NCBI GenBank assembly: GCA_003149065.1
Contig: QGFZ01000001.1
Location: 1,550,001-1,614,000 of the forward strand
Length of the DNA stretch: 64,000 nt
DNA from: Ruminococcaceae bacterium R-25
GTDB lineage: Bacteria; Bacillota; Clostridia; Saccharofermentanales; Saccharofermentanaceae
Reading direction: 5' to 3'
Positions 1-64,000 of this stretch are shown here, piece after piece; position 1 is the first letter of the stretch, and every line of letters begins with the position of its first letter. Below the pieces are notes generated by a model. That model searched no databases, was not told the DNA's origin, and saw only the letters and a program-made list of their open reading frames with translations. The position numbers were made by a program, and so were the translations under genes.

Positions 1-79
1 ATTGTAATACATTTTTTAAATTATAACTTAGCTAACCTGTTTTGTGTTAACCAAGGACAGCTATTGTCCCAAAAACGGA

Positions 80-352
80 TTACTGAACCGTGTAGGGCAA
101 GATAGCAACCTGACGTGCACGCTTGATAGCTGTTGTAAGTTCACGCTGATGGATTGCGCATGTGCCTGTCATTCTCTTAGGAAGGATCTTTCCGTTCTCG
201 GAAATATACTTCTTGAGAGTAGCCTCATCCATAAAGTCGATTGACTCAACCTTATTAGCGCAGAAGTTGCAAACCTTCCTGCGTGTTCTTCTCTGCCTCA
301 TTCCGCCGGCAAACTCTCTACCACCGGCTCTGGGTGCTCTGTTCTCTGCCAT
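80..352 (-). CDS. rpsR: 30S ribosomal protein S18
   Basis: A 90-residue small-subunit protein that binds S6 in the platform of the 30S subunit. The sequence has the family's basic N-terminus and the conserved stretch ending [10 protein letters not shown]. It keeps a CNFC pair and a later C-x2-H (residues about 28-31 and 64-67), so it probably belongs to the zinc-binding form of S18. It is the last gene of rpsF-ssb-rpsR, 18 bp after ssb, the usual order in Firmicutes. Downstream only a short hairpin without a T-run is seen (55-69), so the transcript end is not clear. Confidence 0.97.
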
Positions 353-370
353 TTTGAGTTTCTCCTTTAA

Positions 371-868
371 TTAAATCTCAAATGGAAGCTCACCGGACTG
401 TCCTTCATCAAAACCGCCCATAGGTGCATCGATCTGCATATTGGGAGCTGTAGGCGCACTTGCTGCAACAGAATCTGCTACAGGTGCAGGTGCACTGAAG
501 GACTGAGTAGGAGCGACAGGCTCCTGACGATATGTCTCACCGGATGCAACGCCTGATGATTCTACGAATTCTGCCTCGTCAACAACGACTTCGGTAATGA
601 ATTTCTTCTGACCGTTCTGATCATCGTAGCTTCTGGTCTGAATGCTTCCTACCAAACCGATGCGGTTGCCTTTATGGAAATACTTCTGAATAAAGACTGC
701 TGTCTGACGCCATGCAACACAGTTGATGAAATCTGCCTGTCTCTGGCCGTTGGCATCCTTAAAACGTCTGTCAACAGCTATAGTGAAGTTGCAAAACTGG
801 GTCTGGTTGGATGTAAGCTTTACTTCCGGGTCCTTAGTAAGTCTTCCGACTAATTCTACTTTGTTCAT
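371..868 (-). CDS. ssb: Single-stranded DNA-binding protein
   Basis: A 165-residue SSB. The N-terminal OB fold (about 1-110) begins MNKVELVGRLTKDPEVK and contains the conserved FINCVAW stretch. A flexible Ala/Pro-rich linker follows. The C-terminal tip ends GELPFEI: it keeps the LPF core of the protein-docking tip but has two extra residues after it, unlike the classic ending in DLPF. It protects ssDNA in replication and repair. It sits between rpsF and rpsR, as usual in Gram-positive bacteria. A GGAAGG ribosome site precedes the ATG. Confidence 0.97.
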   Translation of the reverse strand: MNKVELVGRLTKDPEVKLTSNQTQFCNFTIAVDRRFKDANGQRQADFINCVAWRQTAVFIQKYFHKGNRIGLVGSIQTRSYDDQNGQKKFITEVVVDEAEFVESSGVASGETYRQEPVAPTQSFSAPAPVADSVAASAPTAPNMQIDAPMGGFDEGQSGELPFEI

Positions 869-895
869 TTACTGTTACCTTCCTGTCAAAAGTGA

Positions 896-1183
896 TTACT
901 CACCGACACGAACAATGAGATAACGGATTACACCATCAGTAATCTTGAGAACACGCTCAATTTCCTTAGGGAAAACGCTATCGGCAGTAAATACTGTCTG
1001 AACATAGTAGCCGTTCTTCTGACCGTCAATCTCGTAAGCGAGCTCACGTGTTCCGATTGCATCAAATGTGTCAATCGTAGCACCTGATTCGATCTTAGCC
1101 TTAATTGTGTCAGTAAGAGAAGCAATTCCCTCTTCACCCTTTGCAGTGGAAAGGATTGTGATCAAACGATATTGGTTTGCCAT
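896..1183 (-). CDS. rpsF: 30S ribosomal protein S6
   Basis: First gene of the rpsF-ssb-rpsR operon. S6 pairs with S18 on the 30S platform. The reading frame is open to a GTG at 1192, but AAGGAGG lies 8 bases before the ATG at 1183, so I start there (95 residues, beginning MANQYRLITI). The conserved core with ELAYEIDGQKNGYYV is present. It lacks the acidic tail of enterobacterial S6, as is normal in Firmicutes. Confidence 0.96.
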   Translation of the reverse strand: MANQYRLITILSTAKGEEGIASLTDTIKAKIESGATIDTFDAIGTRELAYEIDGQKNGYYVQTVFTADSVFPKEIERVLKITDGVIRYLIVRVGE

Positions 1184-1193
1184 GTCATTCACC

Positions 1194-1258
1194 TCCTTCT
1201 GGACTTTACGGTACGGCCCTTACGCCGTACAAGGACACCGCCCATATATAAGCGGCAC
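1194..1258 (-). promoter_or_regulatory. Candidate S6:S18 autoregulatory leader of rpsF
   Basis: The leader between the promoter and rpsF forms two helices on the minus strand: a CCGC/GCGG stem (about 1234-1256) and a perfect 7-bp stem GTACGGC/GCCGTAC (1211-1230). In many bacteria S6:S18 binds its own rpsF leader at a structured CCG-containing site. The position and CCG content fit, but I cannot align the full motif, so this is tentative. Confidence 0.35.
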
Positions 1259-1264
1259 CGAGAA

Positions 1265-1293
1265 GAATAACACAGCACAAGAACCAAAGTCAA
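1265..1293 (-). promoter_or_regulatory. Sigma-A promoter of rpsF-ssb-rpsR
   Basis: On the minus strand TTGACT (1288-1293) is followed after exactly 17 bases by TTATTC (1265-1270). It lies about 80 bases upstream of the rpsF start. Confidence 0.6.
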
Positions 1294-1449
1294 GCATTAC
1301 TAAGCGAAAAGCCGTTTTTCTTTTGTTCGCATCCTGCCTAAATTCTTACTGATGAAAGTTTAGCAACAGCAAATTCAAAATTCCACCCTTTGGGCGCAGA
1401 TTGAGACTTTTAGGGGTCATTTGAGACTGGTCTCAATTTTTTCTGTCCC

Positions 1450-1471
1450 AAAAACAGGATTTTCAGATCCT
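1450..1471 (-). terminator. Weak terminator at the end of the Sua5-like gene
   Basis: Minus-strand hairpin AGGAT/ATCCT with a 6-base loop, followed by GTTTTTGGG, overlapping the stop codon of the Sua5-like gene. The stem is only 5 bp. A second structure, TTGAGAC/GTCTCAA (1402-1438), lies just beyond with a T-run on the plus strand. Confidence 0.35.
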
Positions 1472-3271
1472 CGAAGCGCCAAGATCCTTAATTATGTAGG
1501 GGAACAGGATTTCGAGCCATGCTCTGAGTGCCTTGGCAGTATGAAGATAAGTCTCAAAATTCTGGCCCGTGGGGTCAGGAACGGAGATCGACATGACTTT
1601 TCCGGACGAATCTTTCATAACAAGACCGTTTGCAGCAGCAAAAGTCGAGAGCGAAAATACCTTGTCTTTTATCTGCGGGAAGGCCTTTATTATCGCAAAT
1701 GCCTGTTCGTCCCTTACCGTAAGGATCAGGTCATTGCAGTCGTAAATGGCAGGATCTGCCCTTCTGGATTCGATATTCTTGATCCCGAAACCGGAGATCT
1801 CCCTTACAGCCTTATCCATCTGTTCGTCAGGCCCCATACCGTCCACAGCCGTAAGGCCTGCAGATTCGCAGTAGATCTCAACACCGGTATCACTTTCCCT
1901 GTTTGAGATGTAAGGCTCGTTCTTTTCTATCATGCGTCTCATAAGGGATTCCAGACATGAAGACAAAGAAGTATTGTTGTCGTCAACGAAAAGCACGGAT
2001 GCCGTGAACGTATCCTTAAAAGCATCCAAAGGAAGAGGCGTTCTGTCGGGTCTTGCAGGAGCGGGCATTCCGGGAACCAATGCTTCTTTCTTGCCTGCAG
2101 CCTTAGAGAGCCTGTTCATGTAAGCTACTGACAAGCCTTCGCCGTCAAAGCCCTGCGCAAGGATCGTATCGACTTCCTGTACATCCAAAAATCTCAGACC
2201 TTCGAAAAGTCCGTGGGAAGCAGCGGAAACATCTACTGTCTTTCCGTAAACGCAGAACTCGGTATGGGCTAAGAGGAGCTTGTCGTTCATCTTGTCATAC
2301 ATAGCCTTGATCTCGCCGCCGCAGTAGAGGCCGATCCTCGCAAAAGGATTAGCCTGCAATATCTCTCTTGATCTTAAGATAAACGGTGATGCGATATTTA
2401 CTAATTCTTTTGCTTCATCATCAGAAAGCTTCTTTAAGTCTTCAATGGTAAATGTAGCCTTGGAGATCTTGCCGTCTGAACCTGCCTTGTCATCGCCTTC
2501 GATCTTTGTGCCCTCAGGCATCTTCATTATCTCGACCTGGGCAAAAGGCGCATAGTGGCGGTACTTCATTCCGGGTGATCTTGGTGTTTCCTTATCAGCT
2601 AATGAACCTGACATAACAGTCTCTCCTCCTCCCAGTACCTGATCGATATCAGCCTTTGTAACGGCACCGGGTCTTAAGATAACAGGTGTCGTTCCCGTGC
2701 AGTCAACAACTGTGGATTCCAAACCGAATTCGGAATCGCCTCCGTCTATAACCGCGTAGATATAACCGTCCATATCTTCAAGGACTGACCTTGCACCCGT
2801 AGGGGAAGGTCTTCCGGAAAGGTTTGCAGAAGGTGCTGCGACCGGAACGCCGCAGAGCTTTAAGAACTTATTGGCAACAGGATGGGACGGCATTCTTACA
2901 CCGACCGTATCAAGGCCTGCGGTAGTCTCATCAGCAATACAATCAGCCTTTTTCATTACGACCGTAATGGGGCCGGGCATAAAAGCATCTATCAGCTTTT
3001 GTGCAAGAGGAGTGATCTCGGATACGATATCTTTTATCTGAGCCTTATCTCCGATGTGGCAGATAAGCGGGTTATCAGCAGGGCGTCCTTTTGCCGCGAA
3101 AACTTTCTTTACGGCTTCGCCGTTTCTCGCATCACAGCCAAGGCCATATACGGTCTCTGTAGGGAAACCGATGACTTCACCGTTTACCAGGTGTTCTGCA
3201 GCATCCTTTAATCCCTTATCGTCAGATGAATCTATAAGTAAAGTCTTCTTATATATTTTCGCGCGTTCCAT
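1463..3271 (-). CDS. Threonylcarbamoyl-AMP synthase (Sua5/YrdC) fused to a degenerate LMW phosphatase-like domain
   Basis: The N-terminal YrdC domain (about 10-210) has the PTETVYGLG motif. Sua5 enzymes use Thr, bicarbonate and ATP to make threonylcarbamoyl-AMP for the t6A37 tRNA modification. The Sua5 linker motif SPGMKYRHYAP and a Sua5 domain follow (to about 400). The last 177 residues (DNA 1463-1996) resemble low-molecular-weight tyrosine phosphatases, but the P-loop reads VDDNNTSLS where active members have VCTGNTCRS. The catalytic Cys and Arg are therefore lost, while the DP of the general-acid loop is kept. The frame is open to an ATG at 3292 overlapping prfA. I prefer the ATG at 3271 because a GAGG site lies about 7 bases upstream. 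It is probably cotranscribed with prfA. Confidence 0.9.
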   Translation of the reverse strand: MERAKIYKKTLLIDSSDDKGLKDAAEHLVNGEVIGFPTETVYGLGCDARNGEAVKKVFAAKGRPADNPLICHIGDKAQIKDIVSEITPLAQKLIDAFMPGPITVVMKKADCIADETTAGLDTVGVRMPSHPVANKFLKLCGVPVAAPSANLSGRPSPTGARSVLEDMDGYIYAVIDGGDSEFGLESTVVDCTGTTPVILRPGAVTKADIDQVLGGGETVMSGSLADKETPRSPGMKYRHYAPFAQVEIMKMPEGTKIEGDDKAGSDGKISKATFTIEDLKKLSDDEAKELVNIASPFILRSREILQANPFARIGLYCGGEIKAMYDKMNDKLLLAHTEFCVYGKTVDVSAASHGLFEGLRFLDVQEVDTILAQGFDGEGLSVAYMNRLSKAAGKKEALVPGMPAPARPDRTPLPLDAFKDTFTASVLFVDDNNTSLSSCLESLMRRMIEKNEPYISNRESDTGVEIYCESAGLTAVDGMGPDEQMDKAVREISGFGIKNIESRRADPAIYDCNDLILTVRDEQAFAIIKAFPQIKDKVFSLSTFAAANGLVMKDSSGKVMSISVPDPTGQNFETYLHTAKALRAWLEILFPYIIKDLGASRI

Positions 3272-3288
3272 ATATACCTCTTTTAAGA

Positions 3289-4377
3289 TCATTCCTCGCT
3301 TGAAGATGCATTCTCGGCAGCCTGTGCCAGAGTAAGCGCATCCACGATCTCATCAAGATCGCCGGCAAGTATCGCATCCAATTTATACAGTGTCAATCCG
3401 ATCCTGTGATCGGTAACTCTTCCCTGATGGTAATTATATGTGCGGATCCTTTCGGACCTGTCACCTGTTCCGACCTGGGATTTTCTCTCGTTGTTATGTG
3501 CATCAACGTCAGCCTGGTGAGCGATATCCCACAAACGGCTCTGAAGGACTTCCATAGCCTTTTCCTTATTCTGGATCTGGGATCTCTCGTCCTGGCAGGT
3601 AACCACCATGCCTGTAGGAAGGTGCGTGATCCTGATAGCTGAAGATGTCTTGTTGATATGCTGTCCGCCTGCGCCTGAAGCTCTGAATCTGTCGATCTTA
3701 AGATCATTCGGATTGATCTCGACATCGGTAGGCTCAGCCTTAGGGAGCACTGCTACGGTTGCAGTAGATGTATGGATCCTTCCGCCTGACTCGGTAACGG
3801 GAACGCGCTGAACTCTGTGAACGCCGCTCTCAAACTTCATTCTGGAATAGACTCTGGGGCCGTCGATCTCGGCAACTATTTCCTTATAACCGCCAAGCTC
3901 TGTCGGGCTCTCGTCAACAACGCTTACGTCAAAACCTTTTATTGCGGCATAACCCTTATACATCTTGAAAAGGTCGCCTGCAAAGAGCGCGGATTCTTCA
4001 CCGCCGGCACCTGCCCTGATCTCCAGGATTACTGATCTGTTGTCCCTGGGATCTCCCGGAGTGAGATATATCATGAGTTCTTTTTCGAGAACTTCCAGTC
4101 TGTCTTTGGCATCGGCAAGCTCTGCATTTGCAAGACTTCTCATCTCATCATCGCCGCCAAGATCACCGCTCTCCAAAAGATCTAAGATCCCCTCGATCTC
4201 CTTTTCGCAGGCTTCATAGCTTCTGATAGCTTCGACCTGGGGATTTAACGCTGCAAGCTCTTTTGAATACTTTGTGTATTCTTCAGGGCGCGAAGCAACA
4301 GCCGGATCACTTAATGTGCCGGTCAATTCTTCATACTTTGCCTTTATGAGTTCTGTCTTGCTCTTATCTATTGCCAT
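3289..4377 (-). CDS. prfA: Peptide chain release factor 1
   Basis: A 362-residue class I release factor that recognises UAA and UAG. The codon-recognition PxT motif is seen as PVT within HRVQRVPVTESGGR. The catalytic GGQ loop is seen as GAGGQHINKTSSA. Length and N-terminal coiled coil fit RF1 rather than RF2. The prmC methyltransferase gene that often follows prfA is absent; the Sua5-type gene takes that place, 17 bp downstream. Confidence 0.97.
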   Translation of the reverse strand: MAIDKSKTELIKAKYEELTGTLSDPAVASRPEEYTKYSKELAALNPQVEAIRSYEACEKEIEGILDLLESGDLGGDDEMRSLANAELADAKDRLEVLEKELMIYLTPGDPRDNRSVILEIRAGAGGEESALFAGDLFKMYKGYAAIKGFDVSVVDESPTELGGYKEIVAEIDGPRVYSRMKFESGVHRVQRVPVTESGGRIHTSTATVAVLPKAEPTDVEINPNDLKIDRFRASGAGGQHINKTSSAIRITHLPTGMVVTCQDERSQIQNKEKAMEVLQSRLWDIAHQADVDAHNNERKSQVGTGDRSERIRTYNYHQGRVTDHRIGLTLYKLDAILAGDLDEIVDALTLAQAAENASSSEE

Positions 4378-4412
4378 GGTTATAAAAAGTTATCACATAA
4401 GTATAAATATTT

Positions 4413-4444
4413 CAAAAAAGGACTGCCTTCCAAAAGACAGTCCT
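4413..4444 (-). terminator. Intrinsic terminator after the zinc-ribbon gene
   Basis: Minus-strand hairpin AGGACTG/CAGTCCT (7 bp, 12-base loop) followed by a run of six T, just past the stop of the gene at 4457. Confidence 0.8.
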
Positions 4445-4456
4445 GTGTATTTTTCT

Positions 4457-4891
4457 TTAAGCCTGGGGTGCAGGCGGCATTGTCGGCTGGACATTTGTCA
4501 GCACCTCATATTCGAGCTTATGTCTCAGAGGTTTCTGGCAGCGCGGGCAGTAAACGAATCCCTGCGGATACCAGGTTCTGTGACCCAGATCGTAAACATG
4601 GTAATCGAATTCGAAAAAGCAGTGCTCACATCTGCAATGAAATGTCGGATTGTATTCTTCATATCCCGGTACAGGGTTGGGATTTACAACGCCTGTATTA
4701 ATGACCCAGTTTTCGGGTGTGACAGGCTGCTGGACCTGAACGGGTGCCACGGGTGCTGCCGCAGGAGCAGGTCCGGGTGCAGGTGCGGGAGCTGCTGCTG
4801 ACTCGAGCGTGCGGAAATCGAATCCGCATTTCATGCAGAAATTAGCGCCGTCTGTTGCCTGTACTCCGCACATAGGACAAAACTTGCTCAT
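4457..4891 (-). CDS. Double zinc-ribbon protein of unknown function
   Basis: A 144-residue soluble protein. Residues 1-25 form a zinc ribbon (CPMCG...CMKCG). An Ala/Pro-rich linker (about 30-60) follows. A second four-cysteine cluster lies in the C-terminal half (CRCEHC and CPRC). Such proteins often carry N-terminal ribbons as binding modules, but no catalytic domain is visible. It has its own terminator and probably its own promoter, since a TATAAT lies about 55 bases upstream. Function not recognised. Confidence 0.8.
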   Translation of the reverse strand: MSKFCPMCGVQATDGANFCMKCGFDFRTLESAAAPAPAPGPAPAAAPVAPVQVQQPVTPENWVINTGVVNPNPVPGYEEYNPTFHCRCEHCFFEFDYHVYDLGHRTWYPQGFVYCPRCQKPLRHKLEYEVLTNVQPTMPPAPQA

Positions 4892-4979
4892 TATCTTTCC
4901 CTCCTGTTATTCCATATCCTGTTCCAAATAAATGGAACTAATAAATTATACCAATAATATGGTCAAACAATGACCGGCT

Positions 4980-5591
4980 TTACTCTTCCTTGCTGTCGTC
5001 GATTATATTGCCGTTACGGACATTCTTTTCGATCAGGTTTTCCCTCGCATAATCCCAGATATCTGAAGAACCGTTAGCTGTGGTCTGATTGCGCTTATAG
5101 ACCCAGCTCTTCCTTACTTCATGTTCCTTCCATGCTTTTCCGTTTGTTGCATCGTTAAGAATCAGGGGCTGGAAGCAGTCCATGGTCCTGGCAAACTTGG
5201 CTTCAGCAGTTTTTTGTTCTTCGAATTCAACCCAGAGGGATTTTAAGTATTCGCCCTGATCTTCAGGAAGGATGCTGTAGATCCTGTCGGCAGCTTTTGC
5301 TTCGCGCTCAGCCTGAGTCTTCTTTCCTTCCTCATCGTATGCATATGTATCGCCTGCATATACTTCGACAAGGTCATGGATAAGGAGCATCGTGACCGTC
5401 TTTAAGACGTCGATCTCTTCATTTGCATACTCTTTAAGAAGGACGGTCATTATCGCCATGTGCCAGGCATGTTCGGCATCGTTTTCCAGAGTCTTGCCGT
5501 CAGTAAGATAGCTCTGACGCCCTATCATCTTTTCCTTGTCTATCTCTCTTATGAACGCCAGCTGCTTTTCAAATCTTTCCTGATCAAACAT
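4980..5591 (-). CDS. HD-domain hydrolase (YfbR/HDDC2-like)
   Basis: A 203-residue HD-superfamily protein. The metal ligands are visible as H in ENDAEHAWHM (about residue 41), HD in LLIHDLVE (about 71-72) and a later D in ARTMDCFQP. The closest family I recognise is the YfbR/HDDC2 group of 5'-deoxynucleotidases, but substrate cannot be read from sequence. It lies downstream of the queF terminator and is probably transcribed separately. Confidence 0.85.
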   Translation of the reverse strand: MFDQERFEKQLAFIREIDKEKMIGRQSYLTDGKTLENDAEHAWHMAIMTVLLKEYANEEIDVLKTVTMLLIHDLVEVYAGDTYAYDEEGKKTQAEREAKAADRIYSILPEDQGEYLKSLWVEFEEQKTAEAKFARTMDCFQPLILNDATNGKAWKEHEVRKSWVYKRNQTTANGSSDIWDYARENLIEKNVRNGNIIDDSKEE

Positions 5592-5633
5592 ATTAACACC
5601 TCGTAATTCCCGTTTATTACTACAGTATAGATC

Positions 5634-5669
5634 ATAAAACCCGGATGCATATATAAATGCACCCGGGTT
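5634..5669 (-). terminator. Intrinsic terminator after queF
   Basis: Long hairpin AACCCGG-x-TGCAT / ATGCA-x-CCGGGTT with one mismatch and a short T-rich tail on the minus strand. It closes the transporter-queF transcript. Confidence 0.7.
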
Positions 5670-5692
5670 CCAGAACAGATTGTTTTAAAGTG

Positions 5693-6175
5693 TTATCTGT
5701 TATCCACTTTCTCAGGATACATATCGTGGTTAAAGAGCCTGTCCTCTGCCACCTTTTCCCATTTCGTTCCAGGCATGCCGTAATTGCAGTACGGATCGAT
5801 GGAAATGCCTCCACGGGGAGTGAACTTGCCCCATACTTCGATATATTTAGGATCCATGAGCTTGATAAGATCTTTCATGATTATGTTTACGCAGTCCTCA
5901 TGAAAGTCGCCGTGATTTCTGAACGAAAACAGATAGAGCTTTAACGATTTGCTCTCGACCATACGTACTGAAGGAACGTATGAGATCGTGATCGTTGCAA
6001 AGTCAGGCTGTCCTGTGATCGGGCAAAGGCTCGTAAATTCAGGGCAGTTGAATTTTACAAAGTAGTCGTTGTCCTGGTGCTTGTTTACGAAAGTCTCCAG
6101 AACGGACGGATCGTAATCCTGACTGTACTTAGTGCCGTTGCTTCCGAGCTTGGTAAGTCCTTCTTTCTCACGCAT
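5693..6175 (-). CDS. queF: NADPH-dependent 7-cyano-7-deazaguanine reductase
   Basis: A 160-residue unimodular QueF (YkvM type) that reduces preQ0 to preQ1 for queuosine in tRNA. The nucleophilic Cys lies in [13 protein letters not shown] (about residue 50). The family's NADPH-binding region with [21 protein letters not shown] is intact. It lies 5 bp downstream of a queuosine-precursor transporter, in one transcript led by a candidate preQ1 riboswitch. The queCDE genes are not in this window. Confidence 0.95.
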
Positions 6176-6180
6176 AAAGA

Positions 6181-6861
6181 TTACCCCTTTACGATATTGT
6201 ATCTGATGCCTTCATCGTAAACATCGATGCCTTCTTTTTTCTTTATCCATCTTACTACGGCATATGTTACCGGTGTAAAGATAACTTCGTAAGCAACCTT
6301 GAAAAGGTACTGGAAAAGGATCATCTTGAGCACGACTGAATTTTCCATCGTACCCCAGAAAGAGATCATGATGAAGATAACCGAATCCAGGCCCTCACCT
6401 ACTACAGTTGAAAGGATCGTACGGAGCCAAAGCTTCTTTCCCTTGGTTGCGACCTTGAGTTTAGATAAAAGGATCGAATTAGAAAACTCTCCGAAAAGAT
6501 AACCTGCAAAAGATGCGATCGCTACTCTCGGCGTAGTTCCCATAACGATCTCATAAGCGCTCTGGTTTTCCCAGTAACCGGGATGAGGAAGAGCGATCGT
6601 AATAAGGTAGATAACGACTGCGAAAAAGCTGATCGCAAAGCCGAGCCAGATGATGGTTCTTGCCTTCTTAAATCCGTATACTTCAGTGAAAACGTCACCG
6701 ATGATGTATGTCAGAGGGAACAGGATTACTGCCGCAGGAAGCGTGATGCTAGATGACACTGCCCACATCTTGCCGGCAATAAGGTTTGAGAGCAAAAGGC
6801 ATGAAACAAAGATGATGCCGATGCACATGAATAATCTTGATACTGTTTTAGATTCACTCAT
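6181..6861 (-). CDS. Queuosine-precursor transporter (VUT/YhhQ family)
   Basis: A 226-residue membrane protein with about six hydrophobic segments. It shows the family patterns [18 protein letters not shown] and [14 protein letters not shown]. YhhQ-family proteins import preQ0/preQ1. Here the pairing with queF and an upstream preQ1-type aptamer supports the call. A GGAG site lies 9 bases before the ATG. A terminator hairpin ends about 12 bases before the start, so expression depends on readthrough. Confidence 0.92.
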
Positions 6862-6873
6862 AATCTTTTCTCC

Positions 6874-6902
6874 AAAATAAAAATGACTCCAAAACAGGAG
6901 TC
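6874..6902 (-). terminator. Riboswitch expression-platform terminator
   Basis: Minus-strand hairpin GACTCC/GGAGTC with a 6-base loop followed by ATTTTTATTTT, ending just before the ribosome site of the transporter. It sits at the end of the preQ1 leader, where a regulated terminator is expected. Confidence 0.75.
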
Positions 6903-6958
6903 ACATTCAATCAAGCATGCATATCACTATGCGATAGAGAACTGATATAAATGATTGT

Positions 6959-7000
6959 CCTGGTTTTGTTTTTCGACAGGATGGCACAAACGAACTGTCG
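6959..7000 (-). promoter_or_regulatory. Candidate preQ1-I riboswitch aptamer
   Basis: On the minus strand P1 is CGACAG/CTGTCG (7000-6995 with 6979-6974). L1 is TTCG. P2 can form between TTTGT (6990-6986) and ACAAA (6969-6965) as an H-type pseudoknot. An A-rich L3 (6973-6969) could lie in the P1 groove, and L2 is C-rich (GCCATC). This is the compact preQ1-I plan, and it lies upstream of a queuosine transporter and queF, followed by a terminator. Confidence 0.65.
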
Positions 7001-7024
7001 GCGCGTGTCTTTCGCGCGCTCAAT

Positions 7025-7053
7025 AAAATATCATCTAAACCCGATAAGGTCAA
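7025..7053 (-). promoter_or_regulatory. Promoter of the queuosine transporter-queF transcript
   Basis: TTGACC (7048-7053), 17-base spacer, TATTTT (7025-7030) on the minus strand. Start would be near 7018, just before a GCGCG hairpin and the aptamer. Confidence 0.65.
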
Positions 7054-7063
7054 GAAAGAATAT

Positions 7064-7990
7064 TTAAGCCTGAGGCCTGGGGCAGCCGCAGTGGCCGCAG
7101 AAATTGAAAGCTGAAGGCGTAGCACACACAGGGCAATACCATGTGGTGGACATCGGACGTTGTTTGCCGCACTTCGGACAGAAGTTCAACTGGTTTACGC
7201 TGCCGCATGTGCATGTCCAGCCGCCGACGATAGCAGGTCTGTAAATTGTCTGGATCACAGCACCGCCCTCAACAGGCAAAGATATGATGCAGAAATCGTG
7301 TCTGGAAGATCTGATTACAAATATTATCGAAACGACAAACAATGCAATTACAAAGCCGATCCACAGAATGAGGCTCAAACCTGAGAGGATCGCTTCGTCT
7401 GAAGATCCGCCGCCCATTAAGATGGCATCGTAGATTCCATGGATAATAATCGGGAGGAGTATAGCGAGAGCAGTAAATCCCGTGCATGCTCCCTTTTTGT
7501 TCGTAAGGCTCGCATACTTCGCCTTGCTGTAGAAGAATCCCATAAATACACCAAAGCAGGCATGGCCGGGAACTGCCGTAAACATACGAAGGAAGGCTGT
7601 GCCGACTCCGCTTCCGAAAACATAAGTGATATTTTCAAGAGCTGCAAATCCCAATGAGACAAAGACCGCATAAACGATAGCGTCATAGCTGTAATTGAAG
7701 TGCTTGTTCTTCCATGTGATGGATCTTAAGACAATGAACTTTCCCAATTCCTCTGCAGGAGCAACTATCAGCATTGCATCCAATGTGCCCTTGATCACCG
7801 AATCCGTCGGGAAAACAGCACCCAATATCAAACCGCCGATAAGTTCCAGGACAATAGCAGATACAACGGATGCGGCTCCAACACCGAATAAGAGCAGCAA
7901 AAGCCAGATAGGCTCTTTTTCCTTCTTGTCATTGAAATAGATAAATATCAGAAGTCCGATTACGGGGATCAAAGCCAAAGCAAATAACAT
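7064..7990 (-). CDS. PrsW-family intramembrane metalloprotease with C-terminal zinc ribbon
   Basis: A 308-residue integral membrane protein with about eight hydrophobic segments. PrsW-type motifs are visible in order: APAEELGKF, ALENITYV, PGHACFGVFMG and HGIYDA, which supply the E-E-H-H-type active site. In Bacillus PrsW cleaves the anti-sigma factor RsiW; the target here is unknown, and no sigma/anti-sigma pair is in the window. After residue about 255 a double zinc ribbon is added (CTCG, CPKCG, CPVC, CGHCG), absent from classical PrsW and probably cytoplasmic. Confidence 0.88.
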   Translation of the reverse strand: MLFALALIPVIGLLIFIYFNDKKEKEPIWLLLLLFGVGAASVVSAIVLELIGGLILGAVFPTDSVIKGTLDAMLIVAPAEELGKFIVLRSITWKNKHFNYSYDAIVYAVFVSLGFAALENITYVFGSGVGTAFLRMFTAVPGHACFGVFMGFFYSKAKYASLTNKKGACTGFTALAILLPIIIHGIYDAILMGGGSSDEAILSGLSLILWIGFVIALFVVSIIFVIRSSRHDFCIISLPVEGGAVIQTIYRPAIVGGWTCTCGSVNQLNFCPKCGKQRPMSTTWYCPVCATPSAFNFCGHCGCPRPQA

Positions 7991-8021
7991 AAAGCGCTCC
8001 TAAATACTCGTATCAAAATAA

Positions 8022-8035
8022 TTTTACGCGTAAAA
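8022..8035. promoter_or_regulatory. Perfect 14-bp palindrome between prsW-like gene and the MoxR operon
   Basis: TTTTACGCGTAAAA lies in the 69-bp gap upstream of the protease gene. It may be an operator or part of a transcript end. No function is assigned. Confidence 0.3.
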
Positions 8036-8059
8036 GAATATCATTTTTATACTCTGATG

Positions 8060-9385
8060 TCACTTGTTCTGACCATAACGGACGTTTTCATACTCTTCCC
8101 TAAGTGAAGAGATGTCTTCGTCACCATAAGCACTAAGGACAGCCTCGATCTGGCCCGGAGTCGAAGTATCACCGACAGGAAGGCCCTTTTTCATTGCATT
8201 ACGTGTCTTGTCGTAGAACTGTTTTCTGATAATGCGTTCGTGTCCTGATCCGAAATCATAATCCTTTTTGGAGAACATCTTCTTGAGAGGCCCTATGTTT
8301 TCGATGGTATCGATTACGGAATCGTCAGCTCCGGCATTATTCGCATCAGCATCCTTGATAACTTTCTTGAGAACCTTGATGCCTGTTATTGCAAGCAAAA
8401 TCATTATAAGCGCCATTCCGACGAAAGCAATTATCGTAAGGACAAGAGCCGAGACAGGACTCTCTTCAACTACCATCTCCATGCTGACGGGGTCCTCTTG
8501 CAGATCATTACCTAAATCGCCCGTATCGATCTTTGAGATCAATTCTATTACCCAATAAACGATCTTCCAGAAGCCCTGGCTGATCTTTCCGAATAATGAA
8601 AATACAGATGAATACGGGAATACCAGAATGATACCGAAAGTAACAAGGACAAGTCCGAAATGGAATAATACCGTAAAGAAGTTCTGCTTTTTGAGCACTA
8701 CGGTAGATTGGGACTTCTTTTGTATCGAGTGGTAATACTTCTTATCGAAAACCGCAAGCTGACGCATAACAAGGAAAAGGAAAGCGATGATTACGGCATT
8801 GATAACAAGGACTCTGACAAACATGAGCCTGTCAGTTTCAAGCTCATGGGTAACGTCCCATCTCCTGTAATAGTCATTGTTATATACGGCTGTCTGAGTG
8901 AATTTGTAGAATAACCATCCGACTACGTGAACAGCCGCCGGGAAAAAGATAATTTCCGTGTCTGCAGCCGAATGCGACGGCTTCAGATAGTAAATGAACG
9001 AGAACAAAGTCAATGCAGCCACAAATATGAACAGATAGATCTTAGTTCTGCTGTCTGCACCGAATCCGAGGAAGGATATATTGATAACCGTAAAATAGAA
9101 CGCGACAGATACAGCCAGCTGGACAGCCAGATTGATAATAGACCTTTTTATTCCGCTTCTGCGGATAAAGGTGTGGATGAGCGCCAGAAGCAAAATGATA
9201 TAAGGCGAAAGCATGCTGATGTTGATGGTAACTATATAGAGCTTGATTATCATCAGGACAGACATAATGGTGATAGTCACCATGAGCGAATACAGGCACT
9301 CGGCAAAGATGCTGTCACGAACGATTACAGCCTCATTAAGTTTGGCATGAGCTTTGGGAGCGACAAAGCGGGGATCGTCAGTCAT
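8060..9385 (-). CDS. Multi-spanning membrane protein with DUF4129-like C-terminus
   Basis: A 441-residue membrane protein, third in a MoxR-DUF58 operon and overlapping the DUF58 gene by 8 bp. It has about eight transmembrane segments, including a late one near residues 305-330. The cytoplasmic tail with RKQFYDKTRNAMKKGLP and a final LREEYENVRYG resembles the DUF4129 tail of transglutaminase-type MoxR-operon proteins. No transglutaminase Cys-His-Asp core is seen. The role is probably envelope-related; substrate unknown. Confidence 0.7.
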   Translation of the reverse strand: MTDDPRFVAPKAHAKLNEAVIVRDSIFAECLYSLMVTITIMSVLMIIKLYIVTINISMLSPYIILLLALIHTFIRRSGIKRSIINLAVQLAVSVAFYFTVINISFLGFGADSRTKIYLFIFVAALTLFSFIYYLKPSHSAADTEIIFFPAAVHVVGWLFYKFTQTAVYNNDYYRRWDVTHELETDRLMFVRVLVINAVIIAFLFLVMRQLAVFDKKYYHSIQKKSQSTVVLKKQNFFTVLFHFGLVLVTFGIILVFPYSSVFSLFGKISQGFWKIVYWVIELISKIDTGDLGNDLQEDPVSMEMVVEESPVSALVLTIIAFVGMALIMILLAITGIKVLKKVIKDADANNAGADDSVIDTIENIGPLKKMFSKKDYDFGSGHERIIRKQFYDKTRNAMKKGLPVGDTSTPGQIEAVLSAYGDEDISSLREEYENVRYGQNK

Positions 9386-10508
9386 GGCCCTTCACCTCCC
9401 ATCTCATATAAGAAGACGCGATATCCGGTTCGAGCTCAACTTCAGGAGTGAGCTTATATGCCGGCATGATCCAGTTAAGAGCCGGACGGCGTCTTTTCGC
9501 ATCAGACATAAGAAGGCAGAACCCTGCATTGGCCTGAGGCGAGATCACAACGATAAAATCATCGTGGTCAGTCAGTTCCAGGAAGTTTTCAAAAGACTCC
9601 GTAAAGGGTACTGCCGCCTGCTTAAGATCTATCCTGCCGAGTATTATCGCTTTCTTTTCGAGTTCTACTGAACTTGCAGCAGGATCAGCAGATAACGGCT
9701 CGCCGTTAACCGCATCATGTCCGTTGGAATGTAACGAAGTCTGAACACCCCATTCGGAAAGCTTGCAGAGATAAGTGTATGCCAGACTGATCGACTTTTC
9801 GAGAAGTGATGTCGAACGCTTCTGGTTATAGTATTCAAGATTCAGGAAAATATGTACCTTCGGCGCATTCGTGGAAGCACGCTGATTGACCATCAGTTCG
9901 CCGGTCTTGGCACTGGCCTTCCAGTTAACGCTGTTCATCGGGTCAGTAGTTACATATTCGCGGATGCCTGAAAGCGTGAAAGGATCTGTAAGAAGCGTCC
10001 TTCTTCTCTGAAGTTCGCTCAAAGTGACCGATGTAAGCATCTCGACGAAATCGCCTTCAGCGAGTTCAGGAAGGACCACGAGTTCAGACTGGTTATCAAA
10101 ATTAGTGTTATAACGCGATGTCAGGAACAGATCTGATGTTGTTATTCCGACTCTTGGGAAAGTATAGTATCCGCGCTTTACACACTGTACCTTGATACGG
10201 CGCGTATGCTTTGACAAAGGCTTCATCGAAAGCATGTCTTCACGGTACATGTGGTCCGACGCAGAAACATTGGTCATGTCGTAAAACTCGAGCCCTCTCG
10301 GGGATTCGAACTTGAGGATGATGAACGGCAAAGGAAGCTTCTTCCTGTTCATCGCAACCTCGATGAGTTCCACGTCTTCGCCGTAGTTTGCAACATCTTT
10401 GGAGAAATAGACCGAAAGATCAAGATTATCGAGCGCATGATAACGATAGTAGAGACTCTCTACTATGAAAACAATGCCAATAACAACGATCAGTACGATT
10501 ATTTCCAT
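9378..10508 (-). CDS. DUF58 domain protein
   Basis: A 376-residue protein with one N-terminal transmembrane segment (about 1-17). A beta-rich middle follows, with the DUF58 signature (about 190-230, GIREYVTTDPMNSVNWKASAKTGELMV). The C-terminal part is vWA-like. DUF58 proteins are regular partners of MoxR AAA ATPases. It lies 10 bp after moxR and overlaps the next membrane gene. Confidence 0.88.
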   Translation of the reverse strand: MEIIVLIVVIGIVFIVESLYYRYHALDNLDLSVYFSKDVANYGEDVELIEVAMNRKKLPLPFIILKFESPRGLEFYDMTNVSASDHMYREDMLSMKPLSKHTRRIKVQCVKRGYYTFPRVGITTSDLFLTSRYNTNFDNQSELVVLPELAEGDFVEMLTSVTLSELQRRRTLLTDPFTLSGIREYVTTDPMNSVNWKASAKTGELMVNQRASTNAPKVHIFLNLEYYNQKRSTSLLEKSISLAYTYLCKLSEWGVQTSLHSNGHDAVNGEPLSADPAASSVELEKKAIILGRIDLKQAAVPFTESFENFLELTDHDDFIVVISPQANAGFCLLMSDAKRRRPALNWIMPAYKLTPEVELEPDIASSYMRWEVKGHD

Positions 10509-10518
10509 TTGGGAAAAC

Positions 10519-11484
10519 TTACTTGCTGAAGTCCTCAGTCGGGCAGGAAACGGAATTCAATATCTTCGTAAGGATAGCTTCCGAGCTGTCACGCTTTAAC
10601 ATGAGCTTACCGTCAGAAGAAAGAGCTCTTTGTGAACGCAGTGTAAGACGGTGTGCAAGTACAGGAACTGCAAGTTCCTTGAAATCATCCGGTACGCAGT
10701 TCTTTCTGCCTCTGATAAATGCCAAAGCCTTTGCAGCAGCAACGAAAGCAAGGAGTGCTCTGGGGCTCGCACCGATAGCGATATCTGCTGATTCTCTGGT
10801 AGCTTCAACGATCCTTGTCGCATAATCGTAGAGAAGGTCAGATACAAAGATCTTCTTAACCTTATCCTGCATCTCCTTAATCTCTTCCCTGTTCGTTACT
10901 GAGGCAAGATCATTGAGCGGGTCTTCAGTTGCGAATCTCTTTAAGATCTCGATGCTCTCATCGTGAGTAGGATAATCCATCTTGATCATCATGAGGAAAC
11001 GGTCAAGCTGTGCTTCAGGAAGCGGGAATGTTCCCTGTGATTCGACAGGGTTCTGTGTAGCGATTACGAGGAAAGGGAGATCCAATTTTCTTGTCTCACC
11101 GTCAACCGTTACCTGCTTTTCTTCCATACACTCGAGAAGGCTCGACTGTGTTCTTGCCGTAGCACGGTTGATCTCATCTGCAAGAAGGATATTTGTGAAA
11201 ACAGGACCTTTGCGGAATACGAATTCATTTGCCTGACGGTCGAAATAGTTAATACCTGTAAGGTCAGACGGCAGGAGGTCGATCGTAAACTGGACTCTCT
11301 TAAAATCAAGACCCAAAGACTGTGCCAAAGCTCTTGCTGTCTTAGTCTTTCCCGTGCCGGGAACGTCTTCTAAAAGAACGTGTCCTCCGACAAGGAGTGA
11401 TACGAGCAGAAGTTCTATCTGCTTATCTTTTCCGACGATGACTTTGTTGACATTACCGACGAGTTTCTCAGAAAATGAATTCAT
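10519..11484 (-). CDS. MoxR-family AAA+ ATPase
   Basis: A 321-residue AAA+ ATPase. Walker A is in VPGTGKTKTARALA (about 40-53) and Walker B in ILLADEINRA (about 105-114). A sensor region (ATQNPVESQGTFPLPEAQLDRF) and a lid domain follow. MoxR ATPases act as chaperones that mature or activate vWA-type partners, here the DUF58 protein immediately downstream. A TATAAT -10 box is seen at 11538-11543 on the minus strand, without a clear -35. Confidence 0.93.
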   Translation of the reverse strand: MNSFSEKLVGNVNKVIVGKDKQIELLLVSLLVGGHVLLEDVPGTGKTKTARALAQSLGLDFKRVQFTIDLLPSDLTGINYFDRQANEFVFRKGPVFTNILLADEINRATARTQSSLLECMEEKQVTVDGETRKLDLPFLVIATQNPVESQGTFPLPEAQLDRFLMMIKMDYPTHDESIEILKRFATEDPLNDLASVTNREEIKEMQDKVKKIFVSDLLYDYATRIVEATRESADIAIGASPRALLAFVAAAKALAFIRGRKNCVPDDFKELAVPVLAHRLTLRSQRALSSDGKLMLKRDSSEAILTKILNSVSCPTEDFSK

Positions 11485-11630
11485 AAAAGGATCCTCTCAT
11501 ATCGCTAGTATTCTTAAGCATGTGCCCCTAGTTTGTAATTATACTATTTATTTTAGTGTGATAAAAAGGGACAAAATACAGTTGATTTAAAGGAGTTCAA
11601 TAGTTTAACAGGTGCTTGATAGGACCTTCT

Positions 11631-12479
11631 TTAGCAATTACCCGTATAAACAAAATCCAGCTTTTCTCTTGCAAGTTCAGCCAGAGAATATATCTTTTCC
11701 ACATCAGTAGGCTTTCTGTCGCTGAGCTTATATCTCGGAAAGAATCTTGAGATATGCAGAGGAATCTTGCTGCCAATCTTATTTCCTTCTGCATCAGTAA
11801 GACCGGATATCCATGAGACGAGTTCTCTCATCTCCTCTTCGCTGTCATTCATGCCTGGTACTATCAGCATAGTAAGTTCCACATGACAGGACTTTACAGC
11901 ACGCTCGATAAAAGCCTTGGTCATGTTTAGATCGCCTTTTAAGAAATCCCTGTAAGTCTCATCGGACATACTCTTGATATCAACATTCATTGCATCGATA
12001 TATGGCAAGATATCTTCTTCGATCTCAGGTGATACTGTGCCGTTTGTTACGAGCACATTCTTCATGCCCATTTTCTTTACGAGCTTTGCAGTGTCTCTAA
12101 CGAACTCATAACTTACCAACGGCTCATTATAAGTAAAGGCCACACCGATGTTGCCTCTGTCTTTATATTTATCAGCCAGATATGCAAGCTCTTCAGGCGT
12201 TATCGTCTCATCGAATTCTTCACCTTTTGATCTCGATATATCGTAGTTCTGGCAGAAAGGACAGAATAAATTGCACCCGTAACTTCCGTAAGACAGGATC
12301 TTCGAACCGGGCATAAACCGCGACAACGGTTTCTTTTCAATCGGGTCTAATGCAAGTGCCGTAACACGTCCGTAGTTAGAGACAATGACTTTCCCGTCTT
12401 TGCAGGTTCTCGCACCGCACGCTCCGGTCATGCCTTCCTTGATATCACAATGCCTGAAGCAGACTTTACAAACGGTCAT
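11631..12479 (-). CDS. amrS: AmmeMemoRadiSam radical SAM enzyme
   Basis: A 282-residue radical SAM enzyme with the CxxxCxxC cluster as CNLFCPFCQN (about residues 69-78). An N-terminal cysteine set (CKVCFRHC, CGAR) is typical of AmrS. It lies 1 bp downstream of a fused AmrB-AmrA gene, giving the complete AmmeMemoRadiSam triad. The product of the pathway is not established to my knowledge. Confidence 0.9.
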   Translation of the reverse strand: MTVCKVCFRHCDIKEGMTGACGARTCKDGKVIVSNYGRVTALALDPIEKKPLSRFMPGSKILSYGSYGCNLFCPFCQNYDISRSKGEEFDETITPEELAYLADKYKDRGNIGVAFTYNEPLVSYEFVRDTAKLVKKMGMKNVLVTNGTVSPEIEEDILPYIDAMNVDIKSMSDETYRDFLKGDLNMTKAFIERAVKSCHVELTMLIVPGMNDSEEEMRELVSWISGLTDAEGNKIGSKIPLHISRFFPRYKLSDRKPTDVEKIYSLAELAREKLDFVYTGNC

Positions 12480-12480
12480 G

Positions 12481-13872
12481 TCACTTATACCTTACGACTT
12501 CAAACCTCTGGAGCTTATAATCGTCTGTTGGAGATATTCCGCCTTTTCTTCTTGCGATATCGATCTGATCTTCAACTGTATCAACACCCTCCAAGTCCGG
12601 CAGCAGAAGTCCTTTCCTTGCTCCGCACGAAACGATTACTCCGTACCTCTTAACATCAAGCTTATCAGGGCCGTCAATATATTCAGGCTTTCCTAAGATA
12701 TCGACATTGATCTCCAATAGATCAAGCTCATCTTCCCTGACTCTTTCAAATCTCGGATCTCTCGATACCGCGCTTATAGAATTGCTGATTATCTCTTCAA
12801 CGATCGAGTCCTGCACGGGACCTATTGTTCCTATGCAGCCTCTGAGCATGCCGTTCTCATGAACAGATACGAAAGCTCCTGCCCTGTCTTTAGTCGCTTC
12901 TTCAGGGAGGTCTTCCAGGAGTCCTTCCGGAAGATCATTCGGGAACTTGAGTCTTTTATTTGTCCTTACATATTTCTCGATCACGGCTCTTGCAAGTCTT
13001 ACATATGGTGTCGATTCATTTGTCTTTATTTTATCTGCCATGACCTTAAGAAATCTCCTTGAATCATTCTCTCCAACAGGCTCGAAAATGCATATTCCAT
13101 AACCGACGCCTGTTACATCCTGGTGAGATAAAACTTCTGATCTGACGTCTATGCCGTCAAAAGTTCCCGCCATGATCACAAAAGATCTGTGTCCGCATTC
13201 TGCTGCCTTATCAAGGAACTCTTCGTCAAATTCGAGCATTGCTCCGAAATCCGCTTCCGAAGCTGCTTCCATTATCTTCTCATCGTAAACGGGACCCTCT
13301 TTTGCAAAACCGTACGGGCCATAGTCTTTGAGTTTATGCGACAGATCGCCGCTTGCAACTATTACCGTTTTACGCCCGAGCTGTTCTGAAACCTGTTTAA
13401 TGAATGTTCCGAATTTATAATGGTCAGCAAGAGGAAGACCTGATAAGCCGATCCTTATTATCTTCCCGCCCTTATAGTGTTTTCTGATGAAATAGAGCGG
13501 CACCATCGTTCCATGGTCGAGCTCTTTTTCGCGCTGTCCCTTTGTGCCTGCCGGAAATCCTGCCTGATCTAAAACATCTTCGAGCCTGTCTGTAAACTCA
13601 GTATCGTAATCGACGTCGAAGTTTACCTGCGGCGCGCCGAACCTTCCGAAATCACCTGCAGAACCGCTGCCTGGAGAGATATGAAAATAGTCAGCATACA
13701 TAACCGAATGCGGACTTAAGATAACGATAGTTTCAGGTGCGTTTTTGGCTATGTGCTCGCCAACCCGTTCGTAGGCATTGGTAGTCTCAAGGATATCCTT
13801 TTCGCCGCCTCTTCCTACCTGCGGAATTATAAGCGGCGGGTGCGGTACCATGTATGCTGCAATGATTCCCAT
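12481..13872 (-). CDS. AmrB (MEMO1-like) - AmrA (AMMECR1-like) fusion
   Basis: A 463-residue fusion. Residues about 1-265 match the MEMO1/LigB-type dioxygenase-like fold (MVPHPPLIIPQVGRG, HSVMYADYF, ASGDLSHKLKDYGPYG). Residues about 290-463 match AMMECR1, with the signature GAFVSVHENGMLRGCIGTIGP. Both human homologues are of uncertain enzymatic role. Fusion of the two with an adjacent radical SAM protein shows that the three act together. Confidence 0.9.
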   Translation of the reverse strand: MGIIAAYMVPHPPLIIPQVGRGGEKDILETTNAYERVGEHIAKNAPETIVILSPHSVMYADYFHISPGSGSAGDFGRFGAPQVNFDVDYDTEFTDRLEDVLDQAGFPAGTKGQREKELDHGTMVPLYFIRKHYKGGKIIRIGLSGLPLADHYKFGTFIKQVSEQLGRKTVIVASGDLSHKLKDYGPYGFAKEGPVYDEKIMEAASEADFGAMLEFDEEFLDKAAECGHRSFVIMAGTFDGIDVRSEVLSHQDVTGVGYGICIFEPVGENDSRRFLKVMADKIKTNESTPYVRLARAVIEKYVRTNKRLKFPNDLPEGLLEDLPEEATKDRAGAFVSVHENGMLRGCIGTIGPVQDSIVEEIISNSISAVSRDPRFERVREDELDLLEINVDILGKPEYIDGPDKLDVKRYGVIVSCGARKGLLLPDLEGVDTVEDQIDIARRKGGISPTDDYKLQRFEVVRYK

Positions 13873-13963
13873 AGTCTTATCCTCTGCATGTGAGCCATAG
13901 CTTTTAATAGATTATAAAGCTGATCCGAAGACCAGCTCTAAACTTCAAGATATGTGGTTGGAA

Positions 13964-14305
13964 TTAAAACCCGATATACAAGCCTAAATTAAGTGTGCTG
14001 TTAAGAAGATCAACTCCGTACTGACAAGTAAACTTGCCTGCAATAAACATGATAACGGCAATTATCAATGTGACTACGATAATTCCCTTTGACCAGTTCC
14101 TGAGTGTTTCTCTTCCGAGGATTATATGGATGATCGTAATTATCAGATAAACAACTGCGCCGCCGATAAAGATCATGCCGCCTTCTTTGTAATTGCCGGT
14201 CAATGAGAAATTGAAAGCGCCGCTTGCGGGATAGAAATACCAAACTACTGAAGAAACGATTATTGAAAGAAAAATTTGGAAAAAGAAATAAACCCCTTTA
14301 CTCAT
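13964..14305 (-). CDS. Small four-helix membrane protein, paralogue of the one at 24844
   Basis: A 113-residue protein with four predicted transmembrane segments and no catalytic motif. It shares a pattern with the protein at 24844-25161: FQIFLSIIVSSVVWYF here against IQFIVSCIVTSIVWYL there, and later LG-x5-W. It faces the divergent TetR operon. Function not recognised. Confidence 0.6.
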   Translation of the reverse strand: MSKGVYFFFQIFLSIIVSSVVWYFYPASGAFNFSLTGNYKEGGMIFIGGAVVYLIITIIHIILGRETLRNWSKGIIVVTLIIAVIMFIAGKFTCQYGVDLLNSTLNLGLYIGF

Positions 14306-14397
14306 ACCTTCCCCCTGAAAACAAGTGATTTATATAACTAATTTTACATTATACCAATTTGTTTTAAACAATCAAAAATTCTTGCATCAAAAGTTTC

Positions 14398-14446
14398 TTG
14401 ACAGGCTAATTCCGATTAGCTATACTTTGGCTAATTCAAATTAGCC
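14398..14446 (+). promoter_or_regulatory. Promoter with two palindromic operators for the TetR/FMN reductase operon
   Basis: TTGACA (14398-14403), 17-base spacer, TATACT (14421-14426). The spacer holds GCTAAT-TCCG-ATTAGC (14405-14420). A second perfect palindrome, GGCTAATT-CA-AATTAGCC, lies at 14429-14446 over the start site. Their centres are 25 bp apart. This is a convincing autoregulatory operator pair for the TetR protein encoded 20 bp downstream. Confidence 0.85.
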
Positions 14447-14465
14447 AACTTTTCGAGAGGTCATT

Positions 14466-15083
14466 ATGGATACAAAACAAAAGATATTAGATGAAGCGCT
14501 CACCCTCTTTTCCGAGAAAGGTTATGCCAATGTCTTTGTCGGCGACATCGCCCAGGCAGTCGGCATTAAAGCTCCTTCGCTCTATAAACACTACAAAAGC
14601 AAGAAGGCGATCTTCGATGCCATCATCGACAAGATGAATGCTAATTTCGCCGAGCAGGCCAAGGCAATGCAGATCAACGGTACTGATGCAGCCAAAGATG
14701 CAGGAATCTATAAGAGCCTTCCTGAAGACCAGCTCCTTAAGCTCGGCAGAGAATTCTTCCTCTACTATCTTCACGACGACTACAACAGGAAGTTCAGAAA
14801 GATGCTCACATTAGAGCAGTTCCACGACAATGATCTTGCGAAGATGTATTCGAAACTTTATGTCGATGACCCGCTCTCATATCAGGGAATGCTTTTCGGG
14901 TTCATGGTAACGGCTGGCGTGCTTAAAACTGATAACGTTCAGATAATGACACTCCACTTTTATGCGCCCATCTACTACCTTCTAACGATATGCGACAGAG
15001 AACCTGAAAGAGAACCTGAAGCTTTGAAATTGCTCGACGAGCACATCAAACAATTCGACAGAATATACGGGAGAGAAAACTAA
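14466..15083 (+). CDS. TetR/AcrR-family transcriptional regulator
   Basis: A 205-residue repressor. The N-terminal HTH (about 5-50) contains ALTLFSEKGYANVFVGDIAQAVGIKAPSLYKHYKSKK split over the usual helices. The C-terminal ligand domain is unlike any I can name. It is first in the operon and its stop codon overlaps the first FMN reductase start (TAATG). The promoter carries two palindromes, so it most likely represses itself and the two flavoproteins until an effector binds. Confidence 0.92.
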   Translation: MDTKQKILDEALTLFSEKGYANVFVGDIAQAVGIKAPSLYKHYKSKKAIFDAIIDKMNANFAEQAKAMQINGTDAAKDAGIYKSLPEDQLLKLGREFFLYYLHDDYNRKFRKMLTLEQFHDNDLAKMYSKLYVDDPLSYQGMLFGFMVTAGVLKTDNVQIMTLHFYAPIYYLLTICDREPEREPEALKLLDEHIKQFDRIYGREN

Positions 15084-15778
15084 TGGTCATTACGGTAATC
15101 AACGGACAGAACCACAAAGGAAGCACATATAACATCGGTAAGATACTTGTAGATGATCTCGGCGAAAACGAAGTCCACGAATTCTTCCTTCCGAGAGATC
15201 TGAATCACTTCTGCACCGGTTGCTGCAGCTGCATCAAGGACGAATCTCTTTGTCCTTTTTTCGAAGAGAAAAAGCGCATCATGGATGCAGTCGAAAAGTC
15301 CGACCTGCTCATCTTTACGACACCGACATACTGCATGCGCGTTTCTGCTCCGATGAAGTCATTTATCGATCTCACATTCACTTACTGGATGTCGCACAAA
15401 CCGCGTGCATCCATGTTCTCAAAAAAGGCAGTCGTCATATCGACAGCTGCAGGCGCAGGTGCAAAGTCCGCAGTTAAAGACGTTACGAATACTCTTCTTT
15501 ACTGGGGCGTTCCATACGTAAAAAGTTACGGAAAAGCAATCCAGGCTGCAAACTGGGAACAGGTAAAACCTGAGTTAAAAGAAAAGATCAATAAAGATAT
15601 GGCCGCTCTCGCAAAAAAGCTTAAGGATTCAAAAGTCCATGCAGGCATAAAGACGCGCTTCCTATTTTCGATGATGCGCATGATGCAGCAAAAAGGCATG
15701 GGAGCAGGTGAAGAAGAAAGAAAGTACTGGCAGGAACAGGGCTGGCTTGATAAGGCCAGACCGTGGAAGGCCGCATAA
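15083..15778 (+). CDS. NAD(P)H-dependent FMN reductase/flavodoxin-like protein (copy 1)
   Basis: A 231-residue flavodoxin-fold protein. The phosphate-binding loop near the N-terminus is NGQNHKGSTYNIG (about 6-18). A CTGCCSCIKD cysteine patch (about 46-55) is typical of iron-sulfur flavoprotein-like and NADPH-dependent FMN reductases. It ends KYWQEQGWLDKARPWK, matching the neighbour at 15804, so the two are tandem paralogues. The control by a TetR regulator suggests a redox or xenobiotic response. Confidence 0.85.
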   Translation: MVITVINGQNHKGSTYNIGKILVDDLGENEVHEFFLPRDLNHFCTGCCSCIKDESLCPFFEEKKRIMDAVEKSDLLIFTTPTYCMRVSAPMKSFIDLTFTYWMSHKPRASMFSKKAVVISTAAGAGAKSAVKDVTNTLLYWGVPYVKSYGKAIQAANWEQVKPELKEKINKDMAALAKKLKDSKVHAGIKTRFLFSMMRMMQQKGMGAGEEERKYWQEQGWLDKARPWKAA

Positions 15779-15803
15779 TCTGTCGATTGTTCAGGAGACT
15801 AAA

Positions 15804-16523
15804 ATGAAGATAACAGTCATTAACGGAACAGAATATAAAGGCGTAACTTACCGCTTAAAGGAAATGTTTTTGGAGCCCTTAAGAGACAAGGCAGAGATAA
15901 CTGAATTCTATCTGCCAAGGGACTGCCCTGCTTTCTGCGCAGGCTGCAAAGTATGCTTCGGTAAGGACGCGGAAAAGTGCAAGGACGCACGGTATATCCA
16001 GCCGATTGCGAAGGCTTTGCTCGAAGCAGATCTTCTGGTATTCACTTCACCGGCCTACGTCTTCCACGCCACCGGCGCAATGAAAGCTATGCTCGACCAC
16101 TTCGGTTACAGATGGATGCCTCACCGCCCCGCAAAAGAGATGTTCGGAAAGCGCGCGGTCATCATCACCCAGGCTCTTGGTGCAGGAGAAGGTTCCGCCG
16201 CCAAAGATATTAAGGACAGCCTCTCCTGGTGGGGCATAAGCTGCATCAGGACCTACCGCTACAAACTGATGGGCGACATCAAATGGGAGAACTTGCCGGA
16301 GAAGAAGCGCTCTTCAATAACAAAGAGCCTGACAGCCGCATCCAAAAAGTTCGCCACCATCGATTACAGCAAGCCTGCCCACACCAGTCTCATAACCAAG
16401 GCCAAGTTCTATGCTGTCCGCATACTTCAGAAAAACCTCGGCAAAAGGAATCCTGAGTATACGGATTTTAAGTATTGGAAAGCAAACGGCTGGTTAGATA
16501 AGGCAAGGCCGTGGAAAGGGTAA
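15804..16523 (+). CDS. NAD(P)H-dependent FMN reductase/flavodoxin-like protein (copy 2)
   Basis: The frame is open further upstream into the previous gene, but AGGAG lies 6 bases before the ATG at 15804 and MKITVING aligns with the paralogue, so I start there (239 residues). NGTEYKGVTYRL is the flavin phosphate loop, and CAGCKVCFGK is the cysteine patch. It ends KYWKANGWLDKARPWKG. The two proteins probably differ in substrate or form a heteromer. Confidence 0.85.
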   Translation: MKITVINGTEYKGVTYRLKEMFLEPLRDKAEITEFYLPRDCPAFCAGCKVCFGKDAEKCKDARYIQPIAKALLEADLLVFTSPAYVFHATGAMKAMLDHFGYRWMPHRPAKEMFGKRAVIITQALGAGEGSAAKDIKDSLSWWGISCIRTYRYKLMGDIKWENLPEKKRSSITKSLTAASKKFATIDYSKPAHTSLITKAKFYAVRILQKNLGKRNPEYTDFKYWKANGWLDKARPWKG

Positions 16524-16567
16524 ACATAGGGCTGCTTTTTTTCCTGAATCCAGACCTGACACTAAAA

Positions 16568-16740
16568 ATCCCCGCAAAGTTCTCGACATACGGTGACTTT
16601 ATCGAGAAAAATGGGCCAAATAAGGCTAAAATCCCTGCAAAGTTCTCGACGTACGGTAACTTTGTCGAGAAAAACGGCCCAAACACAGCAATAATCCCCG
16701 CAAAGTTCTCGACAAGCAGTGACCTTGCAGGGATTTTTTC
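16568..16740. repeat. 63-bp tandem repeat array of hairpins ending in a terminator
   Basis: Units start at 16568, 16631 and 16694. Each begins ATCCC(C/T)GCAAAG and carries TTCTCGA, a 15-base loop and, in units 1 and 2, TCGAGAA. The third unit is cut short: its ATCCCCGCAA arm pairs with TTGCAGGGAT followed by TTTTTT, making the terminator of the FMN reductase operon. Units 1 and 2 differ at a few positions, mostly in ways that keep the stem. The array is open in plus and minus frames, but the pattern is structural, not coding. Confidence 0.8.
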
Positions 16741-16759
16741 TTAGTTAAAAATTTTGGCG

Positions 16760-17605
16760 TCACGCGTTTGCTGTACGGGCGCAGTTATTCAGTTTTATCT
16801 GACCCAAAGAACTAATATCACTTCCCCAATCCAATGCACTGTCAGGAATCATAATGTCGAAGGCTATCAACACCTGTGAAATAAAATATGATTCATCAAA
16901 ATTTGACTTATCATACAGGAACACATAGATTACTTCCCTGCCTGGTCTATATCGGGATTTAGAATAACTATTGATTCTGGTACTAGTGTTAACAGCATAA
17001 TTGTATTTGTCATTCATTCCTAAAACTTCAAGATAAGAGCATCTGTCAATCTCGAAAAAATCAAGAAGGAAGTCAGGATTAATTTTCTCATTGGTTCCTT
17101 CTAAATAAAGTTCAGTCTCATATTTAAAAGGAACTTTCAAACGGCTTAATGTATTAGCTGCCATCAACTCGTTTTTGGACTTAAAAACTCCAAACTCACT
17201 TACAGTCGGATTATCAGATGTGTATTTCCCGAGATTATCTGCCTGTCTGTTAAAGTAATCGTGATCCATGCCGTGAGGATCATAGAATTGTTTAATAGGG
17301 AACTTCACCTTGGGCGGTGCGGCTCTGTATGTCTTTTTCCATTCTTTTAAAAGCGCATCATATTCATTTTTAACAGCAAGATAATTATTCACTGCCTCGG
17401 CATATATTTTGCCGCGTTTTGAAGAGATCCTGTAGATCCAGGGTGTTTTAGGTGTGCATTTTTCATTGTCAGGGTCACGCGTAACGATGACAACATTACA
17501 TCCTTTTCTCACACTAAAATAGCCTTGAACCATTGTTTCCAAAAGTTGTCTTCTGTAATCCAGTTTTACTGCATGAACTTTAATCGGAAGAATAATTCTA
17601 TCCAC
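16760..17605 (-). CDS. PD-(D/E)XK nuclease-like protein of unknown role
   Basis: About 281 residues if it starts at the GTG at 17605, which has AAGGAGGAG 6 bases upstream; the frame is open to a TTG at 17623, but that lies inside the ribosome site. The C-terminal half has the layout of a PD-(D/E)XK fold: SKNELMAANTLSRLKVPFKYE (acidic helix), then NPDFLLDFF, then SYLEVLG. The central Asp and Glu are present. The usual Lys after the Glu is not obvious, so catalysis is uncertain. It stands alone between two operons. Confidence 0.6.
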   Translation of the reverse strand: MDRIILPIKVHAVKLDYRRQLLETMVQGYFSVRKGCNVVIVTRDPDNEKCTPKTPWIYRISSKRGKIYAEAVNNYLAVKNEYDALLKEWKKTYRAAPPKVKFPIKQFYDPHGMDHDYFNRQADNLGKYTSDNPTVSEFGVFKSKNELMAANTLSRLKVPFKYETELYLEGTNEKINPDFLLDFFEIDRCSYLEVLGMNDKYNYAVNTSTRINSYSKSRYRPGREVIYVFLYDKSNFDESYFISQVLIAFDIMIPDSALDWGSDISSLGQIKLNNCARTANA

Positions 17606-17816
17606 GGTATGCTCCTCCTTCAAATGTCAGTGTTATCACTATTATTATCAACCCGTTTACCGGTCTCATACCACAGCCTAAAGTCTCAATTTCAGGGGGT
17701 AAAAAATGCGATCTGTGGGGTTTTGTCGGTTTTGTTCACATTTAAACCTGTTAAGAACCGTCATTATAGAATTGCAGATCCCAGCTCTTGATTGCCGCAA
17801 CGCTCATCGAATAATT
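17606..17816. other. Intergenic region with no gene seen
   Basis: Separates the divergent PD-(D/E)XK-like gene and the DUF2975/HTH operon. Only the ribosome site of the former is recognised; no open frame, RNA motif or repeat was found before the promoter region at 17817. Confidence 0.5.
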
Positions 17817-17870
17817 TTTAACGATTATCGTTAAATTCTTGTTGACAAAGATTAATTTGCCGAGTATAGT
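17817..17870 (+). promoter_or_regulatory. Promoter and upstream 19-bp palindrome for the DUF2975/HTH pair
   Basis: TTGACA (17842-17847), 17-base spacer, TATAGT (17865-17870). Six bases upstream of the -35 lies TTTAACGAT-T-ATCGTTAAA (17817-17835), a perfect 9-bp inverted repeat, a likely regulator site. Confidence 0.75.
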
Positions 17871-17918
17871 AAAGCCATCTTCGAAGGTGATAGATTAACA
17901 TTTAAGGAGTATGGATTT

Positions 17919-18512
17919 ATGAATGAAGAAAATGTAAAGATCGCTAAGATCAAAAAGAGCTGCCGTGCAGGCACGATCGTTTCCAGGATTCTGGCTGTAA
18001 TATGCGGTATTTTTACCATCATCGGTATCGTTGGCGGTATCAAGGTACTGTCTATGGGCAAAGAGTTTGATAATAAGGTCACTACCGGAAGTCTTTCCGG
18101 CCTTATATCTACTTCTGATGAGATCGGCAGTGCTTCCGCTGTAACGATCAACCTCGGATCACTCCCTACAGAACTGCACTCTGACATTCCTGCTGTTCAG
18201 GCTGCCATAAACGATCATCCGCTGAGCGTTATGTATGGTTCTTATATCTTGTTCTTCAGCTTAGTATTTATATTGACCACAGCGATGTTCTTTATGATAA
18301 GTTCTATTTTTGCCATGATCGAAAAAGAGCCTAATCCCTTCACTGCAAAAGTTAAGAAGAGAATTACAACTGTCCTTGTTGTCACATGCATTATTCTTGC
18401 CTTAACTGCAGGCTCGGCATTTGCTGTTCTTTGTGTAATAATCACATGGGTGCTCAACGCCATCCTCGATTACGGCATTACCTTACAGACTCAGTCAGAC
18501 GAGACATTGTAA
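17919..18512 (+). CDS. DUF2975-type membrane protein
   Basis: A 197-residue protein with four transmembrane segments (about 22-45, 108-130, 155-178 and near the end), and a soluble loop between the first two. AAGGAG precedes the ATG. Such proteins are regularly followed by a small YozG-like HTH gene, as here. The function of the family is unknown; a membrane-linked regulator pair is a reasonable guess. Confidence 0.7.
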   Translation: MNEENVKIAKIKKSCRAGTIVSRILAVICGIFTIIGIVGGIKVLSMGKEFDNKVTTGSLSGLISTSDEIGSASAVTINLGSLPTELHSDIPAVQAAINDHPLSVMYGSYILFFSLVFILTTAMFFMISSIFAMIEKEPNPFTAKVKKRITTVLVVTCIILALTAGSAFAVLCVIITWVLNAILDYGITLQTQSDETL

Positions 18513-18524
18513 GGAGGAATAAAT

Positions 18525-18734
18525 ATGGGACAGATAATACTGAGATTAGACAGAGTAATGGCGGATCGTAAGATCTCGCTCAATGAATTGTCCGAAAAGG
18601 TCGGCGTATCAAATGTAAATCTTTCCAAGATGAAAAATGGAAAGATATCTGCAATCCGCTTTTCAACATTAGAAGCCATCTGCGATGCATTGGACTGCCA
18701 GCCTGGCGACATTCTGGAATACAAAAAAGATTAA
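18525..18734 (+). CDS. Small XRE/YozG-like HTH regulator
   Basis: A 69-residue Cro/CI-type DNA-binding protein. The HTH is seen in KISLNELSEKVGVSNVNLSKMKNGK and is followed by ALDCQPGDILEY, typical of the YozG group. AGGAGG lies 7 bases before the ATG, 12 bp after the DUF2975 gene. It may bind the palindrome at 17817. Confidence 0.88.
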   Translation: MGQIILRLDRVMADRKISLNELSEKVGVSNVNLSKMKNGKISAIRFSTLEAICDALDCQPGDILEYKKD

Positions 18735-18757
18735 TAGGAATAGTAAGGGATGATTAG

Positions 18758-18791
18758 AAAGGGCTTTCTCAAAAAGATGAGAAAGCCCTTT
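18758..18791. terminator. Bidirectional terminator between convergent operons
   Basis: Perfect 13-bp stem AAAGGGCTTTCTC/GAGAAAGCCCTTT with an 8-base loop. The A/T-rich arms serve both the HTH gene (plus) and the GrpB gene (minus). Confidence 0.85.
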
Positions 18792-18794
18792 ACA

Positions 18795-19316
18795 TTATTT
18801 GCTGTCATTTGCGATCTTTGCATAGATACTTTCGATAAAAGAAGACTTGTATTCAATATATTTATCTATGTCATAAGGATACAGTTTAGCGCCCTCTTCT
18901 TTTATCCTGCCGTACTCTTTGACAGCATCAGGATCAGAAAGAAGATAGTCCCTGAATGATACATGTCTCTTCAATTCAGCAGCATCTTTTGAACACACAT
19001 AAAGATGATGTTTTCTCAAATGATCTTTGCCTTCATACTTAAACGCTTCGCGTCCGGCAATGCCAAGATCACCCTCATGCCGGTAACCGATCGTTCCGAG
19101 TGCAGTTTTTACTTTTTCAAAACTTTCCGCACCATCTATAACAACATCAATATCTATTATGGGTTTTGCAGAAAGTCCCGGCACAGACGTGCTGCCCACA
19201 TGTTCAATGCGCAGGATGAGGTCTGACAGAACCGTCATAAGCTCAGCCTTTATATCTTCGAAATCATTTTTCCACGCCTCATCATAAGGCAGAACCACTA
19301 CATGCTTTGTACCCAT
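18795..19316 (-). CDS. GrpB-family nucleotidyltransferase-like protein
   Basis: A 173-residue GrpB/UPF0157 protein. Family signatures are RIEHVGSTSVPGLSAKPIIDIDV (about 37-59) and HHLYV. The fold is nucleotidyltransferase-like with an IDID metal site. The physiological substrate is unknown. It is the last gene of a minus-strand run. Confidence 0.92.
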   Translation of the reverse strand: MGTKHVVVLPYDEAWKNDFEDIKAELMTVLSDLILRIEHVGSTSVPGLSAKPIIDIDVVIDGAESFEKVKTALGTIGYRHEGDLGIAGREAFKYEGKDHLRKHHLYVCSKDAAELKRHVSFRDYLLSDPDAVKEYGRIKEEGAKLYPYDIDKYIEYKSSFIESIYAKIANDSK

Positions 19317-19324
19317 ATCTGTTC

Positions 19325-19639
19325 TTAAGCAGGAAAAACCTTAGTGCACTGATCCAGTTCGGCCTGTTCCAAAGTTGAGATGTAAATCTCAGCGGCCTCA
19401 GTAAGGTCATTATCGAGTATCATCTCTGAACTGATCAACTGAATGACATCACCGACATTCTTTTGGGCATCCTCTGTATCAAGCCAAATAACCATTCTCT
19501 CATCAGGAAGATAATCATAGGCGCTTTCTTTTACCTTACCGTCTGTATATTCTTCAATACGCTCAGGAAGATCATAACGTATATCAAGATCAGGATTACT
19601 CATTTTTCCGGGATCTAATACAATGCCTATTGTCTGCAT
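19325..19639 (-). CDS. Conserved-looking protein of unknown function
   Basis: A 104-residue acidic soluble protein with AGGAG upstream. The start MQTIGIVLDPGKMSNPDLDIRYDLPERIEE suggests an alpha/beta fold. No motif or cysteine cluster identifies it. It lies 8 bp from the GrpB gene, so the two are probably cotranscribed. Confidence 0.6.
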   Translation of the reverse strand: MQTIGIVLDPGKMSNPDLDIRYDLPERIEEYTDGKVKESAYDYLPDERMVIWLDTEDAQKNVGDVIQLISSEMILDNDLTEAAEIYISTLEQAELDQCTKVFPA

Positions 19640-19677
19640 AAAAACCTCCTAAGGAATAATAGTATTAATCGTGTTCA

Positions 19678-20427
19678 TCATCCGTTTTTCCTGCACCTGA
19701 AAAAGATAAAGTCGGGCTGGTGGATCACGCCGCCGAATTTATCCGGGTGCGCTTTAAGTATCTCATCCGGCACTTTTGATTCCTGGCATTCTTCTATTAC
19801 GAATCCTGCTTTTGCGATCGCATTTACGAGCGACGAAAACATTCTGTGATAGACTTCGTAATCGTCGACGACCCATTTAAAATGGCGCTCGCCTTCGATA
19901 CCGTAGTTGTGAAGATTTGCATAGAGTCTTACGCCGTCTTTCGTTCTTGTGTATCTGTCGTATACTCCGTCGTATGCTGTTGAGATCGGATGCGACATCG
20001 AGAAGATAAGATATCCGCCATTGTTAAGGAGCGAATATACATCCTTCATAAGGCCTTCGAAATCCTGAGAATAATCGAATGCAAGAGAGCTTGTAATGAT
20101 GTCGAATTTCTCATTGAGCTGTGCGATGTCTTCGAATGCCATACGCTTATAAGTGATGTTATCTGCCGCATTGTTTTCCATTGCAAATGAGAGCATCTTT
20201 TCAGATATATCCGTACCGAGAACTGATGCAGCGCCAGCCTTTGAATACTGCATTGCATGCTGGCCCATGCCGCAGCCGATATCAAGTATCTTCTTGCCCT
20301 TCAGATCAGGAAGCATCGCGGTGATGATCGGTGTTTCGATCACTTCGTTGAAGTTGATCTCATCACTTCGAAGCCCCTTAAAATTGTCGAAAAACACTTC
20401 GTTGTCGTAGATGTTCTGCTGTGCCAT
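19678..20427 (-). CDS. Class I SAM-dependent methyltransferase
   Basis: A 249-residue Rossmann-fold methyltransferase. Motif I is KILDIGCGMGQHA (about 45-57); the acidic end of strand 2 is in VLGTDISEKM. A later LLNNGGYLIFSMSHP corresponds to motif III. It resembles the ubiE/small-molecule group; the substrate is not identifiable. Confidence 0.92.
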   Translation of the reverse strand: MAQQNIYDNEVFFDNFKGLRSDEINFNEVIETPIITAMLPDLKGKKILDIGCGMGQHAMQYSKAGAASVLGTDISEKMLSFAMENNAADNITYKRMAFEDIAQLNEKFDIITSSLAFDYSQDFEGLMKDVYSLLNNGGYLIFSMSHPISTAYDGVYDRYTRTKDGVRLYANLHNYGIEGERHFKWVVDDYEVYHRMFSSLVNAIAKAGFVIEECQESKVPDEILKAHPDKFGGVIHQPDFIFFRCRKNG

Positions 20428-20445
20428 ATTATCCCCCTTTGGCTT

Positions 20446-20820
20446 TCAGCTCTGCTTTAAAATATCTTCGTAACTTACTGCTCTTATCACGCGGAAATTC
20501 TTCTCTATCTCGCGCGTCCAGAGGTCTATCTCTCCTTCTATCTCAGACACTTCAGGAAGAATGAATCCCCATACCGTACAACCGGTCTTCTTAAGTTCAG
20601 GCAGGAAGTAATTGAAGCCCCAGTCGACATCTTCCTTAACGTCTTCAAAACCATTTCTGGCATCAACAATAAAGATACTGCCTTTATGTTCGCGGAGGAG
20701 ATCCAATGAAGCTTTCACAGGATCTCTATAGTCATTAAAATGCGCTTCTTTTTTCCACACATGAAAGACTACATTATCTTTCTCAATATAATCAGTTTTT
20801 GCAAAATCACTCTCAAACAT
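20446..20820 (-). CDS. Small STAS/SpoIIAA-like protein
   Basis: A 124-residue soluble protein. The alternating pattern of strands and helices, with HKGSIFIVDARNGFEDVKEDVDWGF in the middle, resembles SpoIIAA-like/STAS folds, but no diagnostic phosphorylatable serine motif is seen. Treat as unknown with fold hint. Confidence 0.45.
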   Translation of the reverse strand: MFESDFAKTDYIEKDNVVFHVWKKEAHFNDYRDPVKASLDLLREHKGSIFIVDARNGFEDVKEDVDWGFNYFLPELKKTGCTVWGFILPEVSEIEGEIDLWTREIEKNFRVIRAVSYEDILKQS

Positions 20821-20829
20821 ATATCCCCC

Positions 20830-21273
20830 TTATAACTCAAGCCTCATAAATACGTCAGCATAGATGTTGTCGTTAAATCTCTCAGTGTTCTTGAATCCGC
20901 ACTTCTCGTAGAGCCTTACGGCTTCTTTGTATTTCGACATTGAATCAAGGACCATGCTCTTATAGCCAAGATTTTTTGCCTCGTCGATCGCTGCCTTTAT
21001 CAGGCTGCTTCCTAAATGCTGTCCCCTGTAATCCTTATCAAGATATAAGGCTTTGAGCTCAACAGTATAATCGTCAATCTTTTTTAAAGCAACAGTGCCT
21101 ATCAACTTTTCTCCGTCTAAAAGGCATAAGAAAGATACGAAAGAGCTTTCGATGTCGTTATAGAAATAATGGCGGCCTTCAGGCTCGAACTTCTTGCCGA
21201 GTTCTTCAAAACACCTGTCAGTAAAATCGAAAACAAGCTGCTTATATTCTTCTTTATATTGAACTAATTCCAT
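20830..21273 (-). CDS. GNAT-family N-acetyltransferase
   Basis: About 147 residues from the ATG at 21273, which lies 3 bases past the stop of the TfoX-like gene; a longer frame would overlap that gene. The acetyl-CoA loop is KDYRGQHLGSSLIKAAI, with CGFKNTERF at the end. Substrate unknown. Confidence 0.85.
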   Translation of the reverse strand: MELVQYKEEYKQLVFDFTDRCFEELGKKFEPEGRHYFYNDIESSFVSFLCLLDGEKLIGTVALKKIDDYTVELKALYLDKDYRGQHLGSSLIKAAIDEAKNLGYKSMVLDSMSKYKEAVRLYEKCGFKNTERFNDNIYADVFMRLEL

Positions 21274-21277
21274 ATTC

Positions 21278-21589
21278 TCATTTTTTCTTCGGAGAAGGAA
21301 GTTCCGGATACATCGCATCGAAAAGCTCTCTTAAGAACTCTTTGTTTTCGACTTCGTCAACCATTATCATTTCCTTGGCGCCTTCATAGGGGAGCTCCAG
21401 TTCGGCATCAGGCATCTTTGCAAGAGATGACTTTGTCTGCTTTACAAGGAAGCGGTCATCATAGATTCCGCCTATTATCTTTCCTCTGTAGTAAATAATG
21501 TATTCGCCCATCATGGCGCGGTATGTAATATCGTCCAGTAACGAGAGCTGTTCCAGGATAAAATCCAGGTATTCTTTGCTTGATGCCAT
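21278..21589 (-). CDS. TfoX N-terminal domain protein
   Basis: A 103-residue protein with the TfoX N-terminal pattern: ITYRAMMGEYIIYYRGKIIGGIYDDRFLVKQT. It lacks the C-terminal TfoX domain. In gamma-proteobacteria TfoX activates competence. Short versions like this are common in Clostridia, and a competence role should not be assumed. Confidence 0.85.
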   Translation of the reverse strand: MASSKEYLDFILEQLSLLDDITYRAMMGEYIIYYRGKIIGGIYDDRFLVKQTKSSLAKMPDAELELPYEGAKEMIMVDEVENKEFLRELFDAMYPELPSPKKK

Positions 21590-21599
21590 ATTTTCCCTT

Positions 21600-22592
21600 T
21601 TAAATAAAACAGTCTAAGACGAACAATGCCGCCTTCTTTGCAAATGTACCAAAAGACTTCGGCCACTGGCCGTCGATCTTACCTGTCTGACCGTTTATGG
21701 CGATCATATAGAGTTGGTTGTCGTAGTAGAACGAATTGATCCATACGGGCACGATAAGGTATTTATACTTAAGATTGAAATAATCAGTTGCCATGTCGAT
21801 TCCCATGAGGAACTTTGTCTCGTCCTGTTTATTCGCCTGATTCTTAAGATAGATCTCCATATCTTTTCCGACGCTGTTCCAGGCTTCATTTAAGCCAATA
21901 GAATAGTGCTCGCAGGGAAAGCCCGCCAGGGCGTCAGGTGTATACGGCTTTGCTTCTCTTGTCCTATAGTCTTTCATGACATTCAAAAGGAGTTTGTCAG
22001 AACATAGCTGCTTACTTGCAACGACCGGGAAGTCATCGACCTGGTGCTGGAATTTTCCGCACTTAAACAGCGTTCTGTTATTCTCCGTATAGTGTCCCGT
22101 GAAACGGTTTACGGTCAGCACATCAAATGTAAAGAGCGGAACATATATGCCGTAGAACTTATTGAGCTGTGCATCTTGCGCGAGGAGCTCGGGCGCAAGG
22201 AATCTGTCCTTGATCCATTCCTTGAAAATATAGAGGGCGCGGTCTTCAGTGATCTTAAACGGGATGATGCCGTTAGGTGCCATGATATCCTGTTCAGGAT
22301 CAGCTGCTTCAACAGTGGTTGAACCGCAGAAAGGACACATGCCTGACAGCTGCAGTTTGTTCTGGATGGTTTCGGCACCGCACTGCTTGCAGGTAACGAG
22401 CTTTGCCTCCATGCCCCAGTCGTGGCTTGCGGTATTTTTGGCAGCAAGAAAATCCATCTCGTTTACCGGGATCTTTGATACCAGTTCCGGAATCGTTTCT
22501 TTACGTCCGCAGGACTGACAGAGCAGACTTTGTGAGCCCGGCTTGAAGAACATTGTACCGCCGCATGACGGGCACTTTTTGGTCTGTTCCAT
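21600..22592 (-). CDS. TFIIB-type zinc-ribbon protein, C-terminus possibly shortened
   Basis: A 330-residue protein with two zinc ribbons: CPSCGG...CQSCGR (about 7-30) and CKQCG...CPFCG (about 68-90). A large domain follows with YGIYVPLFTFDV and KYLIVPVWINSFYYDNQLYMIAINGQTGKI. Similar proteins continue into one or two membrane segments after that last motif. Here the protein stops soon after (KKAALFVLDCFI), so the membrane part may be lost or reduced. Confidence 0.75.
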   Translation of the reverse strand: MEQTKKCPSCGGTMFFKPGSQSLLCQSCGRKETIPELVSKIPVNEMDFLAAKNTASHDWGMEAKLVTCKQCGAETIQNKLQLSGMCPFCGSTTVEAADPEQDIMAPNGIIPFKITEDRALYIFKEWIKDRFLAPELLAQDAQLNKFYGIYVPLFTFDVLTVNRFTGHYTENNRTLFKCGKFQHQVDDFPVVASKQLCSDKLLLNVMKDYRTREAKPYTPDALAGFPCEHYSIGLNEAWNSVGKDMEIYLKNQANKQDETKFLMGIDMATDYFNLKYKYLIVPVWINSFYYDNQLYMIAINGQTGKIDGQWPKSFGTFAKKAALFVLDCFI

Positions 22593-22618
22593 AACTATAT
22601 CCTCCCTACCCTCTTGCT

Positions 22619-23017
22619 TTATCTTTTACCTGTATCGATAAACCTTATCAGGTCTTCCACATTATCGAACTCGTCGTAATCGCCCATGATGCCTTCACGG
22701 TGATATACGATGCCGTTCTTTTCGTTCTCTTCCAAACGGTCGAGGAGCTTTTCAACGCCGAATCTTCTCGCATATTCCGTAAATCCCAGTGCCTTTATCT
22801 TTTCTTTGAAAAGACCTTTTCTGCAGTCTGTTTCACCACAGGTCCAGCACGCCGGGATATTCTTTTCGATACAGCATTTTCTGTTCACACACCACTCAGC
22901 ATCTTTACACCAGGAAAGATCCTTAAATCCGTCTAATCTGCAACCTTTGCACAGGACGTTTTCGGAACAAAGACAGCATGCCAGACCGCATCTTGCCAAA
23001 CCCAATTCGCGTTTCAT
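22619..23017 (-). CDS. Cysteine-rich DUF3795-type protein
   Basis: A 132-residue protein with about 13 cysteines in its first 70 residues (CGLACCLC, CKGC, CVNRKCC, CWTCGETDC). This pattern fits DUF3795 zinc or metal binding proteins of anaerobes. Function unknown. It begins the minus-strand run 23017-18795. Confidence 0.75.
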   Translation of the reverse strand: MKRELGLARCGLACCLCSENVLCKGCRLDGFKDLSWCKDAEWCVNRKCCIEKNIPACWTCGETDCRKGLFKEKIKALGFTEYARRFGVEKLLDRLEENEKNGIVYHREGIMGDYDEFDNVEDLIRFIDTGKR

Positions 23018-23107
23018 AAATTTCCCCTTCTGTTTAAAACATCATGCAATACAATTATATGCCATATTGCGAAAATTTTTCTTTTCCGCTGCAACATTTC
23101 CTTCTGC

Positions 23108-23130
23108 CTGTCTGTATATAGGTTAGACAG
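23108..23130. promoter_or_regulatory. Inverted repeat upstream of the vWA lipoprotein gene
   Basis: CTGTCT/AGACAG with an 11-base centre that includes TATATAG, about 55 bp before the vWA gene. It could be an operator around a -10 element; no clear -35 is seen. Confidence 0.3.
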
Positions 23131-23184
23131 CACTTAATTTGGCGCATGAATGCGACCTGTGTGTTATCTAAGGAGGATAATTAT

Positions 23185-24777
23185 ATGAAGAGAAAGGTAA
23201 TAGCAGCAATACTTACAGGAACAATGGTATTGTCAGCAACTGCTTGCTCCAATGCAAAGTCAGCAAGCACAACAGTAGCAGCTCACAATGATTCACCAAT
23301 GGCACAAGTAGATTCCTATTTAGGAGGCGATGTCTACTACGAGCCTACAGAAGCAGGCTACGAAGAAACCACTGTGGCTAACGGTGAATCAGGCAAGGAT
23401 TTCAACACAGAAGAATACAACATCATTAAAGAGAATGGTTTTGTAAAAGTTTCCCAGAGCCCTCTGTCGACTTTTGCGGCAGATGTTGATACCGGTTCTT
23501 ACTGCAACTTAAGAAGAATCATCAACCAGGGCTATAACTTAAGCAATGTAGCTTCAGCGATCAGAACTGAAGAGATGGTCAATTATTTCGATTATAAGGT
23601 AGATAACAAAGACGATGTATTCAGCGTTCAGTATTCTGTCGGTGAATGTCCCTGGAATAAGGAAAACAAGCTCCTTGTAATGACGATGCAGGCTAACAGC
23701 GAAGTTAAAGTCACTAGCGAGGGCAATAACTTTGTATTCCTTATCGACTCATCCGGTTCCATGAACAGCCAAGATAAGCTTCCTCTCGTAAAAGAGAGCT
23801 TCAAGCTCCTTGCAGGAAACTTAGGACCTAATGACAGAGTATCAATCGTTACTTATTCCGGAAGCTCGGATACACTTCTTGAAGGTTCCAACGATTACAA
23901 TAAGATCTGCAAAGCTTTAGACAAGATCTCCGCATCAGGCGGCACCAACGGTTCAGGCGGAATCAATGCAGCTTACAAGTGTGCTGAAAAGAATTTCGTT
24001 AAGGGCGGAAACAACAGAGTCATAATCGCATCTGACGGCGACATGAATCTCGGAATCACATCCCAGAGCGGCCTCGTAGACCTTATCAAGGAAAAGAAGG
24101 AAACAGGCGTATTCCTTACAGTATTGGGTTATGGCACAGGCAACTACAGCGATGCAAATATGGAATCCATTGCTGACGCAGGAAACGGCAATTACTTCTA
24201 CATCGATTCTATCGACGAAGCTGAAAGAGTCCTTTGCGAAAAGCTCATGCAGACAACTGTAACAGTAGCCAAAGATGTTAAGTTCCAGGTAGAGTTTAAT
24301 CCCTATGAAGTAGCTGAATACAGACAGATCGGCTACGAGAACAGACAGATGTCCGCAAAGGATTTCGATGACGATAAGAAAGACGGCGGCGAGATCGGTG
24401 CAGGCGCACAGGTAACAGTATGCTACGAGCTCAAGCTCAGAGATCCTAACGAAAAGCCTGAAGACGACCTCAAGTATCAGGATACTGTTCTTTCCGACAA
24501 CGCCAAGAACGGCGAACTCTGCACAGTATCTGTCAGATATAAGGCACCCGACGAAGACGAGAGCAGGCTTATCAAGTATCCTCTCAAGGACAACGGAATC
24601 AGCAATAAGGATGACTTCAATTTCATCTGCGGCATCATCGAAACTTCAATGGTAATGAGAGACAGCGAATACAAGGGTAATGCGACCTACGATTCAGCTT
24701 ATGAACTCGCTAAATCAGGTACAGGAAATAACAAGTACAGAGAAGAATTCTGCAGACTTATCAAGAAGCTCGGATGA
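23185..24777 (+). CDS. von Willebrand factor A lipoprotein (YfbK-like)
   Basis: The frame is open from 23146, but AAGGAGG precedes the ATG at 23185 and yields a clean lipoprotein signal (MKRKVIAA... lipobox SATAC), so that start is used (530 residues). An N-terminal YfbK-like region (about 85-140, AADVDTGSYCNLRRII) leads into a vWA domain with an intact MIDAS (DSSGSMNSQ; later ASDGDMNLG). A C-terminal DUF3520-like region follows. It is anchored outside the membrane and likely binds proteins through a metal ion. A terminator follows directly. Confidence 0.9.
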   Translation: MKRKVIAAILTGTMVLSATACSNAKSASTTVAAHNDSPMAQVDSYLGGDVYYEPTEAGYEETTVANGESGKDFNTEEYNIIKENGFVKVSQSPLSTFAADVDTGSYCNLRRIINQGYNLSNVASAIRTEEMVNYFDYKVDNKDDVFSVQYSVGECPWNKENKLLVMTMQANSEVKVTSEGNNFVFLIDSSGSMNSQDKLPLVKESFKLLAGNLGPNDRVSIVTYSGSSDTLLEGSNDYNKICKALDKISASGGTNGSGGINAAYKCAEKNFVKGGNNRVIIASDGDMNLGITSQSGLVDLIKEKKETGVFLTVLGYGTGNYSDANMESIADAGNGNYFYIDSIDEAERVLCEKLMQTTVTVAKDVKFQVEFNPYEVAEYRQIGYENRQMSAKDFDDDKKDGGEIGAGAQVTVCYELKLRDPNEKPEDDLKYQDTVLSDNAKNGELCTVSVRYKAPDEDESRLIKYPLKDNGISNKDDFNFICGIIETSMVMRDSEYKGNATYDSAYELAKSGTGNNKYREEFCRLIKKLG

Positions 24778-24809
24778 TAATAAATTACAACACTCCCGGA
24801 TAAATTAAT

Positions 24810-24839
24810 TGGGCTGTCACTTTTTAAGTGGCAGCCCAT
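24810..24839. terminator. Bidirectional terminator
   Basis: TGGGCTG(T/C)CACTT paired with AAGTGGCAGCCCA, loop TTT. It serves the vWA gene (plus) and probably the small membrane gene at 24844 (minus). Confidence 0.75.
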
Positions 24840-24843
24840 ACTT

Positions 24844-25161
24844 TTAGTAATAAGCAACGAGTAAATTAATAAGATATGATCCTTCTATTCCGATGAAGAA
24901 AGTAACTATATTTATTCCGGCAGAAATGAGTATGCACCACCATCTCCACTCATCAACTTTCCTCCATCCGAAAAGGATATAGATTACCGTTAGAACGACA
25001 TGGACCAATATTCCTCCGAGCAGGTAAAACAATGGCGTAAAGGACATTTCAACTTCATTCATTCCGATAACAACAAACAGATACCAGACGATCGATGTGA
25101 CAATACATGACACTATAAATTGAATAATGAAGTATGCCCACTTATTAATGCCATCAAACAT
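24844..25161 (-). CDS. Small four-helix membrane protein, paralogue of the one at 13964
   Basis: A longer frame exists, but the ATG at 25161 gives a natural 105-residue membrane protein that overlaps the end of the HD-GYP gene by 8 bp, suggesting translational coupling. Four hydrophobic segments. It shares IVTSIVWYL-type and ILFGWRKVDEW-type segments with the protein at 13964. Function not recognised. Confidence 0.6.
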   Translation of the reverse strand: MFDGINKWAYFIIQFIVSCIVTSIVWYLFVVIGMNEVEMSFTPLFYLLGGILVHVVLTVIYILFGWRKVDEWRWWCILISAGINIVTFFIGIEGSYLINLLVAYY

Positions 25162-28100
25162 CGCCCTTGTCCTTCTTATCTTCCTGGTCCTTCGACTCAT
25201 TTTCGAGTCTCTTGTGAATGTTATCGATATCTTCAGTCGTTCCACCGCCGATATCATCAGGTGCTCTGAATCCGCCGCGCTCGACGATCCTTAAGAATGC
25301 ATCGACTACATCTGCTGTCATCTGTGTTCCTCTTGCGCCGGATATTATCGATACTACCTTTTCAAAGTTCATACGATTTCTGTACGGACGGTTGGAATAC
25401 ATCGCATCGAAAGCATCTGCAACGGCAATGATCTGTGCGACTCTCGGTATCTCATCTTCCTTAAGTCCCTGCGGATAACCCTTACCGTCAGGTCTCTCGT
25501 GATGCGATTCCGCACCGACAGAGAGTTCCGGCATGATGCTGATATCTTTCAAAACATTATAACCCAATACAGTGTGCGACTGTATCGTGTGATATTCATC
25601 GTCAGTGAGTCTTCCCTCTTTATTAAGGACTTCACCGGGAACGCCGATCTTACCGATGTCGTGGAGAAGAGCGATGTTGTAATACTTTTCGACTGTCTCT
25701 TCATCGTATCCCAATTCGCGGGCAAGAAGCACAGTGTAGTCCGCCACTCTCTTCGAGTGACCATTTGTATACTTGTCCTTCATATCGATCGTCTTCGCAA
25801 ATGCTTCTACGATCTCTCTGATGAGGGTCTTATTCTCTTCCTGCTTCTTCAAGAGCGCTTTGGTCTTTCTTCTCACATAGAGATAGAACATCAGTGCGAT
25901 TAAAGAGATACCCAGTAAAAGAGTCAGGATCATGAACCACCAGTATTCATAGAATGCTTTCTGCTTAACGATCACTATCGAGAAAACATCTTCGCCACTG
26001 CTGTGGCCCATGGCATCTGCCAGAGTCATTCTAAAAGCGTATGTGCCGCCCCTTAAGTTCGTATAGTCGATTGATGAGAGCTCGCTTCTCTTTACCGTGG
26101 ACTCATAAGAACCGAAGCCTTCGAGTTTGTATGTGACCTTGGGGTTCATAAGATTATACGAACATATATAAGGATAAATGGTTATCTTCTTTGCGCTGCT
26201 CGGAACAACGAACTTTCCTTCAGAATCCGGATAGAACTTTACACCGTCAGCTTCAACATAAGGAACGCTCATCTTTACATCGTTAACATCCTCGAAAACG
26301 CCCTCGATATTTACCTTTGCTACACCGGTGGTACCTGCGACATAAAGTATGCCGTCATCAGTTACACAGCTGTATGAGTTTGCATTGGCGATTATCGGAA
26401 GTCCGTTATCGATTCCATAAAAAACCGGTGAGATATTCTGGTTTTCTATAAGTGCATCTGCACTGATCACATAAATACCGTTACTGCTCAATACCCAGAC
26501 ATCACCCTGCGAATCCTCATACATGTCGAAGTTATTGGAATACGGGAAATCCTTTATGGTGTGGACTTCATAATCCGATGTCATATAAGCGATCGAGTTG
26601 CTGGTTACTATCCAGTAAACATCCTTATTCTGAGACTTCTTGATCCTCATGACTACGTCAGACATCAATCCGTTATCGGTATTGATATGCTTGATCCCTG
26701 AATCTCCGATTATATAGATTCCGTCACCGTCAGAACCGGCAATTATCTCGCCGTCAGAGCCTTCTGCAACAGTCAGTATCTCGATATTGCTTACACCTGA
26801 TTCCGTGCCGTATACCTTTTCTACTTTATCGTCCCTGATGACAGCAACGCCGCCTGTACAAGCCACAAGATACGAACCGTCCCTGCACTCATAAACTGTT
26901 CTGATTCTCTGGCTTTCAGGAAGACCTTCTGCTTTTCCGAAAGTAACGACGTTTCCGTTATCGTATCTTACAAGGCCCAGATCTCCGAAAGTCGAGATCC
27001 ACAATCTGTCCTTGCTGTCCTTTATGATCGATCTGATCTTAACCTTTTCGAGCATCGAGATGAGATCGAGATATCCTAAATGTTCTCCTGATGCAGTCTT
27101 TACTTCATTCAATTTCAAGCGGTCGACTTTGCCGTCTGTGTTTACTACAGTCAATCCGGAATCCTTACCGATAAAGAGCATATCGTTGTAATTGCAAGTC
27201 GAATTAACTACCGCTCTGTCGATATCATACTTATCGAAAACATCGGTGAAATGATTCTTTACCACCTTCATGACACCCTGCTTTGAAGACGCGAACCAGA
27301 AGTTACCCTGGTAATCAATGATCATGTCTTCAATGCTTGCAGTCAATGGGATATCTTTCAGGACAGCGATCTCATCGCCGCCATTGTATCTTCCGATACC
27401 GTTATTGGCACATACCCAGAGATCATCCCCGACAAACTCAAAATAGTTAATGTAGATCAAGGGATTAACATTGATCTTCTTTGCAGATTTGAATCCGTCA
27501 GCCTCGAACTTACCATACCAGATCTTCGAACCGGTCTGCCTGTCGGAATCCTTATAAACACCAACATAAAGATATCCGGGATTCTTCGGATCTGATGCCA
27601 TGGCACGAAGAACGCCGTCATCGATGCCGAGCTTTTCCGAATCATAGAACTTGCCGACACTGCCGTTTTCAAGCGTGAAAATGACATTCTCTTTTGTCAG
27701 GCAGTAAATAACTCCGTCCGCACTGAGTTCAAGCTGCATTATGTATGAATTATTGATAAGGGAATCATCGATCCAGATAAGGCTGCCATTAGTATCAACA
27801 TATGCCACGCCCGAAGTCGTTCCGATATAGATCTTTCCGTCAAGACCTTCTGCAAAGGCTCTTATGGAAGCGCTCGGCAGGCCGTCCCGCTTGTTATACA
27901 TCTTTATGTTTCCGAACCTGTCTATGACGCCTACGCCGCTGTCGTTTGTTCCTACCCACAGATTACCGTTGCTGTCGACGAAAAGTTCGTTAACGCTCGC
28001 GATACCGGATCTGGAATCGAATCTCTCAAAAGTGTTGCCGTCATATCTTATAAGTCCGCCATAACTTCCGATCCAGATAAATCCGTCGGGAGTCTCAACT

Positions 28101-28303
28101 ATCGCATTTGCTTCAGGTGTAGGAAGGCCGGTCGTATTGTCATAAAGATATGCCGCAAAACCTTCACGGTTCTCGGTAGGGTCATCTGACTTTTTATCGG
28201 CATTTACGATTTGGGGAACACAGGCAAAAAGAACACAAACTGCCATGACCGCACAAACAACGGTCTTCAAAAGCTTAACCGAAATGTTTCTTTTGTCTAC
28301 CAT
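25154..28303 (-). CDS. Extracytoplasmic beta-propeller sensor with cytoplasmic HD-GYP domain
   Basis: A 1049-residue protein. Signal/anchor at about 8-35. Two-component-regulator propeller repeats run from about 50 to 690 (repeated DGFIWIGSYGGL-like and NLWVGTNDSGVG-like blades). A Y_Y_Y-like Ig domain (about 730-800) and one membrane segment (about 815-840) follow. The C-terminal HD-GYP domain has an intact HDIGKIG and HHERPDGKGYP. Such domains hydrolyse cyclic di-GMP to GMP. In well-known relatives of this architecture (hybrid sensors of Bacteroides) the output is a histidine kinase; here it is a phosphodiesterase. Confidence 0.92.
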   Translation of the reverse strand: MVDKRNISVKLLKTVVCAVMAVCVLFACVPQIVNADKKSDDPTENREGFAAYLYDNTTGLPTPEANAIVETPDGFIWIGSYGGLIRYDGNTFERFDSRSGIASVNELFVDSNGNLWVGTNDSGVGVIDRFGNIKMYNKRDGLPSASIRAFAEGLDGKIYIGTTSGVAYVDTNGSLIWIDDSLINNSYIMQLELSADGVIYCLTKENVIFTLENGSVGKFYDSEKLGIDDGVLRAMASDPKNPGYLYVGVYKDSDRQTGSKIWYGKFEADGFKSAKKINVNPLIYINYFEFVGDDLWVCANNGIGRYNGGDEIAVLKDIPLTASIEDMIIDYQGNFWFASSKQGVMKVVKNHFTDVFDKYDIDRAVVNSTCNYNDMLFIGKDSGLTVVNTDGKVDRLKLNEVKTASGEHLGYLDLISMLEKVKIRSIIKDSKDRLWISTFGDLGLVRYDNGNVVTFGKAEGLPESQRIRTVYECRDGSYLVACTGGVAVIRDDKVEKVYGTESGVSNIEILTVAEGSDGEIIAGSDGDGIYIIGDSGIKHINTDNGLMSDVVMRIKKSQNKDVYWIVTSNSIAYMTSDYEVHTIKDFPYSNNFDMYEDSQGDVWVLSSNGIYVISADALIENQNISPVFYGIDNGLPIIANANSYSCVTDDGILYVAGTTGVAKVNIEGVFEDVNDVKMSVPYVEADGVKFYPDSEGKFVVPSSAKKITIYPYICSYNLMNPKVTYKLEGFGSYESTVKRSELSSIDYTNLRGGTYAFRMTLADAMGHSSGEDVFSIVIVKQKAFYEYWWFMILTLLLGISLIALMFYLYVRRKTKALLKKQEENKTLIREIVEAFAKTIDMKDKYTNGHSKRVADYTVLLARELGYDEETVEKYYNIALLHDIGKIGVPGEVLNKEGRLTDDEYHTIQSHTVLGYNVLKDISIMPELSVGAESHHERPDGKGYPQGLKEDEIPRVAQIIAVADAFDAMYSNRPYRNRMNFEKVVSIISGARGTQMTADVVDAFLRIVERGGFRAPDDIGGGTTEDIDNIHKRLENESKDQEDKKDKGDV

Positions 28304-28457
28304 AAAAATATTTTAACACTTTGCAATTTTCTTTGACCGTTTCTTATTTAAATAAATGTAAACAAATTAAGCTTTTCAAGACCGCATCCGCGGGTTCCGT
28401 CGCCTTGCAGTTTTTGTGCTATTCGGAAAATATATATCGATATTCAATAAATTATCA

Positions 28458-28486
28458 TTGACTTTCAATATTCAGCGTGGTAATCT
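28458..28486 (+). promoter_or_regulatory. Sigma-A promoter of the gene at 28526
   Basis: TTGACT (28458-28463), 17-base spacer, TAATCT (28481-28486), about 33 bases before an AAGGAGG ribosome site. Confidence 0.65.
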
Positions 28487-28525
28487 GACAGCAAGAGGGG
28501 AAGTTGTCATAAGGAGGACATGAAA

Positions 28526-29143
28526 ATGGATAAGACATCAAAAACGATCCTGATCACGGCAATAGTTGTTTCAGTAGTTCTTTTCATAGGCTATTGTCTG
28601 GCATGCCTGAACAATATCTATCAAAGCTCCAGATGGGAAGTTTACGAGGAAACAAAACATAATACAGACGTAAGCATCGTGACAGATGATATCTTTGACG
28701 ATTATTTCGTGGATTATTCACCTTCTACCGTCCAGACATACACAGCTGCAGGCTGGAAAGAAGAATATGCCGCTGTCGCATTGAAGCCTGAGCTTTCCTC
28801 CTGCTTTGAACTCTATGCCGAAAAGACTATCAATTACCACACTAAGCGCATAGCCGTCGAATCCTACAATTACAAAAGCTTAAATGAACTGTGTGCTGCC
28901 CTGCCGTCTGAATGGAGCGATGAGATAAAAGCCGCTGTTGGAAGCGGAGACAGTTTTACGACATATGATCTTAAAGACGATTATGTAACTGTATACACAT
29001 TAAGTTCTGATCTTGAGCTCGCAAAATCGAGCGATATAGGTTCACAATACAGAGCGCTCGCCGGCAGCGTCAGCACTAAATACTACCAGATAATCGAATA
29101 TTATGACGGTTCATACCGCTTCGGATTCTGGTTCGAATACTAA
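28526..29143 (+). CDS. Membrane-anchored protein of unknown function
   Basis: About 205 residues. Two ATGs occur (28520 and 28526); the second has better spacing (8 bases) from AAGGAGG. One N-terminal membrane segment (about 8-30) anchors an extracytoplasmic domain of about 170 residues rich in Tyr and Asp/Glu. No family motif recognised. Confidence 0.65.
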   Translation: MDKTSKTILITAIVVSVVLFIGYCLACLNNIYQSSRWEVYEETKHNTDVSIVTDDIFDDYFVDYSPSTVQTYTAAGWKEEYAAVALKPELSSCFELYAEKTINYHTKRIAVESYNYKSLNELCAALPSEWSDEIKAAVGSGDSFTTYDLKDDYVTVYTLSSDLELAKSSDIGSQYRALAGSVSTKYYQIIEYYDGSYRFGFWFEY

Positions 29144-29188
29144 ACTTTGAAAATTACATTGACCTCATTTTTCAGACTTCTTGAGGAT

Positions 29189-29218
29189 AAGGCGGCAGAG
29201 ATGCCGTCTTATTTATGC
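29189..29218 (+). terminator. Likely terminator after the gene at 28526
   Basis: AAGGCGGCA/TGCCGTCTT stem (one G-T pair) with a GAGA loop, then ATTTATG. It overlaps the end of the convergent gene at 29213. Confidence 0.5.
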
Positions 29219-30280
29219 AAGGTCTGCTATAGCCCTTTTGCACTCTTCTATAACGATGGCCTTTTCCGTAATATCCATCTTGCAGTTGGAAGAAGCGCGC
29301 TTCATTATGCTCTCGATCCCTGCTCTGTCTTCATGAACAAAGCAGTCGTTAATATTGTTGATCTGAGCCATTATATTCTGTTTAAGGAGTGTGAAGTAAT
29401 TCTCTTCTTCCTTTATCACAGTCTCCCTTTTCTTCTCAAAATGCCTTCTCCATTTATCGACGTTGCCGTCTTTTAAGGTCGTATCACCGGCATAGATTCC
29501 AAACTCGATGAGCCTGTCCCAAGATTCAATGGGAGTATTTGAAGATTCCCTTATCATCCTTCTGAATTTGGATTTGATAAGAGATGTGCCCTTCATATAA
29601 ACGGCATATTTATCGAACTTCGAAGGATCTTCAAAGAACAGATATATCCAGATTCCTTCCAGGATAAATTTTTTCTCTTTATGTGATGAAGCATACTTTT
29701 TCGCAAACTTGATAAACTCGACAAAGACTTCGCTCCTGTCGGAAAACAGATCGCGTTCCTTTTTGGAGATATAGTATTTTGCGCCTGTACCAGTAAAAAA
29801 GGCATAGAGCATATCACTTAAGCTTTTTAATTCATCAAGTGTGTAGTGATCCTTAACGCAGACCAGGTCATCTAATGAAACTTTTTCAATATCAGTTCCT
29901 TCGTATTCCTGCGTGAGAACGGATTTTCCGGAACCTGAATAACCTATGACAAAACAGAGGTTGATATCACCTTCATCAAAAGCTTTTTTGTTGTAATAGA
30001 GATCAGGCTCTGAGATAAGGAGCGTCTCGTTTACGGGGATAGGAGATTCGAACTTGAACCTGTAGCACAGAGTAAAGAACATGTCTGATACATTGCAGCC
30101 GAATATCTTGACCGAATAATAATCAGAATATCTTCTCTGCTTTCTTGAAAGCTTCAGATACTTCATCAGAGATTCGATAAGCTCTTCTCTGGAACTTACG
30201 TCATCGCTTATCAAAGCGATATCAGACCTGTTCTGAAGCGCTTTGTAAGTTATCATATTGTCTGCTATCAGTTCGTTCAT
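29213..30280 (-). CDS. P-loop ATP/GTP-binding protein of unknown family
   Basis: A 355-residue soluble protein. A Walker A motif, CFVIGYSGSGKSVLTQEY, lies in the middle (about 108-125), not at the N-terminus, after an alpha-helical domain of about 100 residues. Downstream, FILEGIWIYLFFEDPSKF resembles the strand and Walker B region of zeta-toxin or kinase-like P-loop proteins. The C-terminal 70 residues are helical. It may be a small-molecule or protein kinase; I cannot name it. Confidence 0.65.
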   Translation of the reverse strand: MNELIADNMITYKALQNRSDIALISDDVSSREELIESLMKYLKLSRKQRRYSDYYSVKIFGCNVSDMFFTLCYRFKFESPIPVNETLLISEPDLYYNKKAFDEGDINLCFVIGYSGSGKSVLTQEYEGTDIEKVSLDDLVCVKDHYTLDELKSLSDMLYAFFTGTGAKYYISKKERDLFSDRSEVFVEFIKFAKKYASSHKEKKFILEGIWIYLFFEDPSKFDKYAVYMKGTSLIKSKFRRMIRESSNTPIESWDRLIEFGIYAGDTTLKDGNVDKWRRHFEKKRETVIKEEENYFTLLKQNIMAQINNINDCFVHEDRAGIESIMKRASSNCKMDITEKAIVIEECKRAIADLA

Positions 30281-30314
30281 CTTTCAGATCAGTTTATCAA
30301 GTTCATCACGAAGC

Positions 30315-30800
30315 TTATTCCTTTGTTACTTCCATGAAGATATCGACTTCATCACGGTCGTATTCTTTGAACCCGCAATCCTCATAAACATGTATAGCGC
30401 GGGGATTATCGGCATAAACGCTGAGATAGATCCTGGTAAGGCCGAGCTCATTAAAACCGTACTCAACAGACCTTTTCAGAGCTTCTTTTCCGTACCCTTT
30501 ATTCTGCATTACGGCAGTGATCACAATGCCCCATTCAGCCTCTTCGAAAACACGGTTAAAGAACTCGATATTGCCTATGAATTCACCCGTCTTTTTCTCG
30601 ATCATTGAAAACATCGTTGCATTGTTATCCATCTTATCTTTGATGTAATCGATCTCATCTTTTTCCGTTAACGGCTCTCTCCTGTCGCCAATGAATCTGG
30701 CAACATTTTCAATGTCGTTGACCATCTCAAGATACTGAGGCACAAGGTCGAACGACGGTCTTACATAAATTATATTTTCTGACTCAAAAATCGTGTCCAT
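30315..30800 (-). CDS. GNAT acetyltransferase, RimJ/RimL type
   Basis: A 161-residue GNAT protein. The acetyl-CoA loop is MQNKGYGKEALKRSVEYGFNELG split over the usual strand-helix, followed by YADNPRAIHVYEDCGFKE. RimJ/RimL-type enzymes acetylate N-termini or small molecules; target unknown. About 14 bp separates it from the next GNAT gene. Confidence 0.88.
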   Translation of the reverse strand: MDTIFESENIIYVRPSFDLVPQYLEMVNDIENVARFIGDRREPLTEKDEIDYIKDKMDNNATMFSMIEKKTGEFIGNIEFFNRVFEEAEWGIVITAVMQNKGYGKEALKRSVEYGFNELGLTRIYLSVYADNPRAIHVYEDCGFKEYDRDEVDIFMEVTKE

Positions 30801-30814
30801 AATAATCTTTTATA

Positions 30815-31297
30815 TCACAAAGAGATCTTCATATAACCGCATGTAAACGGGAAGAAATCGAACTTCTTGGTATAGAGGTGCTTGGCACCGTTATCTTCGT
30901 ACCATTTACGAAGGACTTGATTTTCTTCAACGATACTGAGGTTAAGAGTATGGCATCCTGCTTTTCTTGCCTCATCAAGAGAATGCAAGAGCAGTTCTTT
31001 TCCTATACCCTTGTGTCTGTATTCCGGGAGCACTGAAAGGCTACCCAATTCACATTCGTTATTATCCTGCATGAGGAGATTGTAGTAGCCGCAGAGGACT
31101 CCGTTATCTTCATAGACAAACATCAGTCTTTTCTGTTCATCAAGCTGATTAATGAGCCTTTCATCCGAAGCTGCAAATGCAACAAACGCCGGTGCATTCT
31201 CACGGGTAAACCCGAATTCGTCTGCAACTGTCTGAAAGCTTTTTCTGATTATTTCCACACAGGAAGGGATCTCTTCCCTACGCATTTCTCTTATCAT
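30815..31297 (-). CDS. GNAT acetyltransferase
   Basis: A 160-residue GNAT protein. SVLPEYRHKGIGKELLLHSL (about 92-111) is the acetyl-CoA loop. It lies 1 bp downstream of the flippase gene, so it may be cotranscribed with the polysaccharide operon. Whether it modifies a sugar or is unrelated cannot be told. Confidence 0.87.
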   Translation of the reverse strand: MIREMRREEIPSCVEIIRKSFQTVADEFGFTRENAPAFVAFAASDERLINQLDEQKRLMFVYEDNGVLCGYYNLLMQDNNECELGSLSVLPEYRHKGIGKELLLHSLDEARKAGCHTLNLSIVEENQVLRKWYEDNGAKHLYTKKFDFFPFTCGYMKISL

Positions 31298-31298
31298 A

Positions 31299-32615
31299 TT
31301 ACTCAGCCTTCTGGCCCTTAGGCTCTTTCTTCAAAAGTTTACGGACTGCATCGATACAGCATTTAGGATTAAGGCTGCTTACCATGAGCTGGATGCTCGG
31401 ACGGTAAGGCTTAAAGATGTAGCAAACGACAATGTTTGCAATGAACTGTGTAACAAGCGAAGCAATAGCCGCACCATATACGCCGCAGATGGGGATAAGG
31501 ATAAGGTTGAGGATAACATTTGCGAGCGCTCCGGAGAGGTTAATGATCCACAGATATTTCTGCTGTTCATTTGCAAGTACCCAGATATTTCTGGCTGAAC
31601 CGAGGAATGAAAACAGTGTATACCATACGAGGATCTGCAAAGTGCCTGCGGCAGGCATGTACTCATCACCGTATATGAGATGGATTATTAGGTAGGCAAA
31701 TACGGTCAGCACGACGCACTGCAGGAGTGCGAGATAAGTAATTATGGAATAGAGCATCTTCATTCTGTGCTTGAAGACTTCTTCGTTGGTCTTCTTGCCT
31801 TCAAGTATCCACGGTCTGAATGAATCAATGATCGCGGCGAATACAAACTGGGCCATAACTGCCCACTGGGTTGCGATGCCGTAAAATCCTGTCGCAGATG
31901 AATCGATCATGGCCTTGAGCATGAGCTTATCGGTCTGTGTAAAGACAGTGATCATCATCTCAGAGAGAATGTAATGCTTGCTGCTCTTGAACAGTTCTTT
32001 GCCGAGAGCAAATGATATCTGGAGTTTCTGCGTTTTCTTGACCTGGTAAACAATATAGATACCGATTGCGACCATAGCATAATCAAGTGCGCTGATTATG
32101 GAAAACCAGTAAACGCTCTTATTTGTTGCAAGAAGAAATATCTTATATCCGGTTACAATAAAGTACGAAATCAAACTGATTACCGAAGTGTATTTGGACA
32201 TGTATTTTGCCTGATACCAGTAGTGCAGCATCTCAGCCGCCTGGAATATCAGCCTTAAGCTGAATAATCCGCAGACGATCACGGTCTCAGGCTCGCCCGG
32301 ATTTGCAACAAATGCAAAAGCGGTGACGCCGATGATGCAAAAGATCGAAGACAGGATATTAAAGAATATCGCTGTTCCTAAGACCTTACCTTCCCTCTCA
32401 GGGTTGTTGACGATCTCGCGGACGAGAATATTGCCGAATCCGAGCTTCATCAACGGCAAGATGAATGTGACAAGTGACGTCGCGTATGTGATTACACCGA
32501 ATTTATCTGAGCCTAAGTATCTGGCAACTAAAGCGCCGATTACCAGCGACAAAATCGACTGAACGATATGTGTTCCTACTATCCATGCTGCATTCTTTGC
32601 AACTTTATTACTCAT
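31299..32615 (-). CDS. Wzx-type polysaccharide flippase
   Basis: The frame is open to a TTG at 32645, inside the previous gene; the ATG at 32615 is preceded by an AGAGG-type site and gives 438 residues. It has 12 or more membrane segments and the RfbX/Wzx pattern (ARYLGSDKFGVITYATSLV; FGNILVREI). It flips lipid-linked oligosaccharide repeat units across the membrane. It is the last transport gene of the surface polysaccharide operon. Confidence 0.9.
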   Translation of the reverse strand: MSNKVAKNAAWIVGTHIVQSILSLVIGALVARYLGSDKFGVITYATSLVTFILPLMKLGFGNILVREIVNNPEREGKVLGTAIFFNILSSIFCIIGVTAFAFVANPGEPETVIVCGLFSLRLIFQAAEMLHYWYQAKYMSKYTSVISLISYFIVTGYKIFLLATNKSVYWFSIISALDYAMVAIGIYIVYQVKKTQKLQISFALGKELFKSSKHYILSEMMITVFTQTDKLMLKAMIDSSATGFYGIATQWAVMAQFVFAAIIDSFRPWILEGKKTNEEVFKHRMKMLYSIITYLALLQCVVLTVFAYLIIHLIYGDEYMPAAGTLQILVWYTLFSFLGSARNIWVLANEQQKYLWIINLSGALANVILNLILIPICGVYGAAIASLVTQFIANIVVCYIFKPYRPSIQLMVSSLNPKCCIDAVRKLLKKEPKGQKAE

Positions 32616-32631
32616 TTCCTGCCTCTTACTT

Positions 32632-33822
32632 TTATATTCTCTCAAACAGACTCAAGTATTCTTCATACTTTAGTCCTGAATCAAAATATTTTGCACGCTC
32701 AATGCAGGCATCTTTGCTGTATTTATCACTCTCACACATGGAAATGACCGCCTGCTCAACACTGCCGATATCTTCGTCCCTTAAAACGATGCCCGTTGCT
32801 TCATCAATGACTTCAGGGCATCCGCCTGTATTAAAGGTCAGCACGGGAGTGCCGCATGCCAGGGCTTCTGCATTTACGAGCCCGAATACTTCTTCTCTCG
32901 TGGGATTTACAAACAGATCTGCAGCAGTGTAGATCTCTGCAAGTTCCTTCTGGTTGGAAGTCCTGTGAATAGAGATTATATTTTCCGGCAGCATCTTATC
33001 GTCTTCGTCATTGGTACCGACAAGAACGATCTTGTATCTGTCATCAAGGCGCCCCGCAAGCTCGATGAACACATCTATTCCCTTCCGGACTTCCCAGACA
33101 GAAGCAACACCTAAAAGGATCTTCTTATCTTCAAGATTGTGTTTTGCCCTGAAATCACTTTCCGTGGGCTTGAACACATCAAGATCGATTCCGTTGTAGA
33201 TCACCTTAACGGGATAGTCTTTAAGGTAAGACTGCTTTGCAAGATCAGCAAGCCACTGTGAAGGTGTAACTATCGTGAGGTTCGGTACTCCTGTAAACCA
33301 TTCTTTCTTGCGCTTCCACATTTTATCCGTGCGGTCGACACTGCATGAAGGATATCTGTTTATCTGTTCGCAGTCGTGGCAGCCCGTCTTCCACTTCTCG
33401 CAGCCGACGGCAGTAAAGTAAGGACACTGGCCTGTAAATGACCAGCAGTCGTGAAGCGTCCAGACGACCCTTTTGTTGTTCTTCTTGATGTAGTTAAAGA
33501 GCATCGGAAGATTTATATAGCAGTTGTGAAGGTTGTGAATATGGATAAGATCCGGATCGAACTTTTTAACCTTGCGCAGGAAATTCCATGTTGAAAGCTT
33601 TGAATAACAGCCGTTGTTGCCTGTCTTGTAGTAAAGCTTTTTATGGATGTTATGAGATACCTTGTTGCCGATGTAAATGCAGTTTTGGTCCTTGTCCTTA
33701 TTTCTGCGCGCATAGAAACCGCAGATCACTTCGTGACCTTTCTTTGACGCAAGATCTGCAATCTGAAGCATTATATGACCGGTGCTTCCGAAATTGACTG
33801 TGTTGATCTCCAGAATCCTCAT
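32632..33822 (-). CDS. GT4-family glycosyltransferase
   Basis: The start MRILEINTVNFGSTGHI at the ATG 33822 fits the family; a TTG at 33843 overlaps LicD. About 396 residues, GT-B fold. The retaining-transferase signature is seen as NPTREEVFGLVNAEALACGTPVLTF (about 315-340). A short cysteine-rich insertion (CPYFTAVGCEKWKTGCHDC) is present near the middle, common in WcaC-like enzymes. It adds a sugar to the repeat unit. Confidence 0.88.
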   Translation of the reverse strand: MRILEINTVNFGSTGHIMLQIADLASKKGHEVICGFYARRNKDKDQNCIYIGNKVSHNIHKKLYYKTGNNGCYSKLSTWNFLRKVKKFDPDLIHIHNLHNCYINLPMLFNYIKKNNKRVVWTLHDCWSFTGQCPYFTAVGCEKWKTGCHDCEQINRYPSCSVDRTDKMWKRKKEWFTGVPNLTIVTPSQWLADLAKQSYLKDYPVKVIYNGIDLDVFKPTESDFRAKHNLEDKKILLGVASVWEVRKGIDVFIELAGRLDDRYKIVLVGTNDEDDKMLPENIISIHRTSNQKELAEIYTAADLFVNPTREEVFGLVNAEALACGTPVLTFNTGGCPEVIDEATGIVLRDEDIGSVEQAVISMCESDKYSKDACIERAKYFDSGLKYEEYLSLFERI

Positions 33823-33839
33823 ATCCTTGCGTTCCCCGT

Positions 33840-34640
33840 TCAATATCCTTCTTTCCAGTTTATATCAGGTTTGTGGCAGCGGCGCTGATCTTCCGGAGGA
33901 AGCTGCATATAGTCACCGAATAAGTTTCTTAAGCATTCATCCGTTGCGGGTGCCTTGAATTCGGCATCTTCGAACTGAATCATTCTCGGCGGGAAAAGTG
34001 ACTCCCTGCGGAACACTTCCTTCATGCCGTCACCCCATACTAGACATGCAACATATTCAGACGTGTCGAAGTCGTATTTCTTCGCATGCTTTTCGGTCCT
34101 GCCCGTAAGATAATGCTTTACAGGGAAGACTTTGTAGAAAGCCTTCATGAGCGCTAACTGAGTTCTCTTCTTTTTCGATCTTTTTGAATAATCAACGATC
34201 GTTGCAGCTACCTGCATACCCCAGCAAAAACGCATATACTCGACTCTGCGCTTGATCTGACTCTGCTTTTTAGGAAGTCCGTCTAAAGGGAAGATATCGA
34301 TATTAACACCGAACGTTTCTCCGAAATCAGCATTCTCGTGAACTTCAGTCCTCGTGTCGTAAACTTTCGCAAACGGCAGAAGATATTTATTGTCCTTGCG
34401 CCATGTCCAGACAGCGAGGTTTTCGGCATGGAAGATCTCCATAAACTTTTCGTAGTCGGGCCTGGGCATTGCGATATCGATATCATCATCCCACGGGATA
34501 TATCCCTTGTGTCTTAAGGCACCTAAATATGTTCCGTAAAAAATAAAGTAACGGAGGTTATTCTCGTCACAGAATTTTGCAACGGTCTTAAGTATGTCGA
34601 GCATCATCTTTTTTGCTTCAACAATATCTATCTTTTTCAT
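33840..34640 (-). CDS. LicD-family phosphotransferase
   Basis: A 266-residue LicD protein. The nucleotidyltransferase-like core is GTYLGALRHKGYIPWDDDIDIAMPR, given here only in part as GALRHKGYIPWDDDID (about 38-53), with its metal-binding acidic residues. LicD enzymes attach phosphocholine or other phospho-substituents to surface glycans. No choline uptake or activation genes (licABC) are in the window, so the donor is unknown. Confidence 0.9.
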   Translation of the reverse strand: MKKIDIVEAKKMMLDILKTVAKFCDENNLRYFIFYGTYLGALRHKGYIPWDDDIDIAMPRPDYEKFMEIFHAENLAVWTWRKDNKYLLPFAKVYDTRTEVHENADFGETFGVNIDIFPLDGLPKKQSQIKRRVEYMRFCWGMQVAATIVDYSKRSKKKRTQLALMKAFYKVFPVKHYLTGRTEKHAKKYDFDTSEYVACLVWGDGMKEVFRRESLFPPRMIQFEDAEFKAPATDECLRNLFGDYMQLPPEDQRRCHKPDINWKEGY

Positions 34641-34647
34641 CTCTTTG

Positions 34648-35892
34648 TTAACCCCTCTTACCCTTATCCAGGATGTCGATCGAAGTATCTACGACCATGT
34701 CAGGTGTAGCATCGTCATAGGCTTTGCCGACGATGTCAAAATCAACCCGCTTTTCGCAGTTTGCATACATCCATTCACGGATCTTGTCTGCTTCTTCTTC
34801 TGCCTTATCCTGGCGGACAAATAGCACCAGAGGATATTTCTTCAAAAGGCCGTAGGACAATTCATCTTCCGAGAAATAGAAATATACGATCGGATAACCT
34901 GATGCTACACTCTCGAAGATCTTACTTGATACGATCTCCTTATCCCTGTTTGCAAGGATTATCTGGATATTTGCAGATGCATAATATCCGTCAGCTTCGG
35001 CCTTGCCGACTTTACCGTAGAACTTGATCACATTGGGGTCAGCTGCCTGAGCCTTCTCAACATCTTCAACGCCGTTGCCTCTGGCAAAGATATGCAGGCG
35101 CACATCAGGATCGGTCTTGCCGATCTTAGAAAACGCCGTAAGCATTGCTTGAGGAGGTCTCATCTGGTGGTTGATCTCGCCCTGATAGATCGCATTTATC
35201 TTAGCCGCATCTTTTAAAGGCAGAGGTTCTGCCAAAGGCTTTTTAACAACCAGAGGGTGCTCAACTCTTAACGCATTATCTCTTTTAAACTTCTCGAAAT
35301 AAGGCTTCCAGTTATCGATGTAATAGACCATTGAAGAATAGTCGAACATCTTCTTTTCGTATTTTTCCGCATAGCCTTTTTTGAGTTTGTGAGTCCATGT
35401 AAAACGGAAAAAATCCCTGTTGTCGCTGTATCTGTCATAAAGGAGCGGGAACAGAGGAATATTATATTTGCTGCAGAAACGGTAACCGCCCTTAACGCCT
35501 TCTACAGGCATGCAGCAAGGTACCACGCAGTCTATCTTAAGGCCTTGTGCGTGCAGTTCTTCGAGCTTGTTATAGAATGCATCAGCTAAGCCTTCTTCCA
35601 TTCCGCTGGGGGTAAAAAGCTTAACTAATGCCCAGTAGACCTTGTTCAAGATGATCCTGAATTTGCCATAAGACTTACGCTTTTCAAGGTCTTTGAGTCT
35701 CTTGCTTGTTACGCGGTAGATCTTCTGTCCTTCGTGTTCTACTGTGGTTTCCCTGCCGTCAGGGCTCTCACTTAACATGTAAACATTATGGCCCTTGTTT
35801 ACATAGCATCTTGCGATCTGATATATGCAGTTTCCCGTCGCGGAAAAGTTAGGATAATAACTTCCGGCAATCAAGACGATATTGTAGGCCAT
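34648..35892 (-). CDS. Glycosyltransferase, GT-B fold
   Basis: A 414-residue protein. The N-terminus (IAGSYYPNFSATGNCIYQIARCYVNKGHNVYML, in part) is typical of GT4-like transferases. The C-terminal donor site has weaker conservation (SSKIFESVASGYPIVYF). Its start overlaps the stop of the upstream gene by one base. Confidence 0.8.
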   Translation of the reverse strand: MAYNIVLIAGSYYPNFSATGNCIYQIARCYVNKGHNVYMLSESPDGRETTVEHEGQKIYRVTSKRLKDLEKRKSYGKFRIILNKVYWALVKLFTPSGMEEGLADAFYNKLEELHAQGLKIDCVVPCCMPVEGVKGGYRFCSKYNIPLFPLLYDRYSDNRDFFRFTWTHKLKKGYAEKYEKKMFDYSSMVYYIDNWKPYFEKFKRDNALRVEHPLVVKKPLAEPLPLKDAAKINAIYQGEINHQMRPPQAMLTAFSKIGKTDPDVRLHIFARGNGVEDVEKAQAADPNVIKFYGKVGKAEADGYYASANIQIILANRDKEIVSSKIFESVASGYPIVYFYFSEDELSYGLLKKYPLVLFVRQDKAEEEADKIREWMYANCEKRVDFDIVGKAYDDATPDMVVDTSIDILDKGKRG

Positions 35893-37010
35893 TATTTCTT
35901 CTCCTCTTCAGACAGCGCCTTTAAATAAAACTCTGTCAGCACGTTCCCTGAACCTGCCTTTGAATATCTGCTGTCTCTTAATATCTTATTTGCGGCAATA
36001 CGGTCAGTATGCTTTTCGAGAGATCTGATTACTGTATCAGCCCAAATGCCGATCTCTTTATCAAGCGGTACAAACTCAACGTTTCCGGTAATATTTACTT
36101 CTGCGGGGAAATTTGAAGAAACCACACAGGGGAGCCCTGCTGCTTCCGCTTCAACGCAGGCCATACCGAAGCCTTCGCCTTTGCTCGGAAGGAAAAACAC
36201 ATCCATTCCCATGTAAAGACCGCTCGTGTCTTCTCTGCTGCCTAAAAGCTTTATCCTGTCAGACAAGCCTTTATCCTCAACATACTGTTTGATCTTTTCA
36301 TCGAGAGGACCGCTTCCTACCCACCAGTATTCAATGTCAGAGCGTCTTTTTAAGACTTCTTCCATAACATCGATCGCAAAGAACGGATTCTTTAAATCCG
36401 CTAGCCTTCCGACAGAGCCTACGATAAGCTTGTCTCCCGCGTTTTCATTAGCGCGCACGGCTTCCCTTTTCGCACTATCGAAAAGGAACTTATCGGAATC
36501 GATAATGTTAGGAATAACAGTGAACTCTTTGTCGCCGAACATTGCTCTTCCGGCATTAGAAGAACATGCTGCAAAATGAGTCATCTTGCTCTTTAAGAGC
36601 GGCAGCAGGAGTTTATTTACGAACCCGCTGAACTTCGACTCGCCGCTCATGATAGCGTGAGAATGAAGTATCCTTACAGGAACCTTTTTCTTCGCGTGTT
36701 TCATGATGGGCAAAGACATAAGAACGACATTGTCATGGATGACATCGTAATCGTGTTCTTTAATGATCTTCTTCGCTGTCTTAATAAACTTTACAGGATG
36801 TCTGAAAAGCCTTCCCAGAACAAAGAACTCAGAACCGTTCGCTTTTACTTCTTCGATGCAGGGAGATTCCCTGAAATTCAAAGTGGCAAAATCGATCTTT
36901 ACCTTATCGTGATCGACAGTTCTGTAGTAATTCATGGCAAAGTTCGCAACGCCGCTTGAAACGCGGAGGTTCGGAACTATCATGAGCACTTTGATCTGTC
37001 TGTCATCCAT
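35892..37010 (-). CDS. GT4-family glycosyltransferase (EpsF/CapM-like)
   Basis: A 372-residue transferase. The N-terminal motif VSSGVANFAMNYYR and the donor-site signature LPSKGEGFGMACVEAEAAGLPCVVS (about 283-307) place it in GT4, near EpsF-like enzymes. The middle segment GSVGRLADLKNPFFAIDVMEEV is the usual nucleotide-domain start. Confidence 0.9.
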   Translation of the reverse strand: MDDRQIKVLMIVPNLRVSSGVANFAMNYYRTVDHDKVKIDFATLNFRESPCIEEVKANGSEFFVLGRLFRHPVKFIKTAKKIIKEHDYDVIHDNVVLMSLPIMKHAKKKVPVRILHSHAIMSGESKFSGFVNKLLLPLLKSKMTHFAACSSNAGRAMFGDKEFTVIPNIIDSDKFLFDSAKREAVRANENAGDKLIVGSVGRLADLKNPFFAIDVMEEVLKRRSDIEYWWVGSGPLDEKIKQYVEDKGLSDRIKLLGSREDTSGLYMGMDVFFLPSKGEGFGMACVEAEAAGLPCVVSSNFPAEVNITGNVEFVPLDKEIGIWADTVIRSLEKHTDRIAANKILRDSRYSKAGSGNVLTEFYLKALSEEEKK

Positions 37011-37028
37011 ATATTCCGAAGTTATCCT

Positions 37029-38225
37029 TTATACCTTCTCGAAAAAAGTATCCGGCCTGTCAGGATTAAAGATCTCGTTGCAGGTCATGACAGTAACAAG
37101 GTCTTCTGTATCGGACAGATTGATTATATTATGGGTCCAGCCGGGGATCATGTGAACTGCTTCGATCTTGTCACCGGACACGTCAAACTCAACCGTCTCG
37201 CCGGTGTTGATATTGCGTTCCTGGATAAGAGCGTGGCCCTTAACGACAATGAATAATTCCCACTTTGAATTATGCCAGTGCTGGCCCTTTGTAATGCCGG
37301 GCTTGCTGATATTTATCGATACCTGGCCGCAGTCTTCGGTATGCACGAGTTCTGTAAATGAACCTCTGTCATCCACATTCATCTTTAACGCATACTTAAA
37401 CTTATCTGCAGGAAGATATGAAAGATAAAGGCTGTAGAGCTTCTTCGCAAAAGATCCTTCCGGCATCTTAGGCATCATGAGTGTCTTAGGCTGTGACTTG
37501 AACTGCTCTAACAGATCCACGATCTCACCTAATGTAACCTTATGTGTTACGGGCACACAGCAGAAACGTCCGTCATCTTTAAGGACCGTCTCAACGCCGT
37601 CAAACTCGCAGTGCTGTTCTTTTCCTTCGAGAAGGTCATACATGCCCTCTACGAGGTCATCGATATAAAGGAGCTCTAATTCTGTCGAGCGGTCGTTTAC
37701 AGTGAATTCCTCATCGTTTGCAACAGCCCAGCAGAATGTAGATACTGCTGAATTGTACTTAGGTCTTGAGTGACCCATGAGATTAGGGAATCTATATACA
37801 GCGACCTTAGCGCCGGTCTCTTCGCCGTAGAAAAAGAACAGGTCCTCGCCTGCCTTCTTGCTGCGGCCATACTCGGAATCGCCGAAGCGTCCTGAAAGTG
37901 TAGCCTGTATAGAAGAACTCAGCATAATAGTTGCTTTGTTGCTATGTGCTTTTAAGCAATCCAAAAGCTCGCTTGCAAAACCGAAATTGCCCTTCATGAA
38001 TTCCTCAGGATCCTTCGGGCGGTTAACGCCTGCGAGGTTAAATACGAAGTCGCAGTCTCTGCAGTAATTGTCGAGATCTGCAGGCGTTGAATCGATATCA
38101 TATTCGTAGATTTCATCGATCTGGATAGCAGGTCTCGTCTTATTCTTGCCGTCTTTGATGTTCTTGAGATTATTTACAAGGGCAGTACCTACCATGCCCT
38201 TTGCGCCTGTTACGAGGATCTTCAT
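37029..38225 (-). CDS. capF: CapF-like reductase with C-terminal cupin (UDP-L-FucNAc pathway)
   Basis: A 398-residue bifunctional enzyme. An N-terminal SDR domain begins MKILVTGAKGMVGTALV; the catalytic YGRSKK lies near residue 125. A C-terminal cupin (about 260-398) has GQHWHNSKWELFIVVKGHALI with metal-ligand histidines. In Staphylococcus Cap5F works after CapE to give UDP-6-deoxy-talose-type intermediates, which CapG epimerises to UDP-L-FucNAc. It overlaps capG by 4 bp. Confidence 0.92.
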   Translation of the reverse strand: MKILVTGAKGMVGTALVNNLKNIKDGKNKTRPAIQIDEIYEYDIDSTPADLDNYCRDCDFVFNLAGVNRPKDPEEFMKGNFGFASELLDCLKAHSNKATIMLSSSIQATLSGRFGDSEYGRSKKAGEDLFFFYGEETGAKVAVYRFPNLMGHSRPKYNSAVSTFCWAVANDEEFTVNDRSTELELLYIDDLVEGMYDLLEGKEQHCEFDGVETVLKDDGRFCCVPVTHKVTLGEIVDLLEQFKSQPKTLMMPKMPEGSFAKKLYSLYLSYLPADKFKYALKMNVDDRGSFTELVHTEDCGQVSINISKPGITKGQHWHNSKWELFIVVKGHALIQERNINTGETVEFDVSGDKIEAVHMIPGWTHNIINLSDTEDLVTVMTCNEIFNPDRPDTFFEKV

Positions 38226-39391
38226 GAATCCTTCCTCCAGACCATCTTATTTACTACGCCGACATAAGACTGGATTATCTTAACTACCTTGTCAGATACG
38301 TTCTCGTCAACATAGTCGGGTACCGGGATACCGTTATCGCCGTTTGCAACCATCTCTACAGCCGTATCAACAGCCTGGAGAAGTCCTGTTGTGTCGATGC
38401 CTGAGAGAATGAAGCATCCCTTGTCGAGCGCCTCAGGACGTTCTGTGGAAGTTCTGATGCATACTGCAGGGAACGGATTTCCGATAGATGTGAAGAAGCT
38501 GCTCTCTTCAGGAAGCGTGCCGCTGTCAGATACTACTGCAAACGCATTCATCTGCAGGCAGTTATAATCGTGGAATCCCAAAGGCTCATGCTGGATGACT
38601 CGTCGGTCGAGTTCGAAGCCTGAAGCCTCAAGTCTCTTTCTTGATCTCGGGTGGCATGAATAAAGGATAGGCATATCGTACTTTTCTGCCATCTTGTTGA
38701 TAGCCGTGAAAAGAGACAGGAAGTTCTTCTCTGTATCGATGTTCTCTTCTCTGTGAGCAGAAAGGAGAATATACTTGCCCTTTTCAAGGCCGAGCTTTGC
38801 GTGTACGTCTGAAGCCTTGATCTTATCCAGGTTCATTCGGAGAACTTCTGCCATAGGAGAACCTGTTACATAAGTTCTCTCCTTGGGAAGACCGCAGTCA
38901 GCAAGATATCTTCTGGCGTGCTCGCTGTATGCGAGGTTGACGTCAGAGATGATATCTACAATACGGCGGTTAGTCTCTTCAGGAAGGCACTCGTCCTTAC
39001 ATCTGTTGCCTGCTTCCATGTGGAAGATCGGGATATGAAGTCGTTTCGCACCGATTACGGAAAGACAAGAATTCGTATCGCCTAAAACGAGTACTGCATC
39101 AGGCTTAAGTTCGACCATTGCCTTGTAGCTTTCAGCGATGATGTTGCCCATTGTCTCGCCGAGATCCGCTCCAACCGCATTAAGATAAAGCTCAGGATCT
39201 TCAAGCTCTAAGTCCTTGAAGAATACGCCGTTCAGGTTATAGTCGTAGTTCTGGCCTGTATGTACGAGAAGCGTATCAAAGTACTTTCTGCACTTCTTGA
39301 TAACAGCAGCCAGACGAATGATCTCAGGTCTTGTGCCTACAATTATCATCAGCTTTATCTTTCCGTTATTCTTCCAGCCCGCATTTTCCAT
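38222..39391 (-). CDS. capG: CapG-like UDP-N-acetylglucosamine 2-epimerase family enzyme
   Basis: The ATG at 39391 has GGAG 8 bases upstream; an in-frame TTG lies 6 bases earlier. About 389 residues, GT-B-like epimerase fold. Family motifs: MIIVGTRPEIIRL, VLGDTNSCLS and HMEAGNRCKDECLPEETNRR. Its place next to capF and capE supports the last step of UDP-L-FucNAc synthesis rather than ManNAc formation. Confidence 0.92.
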   Translation of the reverse strand: MENAGWKNNGKIKLMIIVGTRPEIIRLAAVIKKCRKYFDTLLVHTGQNYDYNLNGVFFKDLELEDPELYLNAVGADLGETMGNIIAESYKAMVELKPDAVLVLGDTNSCLSVIGAKRLHIPIFHMEAGNRCKDECLPEETNRRIVDIISDVNLAYSEHARRYLADCGLPKERTYVTGSPMAEVLRMNLDKIKASDVHAKLGLEKGKYILLSAHREENIDTEKNFLSLFTAINKMAEKYDMPILYSCHPRSRKRLEASGFELDRRVIQHEPLGFHDYNCLQMNAFAVVSDSGTLPEESSFFTSIGNPFPAVCIRTSTERPEALDKGCFILSGIDTTGLLQAVDTAVEMVANGDNGIPVPDYVDENVSDKVVKIIQSYVGVVNKMVWRKDS

Positions 39392-39425
39392 AATCAATTC
39401 TCCATTCTGATTATTCTCTTTTAGG

Positions 39426-39995
39426 TTAATTCTTTTTCACAACAGAACCGTCTTCGATATCCGCATCGTCTTCTACGGTTGCACCGGTCGATATAGATAC
39501 GGTCGATCCGATCCTAACGCGCTTTCCCACGTGAGTTAATGCCCTTACTACTGAATTTGCATAGATCAAACAGTAATCGTCTATAACTGAATCGTGATGC
39601 GCTTCAACACCTGAATTGAGGATACAGCCGTCGCCGATCTTCGCATTATTCTGGACTACTGCGTTATTTAAGATCACGCAGCCTTTTCCAATCGTTGAAA
39701 AGGGACTTATATAAGCCGAAGGATCAATGATATTAGGGAACTCAAATCCAATCGTTTCAGCCTTCTTATAAAGCTCTTCACGCAGCTTGTTATTGCCTAT
39801 GGCAACGATAAGAAGCTTGTATTCAGAGATAAACTTTTGAAGTTCAGATGTCCTGCCGATCACGGGTGTTCCGTTAACGACAGTTCCTATTTCAGGACCG
39901 TCGTCGATGAAAGCACAATCGTATTCCAAAACAGCATGTTCCAGAACTACCCGGCCAAAACCACCGGCACCGACTATAAGAAGCTTATCTCTCAT
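39426..39995 (-). CDS. NeuD/PglD-like sugar O- or N-acyltransferase
   Basis: A 189-residue protein with an N-terminal Rossmann-like PglD domain (LLIVGAGGFGRVVLEHAV) and a C-terminal left-handed beta helix of hexapeptide repeats (IGKGCVILNNAVVQNNAKIGDGCI region). It probably acetylates a nucleotide sugar or repeat-unit sugar. It splits capE from capG. Confidence 0.88.
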   Translation of the reverse strand: MRDKLLIVGAGGFGRVVLEHAVLEYDCAFIDDGPEIGTVVNGTPVIGRTSELQKFISEYKLLIVAIGNNKLREELYKKAETIGFEFPNIIDPSAYISPFSTIGKGCVILNNAVVQNNAKIGDGCILNSGVEAHHDSVIDDYCLIYANSVVRALTHVGKRVRIGSTVSISTGATVEDDADIEDGSVVKKN

Positions 39996-40010
39996 ACACT
40001 TCCCCTGCGA

Positions 40011-41057
40011 TCAGTTGTGGCTGATGCCGTTAAGTTCCTCTTGGACGTAATCCGTTGTCAGGATCTTCTTTACTACTCCGTCTACATCGAGTCTCTCTGT
40101 GTTGTGAGATGTGTAGCTGTCTTCAGCCTCTGTCTCGACCTTGCCCTGTACGAAGAACTTGTCGTAGTTGAGGTCTCTGTTATCGGCAGCAACTCTGAAG
40201 TAATGACCCATATCTTCGGATCTGAGTCTCTCTTCTCTTGTCATCAAAGTCTCATAGAGCTTCTCGCCGTGACGTGTTCCGATGATATTAGTACCTGTAT
40301 CGCCGAAGAGCTGCTGTACGCCCTTTGCAAGATCGCCGATCGTGGAAGCATCTGCCTTCTGGATGAAAAGGTCTCCCGGATTTGCGTGATTAAATGCGAA
40401 ACGGACAAGATCAACAGCCTCGTCAAGATTCATAAGGAATCTGGTCATTTCGGGATTTGTGATCGTGATGGGGTTGCCTGCCTTGATCTGGTCGATAAAG
40501 AGCGGGATAACTGAGCCTCTGGAGCACATAACATTACCGTAACGTGTGCAGCAGATGACCGTTCCGCCGCGCTCGGCAGCAACACGGGCATTTGCATAGA
40601 TAACATGCTCCATCATTGCCTTGGATATGCCCATCGCATTGATCGGGTAAGCAGCCTTATCGGTTGAGAGGCATACGATCCTCTTAACGCCTGCATCGAT
40701 AGCAGCATGGAGAACGTTGTCTGTACCCTCTACATTAGTCTTAACAGCCTGCATCGGGAAGAATTCGCAGGAAGGAACCTGCTTGAGCGCTGCTGCATGG
40801 AATATATAATCAACGCCGGGCATAGCATCAGCAACAGATCTGGGATCTCTTACGTCACCGATATAAAACTTAACTTTGCCGGCTGAATCAGGATGCTTAG
40901 CCTGCAATTCATGCCTCATATCATCCTGCTTCTTCTCATCTCGGGAGAAAATACGGATCTGACCGATGTCAGTATCCAGGAAATGCTTCAGTACGGTAGA
41001 ACCGAAAGAACCTGTTCCACCTGTTATCATTAAAGTTGCTCCATTAAATTCAGACAC
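40011..41057 (-). CDS. capE: CapE-like UDP-GlcNAc 4,6-dehydratase/5-epimerase
   Basis: The start is taken as the GTG at 41057, which has AAGGAAG 7 bases upstream; an upstream ATG frame lacks a ribosome site. About 348 residues, short-chain dehydrogenase fold. The NAD loop is TGGTGSFGSTVL; a Met-x3-Lys replaces the usual Tyr (GISKAMMEHV), as in FlaA1/CapE inverting dehydratases. It is the first enzyme of the UDP-L-FucNAc route and first gene of the operon. Confidence 0.93.
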   Translation of the reverse strand: MSEFNGATLMITGGTGSFGSTVLKHFLDTDIGQIRIFSRDEKKQDDMRHELQAKHPDSAGKVKFYIGDVRDPRSVADAMPGVDYIFHAAALKQVPSCEFFPMQAVKTNVEGTDNVLHAAIDAGVKRIVCLSTDKAAYPINAMGISKAMMEHVIYANARVAAERGGTVICCTRYGNVMCSRGSVIPLFIDQIKAGNPITITNPEMTRFLMNLDEAVDLVRFAFNHANPGDLFIQKADASTIGDLAKGVQQLFGDTGTNIIGTRHGEKLYETLMTREERLRSEDMGHYFRVAADNRDLNYDKFFVQGKVETEAEDSYTSHNTERLDVDGVVKKILTTDYVQEELNGISHN

Positions 41058-41090
41058 AATAATACTTCCTTTGCTTAATTTTGAAGTATT

Positions 41091-41119
41091 ATTATATAAC
41101 ATAAGTGGCGATTATACAA
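41091..41119 (-). promoter_or_regulatory. Promoter of the surface polysaccharide operon
   Basis: On the minus strand TTGTAT (41114-41119), 17-base spacer, TATAAT (41091-41096). Start near 41084, about 27 bases before capE. No other clear promoter or terminator is seen down to 31299. Confidence 0.7.
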
Positions 41120-41180
41120 AATGCCCATAATTTACGCCTTTAATCTGTGGAATAAGCCTATTTTATGGGCCTGAACAGCG

Positions 41181-41687
41181 CTACGGCTCCAAGTCAAATT
41201 CAGCAGCAAGGCAATAACTTTCGTATTTATCTTCATCTAAAACAGAGAGCTCTTTAATTATCCTGTAATGACCTTGAGGAAACTTTCCGGCCACATTGAG
41301 ATCGACCGTCATAGATCCCGTGTCAGATATCTTTACCCCATCAGGATTGCCTGATTGAAACTCCTCAGCGGGACCCAGCATATGTCCTTCCATGGTAAAC
41401 ACAAGATCCAGCGGAACCTCATACCAATCCCCGTCCATATAATATTCCAGTGAATAAGCACTGCCGTATATGTATTGAAACCGGCTTTTATTCTCGAAAT
41501 TGACTTCGATCTCGCGGTTGCCTTTTACCACGACATACATGTTGACTCCGCAATCTTCAGAACTGCTGATGACTTTTGCGGACTTCTTTGTAAATTTGCT
41601 CACGGCACTGCATGAAGCTGTTCCAAACACTACCACAAAAGCAATAATGACGGGAATAAATTTATATATAGATGAACGTCTATTCAT
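41181..41687 (-). CDS. Lipoprotein with a bacterial Ig-like domain
   Basis: A 168-residue lipoprotein (signal with lipobox TASC near residue 26). The mature part has an Ig-like pattern found in small surface proteins: VNFENKSRFQYIYGSAYSLEYYMDGDWYEVP. It starts one base past the stop of the membrane protein gene upstream. Function unknown. Confidence 0.7.
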   Translation of the reverse strand: MNRRSSIYKFIPVIIAFVVVFGTASCSAVSKFTKKSAKVISSSEDCGVNMYVVVKGNREIEVNFENKSRFQYIYGSAYSLEYYMDGDWYEVPLDLVFTMEGHMLGPAEEFQSGNPDGVKISDTGSMTVDLNVAGKFPQGHYRIIKELSVLDEDKYESYCLAAEFDLEP

Positions 41688-41688
41688 T

Positions 41689-42150
41689 TCAGTCTTCCCG
41701 CTTTATATAGTACAAAACAGTCGTAACCAGGATAACCACAACAGAAAAGATCACAAAGAAAAATGCAGGGCCCTTGGAAATATCTTTTATCACAATAGCT
41801 TCCATTGAGCTGAATGAAAAATCCAAACGGCGCAGAACTTCCAGATCCATATCCGGAGTAACTGTGGTCTCTGCGATAACAAAAAGTCCCCAGATCGAGC
41901 AGGCAACATTTAAGAATGCTGCTAATACAAATCCGATCTTACTCTTTATGAATAACACTGCGATGATGAGAAAGACCGCCGTTACGAGCATTGCTATTCC
42001 GCTTATGTTTTTAATGAGCATTAATGCCGAAGAACCTTCTACGACAACGCCGTTAACTATGCCTTCGCAGTCGACAACATAATACGGAATAAAGGTACTG
42101 ATGCATGAAAATACTGCTGCAAGAATCAGAAAGAGTTTTCGCTTATCCAT
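41689..42150 (-). CDS. Four-helix membrane protein of unknown function
   Basis: A 153-residue protein with four hydrophobic segments (about 5-25, 42-66, 72-95 and 125-148) and a soluble loop between the last two. It has no recognised motif. It is coupled with the Ig-like lipoprotein gene. Confidence 0.65.
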   Translation of the reverse strand: MDKRKLFLILAAVFSCISTFIPYYVVDCEGIVNGVVVEGSSALMLIKNISGIAMLVTAVFLIIAVLFIKSKIGFVLAAFLNVACSIWGLFVIAETTVTPDMDLEVLRRLDFSFSSMEAIVIKDISKGPAFFFVIFSVVVILVTTVLYYIKRED

Positions 42151-42222
42151 TTTATTGATCCCCCGATTATCCTATGCGGAAAAGCCTGACTTTCTCTATA
42201 TTATAAGCCAATTTTGAAGAGA

Positions 42223-43428
42223 TTATTTCTTGAAATAACCTACATTCATATCGCCTTCTTTAAATCGAACACCACTCTTATCGATCTCATAAGTCCATGT
42301 TTTCTCAGTGCCGTCCTTATATGTGATCCTGACGATACCTTTAGTGAGGATCACATAGGTGAATTCGGTCTCGGATTTCCTCACCGTATCCGTCTTTTTG
42401 TCTGTGTTCACATCATAGCTCGTGCCTTTGAGCGAACCTGAATATAAGCCGGTTCCGTCCTCGTTGAACTTGAATGTTTGTGTGAGAGCACTGGATTTCA
42501 TTGTCCAGCTTCCGACAAGAGCCTTGTCGATCTCAAAGACCTTGTCATAGTAGTTTGCTCTGTCGGCAACGGCGCCGGGGATGTAAGAAAGATCTATAGG
42601 GTCCGACTCAAACATCTTGATGTACTGTTCTTTGGTGATGACATCGCCTATCTTCGGAGCATTGTCACCGTAATATTCTTTGAGGCAGCCGTTTACGAAT
42701 TCCTGATACTCACTGTTGCGGTCCATCGCGAAAATACTGACATTATAGATTGCAAGTATCGTGAAAAGATCATCAACGCTGTATTTTTCGGATCCGTCAA
42801 ATTTGGTTTTCGCGAGATTCTTCTCTTCGTACGTCAAAAAATCAAAACTGTAAGCTTTTCCACCAACAAGAGCCTTAAGATTCTCTTCCGAGATCTTTAT
42901 TCCAAACGGGAGTTTGTTTTGGACGAGATAACTGATCATGACCTTGTTGATCAATATTCCCGACGCAGAGCCGTTGTCGCTCAAGCAGTACTTGGAAAAA
43001 TCTTCAGGGTGCTCCTTATACCAGTTATAATTGCCGTTGTTATAATGATTCTCATCTATATATCCGACTTCAGAGAAAGGAACAGTCTTATAGTCCTTCT
43101 GGAAGTAGAGATTAATAAAATCCGTCAGATAAATATTCAGCTCTTCCGTATAACCGAACAGGTATATATAAACAGCGCTGTCGCATCCAAGGGTATTCTT
43201 CAGATACTTGTCGAAAAGTTCCCGCTCAGTAAAACCCCATTCAAAGTCATATACGACAGGAGGTTCGGTAGTCTCGGTCGTTGTCGTCACAGTCGTCTCT
43301 GGCCGGGTCTCAGAGCTTGCCGCAACAGAAGATTCCGGAGTATCTCCGAGTGAACATCCGCTGATAAGAACCGTTGCAGCAAGCAATCCCGAGAGAAGGG
43401 ATCTTCCCATAATATGAGCTCTATTCAT
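42223..43428 (-). CDS. Lipoprotein with C-terminal lipocalin-like region
   Basis: A 401-residue lipoprotein: signal with lipobox ISGC (about 22-25), then a Thr/Glu-rich linker. A helical middle is followed by a C-terminal beta-rich part starting ALVGSWTMKSSALTQTFKFNEDG (about 300 onward), similar to lipocalin-like lipoproteins of Clostridia. No function assigned. A plus-strand frame of 291 codons inside it is a shadow. Confidence 0.65.
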   Translation of the reverse strand: MNRAHIMGRSLLSGLLAATVLISGCSLGDTPESSVAASSETRPETTVTTTTETTEPPVVYDFEWGFTERELFDKYLKNTLGCDSAVYIYLFGYTEELNIYLTDFINLYFQKDYKTVPFSEVGYIDENHYNNGNYNWYKEHPEDFSKYCLSDNGSASGILINKVMISYLVQNKLPFGIKISEENLKALVGGKAYSFDFLTYEEKNLAKTKFDGSEKYSVDDLFTILAIYNVSIFAMDRNSEYQEFVNGCLKEYYGDNAPKIGDVITKEQYIKMFESDPIDLSYIPGAVADRANYYDKVFEIDKALVGSWTMKSSALTQTFKFNEDGTGLYSGSLKGTSYDVNTDKKTDTVRKSETEFTYVILTKGIVRITYKDGTEKTWTYEIDKSGVRFKEGDMNVGYFKK

Positions 43429-43530
43429 TTCCGCGCCTCACTTCCCTAACTATGTGAAAAAGCACTCCATAACAGTATAAAGATATTTTAACATTTCATT
43501 GTTGAAAGAACGCGAAAATATTCGTCGAAG

Positions 43531-43544
43531 CAAACATTTGTTCT
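43531..43544. promoter_or_regulatory. LexA/DinR-like box
   Basis: CAAACATTTGTTCT matches the Gram-positive SOS box (CGAAC-N4-GTTCG type) at most positions; the 5' half has A for G. It overlaps the first base of the -35 element of the UmuC-like gene, where a repressor would block the polymerase. Confidence 0.55.
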
Positions 43545-43572
43545 TGACTGAGCGACTCCTCCGAATTACTAT
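43544..43572 (+). promoter_or_regulatory. Promoter of the UmuC-like/YolD-like operon
   Basis: TTGACT (43544-43549), 17-base spacer, TACTAT (43567-43572), about 34 bases before the start codon. Confidence 0.7.
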
Positions 43573-43605
43573 CTTTATAGAACACAGAATTTAAGCGGGG
43601 TGCGA

Positions 43606-45099
43606 ATGGACAGGATCTACGTAGCGATCGATCTTAAATCTTTTTACGCAAGCGTTGAGTGCGTAGAGCGTAAGCTTGACCCGCTGCAGACGAATCTTGT
43701 GGTGGCAGATCCCACCAGGACCGAAAAGACCATTTGTCTTGCTGTCTCCCCTTCGCTGAAGAAATACGGCATTCCGGGAAGGGCGAGGCTCTTTGAGGTT
43801 GTACAGAAGGTCGAACAGATCAATAACGACAGGCGCTATAAGGCGCCGGGCAGAAAGCTTATCGGAAAGAGCATCTGGAGTTCTGAGTTAGAACGCCACC
43901 CGGAAATGGAAGTCGATTATGTTGTTGCACCGCCTCAGATGGCCCACTACATGAAGGTCAGCTCACAGATCTACGGAATCTACTTAAAGTATGTTGCGCC
44001 TGAGGATATTTTCGCGTACTCGATCGATGAGGTGTTTATTGACGCGACGAGTTATCTGGACATTTATCACATGAATGCGCACGATTTTACGAGGATGCTG
44101 ATCCAGGACGTTCTGCATAAGACTGGCATTACGGCGACGGCAGGGATCGGGCCGAACATGTTTCTCTGCAAGGTTGCGATGGATATCGTGGCCAAGCACA
44201 TTCCCGCGGACAACGACGGAGTTAGGATCGCTGAACTCACGGAGGAAAAATACAGGGAGCTTTTGTGGGAGCACACTCCCCTCACCGATTTCTGGCGCGT
44301 CGGCAGGGGCACGGCTTCAAGGATCGCGAAGATCGGGCTCTACACGATGGGCGACATCGCGAGATGCTCACTTAACAGGCAGAGCCTGGGCCAGCTTTAT
44401 AAACTGCTGGGCAAGAATACCGAGCTTCTGGTTGACCACGCTTGGGGTATAGAACCGACGACGATAAAGGACGTTAAGGCTTACGAGCCGGACAACAACA
44501 GCACGTCGACGGGCCAGGTCTTAAAGGAGCCTACGGATTATGAGACGACAAGGCTCATCGTGTGGGAGATGGCAGACACGCTGTCGCTGGATCTCGTTGA
44601 AAAAGGTGTTGTCACGAACCAGATAGTTCTCACGATCGGTTACGACAGAGAGAGCCTTGCAAGCGGCAAATACACGGGCGAGGTCGTCACGGATTACTAC
44701 GGCAGAGAGTGCCCCAAACATGCGCACGGCACCATCAATCTTGAAAAGCACACATCATCAACCAAGCTAATCACGGAAGCGGTCATGAAGCTTTTTGACG
44801 CGATTGCCGACCCGGCTCTCTTAAGCCGGCGCTTAGGGATCGCAGCATGCAATGTCATCAGCGAAGACGATGCTTCCAAAATTGAAAAACACGAGCAGAT
44901 GAGCATCTTCGATCTCGGCCGCGAGGAAGAAAACACTACTGAAGACGATGAAAAGCTCGCGAAGGAACGCGCGCTGCAGGAAGCGATGCTCGAGTTAAAA
45001 CACAAGTACGGAAAGAACGCGGTCGTCAAAGCCAAGAACCTCAACAAGGGCGGCACGGCAATGGAGCGCAACGGCCAGATAGGCGGACACAAAGCATGA
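43606..45099 (+). CDS. Y-family DNA polymerase, UmuC-like
   Basis: A 497-residue translesion polymerase. The palm has DLKSFYASVECVERKLDPL with its catalytic Asp, and the second acidic site in YSIDEVFIDAT (about 130-140). TAGIGPNMFLCKVAMDIVAKH (in part) is the next conserved motif. The little-finger region and a C-terminal acidic/beta-clamp-binding segment (EQMSIFDL) follow. It overlaps the YolD-like gene by 4 bp and has an SOS box; the pair is typical of Firmicutes SOS mutagenesis. Confidence 0.93.
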   Translation: MDRIYVAIDLKSFYASVECVERKLDPLQTNLVVADPTRTEKTICLAVSPSLKKYGIPGRARLFEVVQKVEQINNDRRYKAPGRKLIGKSIWSSELERHPEMEVDYVVAPPQMAHYMKVSSQIYGIYLKYVAPEDIFAYSIDEVFIDATSYLDIYHMNAHDFTRMLIQDVLHKTGITATAGIGPNMFLCKVAMDIVAKHIPADNDGVRIAELTEEKYRELLWEHTPLTDFWRVGRGTASRIAKIGLYTMGDIARCSLNRQSLGQLYKLLGKNTELLVDHAWGIEPTTIKDVKAYEPDNNSTSTGQVLKEPTDYETTRLIVWEMADTLSLDLVEKGVVTNQIVLTIGYDRESLASGKYTGEVVTDYYGRECPKHAHGTINLEKHTSSTKLITEAVMKLFDAIADPALLSRRLGIAACNVISEDDASKIEKHEQMSIFDLGREEENTTEDDEKLAKERALQEAMLELKHKYGKNAVVKAKNLNKGGTAMERNGQIGGHKA

Positions 45100-45509
45100 G
45101 CAAATACGAGGACATAATAAACCTGGAAAGGCCTCAATATATTGATCTTCCGCCCATGTCCATGCACGACAGGGCAGCGCAGTTCTCACCTTTCGCAGCA
45201 CTCGTCGGATATGAGGACGCGGTCAAAGAGACAGCGCGCTTAACTGATGCAAGGCGCGAGATGTTGGAAGACGAGATCGCTGAATTGAACAGGCAGTTAG
45301 GAGAGCTCACAGAAAGGCTTCCCGAACGCCCTAAGATACGTGTCACCTACTTTATTCCTGACAAGAAAAAAGACGGCGGCAGATATGCATCCAAGATCGG
45401 CAATGCAAGGACGATCGACCAGTATAAAAACGCTATCGTTTTCACCGACGGAGAAGCGGTTGCGATCAAGGATATGTACAGCGTGGTGTTTATTGAGGAG
45501 GGGAATTAG
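45096..45509 (+). CDS. YolD-like protein
   Basis: A 137-residue small protein with the YolD core DRAAQFSPFAALVGYEDAV, a helix (about 45-72) and a C-terminal beta region (YSVVFIEE). YolD-like proteins accompany UmuC-type polymerases and probably play the UmuD-like partner role. ATGA overlap with the polymerase gene indicates coupling. Confidence 0.85.
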   Translation: MSKYEDIINLERPQYIDLPPMSMHDRAAQFSPFAALVGYEDAVKETARLTDARREMLEDEIAELNRQLGELTERLPERPKIRVTYFIPDKKKDGGRYASKIGNARTIDQYKNAIVFTDGEAVAIKDMYSVVFIEEGN

Positions 45510-45522
45510 GCGCGGCAGAACG

Positions 45523-45551
45523 TTGACTGCATAAGGCCGTGATGCTAAAAT
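45523..45551 (+). promoter_or_regulatory. Promoter of small RNA copy 1
   Basis: TTGACT (45523-45528), 17-base spacer, TAAAAT (45546-45551). No ribosome site or reading frame follows, so the product is RNA. Confidence 0.7.
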
Positions 45552-45557
45552 CAGTTC

Positions 45558-45645
45558 AAGAAAGCATGGTCTGCAAAGACGGTTGCTTCCGAGATTTAGT
45601 TTATTTAAAACCTCACTTCAGATTGCAGCCTTGGGTGAGGTTTTT
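45558..45645 (+). ncRNA. Candidate small regulatory RNA, copy 1 (antitoxin-like)
   Basis: About 88 nt from the promoter above to a terminator: CCTCAC (45611-45616)/GTGAGG (45635-45640) then TTTTT. A GTCT-GCAA-AGAC tetraloop hairpin lies near the 5' end. It converges on the toxin-like gene, sharing its terminator in the opposite orientation. Its 5' part is repeated nearly identically at 46031 and resembles the toxin 5' leader (same sense). Expression is inferred, not shown. Confidence 0.6.
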
Positions 45646-45761
45646 CATTTGCGACGATATCTGGAATCCAGATACTCAAATGCCTTGAGCAACAGCGAGA
45701 CAACACCAATCAGCAAGCCGATCAAAGTTATCACAAGAGATAAAATCTCATAGTCTGTCAC
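45645..45761 (-). CDS. Small hydrophobic holin-like/type I toxin-like peptide
   Basis: A 38-residue peptide read from the GTG at 45761, with GGAAAGGAGG 8 bases upstream; a 70-residue frame exists, but its upstream part lacks a ribosome site and covers the leader. It has TDYEILSLV, a single membrane segment (about 6-25) and a basic end (SRYRRK). This form fits the putative holin-like/Fst-type toxins of Gram-positive bacteria. The 3' end meets a convergent small RNA at a shared terminator. Confidence 0.7.
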   Translation of the reverse strand: MTDYEILSLVITLIGLLIGVVSLLLKAFEYLDSRYRRK

Positions 45762-45818
45762 TTTCGGAACCTCCTTTCCTTTTACCTCTTTGGACGAATC
45801 CAAAAAAAGCATGTAGTA

Positions 45819-45855
45819 CTCGGAAGGTAACCGCCCCAATTTAGCAGGCCATGCC
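45819..45855 (-). promoter_or_regulatory. Toxin 5' leader element shared with the small RNA
   Basis: On the minus strand the leader reads GCATGGCCTGC, a gap, then CGGTTACCTTCCGAG. The small RNA carries GCATGGTCTGC and CGGTTGCTTCCGAG in the same sense. ACCTTCC here could pair with the toxin ribosome site (AGGAGGT), so the leader may keep the toxin silent. TACAAT at 45863-45868 (minus) is a possible -10. Confidence 0.55.
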
Positions 45856-45995
45856 ACTAATATTGTATCGGCAAATGATTCAGTTGTCCTTCTATTAATG
45901 GGACAGAATATTGTGTGTCAGACTTATTTAGAAACTGTTTTTTGAAGTGTCTTTTGAAGAAGTAATAACGATGTATTTTGAAGGTCTGAAATGCG

Positions 45996-46024
45996 TTGAC
46001 CATCAACAGCCGTGATGCTAAAAT
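45996..46024 (+). promoter_or_regulatory. Promoter of small RNA copy 2
   Basis: TTGACC (45996-46001), 17-base spacer, TAAAAT (46019-46024), the same layout as copy 1. Confidence 0.7.
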
Positions 46025-46030
46025 CGTTTC

Positions 46031-46122
46031 AAGAAAGCATGGTCTGCAAAGACGGTTGTTTCCGAGTAGAAGTAATAGATTTCCTCACCCTAGAATGCCT
46101 TAAGTCCTTGGGTGAGGTTTTT
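46031..46122 (+). ncRNA. Candidate small regulatory RNA, copy 2
   Basis: About 92 nt. The 5' segment around GCATGGTCTGCAAAGACGG is identical to copy 1; the middle is different. It ends in an 8-bp stem CCTCACCC/GGGTGAGG (46083-46090 with 46110-46117) and TTTTT. Kept promoter, hairpin and terminator suggest that it remains functional though its toxin partner is truncated. Confidence 0.6.
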
Positions 46123-46165
46123 CATTTGCGACGATATCTGGAATCCAGATACTCAAATGCCTTGA
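46123..46165 (-). pseudogene. Truncated toxin remnant next to small RNA copy 2
   Basis: A 58-bp stretch (46108-46165) is identical to 45631-45688 and carries only the last 13 codons of the toxin-like gene (KAFEYLDSRYRRK). The front of the gene is missing. It abuts the end of the esterase gene, pointing to a duplication followed by deletion. Confidence 0.75.
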
Positions 46166-46177
46166 AGTGAGTTTTTT

Positions 46178-46834
46178 TTATTTGATCAGCCACGCAATTC
46201 CCTTCGCGGTGCGAAGCTCCGGATCGTTGAAGTGTCCGCCCTGATTCATCTCAAAAAACACGTCGTATCCCTTGGCTTTATAGCATTCAGATATGCCCCG
46301 CGTTTTATCTTCCACAGTTGCCATTACAGGATTCTTAGTCTTTGCTTCGCGGTCGCCTAATGAGAGATATAACTTCGAAGGAGCAGAAGCAAATTCATGT
46401 TCAGAAGCAAACTCGTAAAAGCCTGGAAACCACAGTGAACCGGAGCATGAAGCGCAGCCTGCAAAGAAGTCAGTCTTATAAAGAGAATAAAGCGCGAACA
46501 ACCCTGCCATAGAATAGCCGGCGATGTATACAGCGCTCGGCTTAAGACCTGCCTCAGAACACGTAGCAGGCACGATCTCATCAACAAGCTCATTGATATA
46601 TTCATCCGCACCATCACCAAAATCAGGCTCGCCTTTGAATACTGAAGGAGCAGTCCATGGTGATAGAGAGATGTTCCAGTCAGAGACAGTTACCGCGAGC
46701 AATGAATAAGGAACACAAACGAGTTTATCAAGCTCAGATGCAACCATCTCTCCCTCATCGCCAAAACAGTTCAGCACAACGAGTGGAGCGTCCTCCGAAG
46801 ATGCACAGCGAACAAGTTTTATACTCCTGCTCAT
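46178..46834 (-). CDS. Putative alpha/beta-hydrolase (esterase)
   Basis: A 218-residue soluble hydrolase. The nucleophile elbow is GYSMAG (about residue 105-110), acidic and His positions near GDREAKT and GGHFND at the end. It resembles the D-type esterases of siderophore or acyl-enterobactin families only in outline. It is the last gene of a three-gene minus operon and overlaps the next by 4 bp. Confidence 0.8.
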   Translation of the reverse strand: MSRSIKLVRCASSEDAPLVVLNCFGDEGEMVASELDKLVCVPYSLLAVTVSDWNISLSPWTAPSVFKGEPDFGDGADEYINELVDEIVPATCSEAGLKPSAVYIAGYSMAGLFALYSLYKTDFFAGCASCSGSLWFPGFYEFASEHEFASAPSKLYLSLGDREAKTKNPVMATVEDKTRGISECYKAKGYDVFFEMNQGGHFNDPELRTAKGIAWLIK

Positions 46835-47601
46835 AAAACTTTCCTCAGCGATTTCTCATCGCACTCGAAGTGTTTGCCGACCTGGGAAGCGATCTTCTTA
46901 AAAGATTCCGAAGGCGTTTCCTTATAGCGCGAGGCCACGAATTTATAGCCCCACAAGTATTCGGGCGGTGTCATTATCGCGACGGCCCAACCGTACTCTT
47001 CGCCGCGCTTATTCAAACGCGGCCTGAAGTCCTTTACGATCAGGTATGTCTGCATCTGCAGTTTAGTGAGAGTTCCTTCGAAATTCTTTTCGCCGCCTTT
47101 ACCAAAGCCGCCCTTCTCCTTCATCTCGTTGGTATAGAGAGACGAAGCAAGCCCCATACTCTCAAGAGATGAGGTTTTCACGTCCCACATATCCACACCT
47201 GAGGGTACGAAAAGATCCATCAGGAGTTTTTCACGGTAACCTGCCTTGCCGTCTTCATAGAGAGCGTCGAAGTCGTAGCCGTCGCGCCTGTAATTTGCAA
47301 AATACGGGAACCATTTCTTGGAGATGAACCCGGCACGGCCGCCATAGAATTTACCGTAGGCGACCTTACCTGTCCTGGCGAGCACTGCTCTCCACTCCCA
47401 CGGGTCAACGGAAGGATCACCGCACCACCAACAGGAAGTGTCGGTCATCTCCTCAACAGAAAAGCCCGGAACACCGCTGCTGAACAGCGGCATGAAACCG
47501 ACAGACTCTATCACTGACAGCAGTTCACTACTACTGTGGATACAGCCTTCATCGTCCCCGTCAAGGCCTTCCATATACCATTGTCCATCGAGCACGTACA
47601 T
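46831..47601 (-). CDS. AlkZ-related protein
   Basis: A 256-residue soluble protein. The conserved segment WWCGDPSVDPWEWRAVLARTGKVAYGKF (about 58-85, given in part) and ISKKWFPYFANYRRDGYDFDALY match the AlkZ-related group. It may be related to the winged-helix DNA glycosylases but lacks most of that fold, so no activity is assigned. It lies between a lipoprotein gene and the esterase gene. Confidence 0.75.
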   Translation of the reverse strand: MYVLDGQWYMEGLDGDDEGCIHSSSELLSVIESVGFMPLFSSGVPGFSVEEMTDTSCWWCGDPSVDPWEWRAVLARTGKVAYGKFYGGRAGFISKKWFPYFANYRRDGYDFDALYEDGKAGYREKLLMDLFVPSGVDMWDVKTSSLESMGLASSLYTNEMKEKGGFGKGGEKNFEGTLTKLQMQTYLIVKDFRPRLNKRGEEYGWAVAIMTPPEYLWGYKFVASRYKETPSESFKKIASQVGKHFECDEKSLRKVL

Positions 47602-47613
47602 GCAAAATCCTCT

Positions 47614-48816
47614 TTATTTCTCTTTCAGACGCTCAGCGTTGATGATCAGATAGAATCTGTTGTAGTTGGCAGAATATGAGCCTCCGATTATGCAGAAATT
47701 GTAATCGCTGAGCATACGCATGACGCCTGCGTATTCAGAAGAATTCGTCGGAATGAAGTTGTCAGAGTAACTCTCTGCAAGCTTTTTCTTAAATGTTTCA
47801 AGATAGCCTTCGCACTCTTTTGTGCTTGACGTATCGTTAACAAAGTAGATCTCGTAAGTCTTGCCGTCACCCTTGTTCGTCTTGATTATCACCTGATTAA
47901 ACTCAATGCCTTCAATGGTGATATTGCTTGAGTAGTAGTAATTATTCTTATCTGCCTGCTCATTGTTCAGCTTCACGCCAAAGAGTTCTTCCACCATGCC
48001 CTTAACGGTATCCTTATCAAGGCCCATGCAGTTGCCGAGCTTTGTCAATGTAACCTTAAATTCATCGCTTGCTGTATCGGCAGAGCCCTCAGCGCCTGAG
48101 GAATACACTTCGATCTTGAACTCGTTGTTGCCGGTGATCCCGTAGCAGTCCACAGCATAAGTTACGGCAATATCCCTACCGTTGTGCTCCCACACGCGGC
48201 ACTCGCTCTTAGCGGCTTTAAGATCAGCCGTATCGATCGTTTTTGCGGACTCGCCGAACACGGCAACAAGCTGGGATGTTATCTTTGCATACGCGCCTTC
48301 GGCATCGTAATTCATGTCGGATGCTGCGCCCTTTGCCTCAGACTCGGTCGAAGGGATCAGCTCTTTTTCTCTCACGGCGAAAGTGATCTTCTTCACGATA
48401 TCGTTCTCCGTCCAGAGATAGATCCTGTTGAATTCACAGCCTTCGATCTTATAGCCATCGTCGGGTATCATGATGCGGTGGCTCTTATCACCTGTAAAAG
48501 CGGCCCCCTTATGCATAAACTCATGAATATCCTGCCCGTACAAGACTTCATCGGTCGTCTTATCAAGGACCTTATCAGCAATCGCCGTTGCACCGACGAT
48601 TTCAGTAGCAACATAGATTTTTCCCCACGGATCAACAGTTGGCTTGGTTGTTGCCTCTGTCTCGATCTCTGTCGGCTCCACGATCTCGGTTATGACTGTA
48701 GGTGACTCATAGGTAGTATATTCGGTAGTGCTCTCACCTGCCCCGTTGCACGAAGCAACTGATAAGCAGATCGCAAAAACCAACCCTGCAGATACAATAC
48801 TTCTTAGCTTCTTCAT
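47614..48816 (-). CDS. Lipoprotein of unknown function
   Basis: A 400-residue lipoprotein: signal with lipobox VASC (about 20-23), a Thr/Glu-rich linker (to about 60), then two beta-rich modules. It has no catalytic motif. Spacing of 12 bp to the AlkZ-related gene suggests one operon. Confidence 0.65.
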   Translation of the reverse strand: MKKLRSIVSAGLVFAICLSVASCNGAGESTTEYTTYESPTVITEIVEPTEIETEATTKPTVDPWGKIYVATEIVGATAIADKVLDKTTDEVLYGQDIHEFMHKGAAFTGDKSHRIMIPDDGYKIEGCEFNRIYLWTENDIVKKITFAVREKELIPSTESEAKGAASDMNYDAEGAYAKITSQLVAVFGESAKTIDTADLKAAKSECRVWEHNGRDIAVTYAVDCYGITGNNEFKIEVYSSGAEGSADTASDEFKVTLTKLGNCMGLDKDTVKGMVEELFGVKLNNEQADKNNYYYSSNITIEGIEFNQVIIKTNKGDGKTYEIYFVNDTSSTKECEGYLETFKKKLAESYSDNFIPTNSSEYAGVMRMLSDYNFCIIGGSYSANYNRFYLIINAERLKEK

Positions 48817-49045
48817 CTTTCTATCCTCCCTTATTCCTTTTGGCGCGGTATGTGCGCTTCATTTATAGAATATCAGAAAGACAAATCAGAATGGGCAGAA
48901 CTGTAAGAAATAACAAGGAATTTGAACATTAACCGACTTGTAAGCCGAATATATTCTAAATGACACGAAAATCACGCACAATTTTCGATTGCCATGATAG
49001 ACTTGTCAGCGGGTTTAATAGGAAATTAACAGAAAGGCATTAGCA

Positions 49046-50326
49046 ATGAATAAGAAACTTATTATTGGCATAGTCTTAGGACTTGCCGCGCTTTTGGTGG
49101 CAGGATTTGCAGCTTACGAGGTGTTCTTTGTAAAAAGAGGACTGGTTGAGACACAAGAAGGTACTTACTATTACGATTTTACAGGTAAGCCCATGACCGG
49201 CATGCAGCACATGGAGAATAATGCTGTCAGGTATTTCGATCCTGAAACAAAACTCATGGCTACAGGCGAAAAGCAGATTGAAGGAAGCAATTATCTTTTC
49301 GACGGCGACGGAGTCATGTTGTACGGCTACCAGCAGATCAATAATGTACATAAGTATTTCGATCCTAAGACAGGCAAGATGCTCACCGGCTGGATCGAAA
49401 CTTCAGAAGGCATGTACTACTCCGGAAAAGACGGTGTAGCTGCTTCAGGCCTTACGACTGTTGAAGGCAAGGATTATTTTTTCGCCAAGGATACAGGTCT
49501 CATGGTCAAAGGAATGGTAGAAGACGGCGATGACACATACTGCTTCGATCAGGAAACTGGTGTTGCTTTAGACGGCATCATTGAAGATACTGATGGCTCC
49601 AAGAGGGGCTTTATCGGCGGCAAGATGCTCAAGAACTGCAGAGCCTACGAAAAGAACCACCTCTACTATTTCGACGATGAAGGCAATGTATGCCGCGAGG
49701 TAGACGGTACCAAGAAAATGGTAGCTCTGACTTACGACGACGGCCCTTCCGTCTACACGGATCAGATCCTCGACGTTTTCGAAAAGTACAACCAGAAAGC
49801 AACTTTCTTCATTGTAGGCGACCGTATCTCCTGGAATGAAGACCAGGCAAAGCGCGAGGCGGCACTCGGCTGCCAGCAGGGCAACCACACATATAACCAC
49901 AACGTTTTGACCAAGCTCTCCGAGGAAAAGATCAAGGAGAAGCTCAAAGGCACAGATGACGAACTTATTAGGATCTCCGGCAAGCCTTCCGTATATTTGA
50001 GACCTCCGGAAGGAAGATATAACGATACACTTAAGAAGACTTGCGGCTGCCCTATCATTCTCTGGAGCGTCGACTCCCGTGACTGGGAGAGCAAGGACTG
50101 CACCAAAGTCTGCAATGCGGTAATAGGCAAGGTCAAAGACGGCGACATCGTACTGATGCATGACCTCTACAAGTCAACTGCAGATGCCACGGAGAAGATC
50201 GTCCCTGCCCTTATCAACGAAGGTTTTCAACTCGTTACAGTTGAAGAGATGGCTATCATAAAGACTGACGGCAAGGGCCTTGAAAACGGAGTAGTATACA
50301 CAAGGATATCCGGAAATAAAAAATGA
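49046..50326 (+). CDS. Polysaccharide deacetylase with N-terminal wall-binding repeats
   Basis: A 426-residue protein. One membrane anchor (about 5-28) is followed by about eight 20-residue cell-wall-binding repeats with YYYDFTGK-, RYFDPETK- and YLFDGDG-type cores (about 35-225). A NodB deacetylase domain (about 228-405) shows TYDDGP, a GNHTYNH zinc site, LRPPEGRYN and VLMHDLY. It likely removes acetyl groups from wall or exopolysaccharide. It is coupled by 4 bp to a transglutaminase-like gene. Confidence 0.93.
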   Translation: MNKKLIIGIVLGLAALLVAGFAAYEVFFVKRGLVETQEGTYYYDFTGKPMTGMQHMENNAVRYFDPETKLMATGEKQIEGSNYLFDGDGVMLYGYQQINNVHKYFDPKTGKMLTGWIETSEGMYYSGKDGVAASGLTTVEGKDYFFAKDTGLMVKGMVEDGDDTYCFDQETGVALDGIIEDTDGSKRGFIGGKMLKNCRAYEKNHLYYFDDEGNVCREVDGTKKMVALTYDDGPSVYTDQILDVFEKYNQKATFFIVGDRISWNEDQAKREAALGCQQGNHTYNHNVLTKLSEEKIKEKLKGTDDELIRISGKPSVYLRPPEGRYNDTLKKTCGCPIILWSVDSRDWESKDCTKVCNAVIGKVKDGDIVLMHDLYKSTADATEKIVPALINEGFQLVTVEEMAIIKTDGKGLENGVVYTRISGNKK

Positions 50327-51402
50327 ATAAAAGACTGATAATATCAGCAGGTACTATAGCCGCCCTCGTAGCTTTCACATCATGTTCCTGGGCGGTTAAA
50401 CCAATTAACAGTGAAGTTTCTTTGGAGAGTTCTTCATCTGTATCTGAGTCCGCTTCGGAGTCTTCGTCTTCAGCTGTTGAGACGGCTTCGAATGCATACG
50501 ATCACACATTCAACCCTCACGTCATCTCGCAAATGTTTGTCGACAAGTACGGCGAGCAGTTTAAGGAAGACTACTTCAAATACTGCGACGCAATTCTCGC
50601 CGGCGCTGATTCCGTGGAGTGCAGCAAGGGGGAATGGCTGCTTAAGTTCCAGGACATAGCAAGGTCATGCCTGCCCATTGTCAGTGAGTACTGCTACAAT
50701 TCAGAGGACTCTTTCCCTGTAGTCAGCGAAGGCGTATATAAGCTGTATTACAGTATTCCCAAGGATGAATATCTTAAGAAGGTCGACGAGTTCAAAGCGC
50801 GCGTCGAGACGCTGATCGAGAATTGTATTTTGTCAGACGACAGCGAGCTCGAGAAGGCTCTCGCGCTATACCTCTCTGAATCTGCAAGGATCGACTACGA
50901 TTACGACGCGGTTGGCGCTGACAACTACCGTTCGGCTGAAGGCTACGGCGTCTCCCCTTACCGCTCTCTCATGACCGACAAGGGCATCTGCCAAGAGATC
51001 GCCGGCACTTATGCTTATCTCCTTCTTCAGGTCGGAGTCGATGCGATATCAGTCAGTGGTCTTACTAAGGATTGCACTACAGCTCACGAATGGACCATCG
51101 TAAGGCTTGACGGCAAGTTATATCACTGCGATGTGACCTTCCAGTGCACCAATAAGTTCTCAGTCCAATACTTCGGCATGACCGATGCCGAGCGCGAGAA
51201 GCAGGGCGACTGGGACATGCCTTATAACAACATCGGCGGCACCAATGACCTCTGGGCAAGAGACTATCCTGCTCTTGACGATACCAAATTCGAACAGTTC
51301 TGGACTTGCTATAACTGTCTTTTAGACCGCGAAGAGAACAAGATCTTCTGTTACGACAAGAGCGGAACAGAAGATGCGAATTACTATACGATGGATGTGT
51401 AA
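50323..51402 (+). CDS. Transglutaminase-like lipoprotein
   Basis: A 359-residue lipoprotein with lipobox TSC near residue 20 and a Ser-rich linker. A transglutaminase/protease-like fold follows with the Cys in KGICQEIAGTYAYLL, His in TAHEWTIV and Asp in YHCDVTF, a full triad. It could act on wall peptides or a surface protein. Translation is coupled to the deacetylase. Confidence 0.85.
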   Translation: MNKRLIISAGTIAALVAFTSCSWAVKPINSEVSLESSSSVSESASESSSSAVETASNAYDHTFNPHVISQMFVDKYGEQFKEDYFKYCDAILAGADSVECSKGEWLLKFQDIARSCLPIVSEYCYNSEDSFPVVSEGVYKLYYSIPKDEYLKKVDEFKARVETLIENCILSDDSELEKALALYLSESARIDYDYDAVGADNYRSAEGYGVSPYRSLMTDKGICQEIAGTYAYLLLQVGVDAISVSGLTKDCTTAHEWTIVRLDGKLYHCDVTFQCTNKFSVQYFGMTDAEREKQGDWDMPYNNIGGTNDLWARDYPALDDTKFEQFWTCYNCLLDREENKIFCYDKSGTEDANYYTMDV

Positions 51403-51469
51403 TTAGGGCGCTGTTTTAGTTAAAGTTATATTTTTCGAGTACTGCGCTATAAGGCTGGCGAAGCTTTAC

Positions 51470-52294
51470 TTACCCGTTTCTCACAGGCGTTGTCGCGCCG
51501 ATTTCCTCATTCTCAACAAAGACGAGATTGTCGTCTTCGATCGCGAGCACGCCATATGTTTTCGCATCTTTGCCATACTGAGTCCTGCAAACTGCAACAA
51601 GATCTTTATCGGCACCTAAGATCTCATAATCGCAGGTCATGCGCTCATCCAGGATGTATCCCTTATCGTTCTTAACGTCATAGACCACGATGGCGCTCGA
51701 AATCATTCCGCTTCCATATGTAACGGTAACGCACAGATCCGGATTGCCGTCCTGATTTACGTCGCTCTCGTAGACCTTTCCTAACAGCCTGCCCATTGAA
51801 GATGTGTTCGCACTGATATAATCCAAAAGCGGCTGATAGATTGAGGGCTCAGTCGGTTCAGTTGTGGTGGTCGTGTCCGTTGCCGCTTCTGTCTCCAGGA
51901 CAACAGGGTTTTCCGTCAACGTCTTTAAACCGTTCTTTGGAGCGGTGAGCTTGCATTCGCCTGTCCCGCCGCCGTGAGCTTCCCAGTGACCGTCGATCGT
52001 AAAAGTTCCGGTGTATAACTCATCCTTATCGGCGACGACCGTATAAGAACCCGTGGCTGTAAATAAGATCTGGTAATAATCATTTACCGAAGCATCGCGG
52101 GCGTCGATCTTGTCGACAGTTATGCCGGGCTCAAGCCCGTATTTTGTATAGACTTCGTGGTAGACGCCCATTTTTACTATGCCTTTGAGGTTGGCTTCCA
52201 GTTGCGGGTCCAGCTCCATCGTTTTTTTCGAGCACCCGAAAACAGATACCAACAAAGCCAAAACCACTGCAATACACGCTATCTTCTTACCCAT
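51470..52294 (-). CDS. Lipoprotein of unknown function
   Basis: A 274-residue lipoprotein with lipobox FGC at about 19-21. A beta-rich N-terminal domain (to about 125), a Thr-rich linker, and a C-terminal part with SDVNQDGNPDLCV, like an FG-GAP/EF-hand calcium site, are visible. It faces the deacetylase operon. Role unknown. Confidence 0.65.
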   Translation of the reverse strand: MGKKIACIAVVLALLVSVFGCSKKTMELDPQLEANLKGIVKMGVYHEVYTKYGLEPGITVDKIDARDASVNDYYQILFTATGSYTVVADKDELYTGTFTIDGHWEAHGGGTGECKLTAPKNGLKTLTENPVVLETEAATDTTTTTEPTEPSIYQPLLDYISANTSSMGRLLGKVYESDVNQDGNPDLCVTVTYGSGMISSAIVVYDVKNDKGYILDERMTCDYEILGADKDLVAVCRTQYGKDAKTYGVLAIEDDNLVFVENEEIGATTPVRNG

Positions 52295-52368
52295 GGACGC
52301 TTACCTCTTTCCTTGATCTTAACCCGTTCCATTTGTATCAGGATACTATAAATACAGATTAATGAGGA

Positions 52369-52554
52369 TTGATGTTGCAGTTTGTTAACAAGCAGCTCTA
52401 TACTTTCGGAGACCCTGGAAGAGATCCGAGAACGACAGTACTTTCAGTTGCCTACACTTCACTTGTTCCGAAGCATAAACTCAACATCAGGACCGGTGAT
52501 GACGCCAAGGAAGCAAAACTTTTCTCTATTAAATATGACGTTACTAAGGATTGA
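52369..52554 (+). pseudogene. Fragment of a Nudix hydrolase gene
   Basis: About 60 codons with KQLYTFGDPGRDPRTTVLSVAY, then TGDDAKEAKLF, which is the segment that follows the Nudix box in ADP-ribose pyrophosphatase/NrtR-type proteins. The Nudix box is missing, a stop lies upstream in frame, and the C-terminal part is lost. No ribosome site is seen. It is a relic. Confidence 0.7.
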
Positions 52555-52641
52555 ATTTACACAAAACTTTGGACTTGACTACACTCGATTTTGCAAGCCT
52601 TCAAATCCCGCTTTTTCGCTGTCTAAAAGGTGCGCCAGCGC

Positions 52642-52672
52642 AAATAAAAGCCGGAGCCCACAGGACTCCGGC
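52642..52672 (-). terminator. Intrinsic terminator after the gene at 52701
   Basis: Minus-strand stem GCCGGAG/CTCCGGC with a 9-base loop followed by TTTTATTT. Confidence 0.8.
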
Positions 52673-52700
52673 CATTTAGTTTTAACTTTATCCGTTAATC

Positions 52701-54152
52701 TTACTTGTTGACCTTTACAGTCTTGATCTCTTTGCTTCCATCCAAAGCCAGGAGCGATTGCGCACCATTACCGTTGAAAGGTGCGTAAAAGCCTTCGCAA
52801 ATACCACCAACATACTGTCTGTAGATACCATAAGTATACACATTTTGCTGAGCGAAAATATAATCAGCATTGAACTTGAAACCTGAAGGAAGCTTATCAT
52901 ATGTTACTGCCTCACCGGTAGTTAATATAACGCCGCTGTAGCAGACCATATTGCCGTTATCAATGTAAACAGGTGCAAAGCCACTGTCATAGGGCTTGGG
53001 TTCATAAAGCGGCTTACCGTCAGTGTCCGCAACAACATAATAGTCCTTGTTGTCAGCACCCAACATTGTGTAATAGGCATATCCGTTGTCTAATTTTGCA
53101 CTGGTCATAGAAACACCGGAAGGGTATTCAGGGAACTTGACCCACTTCGAATTCTTAAGATCGTAGATCTTGGTGTTAGACCAGCCGAACTCTCCATTAC
53201 TAAGGAAGTAAATATAACCTCTATCGCAATATGCAAACGTAAACCTATCTTTGGGATCGATATCCTGCACGCTCTGTACGTCTTTTAATGCCTGTGCCAG
53301 ATCGGCATCGCTTGAATATGTCTTGATCGGTGTTACTCGGGTGAAATACTCATTGTTTTCGATATAGTTGGCAATAAGGTTGCCTTCAACAAAATAGAAA
53401 TTCTTGCCGGGTTCATATTCTGCACATACAACTTGCGATACGCCGGTCTGGAAAACATAGATCTTACGATTTTGCAGATCCTTATACCATAATACGCCGT
53501 CAGTTGCCTTAAATACGTATCTGGAATCAGGACGGTTTTGTCCGAAATCATAAGATGCCGTGATCTCGCCCTTGGCATTTACGACATTGATCTTATTGGA
53601 AACTCCGCCGAAACCGGAATTATTCTCATAAATAAGGAAAATACCTTTGTCAGCACCAAAGATCTTATATTTTGCTTCTTCAGTACTTGTGAATCTCTTG
53701 ATCTCGGTGCCGTCTGCACCAACGATAATGATGTCTTGTGAATCACTGACTGTCAGACTGTTTAATACAAGACATGCGGCACCGCCCTTCATATCAGAGC
53801 AGATTGTATCATATGAACTATCCTGTTCAGAAAACAGAATGTTGCCATCCACATCAGCAAGGCCCTTATAAACCTTATCTTCATTTGCATAAGTAACCCA
53901 GAATCTGCCTTCCGAAACAGAACTGCAAATGCCTCCGAGCGGTAACTCCTTATCAGACTTAGCAGGCTCTGTCTCATCGATGACGATCGGAGTATCCTCT
54001 GTCGTCTCATCAGTGATCACGGTCTCATAATTCTCATCTTCGTCGCGGTCCCTGTCGCGGTCTTTCTTTTTCTTCTTTTCTTCCTTCTTGCCGCAGGCTG
54101 CAAACGAAAGGCACATAGCAGCAATAAGAAGAACCGAAACAACCTTCTTCAT
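52701..54152 (-). CDS. Lipoprotein with Lys/Asp-rich linker and propeller-like body
   Basis: A 483-residue lipoprotein: lipobox AAC about residue 20, followed by a highly charged low-complexity linker (about 22-45, alternating Lys then Arg-Asp). The rest shows repeated beta-rich segments with GLADVDGNILF- and ADTDGKPLYEPK-like turns, resembling WG/propeller repeats. Function unknown; it stands alone with its own terminator. Confidence 0.7.
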   Translation of the reverse strand: MKKVVSVLLIAAMCLSFAACGKKEEKKKKKDRDRDRDEDENYETVITDETTEDTPIVIDETEPAKSDKELPLGGICSSVSEGRFWVTYANEDKVYKGLADVDGNILFSEQDSSYDTICSDMKGGAACLVLNSLTVSDSQDIIIVGADGTEIKRFTSTEEAKYKIFGADKGIFLIYENNSGFGGVSNKINVVNAKGEITASYDFGQNRPDSRYVFKATDGVLWYKDLQNRKIYVFQTGVSQVVCAEYEPGKNFYFVEGNLIANYIENNEYFTRVTPIKTYSSDADLAQALKDVQSVQDIDPKDRFTFAYCDRGYIYFLSNGEFGWSNTKIYDLKNSKWVKFPEYPSGVSMTSAKLDNGYAYYTMLGADNKDYYVVADTDGKPLYEPKPYDSGFAPVYIDNGNMVCYSGVILTTGEAVTYDKLPSGFKFNADYIFAQQNVYTYGIYRQYVGGICEGFYAPFNGNGAQSLLALDGSKEIKTVKVNK

Positions 54153-54296
54153 AAAAACGCCTCCACGTATTTTAGATTCACCTCATACTAAAAAAGTAAA
54201 AGCAATTTGTAAATACGAGTTATTGCGCACTTTTGGGCATATGTGTTCGAACAGTTTTCGAGAGGTTTGGCCGGACGCTTTCCGCGACGTTATTTA

Positions 54297-54584
54297 TTAA
54301 CTTTCAAGCGCTTTTAACTTCTCTTCTATCTCATGTAACTGTGCATAGAGCTCTTTGTTCTCGGTGTCTATTTTTCTCATCTTTCTGACTCTCGGTAAGT
54401 ACACTAAAAGATTCAATAAAGTGACACCGATAGTCATTGGTACGCCAAAACCCAAATCCAATAATAGCGAACCATGGTTAACTATAGCAAAAACCGTAAT
54501 CGTTACGATCAACGCACAGAGAACCCAAAGCATAATGAATGATGGCATCGGAGGTTGTCTGATACCGTATTTGTTCTCGGACAT
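54297..54584 (-). CDS. Two-helix membrane protein with C-terminal coiled coil
   Basis: A 95-residue protein with two membrane segments (about 12-35 and 38-60) and a charged coiled-coil tail (RKMRKIDTENKELYAQLHEIEEKL, in part). It is translationally coupled (TGATG) to the 30-residue gene before it. Last gene of a four-gene XRE operon. Confidence 0.65.
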   Translation of the reverse strand: MSENKYGIRQPPMPSFIMLWVLCALIVTITVFAIVNHGSLLLDLGFGVPMTIGVTLLNLLVYLPRVRKMRKIDTENKELYAQLHEIEEKLKALES

Positions 54585-54676
54585 CAGTTCCTCACGTGCT
54601 TTTTATTGCTCAGGATCGTGCGATTGATCTTTCTCAGTTCTTCTCTCAGAGCTTCTGTATCATAAATGTTGTCCAT
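54584..54676 (-). CDS. 30-residue amphipathic small protein
   Basis: Reads MDNIYDTEALREELRKINRT and continues for 10 more residues. AAGGGG lies about 8 bases upstream of the ATG, and its TGA overlaps the ATG of the next gene, so it is probably translated. The heptad-like pattern suggests a helix that could pair with the coiled-coil tail of the next protein. Confidence 0.55.
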   Translation of the reverse strand: MDNIYDTEALREELRKINRTILSNKKHVRN

Positions 54677-54714
54677 ATTTTTATCCCCTTATTTTCAATG
54701 CTCCTAATACTCTA

Positions 54715-54921
54715 TTAGAAATAGAATATGTCTTCAAATTTCTTATCAAGTGCTATACAGATTACCAACGCAAGTTTGGCTGTTGGACAGAATTGCCCTG
54801 TCTCGATTGAGCTTATTGTGTTTCTTGACACGCCGACCATTTTCGCCAGCTCATCCTGTGACAGATTCAGCTCCTTGCGGTATTCCTTTAATCTGTTCTT
54901 TAATACCAGTGAATCATCCAT
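54715..54921 (-). CDS. XRE-family HTH regulator
   Basis: A 68-residue Cro/CI-type repressor from the ATG at 54921, with GAGGTAAG upstream inside the end of the previous gene. The HTH is LSQDELAKMVGVSRNTISSIETGQF. Similar short regulators often sit in operons with membrane proteins of unknown role. It probably binds the paired sites at 55292 and 55326. Confidence 0.88.
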   Translation of the reverse strand: MDDSLVLKNRLKEYRKELNLSQDELAKMVGVSRNTISSIETGQFCPTAKLALVICIALDKKFEDIFYF

Positions 54922-54931
54922 TGCTCTTACC

Positions 54932-55261
54932 TCATGGATAGACATTAAAGATCTCACAGACCGTCATAAACGTGAAAATACCAAACGGTATGGCGTTCGT
55001 GAGTGTCATGATGATGTATTTGCGTTCTTTCTTCTTGATGGCATTGTAGAGACTCATTGCGAAAACAATACAAAACTCTGTAGCCACAATACCATAGATC
55101 ATCTTACTGTGTGCGATAAGGCTCAAGAATGCCATGATAAGTATGAAGCCAAATCCGATTATTATCGCAAATCTCGCCGAATTCTTGCCCTCTTCTATCT
55201 TGGGCATATCACGCCCCTTGTTCTCCATACGGCTCTTCATTAAAATCTCATCTTTATCCAT
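54932..55261 (-). CDS. DUF6442-like two-to-three-helix membrane protein
   Basis: A 109-residue protein beginning MDKDEILMKSRMENKGRD, a form I recognise from DUF6442-type proteins placed beside XRE regulators. It has three hydrophobic segments after residue 28. AGGAG precedes the ATG by 9 bases. It is first in the operon. Confidence 0.7.
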   Translation of the reverse strand: MDKDEILMKSRMENKGRDMPKIEEGKNSARFAIIIGFGFILIMAFLSLIAHSKMIYGIVATEFCIVFAMSLYNAIKKKERKYIIMTLTNAIPFGIFTFMTVCEIFNVYP

Positions 55262-55291
55262 TTCCTATTTCTCCTGTTGTAAGTTTTATGA

Positions 55292-55341
55292 CAAGTATAC
55301 TTGGCAATTTGAATAATAGCATTGCGAAGTTTACTTGTCAA
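55292..55341 (-). promoter_or_regulatory. Promoter with paired operators for the XRE operon
   Basis: On the minus strand TTGACA (55336-55341), 17-base spacer, TATTAT (55313-55318). A perfect palindrome CAAGTATACTTG lies at 55292-55303, downstream of the -10; a related site (CAAGTAAACTTC read on the minus strand, 55326-55337) overlaps the -35. Centres are 34 bp apart. Confidence 0.8.
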
Positions 55342-55408
55342 GAAATTGATCATTGTGCAGAGAGTGTGAAAATGACAGTGGGAGCAGAAGATATAAAAAG
55401 CGTGATGC

Positions 55409-55605
55409 TGTATCGAAAACGCTTGTTTTTTATGTGTTTTCGATACAACGGAGTGAGATGCTGTATCGAAAAGGGGGATTTTTATGAGGTTTTCGATACA
55501 AAAACGCGAATTTGTATCGAAAACGGGGTATTCTGAAGTGGTTTTCGATACACCAAAGTGCAAGCTTGTATCGAAAGAGGTGTATTTTTCGAGCTTTTCG
55601 ATACA
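55409..55605. repeat. Array of four long hairpins from alternating inverted 12-mers
   Basis: TGTATCGAAAAC (or close) at 55409, 55462, 55513 and 55567 alternates with GTTTTCGATACA at 55436, 55489, 55541 and 55594. Starts are spaced about 24-28 bp throughout. Each pair can form a 12-bp stem with a 15-16 base loop; loops and gaps differ in sequence. There is no gene in 55342-55606. No other copy was noticed in the window. Confidence 0.9.
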
Positions 55606-55628
55606 GTTAAACGCGATTTAAATGATGA

Positions 55629-55905
55629 TTATACCACCCTCGGCACAAACCCTTCCCAATACGACAGCCCGTACCCTCTCTCGAATAAAGGTTCCACATC
55701 AGGTGGCACTGCTTGGCTTCATTAGCCGTGATGAGTCCCATCTGATAAGCGAGCTTCTCGTCATTTGCAGCGCCTATGCCGATATTATGAGGAAAGTAGA
55801 CCGCATCTCTGCAATATCCGACACCATGAACATCATCCTGGGCAAGCAGCATCGGTATTCCAGCTTCAGACTCTATCGCGGCTTTCTCAAAGTTGAAACC
55901 ATTCG
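55629..55905 (-). pseudogene. GH3 beta-glucosidase remnant with internal deletion
   Basis: A minus-strand frame carries AAIESEAGIPMLLAQDDVHG and FPHNIGIGAANDEKLAYQMG, the start of a GH3 N-terminal domain (IPLLFGQDVIHG-like). Shortly after, a different frame carries LFERGYGLSYWEGF followed by VPRVV and a stop, the GH3 C-terminal end. The hundreds of residues between are gone, with a frameshift at the joint. No start signal remains. Confidence 0.8.
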
Positions 55906-55943
55906 ATCAAGTTTTCCACATTGTTTAAAGGTTAATCTATGTA

Positions 55944-56020
55944 AAGGGCGTGTCGTAAATGAAATGAACCCTCGAAGTTGGACAAATTTCGAGACTTCAC
56001 TTCACAAAAGACACGCCCTT
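55944..56020. terminator. Large hairpin at the end of the alcohol dehydrogenase operon
   Basis: AAGGGCGTGTC (55944-55954) pairs with GACACGCCCTT (56010-56020); an inner CTCGAA/TTCGAG stem is also possible. It has only a weak T-run, so it may be a terminator or an mRNA 3' end stabiliser. Confidence 0.5.
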
Positions 56021-56043
56021 AACTAATTGCTTAATACCTGATA

Positions 56044-57192
56044 TCAGAAAGCCTGATGATACAGACTCAGGATATCTTCCGTGGTTGTTTTTCTGGGATT
56101 GACTGCTATATTGCCGCTCTTCATAGCATCTTCAGCCATTGCTTCGAATCTGCTGCTGTCGACTCCGACTTCTTTCAGTGAACCCGGTATGCCGAGTGAT
56201 GTGTTCAGGAAGCGTAATTCATTAGCAAGATACTCGGATCTGAATTCTGTTTTTGCAACAGGATCTGTTGCAACACGGCAGTATATCTCGTAGTATTTTC
56301 CGGTGTCAGTTTGCGCGTTGAACTCAACGACTACCGGGAGCAATACTGCATTTGCAAGTCCGTGTGCCACATCGAAATATGCACTGACCGGATGGCTCAT
56401 TGCGTGAACGTCACCGAGTCTCGCGTGAGAGAAAGCGATGCCGGCAAAGAGTGAGCCTAGCAGCATTCCTTCAGCAGCGTTACGGTCCTTCCGGTCTGCA
56501 ACGTAGTCTCTGATATTAGAACCGATTAACTCTAATGCCTGAAGCGCCATCATATCTGAGAAAGGAGACGAAGCCAGTGACAGATATGCTTCCAATGCGT
56601 GTACCAGAGCATCCACTCCGCAATAAGCAGATGTCTTTAGCGGAACTGTGGTAATGAGTTCAGGATCAAGTATCACATAAGAAGGCAAAAGATAAGTGCT
56701 TCCTACCGTGAGCTTATAATTCCTTGAATGGTCGGTTATTACAGAGAAGGATGTAACCTCCGAACCTGTTCCTGCGGTGGTGGGGATTGCGATCACCGGA
56801 ACTACCGGACCCGGGACTTTGCCAACACCCTCGTAATCTGTAATCTTTCCGCCGTAGCTTCCTAATACCGCTACTGCCTTTGCAACATCAAGAGGTGAAC
56901 CTCCGCCGAATGCAACGATCAGGTCTGCACCGCTGCCCTTGAACATAGAAGCTGCCTTTTCGACTGTATCCGTTGACGGATTCCCCTCTGTCTCCGTGAA
57001 GGCTTCGCTGGGAATTCCTGCCTGTGCTAATTTCTCCGCACACATGTCTACATAACCTGCCTTCATAAGATGCGGTCCTGAGACTATGAATGCTTTCGTT
57101 GCACCGGTCTTATCTGCTATGGAAGTAAGATCATTAAGGCAACCCCAGCCGAAATACACATTTTGGGGTATCGAAAAAGAAAAATGCTTCAT
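56044..57192 (-). CDS. Iron-containing alcohol dehydrogenase
   Basis: A 382-residue type III alcohol dehydrogenase. The nucleotide site is FGGGSPLDVAKAV; GTGSEVTSFSVIT is the signature. Iron ligands are seen in VDALVHALEAYLS (Asp, His) and in the His pair around DVHAMSHPVSAYFDVAHGLANA. It reduces aldehydes or oxidises alcohols with NAD(P). Last in an operon with an aminotransferase and ABC transporter, where it may take the semialdehyde product. Confidence 0.93.
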   Translation of the reverse strand: MKHFSFSIPQNVYFGWGCLNDLTSIADKTGATKAFIVSGPHLMKAGYVDMCAEKLAQAGIPSEAFTETEGNPSTDTVEKAASMFKGSGADLIVAFGGGSPLDVAKAVAVLGSYGGKITDYEGVGKVPGPVVPVIAIPTTAGTGSEVTSFSVITDHSRNYKLTVGSTYLLPSYVILDPELITTVPLKTSAYCGVDALVHALEAYLSLASSPFSDMMALQALELIGSNIRDYVADRKDRNAAEGMLLGSLFAGIAFSHARLGDVHAMSHPVSAYFDVAHGLANAVLLPVVVEFNAQTDTGKYYEIYCRVATDPVAKTEFRSEYLANELRFLNTSLGIPGSLKEVGVDSSRFEAMAEDAMKSGNIAVNPRKTTTEDILSLYHQAF

Positions 57193-57206
57193 ATGTTAAC
57201 GCCTCC

Positions 57207-58421
57207 TTAACCCAGAGCCTCCACAGAAGCCTTGATGATGTCGTATGCCTTATCACAATCTTCCTCTGTAATGATGAGCGGAGGTACCATACGGATAATG
57301 TGACCGCCTATTGCCGTGATAAGAAGATGTCTGTGGAGACATTCATGTTTAACATCAACGGCATTGATGGAATCATCGAACTCAACACCAACAAGTAAGC
57401 CCTGGCCTCTTACATCCTTAACATGAGGAAGAGTTTTAAGTTTTTCCATAAAGTAGTTGCCGACTTTTTCTGCGTTGCCTGCGAGATCCCTGTCTAACAA
57501 TTCATTTACCTGTGCAAGAGCTGCAGCGCAGCTTACCGGATGTCCTCCGAATGTTGTTCCATGCGAGCCTGCCGAGAATGCTTTTGCAACTTCCGCCTTT
57601 GCGCAGATAGCACCGATCGGCATACCGCCGCCAAGGGCCTTTGCCATTGAAACGATATCGGGTTTGATTCCATAATGCATGAAGCTCATTACCTTGCCGG
57701 TTCTGCACCAGCCTGTCTGAACCTCATCGATCAGGAGAAGCATTCCCTTCTCGTCACAGAATTCACGGAGTCCTTTCATGAATTCCATTGTGGCGGGATG
57801 GACTCCGCCTTCGCCCTGTACAGGTTCGATCATGATAGCGATCGTATTCTCGGTACATGCATCTTTAAATGCCTCCAGATTGTTATAGGGAGCATATGAG
57901 AAGCCGTATGCCATAGGACCGAATCCGACCTGGCAGCCGTTGCCGGGCTGACCTGTGGCTGACATTGAACCGAAAGTTCTTCCGTGGAATCCCATCTTTG
58001 CAGTTACGATGTGATAACGGTTAGGACCGTATTTTTCAATACCGTATTTACGTGCCATCTTGATCATGGCTTCATTGGCTTCGGTACCGGAATTCTGGTA
58101 GAAGATCTTATCCATTCCGATAGTCTCACAAACCTTCTCTGCGAGAAGAGCCTGAGGGATCGTGTAAGGATAATTGAATGTGTGCATCAAGGTCTTCGTC
58201 TGCTCTACTGCTGCGGCTACAACCTTCTCGTTGCAGCTTCCTGCCGAGTTAACGGCGATGCCCGCATAGAAATCAAGATATGCTTCACCGTTCTCGTCGT
58301 AGATGTACTGATCCTTAGCCGTCTCTGCGAGAAAATCGAATCTCTCGTATGTCTCGATCATATATTTCTGGACCTTGTCCTTGATATCCTGTGCCGTAAG
58401 TCCTGTGTCTGCAAGTTTCAT
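57207..58421 (-). CDS. Class III PLP aminotransferase
   Basis: A 404-residue aminotransferase near the acetylornithine/4-aminobutyrate/ornithine group. NSGTEANEAMIKMAR is the phosphate-binding site; the PLP Lys is in SMAKALGGGMPIGA. IDEVQTGWCRTGK precedes it. Given the ABC transporter and alcohol dehydrogenase, the substrate is probably an amino acid or diamine with a terminal amino group; sequence alone cannot decide it. Confidence 0.92.
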   Translation of the reverse strand: MKLADTGLTAQDIKDKVQKYMIETYERFDFLAETAKDQYIYDENGEAYLDFYAGIAVNSAGSCNEKVVAAAVEQTKTLMHTFNYPYTIPQALLAEKVCETIGMDKIFYQNSGTEANEAMIKMARKYGIEKYGPNRYHIVTAKMGFHGRTFGSMSATGQPGNGCQVGFGPMAYGFSYAPYNNLEAFKDACTENTIAIMIEPVQGEGGVHPATMEFMKGLREFCDEKGMLLLIDEVQTGWCRTGKVMSFMHYGIKPDIVSMAKALGGGMPIGAICAKAEVAKAFSAGSHGTTFGGHPVSCAAALAQVNELLDRDLAGNAEKVGNYFMEKLKTLPHVKDVRGQGLLVGVEFDDSINAVDVKHECLHRHLLITAIGGHIIRMVPPLIITEEDCDKAYDIIKASVEALG

Positions 58422-58436
58422 ATTATCAGCCCCCTG

Positions 58437-59108
58437 TTATTTCTTTTCGTTTTTGGTCTTTTGACCGATCTCATCTTCAGTTATGTATCCTTTAAGGATC
58501 AGGAACTGTTCGATGATCTTTACGCAATCCTTGATACCGACCTTTTCGCTGTTTAACGTCATGTCGTAGTTGACGGGGTTGGTCCAGTAATTGCCGTGTG
58601 TGTAATAAGCGTAGTAATCAGCTCTGTACTTATCTGTTTGTGTAATGGTCGCATCCGCCACTTCCGGCGTAACACCCATGTGCTCGATTACCCTCTGTCT
58701 GCAAAATGCCCGGGGCGCTTCGATGTAGATACTCACCACGTTTTCTCTGCTTCTTAGCACGTAATCTGCACACTTACCGACGATTACGCATGATTCCTGA
58801 TCTGCAAGATTATTTATGATCTCGCATTGGTATTCGAAGAGCTTGTCATCGGATACGAATTTCTCGTTCTTCGCGATGTAGTTTCTGGATCTCGGAAGTC
58901 CCTTCATAAAGCTCGTGAAACCGCCGTTTGATCTGACCTTTTCATTTACCTCATTGAAGAGTTTCTCATCGAGTCCGCTTAATTGGCTTGCGAGTGTAAG
59001 GATACGGTTTTCGTAGCAATGAATGCCAAGATCGTGTGCCAGTGTCGAAGCGATCTCCTTACCGCCTGAACCGAATCCTCTTGCAAATGTAACAACAAAT
59101 CTTTTCAT
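58437..59108 (-). CDS. Cytidylate kinase-like protein
   Basis: A 223-residue P-loop protein of the cytidylate_kin2 group. The P-loop is RGFGSGGKEIAS (about 10-21), and VIVGKCADYVL lies mid-protein. These proteins resemble CMP kinase but have unknown substrates and occur in many Clostridia operons. Its position between transporter and aminotransferase genes is unexplained. Confidence 0.88.
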   Translation of the reverse strand: MKRFVVTFARGFGSGGKEIASTLAHDLGIHCYENRILTLASQLSGLDEKLFNEVNEKVRSNGGFTSFMKGLPRSRNYIAKNEKFVSDDKLFEYQCEIINNLADQESCVIVGKCADYVLRSRENVVSIYIEAPRAFCRQRVIEHMGVTPEVADATITQTDKYRADYYAYYTHGNYWTNPVNYDMTLNSEKVGIKDCVKIIEQFLILKGYITEDEIGQKTKNEKK

Positions 59109-59123
59109 TTATTTACCTCCTGT

Positions 59124-59864
59124 TTATCCCGCCAGGTATCTGCTTAAGAATTCTCTAGTACGCGGGTTCTTCGGATTGCTGAAAAGCTCCGAAGGAGGCG
59201 CATCCTCTGCAACATAGCCTCTGTCCATGAAGATCGTTCTGGTCGATACATCTCTTGCAAATGCCATCTCGTGAGTGACGATGATCATCGTAAGGCCAGT
59301 AGTTGCAAGCTCTTTCATAACATTTAATACTTCGCCTACCATCTCAGGATCCAATGCCGACGTCGGTTCATCGAAAAGAAGGACTTCAGGATTCATGCAG
59401 AGCGATCTTGCGATGGCGACTCTCTGTTTCTGTCCGCCTGACAGCTGGTCCGGTTTTGCGTTGATGAAGGGAGCCATTCCGACTTCTTTAAGATGTGTTA
59501 TTGCTCTGTCGAAAGCCTCTTCCTTTGAAAGATGCAAAACCTTTCTTGTGCAGAGCATGCAGTTTTGAAGAACAGTCATGTTATTGAAGAGGTTGAACGA
59601 CTGAAAAACCATGCCGACCTTAGCCCGGTATTCATTTACTTCACGCTGCACATCTCTTACTTCCTTGCCGCGGAAAAAGATGTTGCCGGAAGTCTGTTTT
59701 TCGAGCTTGTTGATGCATCTTAAAAGTGTTGATTTGCCCGAACCGGATGATCCTACTATGCAGATGATCTCGCCTTCTTTGACTTCCATATCGATCTTTC
59801 TTAAAACTTCATGTTTGCCGAAAGACTTACTGAGATCTTTAATGCTGATAACTGTAGCACCCAT
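59124..59864 (-). CDS. Polar amino acid ABC transporter ATP-binding protein
   Basis: A 246-residue ATPase. Walker A is [13 protein letters not shown]; the signature is [15 protein letters not shown]; Walker B is [13 protein letters not shown]. The pattern matches the GlnQ/HisP type. It is 12 bp after the permease gene. Confidence 0.95.
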
Positions 59865-59876
59865 AACTTCTCCTCC

Positions 59877-60647
59877 TTACTGATTGTCCATATACTCGAC
59901 AGCCAGTGCGTAATCCTTCTTGCCTTTGAGCTTCTTCTCCATGAAATTGAAGATCTTATTGAATACGAAGCACAGAACGAAATATATGACTGCAATGACA
60001 AGGTAACTCTCGAAATATTTGTAGTAGTTGCCGCCTACGGTCTTTGCCGCCATGAACAATTCCTGAACCGCAATTACGTTGAGGACAGATGTCATCTTGA
60101 GATTGGTAAGGAATGTATTTGCCATCTCAGGAATAATGTTCTTGAATGCCTGCGGAAGAACGATGTAGATCATGGTCTTCATGGGTGACATACCCATTGC
60201 CCATGCACCTTCTCTCTGTCCGAGATCGATCGATCCGATACCGCCTCTTACTGTCTCTGCCATATATGCACCTGTATTAAGAAGAGTTACGAGAATTCCT
60301 GCAAATACAGGAGCCATATTTACGCCCAGCTGTCTGATGCCGTAGTAGATGATCATGGCCTGAACGATCATAGGAGTATCACGGAAGACTTCCACATAAG
60401 CCGCTGCGATCACTTTTAAGATCCTTACAAGAGTTTTCTTTACCGGGTTATCACCAAGTCCGGTCTTCATGTCCTGAACGATACCTACGATATATCCGAG
60501 AATGAAACCGAAGATTGTACCTAATACCGCGATATAAAGTGTCAGCCATGTTCCATCCAGGAACATCTTTAAGTATTTACCTGTTAAGTAGATCATCCAC
60601 TCAATGGATGTCTGAGGATTAGTTAAGTCATAATTTAAAAGTCCCAT
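59877..60647 (-). CDS. Polar amino acid ABC transporter permease
   Basis: About 256 residues; ATGs occur at 60656, 60653 and 60647, and only the last has room for the AAAGG ribosome site. It has five membrane segments. The EAA loop region is SIDLGQREGAWAMGMSPMKTMIYIVLPQAFK (in part), typical of the HisM/GlnP type. Confidence 0.93.
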   Translation of the reverse strand: MGLLNYDLTNPQTSIEWMIYLTGKYLKMFLDGTWLTLYIAVLGTIFGFILGYIVGIVQDMKTGLGDNPVKKTLVRILKVIAAAYVEVFRDTPMIVQAMIIYYGIRQLGVNMAPVFAGILVTLLNTGAYMAETVRGGIGSIDLGQREGAWAMGMSPMKTMIYIVLPQAFKNIIPEMANTFLTNLKMTSVLNVIAVQELFMAAKTVGGNYYKYFESYLVIAVIYFVLCFVFNKIFNFMEKKLKGKKDYALAVEYMDNQ

Positions 60648-60672
60648 AGTCATCATCCTTTTCAGATTACCC

Positions 60673-60696
60673 GCCGGGAAGGATCTTCTTCCCGGC
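60673..60696. other. Stable hairpin between solute-binding protein and permease genes
   Basis: GCCGGGAAG/CTTCCCGGC, 9-bp perfect stem with a 6-base loop and no T-run on the minus strand. Such hairpins in ABC operons protect the upstream mRNA and raise solute-binding protein over permease. Confidence 0.65.
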
Positions 60697-60745
60697 AGGT
60701 GAATTAAAACTTAGTATGTGACTGCTGCTATTCCGCTATCGGTGT

Positions 60746-61720
60746 TTACGCGATGAAATAATCTTCTTTGCCGAAAATGGCAATGTCGATCATCAATTCT
60801 GCTTCAACAGGAGCACTGCTCGCTGCCGGCTGCTGACCGATCACCTTTGCCATAAGATCATCCATCTTAGCCTTGTCGCTCCAGCCCAATGCATCCATTG
60901 CACCCTGGATCTTATCTCTCAATGCCGTATCGCTCTTTCTTGTTGCGATGCAGACATTTACCATCTCTTCATCACCTGAGAAACTGTCATTCTCATCAAA
61001 TGTAATTATCTTAAGATCCTTATTAGTAAGAAGTGCTGACTGAGCTGTAGGAAGATCTACGATACAGATATCTGCAACACCGTTTGAAACTGCCATGAAG
61101 CACTCTGAGGTTGTCTCGTAATTGGAACCTGTTACAGCACCGTCGATCTGGTCAAGAAGCGGGATCCAGCCTGTTCCGAGCTGTGTTGTTACTTTACAAC
61201 CTGTACCGGCAAGCTGTGAGAGACCTGTGACGTCTTTATATGCTCCGTCTGCCTTAACTACGATGCAGTTATCTCTGTAGTAGTAAGGTGTTGTGAATGA
61301 GTAGGACATCTCTCTTTCTTTTGTACGGCCCATACCTGCAATGATGCAATCGTAATCGCCTGCGTCAAGTGAGATACCGATCGAAGACCATTCTACTTTG
61401 TGTATCTCAAGCTCCATACCGAGCTGGTCTGCGATCATCTGTGATACCGCTACGTCATATCCATATGCATAAAACGTTGAATCATAGATCTTAACAGCCT
61501 TGCTGCCGTCAGGAGTGGTCTCCTCATCCTGCGTCCAGTTGAAAGGAGCATATGCACACTCCATTCCAACTCTTAAGACCTCCTTGCCTGATGCGGATCC
61601 ACCGGTCTCGCCTGCTGTTGTTGCTGCAGCTCCCGTGCTGCATCCTGCCAAAGCAAACAATCCCATGGATGATACGATTGCCGTTGTCAAAACGCTCTTT
61701 CCGAATTTGTTCTTTTTCAT
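60746..61720 (-). CDS. Family 3 solute-binding lipoprotein
   Basis: A 324-residue lipoprotein with lipobox LAGC (about 24-27). The mature part is a type II periplasmic-binding fold for amino acids (RVGMECAYAPFNW; DCIIAGMGRTKEREMSYSFTTPYY, in part). AAGGAGGAG precedes the ATG. The last 20 residues (EAELMIDIAIFGKEDYFIA) are an unusual tail. It captures the ligand for the two downstream transporter proteins. Confidence 0.93.
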   Translation of the reverse strand: MKKNKFGKSVLTTAIVSSMGLFALAGCSTGAAATTAGETGGSASGKEVLRVGMECAYAPFNWTQDEETTPDGSKAVKIYDSTFYAYGYDVAVSQMIADQLGMELEIHKVEWSSIGISLDAGDYDCIIAGMGRTKEREMSYSFTTPYYYRDNCIVVKADGAYKDVTGLSQLAGTGCKVTTQLGTGWIPLLDQIDGAVTGSNYETTSECFMAVSNGVADICIVDLPTAQSALLTNKDLKIITFDENDSFSGDEEMVNVCIATRKSDTALRDKIQGAMDALGWSDKAKMDDLMAKVIGQQPAASSAPVEAELMIDIAIFGKEDYFIA

Positions 61721-61747
61721 TGTTACTCCTCCTTGTCACAATAAAAT

Positions 61748-61790
61748 GCCTTCCATTAAGGAAAGGCTCCCTCGAAACTATCGTTTCACT
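61748..61790 (-). promoter_or_regulatory. Two hairpins in the leader of the transporter operon
   Basis: On the minus strand GAAAC/GTTTC (61774-61788) is followed by GCCTTTCC/GGAAGGC (61748-61767) with ATTTTATT after it. The second looks like a weak terminator about 25 bases before the ribosome site; attenuation is possible. No T-box or known aptamer is recognised. Confidence 0.4.
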
Positions 61791-61828
61791 GTGCCTTTTC
61801 TTGTGACGAATTTTAGGAAAGTAACCGT

Positions 61829-61855
61829 GCGTTTACAACGTGCAAACCGCACACT
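61829..61855. promoter_or_regulatory. Inverted repeat upstream of the transporter operon
   Basis: GTGCGTTTAC...GTGCAAACCGCAC is an imperfect inverted repeat between the PucR-type gene and the transporter operon, a candidate binding site for that regulator. Confidence 0.4.
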
Positions 61856-61883
61856 CATACTGAACACTATGCACAGTCTGATA

Positions 61884-63080
61884 TCACAAAAACATCAGTC
61901 TTTTCACGAGTATACAGTTCAATAAATCAAGGTATTCAACGTAGTCTGAGATCTCGATTTCCAAGAGTTCTTCGATCTTTTTCAAACGGTTGATAAGAGA
62001 ATTTCTGTGTATGAAAAGTGCCTCAGCTGTCTTCGCACTGTTAAAGCCGTTCATGTAATATGCAAGCAGAGTTTCCTGCAGAAAAGTACCATTCGCATGA
62101 TCATATTCTTCGAGTTTATTTAACTTGTTATTGCAGTACGCAAGTATCTCCCTCTGGTCGTTACCTCGGAACATATACTTGTAAATTCCCATTGCACTCG
62201 CACTTAAGACCTTCTTTTTCCTGGGATTCGGAAGATAATCTTTTTTGGGGATAAGACTTTTCGCTTCCTGATAACTCTGACCGAATTTACTGGGGTCTGT
62301 GTAAGGAGTACCGAGTATGCATGTGCTGCTGATAATACCTTTGAACTCGGGTTTGTCATCAAGTTTTCTGAGCATTCTCTCGATCTCATGTTCTATCTCT
62401 TTATTCTCTTTTGCTTCGAAAAGAAGAACGAATTTATTGAGAAACTTCATGAACATCGGACGGCCTTCCATCTTAATGACTTCGGAATTAAGACAGTTCG
62501 CATAGTACTCATAAAGATGTTCATCCTGTTCAAGATTGATGCCGTAAGTTCTGTCCACGGCAATGATGCCTACTCTGTACGGCTTGTTGAAATCAAATCC
62601 GAACTGACCTGAGATCTTCTGAACATATCTGTCGTTAATGTTGTATCCGAACAGGAGATTATAAAGATAATCGCCGGTGCGTTTGTTCATGATATTAGTC
62701 TCAAGAATAAGGTTTCCGATACTCTGCGAAATATCGACAAAAGATGCGCCTTTCCATCTGACATTGAAAAGCGGAAGACACAATTCATTTGCTCTTTTTA
62801 TTATCGATTTCGGGATGGGTTCCTTGTCGTCAACAACCGATACTGCAAGTCCAGAGATACCAAGCTCATTCAGTTCATCCATCGCCTTTCTGACCTCTTT
62901 GAAATCAAAGCGGATATAGTCGACGACTATCAGGGCAAAATTACCTCTGTTCATGTGTTCATCATATGGTTTGGTCTGAACAAGATACGTCCATGAAACC
63001 ATTCGTTTCAGTCCGCTCTCACCTGCAACGAGTTCCATCCCGTCCAGCTTCAGATTATTAACGTCCATGCATGTAACCAT
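61884..63080 (-). CDS. PucR-family transcriptional regulator
   Basis: From the ATG at 63080, with AGGAG 5 bases upstream, 398 residues; an upstream frame would overlap the GNAT gene. An N-terminal PucR domain (about 5-120), a GGDEF-like middle, and a C-terminal HTH (LLAYYMNGFNSAKTAEALFIHRNSLINRLKKIEELL, in part) are visible. PucR proteins activate purine, amino acid or amine catabolism genes in response to a ligand; the adjacent transporter operon is the obvious target. Confidence 0.88.
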   Translation of the reverse strand: MVTCMDVNNLKLDGMELVAGESGLKRMVSWTYLVQTKPYDEHMNRGNFALIVVDYIRFDFKEVRKAMDELNELGISGLAVSVVDDKEPIPKSIIKRANELCLPLFNVRWKGASFVDISQSIGNLILETNIMNKRTGDYLYNLLFGYNINDRYVQKISGQFGFDFNKPYRVGIIAVDRTYGINLEQDEHLYEYYANCLNSEVIKMEGRPMFMKFLNKFVLLFEAKENKEIEHEIERMLRKLDDKPEFKGIISSTCILGTPYTDPSKFGQSYQEAKSLIPKKDYLPNPRKKKVLSASAMGIYKYMFRGNDQREILAYCNNKLNKLEEYDHANGTFLQETLLAYYMNGFNSAKTAEALFIHRNSLINRLKKIEELLEIEISDYVEYLDLLNCILVKRLMFL

Positions 63081-63088
63081 AAAAACTC

Positions 63089-63547
63089 CTATAAGCACAG
63101 TGCCATGCAAATGGCACCTTCTAAATTATCGTATGGAGGATAATTATCAATCAGTACATATCCTCTGCTTTCATATAAGCAGACCGCATCAGGCATGATA
63201 GGTCTCGTTTGAAGGATCGCTCTTTTATATCCCATCTGCCTTGCCTTATCTTCAATAAGGTCCATCAAGCCGGTGGCAATGTGCTTTCCTCTCCACTCAG
63301 GATCTACCCATACACGTTTGATCTCGACATCCTGATCAGAATATCTTTTAAGGCCTGCACAGCCTACAGCTTTACCATCAGCATAAGCTAATAGCACATC
63401 AGAAATACTCTCAGACAGATTGTATGGGATAAAACCTGTTCTGTTCTTTTTACCGCCCACTATCTCGCTGTAGTATTCTTCGGTCTTGAGGTAAAACCTC
63501 TGGAACACCTCATCATTTCCGTTTGTCCAAATGCATTCCATATTCAT
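63089..63547 (-). CDS. GNAT acetyltransferase
   Basis: About 152 residues from the ATG at 63547, overlapping the stop of the previous gene (TGATG). The acetyl-CoA loop is VDPEWRGKHIATGLMDLI (about 87-104), and CLYESRGY lies near the end. Substrate unknown. Confidence 0.87.
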   Translation of the reverse strand: MNMECIWTNGNDEVFQRFYLKTEEYYSEIVGGKKNRTGFIPYNLSESISDVLLAYADGKAVGCAGLKRYSDQDVEIKRVWVDPEWRGKHIATGLMDLIEDKARQMGYKRAILQTRPIMPDAVCLYESRGYVLIDNYPPYDNLEGAICMALCL

Positions 63548-64000
63548 CAGCACGTAATCACCAGATGCTCATTTGCAATGTCGTTATAGACCTTGCAGTT
63601 TATTCCCGACACATCGTAAACATGGACTATATCAGATAGATCTTCCGCACCTTCAAAATCACTTATAACATCCGGACAGTTTTGAAGTTTATCAGGATGA
63701 AAGCGAATTGTTTTCGCATTATTAAACACTGCAGTATAAAGGATCTCAGCCTCGACAAGGTCCTGGAAAATGTGACTGCCGTAAGACAGTTCGGGATTAT
63801 AACCGGCCTGGGTCTCTTCGGTCTCACAAATGATCTCAAAAGCGCTTATATCAGCAAAAGAAGTGGGGACTCCGAGTTCGGGAGATGTTGTTCCGACCCG
63901 GCCCGGAACGATAAGCATCATGTGCTTATTTAACTCTCTATAATGCCAGTTGATCTTACCTATAAGCCTTGCAACGGCATGCTTGTCCCTATACGGCATA
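63547..64000 (-). CDS. PEP/pyruvate-binding domain protein, C-terminal part
   Basis: The gene enters from beyond the window end; only about 150 C-terminal residues are present. The segment VPGRVGTTSPELGVPTSFADIS and ELSYGSHIFQDLVEAEILY match the C-terminal part of PEP/pyruvate-binding proteins related to PEP synthase. It may be a phosphotransfer enzyme or a catalytic relative; the key N-terminal part is outside. ATG at 63999 is internal. Confidence 0.75.
   Translation of the reverse strand, partial: MPYRDKHAVARLIGKINWHYRELNKHMMLIVPGRVGTTSPELGVPTSFADISAFEIICETEETQAGYNPELSYGSHIFQDLVEAEILYTAVFNNAKTIRFHPDKLQNCPDVISDFEGAEDLSDIVHVYDVSGINCKVYNDIANEHLVITC

Follow-up and report, generated by a model that had tools for sequence, protein, structure and literature searches.

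McsB is described as both an arginine kinase and an adaptor of ClpC, two roles that a review calls hard to dissect, the adaptor reportedly needing kinase activity in Bacillus subtilis (PMC5506225). Further reports describe the Cys of McsB as essential (PMC12467219), R337-D338 as its phosphoarginine receptor site (PMC8370763) and E32 and E106 as the phosphoarginine pocket of ClpC (PMC12583610). On the phosphatase side, in the low-molecular-weight phosphatase (LMW-PTP) family, the fifth position of the P-loop is reported to be Thr for phosphoarginine and Ile for phosphotyrosine (PMC8001253). In the eukaryotic pseudophosphatases STYX and MK-STYX a phosphatase fold is described as kept without working catalytic motifs, as in the domain reported here. 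Both of these have the DUSP fold and are not known to be related to LMW-PTP by descent. The word phosphatase is absent from the main text of a 2023 study of the Sua5/TsaC family (PMC10321239), and a literature search of titles and abstract openings, with most subscription papers outside its coverage, returned no report of McsB as a pseudokinase, of a fusion between Sua5 and a phosphatase or of such a system in Saccharofermentans.

We analysed a stretch of 64,000 nucleotides (hereafter the window) from a genome of 3.07 Mb in 7 contigs, in which a Sua5 gene continues into a phosphatase-like domain (Table 1). This domain is like the arginine phosphatases YwlE and PtpB in its profile, in the best structural match of a model of modest confidence and in the CxGNTCR P-loop of its intact fused relatives, but unlike them it is without CX5R, has an acidic P-loop, is fused to Sua5 and has conserved residues of its own. 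Compared with the described McsB of ctsR-mcsA-mcsB-clpC operons, the protein of the genus keeps gene order, length and a PF00217 match but has lost the catalytic Glu and Cys and the ATP-binding Arg residues in all 27 loci examined. Pseudophosphatases and pseudokinases are already known; what is new here, within the literature searched, is that throughout one genus both the writer and the eraser of protein-arginine phosphorylation look dead, and that the eraser is joined to an enzyme of tRNA modification. Three points go beyond an earlier, sequence-only reading of the window: the arginine-phosphatase ancestor, the single genus-wide loss and the degradation of McsB as well.

The Sua5 fusion and its C-terminal domain

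The fusion to Sua5 noted in the earlier reading holds up: like described L-threonylcarbamoyladenylate synthases, the window protein has both Sua5 domains, intact-looking and above cut-offs (TIGR00057 197.6 bits vs. an equivalog cut-off of 123.2; PF03481 87.4 bits vs. 22.9), and unlike them it has an extra C-terminal phosphatase-like domain. The ATG of the long open-reading frame, at 3292, overlaps the prfA stop codon (ATGA); relatives favour the ATG at 3271, which is the probable start of the fusion protein (602 aa).

Table 1. Features of the Sua5 fusion locus, in window coordinates; residue numbers follow the 609-aa reading frame
Feature	Position	Strand	Remarks
Sua5 / LMW-phosphatase-like fusion gene	1463..3292	-	609 aa; directly behind prfA
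prfA	3289-4377	-	neighbour of the Sua5 fusion gene
Sua5/TsaC catalytic domain (L-threonylcarbamoyladenylate synthase)	2666..3190	-	aa 35-209; PF01300 E 1e-57
Sua5_C domain	2093..2662	-	aa 211-400; PF03481 E 2e-24
Putative pseudo-arginine-phosphatase domain (YwlE-like LMW-PTP fold)	1466..1996	-	aa 433-609, 177 aa
Degenerate P-loop VDDNNTSLS	1961..1987	-	intact relatives: VC[TS]GNTCRS and similar
DP of general-acid loop, retained	1571..1576	-	D573-P574

The sequence-only reading had taken the last 177 residues for an LMW-phosphatase-like domain, with coordinates that took in the stop codon, and profile searches bear out the assignment. The full window protein matches LMWPc (PF01451) at aa 466-591 with 26.5 bits and the 177 residues alone with 30.3 bits (cut-off 23.2 in both cases), whilst all of 30 diverse genus members, each tested alone, match at E 0.01 or better. 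A profile of these 30 members aligns with 13 intact fused domains at HHalign probability 100 (E 2e-41) and with solved YwlE structures at E 6e-8. Structure prediction, which the same reading had proposed as a check, gave a divided answer: the AlphaFold2 model of the domain is of modest confidence (pLDDT 58.5, pTM 0.64), and with this model the best structural match in VIA-align was the YwlE arginine phosphatase 4kk4 (Z 8.6, 124 residues, rmsd 3.5), the 22 highest-ranking entries being LMW-PTP/ArsC folds (Z 6.9-8.6) and unrelated folds starting at Z 4.3, whilst Foldseek with the same pLDDT 58.5 model gave 0/735 matches at E 0.001 or better and uninformative top rows. The full-length AlphaFold2 model (pLDDT 45) was unusable. 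Because all 30 members match, the profile matches and the AlphaFold2 domain model aligns, the LMWPc resemblance is beyond chance. The sequence file for PDB entry 4egs gives a chain of an LMW phosphatase the name ribose 5-phosphate isomerase RpiB, which may reflect a further fusion from the surroundings of ywlE.

P-loop state and constraint in Saccharofermentans

We name the genus Saccharofermentans from the records of close relatives (Saccharofermentans sp., Ruminococcaceae, Oscillospiraceae, Clostridiales/Clostridia bacterium; AB4001 and YAD3003 are among them), several of which are of rumen or gut origin. The domain is present in 81 of 85 genomes of the genus and in 23 of 30 other genomes of the same family, and Sua5 fusions also occur in two further families of the order. 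The window P-loop reads VLF-VDDNNTSLS (aa 433-444), and its want of the catalytic Cys and Arg, seen in the earlier reading, is one case of a genus-wide loss of the motif: none of the 80 readable P-loops (81 domains, 80 spanning the P-loop) has CX5R. At the nucleophile position stand D (39 domains), C (26), S (13) and G (2); Arg is kept in 2/80 domains, its place being taken mostly by Leu in the others, Cys and Arg never occur together, and the P-loop Gly is replaced in 80/80. The general-acid loop, whose DP the reading had found, is retained (Asp 79/81, Pro 81/81). As to whether the Cys loss is general in clostridial Sua5 fusions, as had been asked, it is the loss of the full CX5R that is general within the genus, whereas CxGNTCR is intact in 39/39 readable fused homologues from other genera of the order. 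Rows were dropped for L003, which duplicates L002, for L147, which lies at a contig end and shows no P-loop, and for L045 and L046 (contig ends; L046 nevertheless shows CSGNTCRS); alignment A1 is without 2 of 27 loci from the named records of close relatives and alignment A2 without 6.

That the window merely holds a local mutation, frameshift or assembly error, the first of which the sequence-only reading had itself named as the finding that would overturn it, is vanishingly improbable: all 80 readable genus genomes agree, which rules out a sequencing error or local mutation, and the AB4001 and YAD3003 loci have the same domain. A domain that is still catalytic, in which Asp D437 has taken over as nucleophile, would fit the 39 domains with Asp at that position and the conserved general-acid Asp, but we consider it very unlikely, as the position varies between D, C, S and G among species, the Gly and nearly always the Arg are replaced (80/80 and 78/80), and the loop is acidic. 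Its net charge goes from about +1 in the 39 intact relatives to a mean of -1.6 in the 80 genus domains, with Asp or Glu at position +1 in 75/80. This shift is what might be expected if the former phosphate pocket bound a cation or the side chain of unphosphorylated arginine, as a reader and not an eraser; 7/80 loops are net positive, however, and individual residues vary, and we regard such a reader as distinctly unlikely. The phosphate sensing put forward in the earlier reading is also unlikely, because the pocket has lost its Gly and Arg and turned acidic, whilst the protein binding offered alongside it is still the best guess.

In a Sua5 tree of 85 rows, which took in 26 of the 81 genus rows, the dead domains form one clade (support 100/99) nested in the intact fusions of their own family and adjoining those of sister genera, a placement indicating that catalysis was lost a single time, at the base of Saccharofermentans. 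Unfused proteins make up 20 of the 85 rows; the tree requires six changes of the intact-fused label and five of the unfused label, so the order has seen more than one gain or loss of the fusion. Because all intact fusions have Thr in the P-loop (CxGNTCR, the YwlE signature), the ancestor of the fused domain was most likely a YwlE-type protein-arginine phosphatase; a tyrosine-phosphatase ancestor is ruled out, the fused relatives having CxGNTCR and not CxGNICR. The tyrosine-phosphatase kinship of the sequence-only reading is thus right as to the LMW-PTP family but not as to the closest active relative, which is the arginine phosphatase YwlE. The window genome has a separate standalone LMW phosphatase of the tyrosine type (P-loop CHGNICRS, with Ile).

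General replacement by another arginine phosphatase is ruled out by a DNA-pattern search of the genus genomes for CxGNTCR: apart from genome G056 the pattern occurs at 20 places in the genus, none of them an LMW phosphatase, and at no place in the window genome. By motif search, an intact YwlE-type phosphatase is present in 1/85 genus genomes. G056, which belongs to the genus, carries an extra standalone, intact CLGNTCRS domain (L039, C61) resembling that of sister genus g5, which may be a case of gene transfer or assembly contamination.

The domain has been held under constraint since. With dS near saturation and the values accordingly rough, median dN/dS among 23 close sequences (5 left out) is 0.056 for the Sua5 catalytic domain, 0.071 for Sua5_C, 0.059 for the phosphatase-like domain and 0.071 for the 12 codons of the P-loop. 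As far as so rough a measure goes, the dead domain is under similar constraint to the Sua5 catalytic domain and is not in free drift. Genus-specific near-invariant residues, which include E472, Y474, D489, G556, H584, W592, F597-P598-Y599 and K602, are spread along the whole domain and not gathered in one stretch. A single stop codon would suffice to remove the domain, and no stop before it was found among the genus genes read, contig ends aside.

McsB in the genus and elsewhere in Clostridia

The McsB-like gene of the window genome (L152, 4881-5939 on C3) lies within an otherwise intact ctsR-mcsA-mcsB-clpC operon, and the operon is kept in 27/27 examined genus loci; gene order and McsB length are also kept in the genus. 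PF00217 matches are found in 79/85 genus genomes, all of them weak, with E 1e-36 at best. Elsewhere in the order, the genomes that match reach E 2e-46 or better, except for broken pieces in G116 and G170. We scored seven key arginine-kinase residues, which we take to be those numbered 225, 271, 314, 124, 126, 229 and 280, with their roles. Among the 27 genus loci none of the seven is kept in 19, one in 7 and two in 1; among 17 other McsB loci of the order seven are kept in 14 and six in 3. The second Glu of NEED (Glu225-equivalent), the catalytic Cys (Cys271-equivalent) and the lid Glu (Glu314-equivalent) are all missing from each of the 27 genus loci, whilst 17/17 of the others have both Glu and 14/17 the Cys. 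The ATP-binding Arg is lost in 27/27 examined genus proteins, and NEEDH retains its His in 27/27. In sister genus g5 (L183, L184, L185) McsB has Tyr for the catalytic Cys with the other key residues kept, and its activity is uncertain.

Binding sites for phosphoarginine show a less uniform picture. The receptor site of McsB is largely gone in the genus (R337: Arg in 1/27; D338: Asp/Glu in 1/27), as against 10/17 and 17/17 outside it. In ClpC, the E32-equivalent is kept in 10/27 genus members vs. 14/14 outside, the E106-equivalent in 24/27 vs. 13/14, and both in 10/27 vs. 13/14, the window genome being without the E32-equivalent; by these residues the pocket appears lost only in part of the genus, a mixed result. 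Distances in the phosphatase-like domain correlate with those of other proteins ('mirror tree') at partial r 0.52 for McsB, 0.57 for CtsR and 0.50 for Sua5_C; as the correlation with McsB is no higher than that with CtsR, McsB is not singled out as a partner.

Degraded McsB is not confined to the genus (L229-L244, L266-L281). A class-wide search of 391 genomes pointed to weak McsB in other families, and a non-random sample was then picked by low McsB score, together with a small number of controls; of 26 McsB loci searched outside the genus 25 were readable, the McsB of G340 being dropped at a contig end. Five or fewer of the seven key residues are kept in 19 of the 25, distributed by family as f34 11/13, f12 4/4, f83 1/1, f84 1/1 and f67 2/6. 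All four of ctsR, mcsA, mcsB and clpC were recognised in 17/20 fetched neighbourhoods, the incomplete ones being G347 and G408 (mcsA and mcsB only) and G512 (without a recognised ctsR). An McsB tree, which took in 13 of the 27 genus rows and had G347 and G460 (6/7 residues) labelled degraded, requires 5 changes of state, at least 3 of them forced by well-supported branches, with long-branch warnings. In the lineages with degraded McsB outside the genus, one or both ClpC pocket glutamates are mostly kept.

The state of McsB goes with that of the phosphatase. In this sample, in which relatives within a family are not independent, an intact CxGNTCR phosphatase is present in 1/19 genomes with five or fewer McsB residues vs. 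4/6 with six or seven (p about 0.006); with G347 and G460 counted as degraded the Fisher test gives 4/4 vs. 1/21 (p 0.0004). The exceptions are G388 (f67), with a degraded McsB (L278) and an intact CTGNTCRS phosphatase (L261), and G347 and G460, in which McsB is close to intact and nothing matches LMWPc. Where McsB is degraded in f34, the genomes have only a paralogue of ArsC type or a fragment of 49 residues (G474), or match LMWPc nowhere. In G232 (f12, L265) a standalone domain has the P-loop SNEDTAR and McsB has Ser for Cys and His for the lid Glu, which by these residues makes it a second, unfused dead or dying pair.

Possible roles and significance

The reading that we consider probable makes the domain a pseudo-arginine-phosphatase that is conserved for binding or structure and has a pseudo-arginine-kinase, McsB, as its counterpart. 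A YwlE-type protein-arginine phosphatase would have been fused to Sua5 in the ancestor, and at the base of Saccharofermentans the chemistry would have gone from both sides of the arginine-phosphorylation cycle, with the loss of the phosphate pocket (Cys, Gly and Arg) in the phosphatase domain and of the catalytic Glu and Cys and the ATP-binding Arg residues in McsB. A YwlE without the P-loop Cys, Gly and Arg would form no phosphocysteine and should not hold phosphate, and, with the kinase probably dead as well, little or no phosphoarginine would be expected for it to remove. Since both proteins persist and the domain is constrained, non-catalytic roles are suggested, each protein most likely serving as a binding or structural module: the McsB-like protein with a place in the ctsR-mcsA-mcsB-clpC stress operon and something like the described ClpC/CtsR adaptor role, the YwlE-like domain with a binding or structural role attached to Sua5. 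As the adaptor role in B. subtilis is reported to need kinase activity, a dead McsB would have to work, or be regulated, differently. The sequences themselves show the ancestry, the lost residues, the single origin within the genus, the constraint on the domain and the joint loss; the inactivity, which is read from residues, a binding role and any physical or functional link between the domain protein and McsB are inferences from them.

The domain may instead be a passive appendage, arginine phosphorylation being gone and the folding, solubility or dimerisation of Sua5 having come to depend on it, with no partner and no link to McsB. Other lineages with a dead McsB are mostly without an intact separate phosphatase, whereas here the domain was fused, and stayed; the invariants of its last helix (H584, W592, FPY 597-599, K602) could pack on Sua5, and its distance correlation with Sua5_C is like that with McsB. 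Yet the domain is absent from many Sua5 proteins of the order, as the 20 unfused tree rows show, its constraint is as high as that of the Sua5 catalytic domain, and its genus-specific invariants run along its whole length and not one stretch, so that we hold this alternative to be possible but somewhat unlikely.

A wider version of the pseudo-phosphatase reading is more doubtful and is offered tentatively: what was once chemical signalling by protein-arginine phosphorylation may repeatedly have become, among Clostridia, a complex without catalysis, McsB turning into a pseudokinase that acts as adaptor within the Clp operon. In Saccharofermentans the phosphatase would have survived as an arm of Sua5, a pseudophosphatase that would link t6A tRNA modification to protein quality control.

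As a caution, the presence of mcsB or an LMWPc match alone does not imply arginine phosphorylation in Clostridia. The naturally dead-looking McsB proteins in intact ctsR-mcsA-mcsB-clpC operons would represent natural separation-of-function cases in this class. If true, a dead-looking writer and eraser of which the eraser domain remains constrained would point to roles beyond phosphate transfer, and the fusion offers a handle, Sua5, with which partners may be found.

Follow-up and report, generated by a model that had tools for sequence, protein, structure and literature searches.

Dispersed arrays of alternating inverted arms with predicted intrinsic curvature in a Ruminococcaceae-type genus

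Dispersed palindromic repeats are familiar mainly from Gammaproteobacteria with RAYT transposases, and the neisserial NIME/dRS3 elements, like other repeats of intergenic mosaics, are short inverted sequences set at intervals. Phased A-tract DNA is curved, kinetoplast-type bends being one form. In E. coli and relatives, BIME/REP elements are dispersed through extragenic DNA at many loci in alternating orientation and at regular spacing, and a protein-binding and chromosome-organising role has been proposed for them (PMC2817692, PMC6379681); E. coli BIME-2 elements are gyrase sites in vivo (PMC6379681). The REPINs of the Pseudomonas REPIN-RAYT system have two conserved inverted ends, separated by a spacer whose length is set and whose sequence is less conserved, and form species-specific families (PMC3116915). 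Bent intergenic DNA has been described in bacteria (PMC4060949), and intrinsic curvature pins plectonemes, for which one 75-bp curved sequence is enough (PMC6301789).

Here we analyse an array found in a 64-kb stretch of DNA (the window, by which we mean the whole stretch) together with its relatives in the source genome and in congeners. The arrays share the listed traits of BIME/REP elements, but a REP palindrome is 20–40 bp long with a GTAG-type head, whereas the arrays have no GTAG/GTRG head and consist of 39-bp units with a 13–17-bp loop, without RAYT and with tracts phased for curvature; the source family, moreover, occupies approximately 15–18 loci compared with more than 100 for BIME/REP. 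Likewise, the conserved ends, set-length spacer and species-specific families of REPINs are all found here, but a genomic Y1 transposase and compensatory hairpin evolution are not, and the standard module has four units where a REPIN is one. With intrinsically curved DNA the arrays have in common A/T tracts approximately 10.5 bp apart over nearly 200 bp, an intergenic position and nearness to terminators; they differ in that a dispersed repeat family, whose inverted, sequence-specific arms do not vary, bears the predicted bend, and in that several such families exist side by side. Compared by description, regular helical pitch and curvature distinguish them from NIME/dRS3, to which we know of no sequence relation. 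A CRISPR array (direct repeats of 23–47 bp, unique spacers) was considered and rejected, given that successive 12-mers face opposite ways and that loops at different loci resemble one another at matching positions. Literature searches of limited scope returned no earlier description of these arrays.

All eight 12-mer sites of the original prediction, alternating between TGTATCGAAAAC and its inverse, are present at the coordinates claimed (Table 1), with start-to-start steps of 27, 26, 27, 24, 28, 26 and 27 bp. Five of the eight are exact, those at 55462 and 55594 carry one mismatch and that at 55567 carries two. Together they make four inverted-arm units of 39, 39, 40 and 39 bp, separated by gaps of 14, 12 and 14 bp, which gives a unit pitch of 53/51/54 bp. 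Sites of this type with up to two mismatches number 18 in the whole window compared with 6.9 expected from dinucleotide-preserving shuffles, and eight of the 18 are packed within 197 bp, far beyond chance; a de novo detector run on 400 kb of sequence from an order-1 Markov model found no arrays of alternating inverted words. The loops had been described as unrelated. They are instead 15 (16) bp long, with an A/T tract whose helical phase is fixed, and correspond by homology at each position to the loops of other copies. The array sits upstream of the XRE promoter, and the palindrome overlapping that promoter is probably the XRE/DUF6442 operon's own autoregulatory operator, separate from the array; the operon was rejected as the source of the array because it has this operator of its own. 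The GH3 relic has an intact counterpart in the congener G019, a 623-aa gene (L098:13786-15657).

Table 1. Features of the window (positions within the 64-kb stretch) and array families of other arms (genomes in place of positions)
Feature	Position or genome	Strand	Description
Complete four-unit array	55409..55605	+	Orientation set by central spacer AAAACGCGAATTT; highest predicted curvature of any 190-bp segment in the window
Unit 1, 39 bp	55409..55447	+	TGTATCGAAAAC - 15 - GTTTTCGATACA
Unit 2, 39 bp	55462..55500	+	TGTATCGAAAAG - 15 - GTTTTCGATACA
Central 12-bp spacer AAAACGCGAATT	55501..55512	+	Kept between copies; outer spacers 14 bp
Unit 3, 40 bp	55513..55552	+	TGTATCGAAAAC - 16 - GTTTTCGATACA
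Unit 4, 39 bp	55567..55605	+	TGTATCGAAAGA - 15 - CTTTTCGATACA
Phased A/T tract segment	55412..55602	.	Predicted bend 277 degrees over 190 bp
GH3 gene relic, internal deletion	55607..55893	-	Neighbour adjoining the array, outside the array proper
Promoter-like site TTGACA-17-TATTAT and 18-bp palindrome TGACAAGTATACTTGGCA	55289..55341	-	Precedes the XRE/DUF6442 operon
Second window array, other dispersed family	16565..16753	.	63-bp repeat in 3 copies, core GCAAAGTTCTCGAC-TACGGT-ACTTTG
Family TTCTATCGGAAA	G031 only		12 exact pairs; pitch 50 bp
Family D, TTACGTACTAA-17-TTAGTACGTAA	G000, G019, G022		3–5 units; pitch 73 bp
Family CGACGGACCAAAA	G031		Four units; pitch 74 bp
Family TTACTTACTGA	G026		Five units; pitch 73 bp

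The array is a dispersed repeat, one module copy among many. In the 3.07-Mb source genome the pair TGTATCGAAA-N10..30-TTTTCGATACA has 43 forward and 38 reverse matches (81 strand-wise), compared with 0 genome-wide for a reversed control pattern. These matches resolve into approximately 15 four-unit arrays and three remnants (L051, L061 and L227), that is, about 18 places on three contigs; some of the four-unit arrays have a fifth, degenerate unit and one is partly decayed. The steps run 27-26-27-24-27-26-27, near clockwork, in the 14 well-preserved arrays. Copies are approximately 70–95% identical to one another over about 200 bp, and some have extra flank in common. The arrays lie between unrelated genes, nearly always with at least one gene 3' end adjoining, and a convergent-gene setting is weakly enriched (14 of 37 versus 21.5%, p = 0.025). 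Neither a neighbouring gene nor a binding-protein gene recurs among the flanking genes of the copies, and a common neighbour gene as driver of the arrays was therefore rejected.

At argG, the one locus that was closely compared, the array of the source genome lies directly behind the terminator. Congeners that are approximately 90–93% identical in argG have the terminator and lack the array, hence the array is not essential at this locus. A MITE would have terminal inverted repeats, a target-site duplication and a parent transposon; the argG flanks are too diverged from those of the congeners for such a duplication to show, and no parent element was recognised among the genes flanking arrays. 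Among 58 other genomes only one, G019, has the source pair, and has it once; an exact-pair scan of GTDB genomes gave mostly lone unrelated pairs and a single relevant record, again G019.

Among the 56 units of the source family, arm positions 1–10 have 11 changes in 1120, the loops are 44–57% identical between copies and the loop length is 15 in 50 of the 56. In nine gap-free copies the arms differ by 2.1% and the remaining positions by 44%. A change of 1% at arm positions 1–10 against 44% elsewhere bears out the proposal that the arms are under selection, although the arms could also have been kept alike by intact copies transposing repeatedly. No compensated pairs occur at arm positions 1–10 of the 56 units, all changes being single-sided. 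Family D has a loop length of 17 in 34 of 34 units, and at its position 6 the common T/G variant is distributed independently over left and right arms (Fisher p = 0.65). That arm changes are uncompensated argues against an RNA stem and fits half-sites in duplex DNA.

The A/T tracts of the arrays are phased at the helical repeat, which is the mark of intrinsically curved DNA: runs of at least three are spaced at its multiples (peaks at 10–12, 20–22, 30–32, 40–43, 51–54 and 62–64 bp), with a best period of 10.45 bp and a coherence of 0.85. A dinucleotide wedge model, with hand-entered wedge parameters, predicts bends of 214–307 degrees per 190 bp for the arrays compared with a genome mean of 47 and a 99th percentile of 136; these values lie 5.3–9.3 standard scores (z) above shuffles and in the top 0.1% of the genome sample. 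Parameter-free tract-phase sums agree with the model (5.1–11.6 versus a background 99th percentile of 4.5). If the arms are kept and the loops and spacers are shuffled, the predicted bend drops to approximately 145 degrees and the observed value is reached in 0–4 of 300 shuffles, which indicates that loop placement serves the phase. The top 20 or so curved windows of about 0.5 Mb scanned include all 15 four-unit arrays, and other highly curved windows of the source genome are arrays too (L235, four units at 52 bp; L240, three at 63 bp). Within the 64-kb window the array ranks first in predicted curvature, and second comes 16558-16748 (predicted 211 degrees), an array of another family with a pitch of 63 bp. 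Several sister families are strongly curved while L231, L187 and L216 are unremarkable (40th–68th percentile), hence curvature is clearest for the source family.

Sampling for alternating inverted words, independently of sequence, showed that congeners carry modules of the same design built on different arms (Table 1). Further array families occur in G006, G026 and the source genome, where the family of the second window array is also present at C2:447475-447628, C3:264485 and C4:94712-94802. G031 has one family-D match of 34 bp that may be chance, G016 one two-unit case in 400 kb and unrelated loci one doubtful case in 233 kb; no arrays were found in 200 kb each of the more distant congeners G001 and G005, and no array families in Markov-shuffled DNA. 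The 18 families, collected without regard to pitch, fall at 50–52, 61–64 and 73–74 bp, approximately 5, 6 and 7 helical turns. Their pitches cluster at a 10.5-bp period (Rayleigh p ~4e-6), although families in one pitch class may share descent, so that the effective number is smaller than 18; the robust statement is that the pitches form three classes separated by one turn of the helix. Family D has two arrays that are orthologous between species, and the region of one (L203:1441-1730 / L196) is 92% identical across species while the flanking coding DNA is 77–85% identical, which implies either constraint in place or recent segment exchange. The same design with different repeats in relatives suggests that a DNA-architecture or repeat system has gone unrecognised.

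On balance we lean towards reading the array as a dispersed, BIME-like module that works at the DNA level, with predicted intrinsic curvature, sequence-specific sites and a probably architectural role. Such a module typically consists of four 39-bp units, each with two inverted 10–12-bp arms flanking a 15-bp loop, and its arms, loops and spacers together give almost every turn of the helix an A/T tract, so that the 196-bp module is predicted to be curved intrinsically. The arms are putative sequence-specific sites in a geometry apparently dictated by the double helix, a combination that suggests action as duplex DNA rather than RNA. Placed usually just behind a gene 3' end, the module may serve as an architectural element in which the curved segment of eight half-sites positions supercoils (plectoneme tips) and the arms recruit a DNA-binding protein that acts in trans, much as E. 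coli BIMEs bind gyrase or nucleoid proteins. New copies would spread through a trans-acting activity, and families with new arms would replace one another between species. A nucleoid or phage-type protein-binding array had been proposed; its binding and architectural part agrees with this reading, which we consider the best, and its phage part lacks support, given that phage, plasmid and IMG/VR searches returned no relatives of the array. We hold it doubtful that a sub-clade of the genus runs several parallel systems of curved half-site arrays in helical phase, at pitches of 5, 6 and 7 turns and each with its own fast-evolving DNA-binding protein, in which arms and proteins co-evolve from one sister species to another as a chromosome-organising code unlike REP/BIME or known nucleoid systems.

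The main rival is REPIN-like mobile DNA, a selfish miniature element of REPIN/BIME type whose arms are the sites of a transposition enzyme, whose curvature serves the transposition complex and which has no cellular function. We regard it as possible rather than probable. The arrays are dispersed and missing at argG in the congeners compared, there is turnover of families from one close species to the next, similarity among copies is graded, and conserved arms with variable spacers are found in REPINs as well (PMC3116915); the arms would stay conserved simply because only intact copies spread. However, a search for PF01797 (Y1/RAYT transposase) found none in the source genome (G000) or in the array-bearing relatives G019, G022 and G031 while control genomes gave matches, no gene recurs beside the arrays, and the compensatory stem changes that REPINs show (PMC3116915) are missing. 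Selfish spread also accounts poorly for orthologous family-D arrays kept in situ between species, one of them better conserved than coding DNA. The original prediction had itself named a dispersed repeat with a known transposase as the finding that would count against it, and of this the dispersal is real and the transposase is not, there being no Y1/RAYT in the genome.

The other readings are weaker. In an operator or centromere-type array, one defined protein (a phage repressor, a ParB/ParR-like protein or a resolvase) would bind and curvature would be irrelevant; this is quite improbable, for although the half-sites alternate in orientation at helical spacing and the window copy adjoins an XRE gene, that operon has its own palindrome at the promoter, other copies adjoin unrelated genes, no phage, plasmid or viral relatives were found, and the arrangement for curvature extends beyond the arms to loops and spacers. 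We consider a transcript made of serial hairpins (a terminator, an mRNA stabiliser or a processed sRNA), which had also been suggested, very improbable. Uncompensated arm changes, the independent left and right alleles of family D, and a fixed loop length and helical pitch, which are unexpected for RNA, all oppose it, and Rfam scans of the window locus and ten related loci gave only chance hits and unrelated tRNA and FMN elements, none at the arrays. The array does fold far better than shuffles (z -6.85) and arrays do follow terminators and gene 3' ends, but inverted repeats by themselves bring a low folding energy, and the predicted structure is a nest of distant arms and not four hairpins. 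Chance, or a local tandem expansion without function, is scarcely credible: slippage could in principle yield tandem units, but no result supports it, shuffled DNA has zero arrays, and the units of one array have different loops, yet the four-unit layout recurs at about 15 loci. This genome-wide recurrence at unlinked loci refutes chance and local expansion alike, and it gives no support to the earlier idea of an expansion hotspot.

A Ruminococcaceae-type genus, then, has many such repeat families without RAYT, in the form of approximately 200-bp stretches in which A/T tracts are phased and the inverted arms do not vary. Given that curvature alone can position supercoils, the modules offer a natural, repeated and sequence-defined test of plectoneme and topoisomerase placement near gene ends. 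The arms switch between species while the geometry stays, which provides a handle for finding the protein partner or the mobilising enzyme.

The arms of the 73–74-bp pitch class (L117:7770, L229:4351, L242:15503 and others) resemble a drifted YKACGGACYAA-like motif, as if binding specificity drifts between species. In G034 (L073), the terminator 3' of argG is followed by a Y1 (IS200-like) transposase gene, at the spot taken by the array in the source genome. The G019 unit of the source family lies within a 532-bp block, comprising a small membrane protein gene and the array unit, that is 93% identical across the two species (L103:10113-10644 and L061:5500-6030); the similarity stops at the array, as if at a recombination junction.
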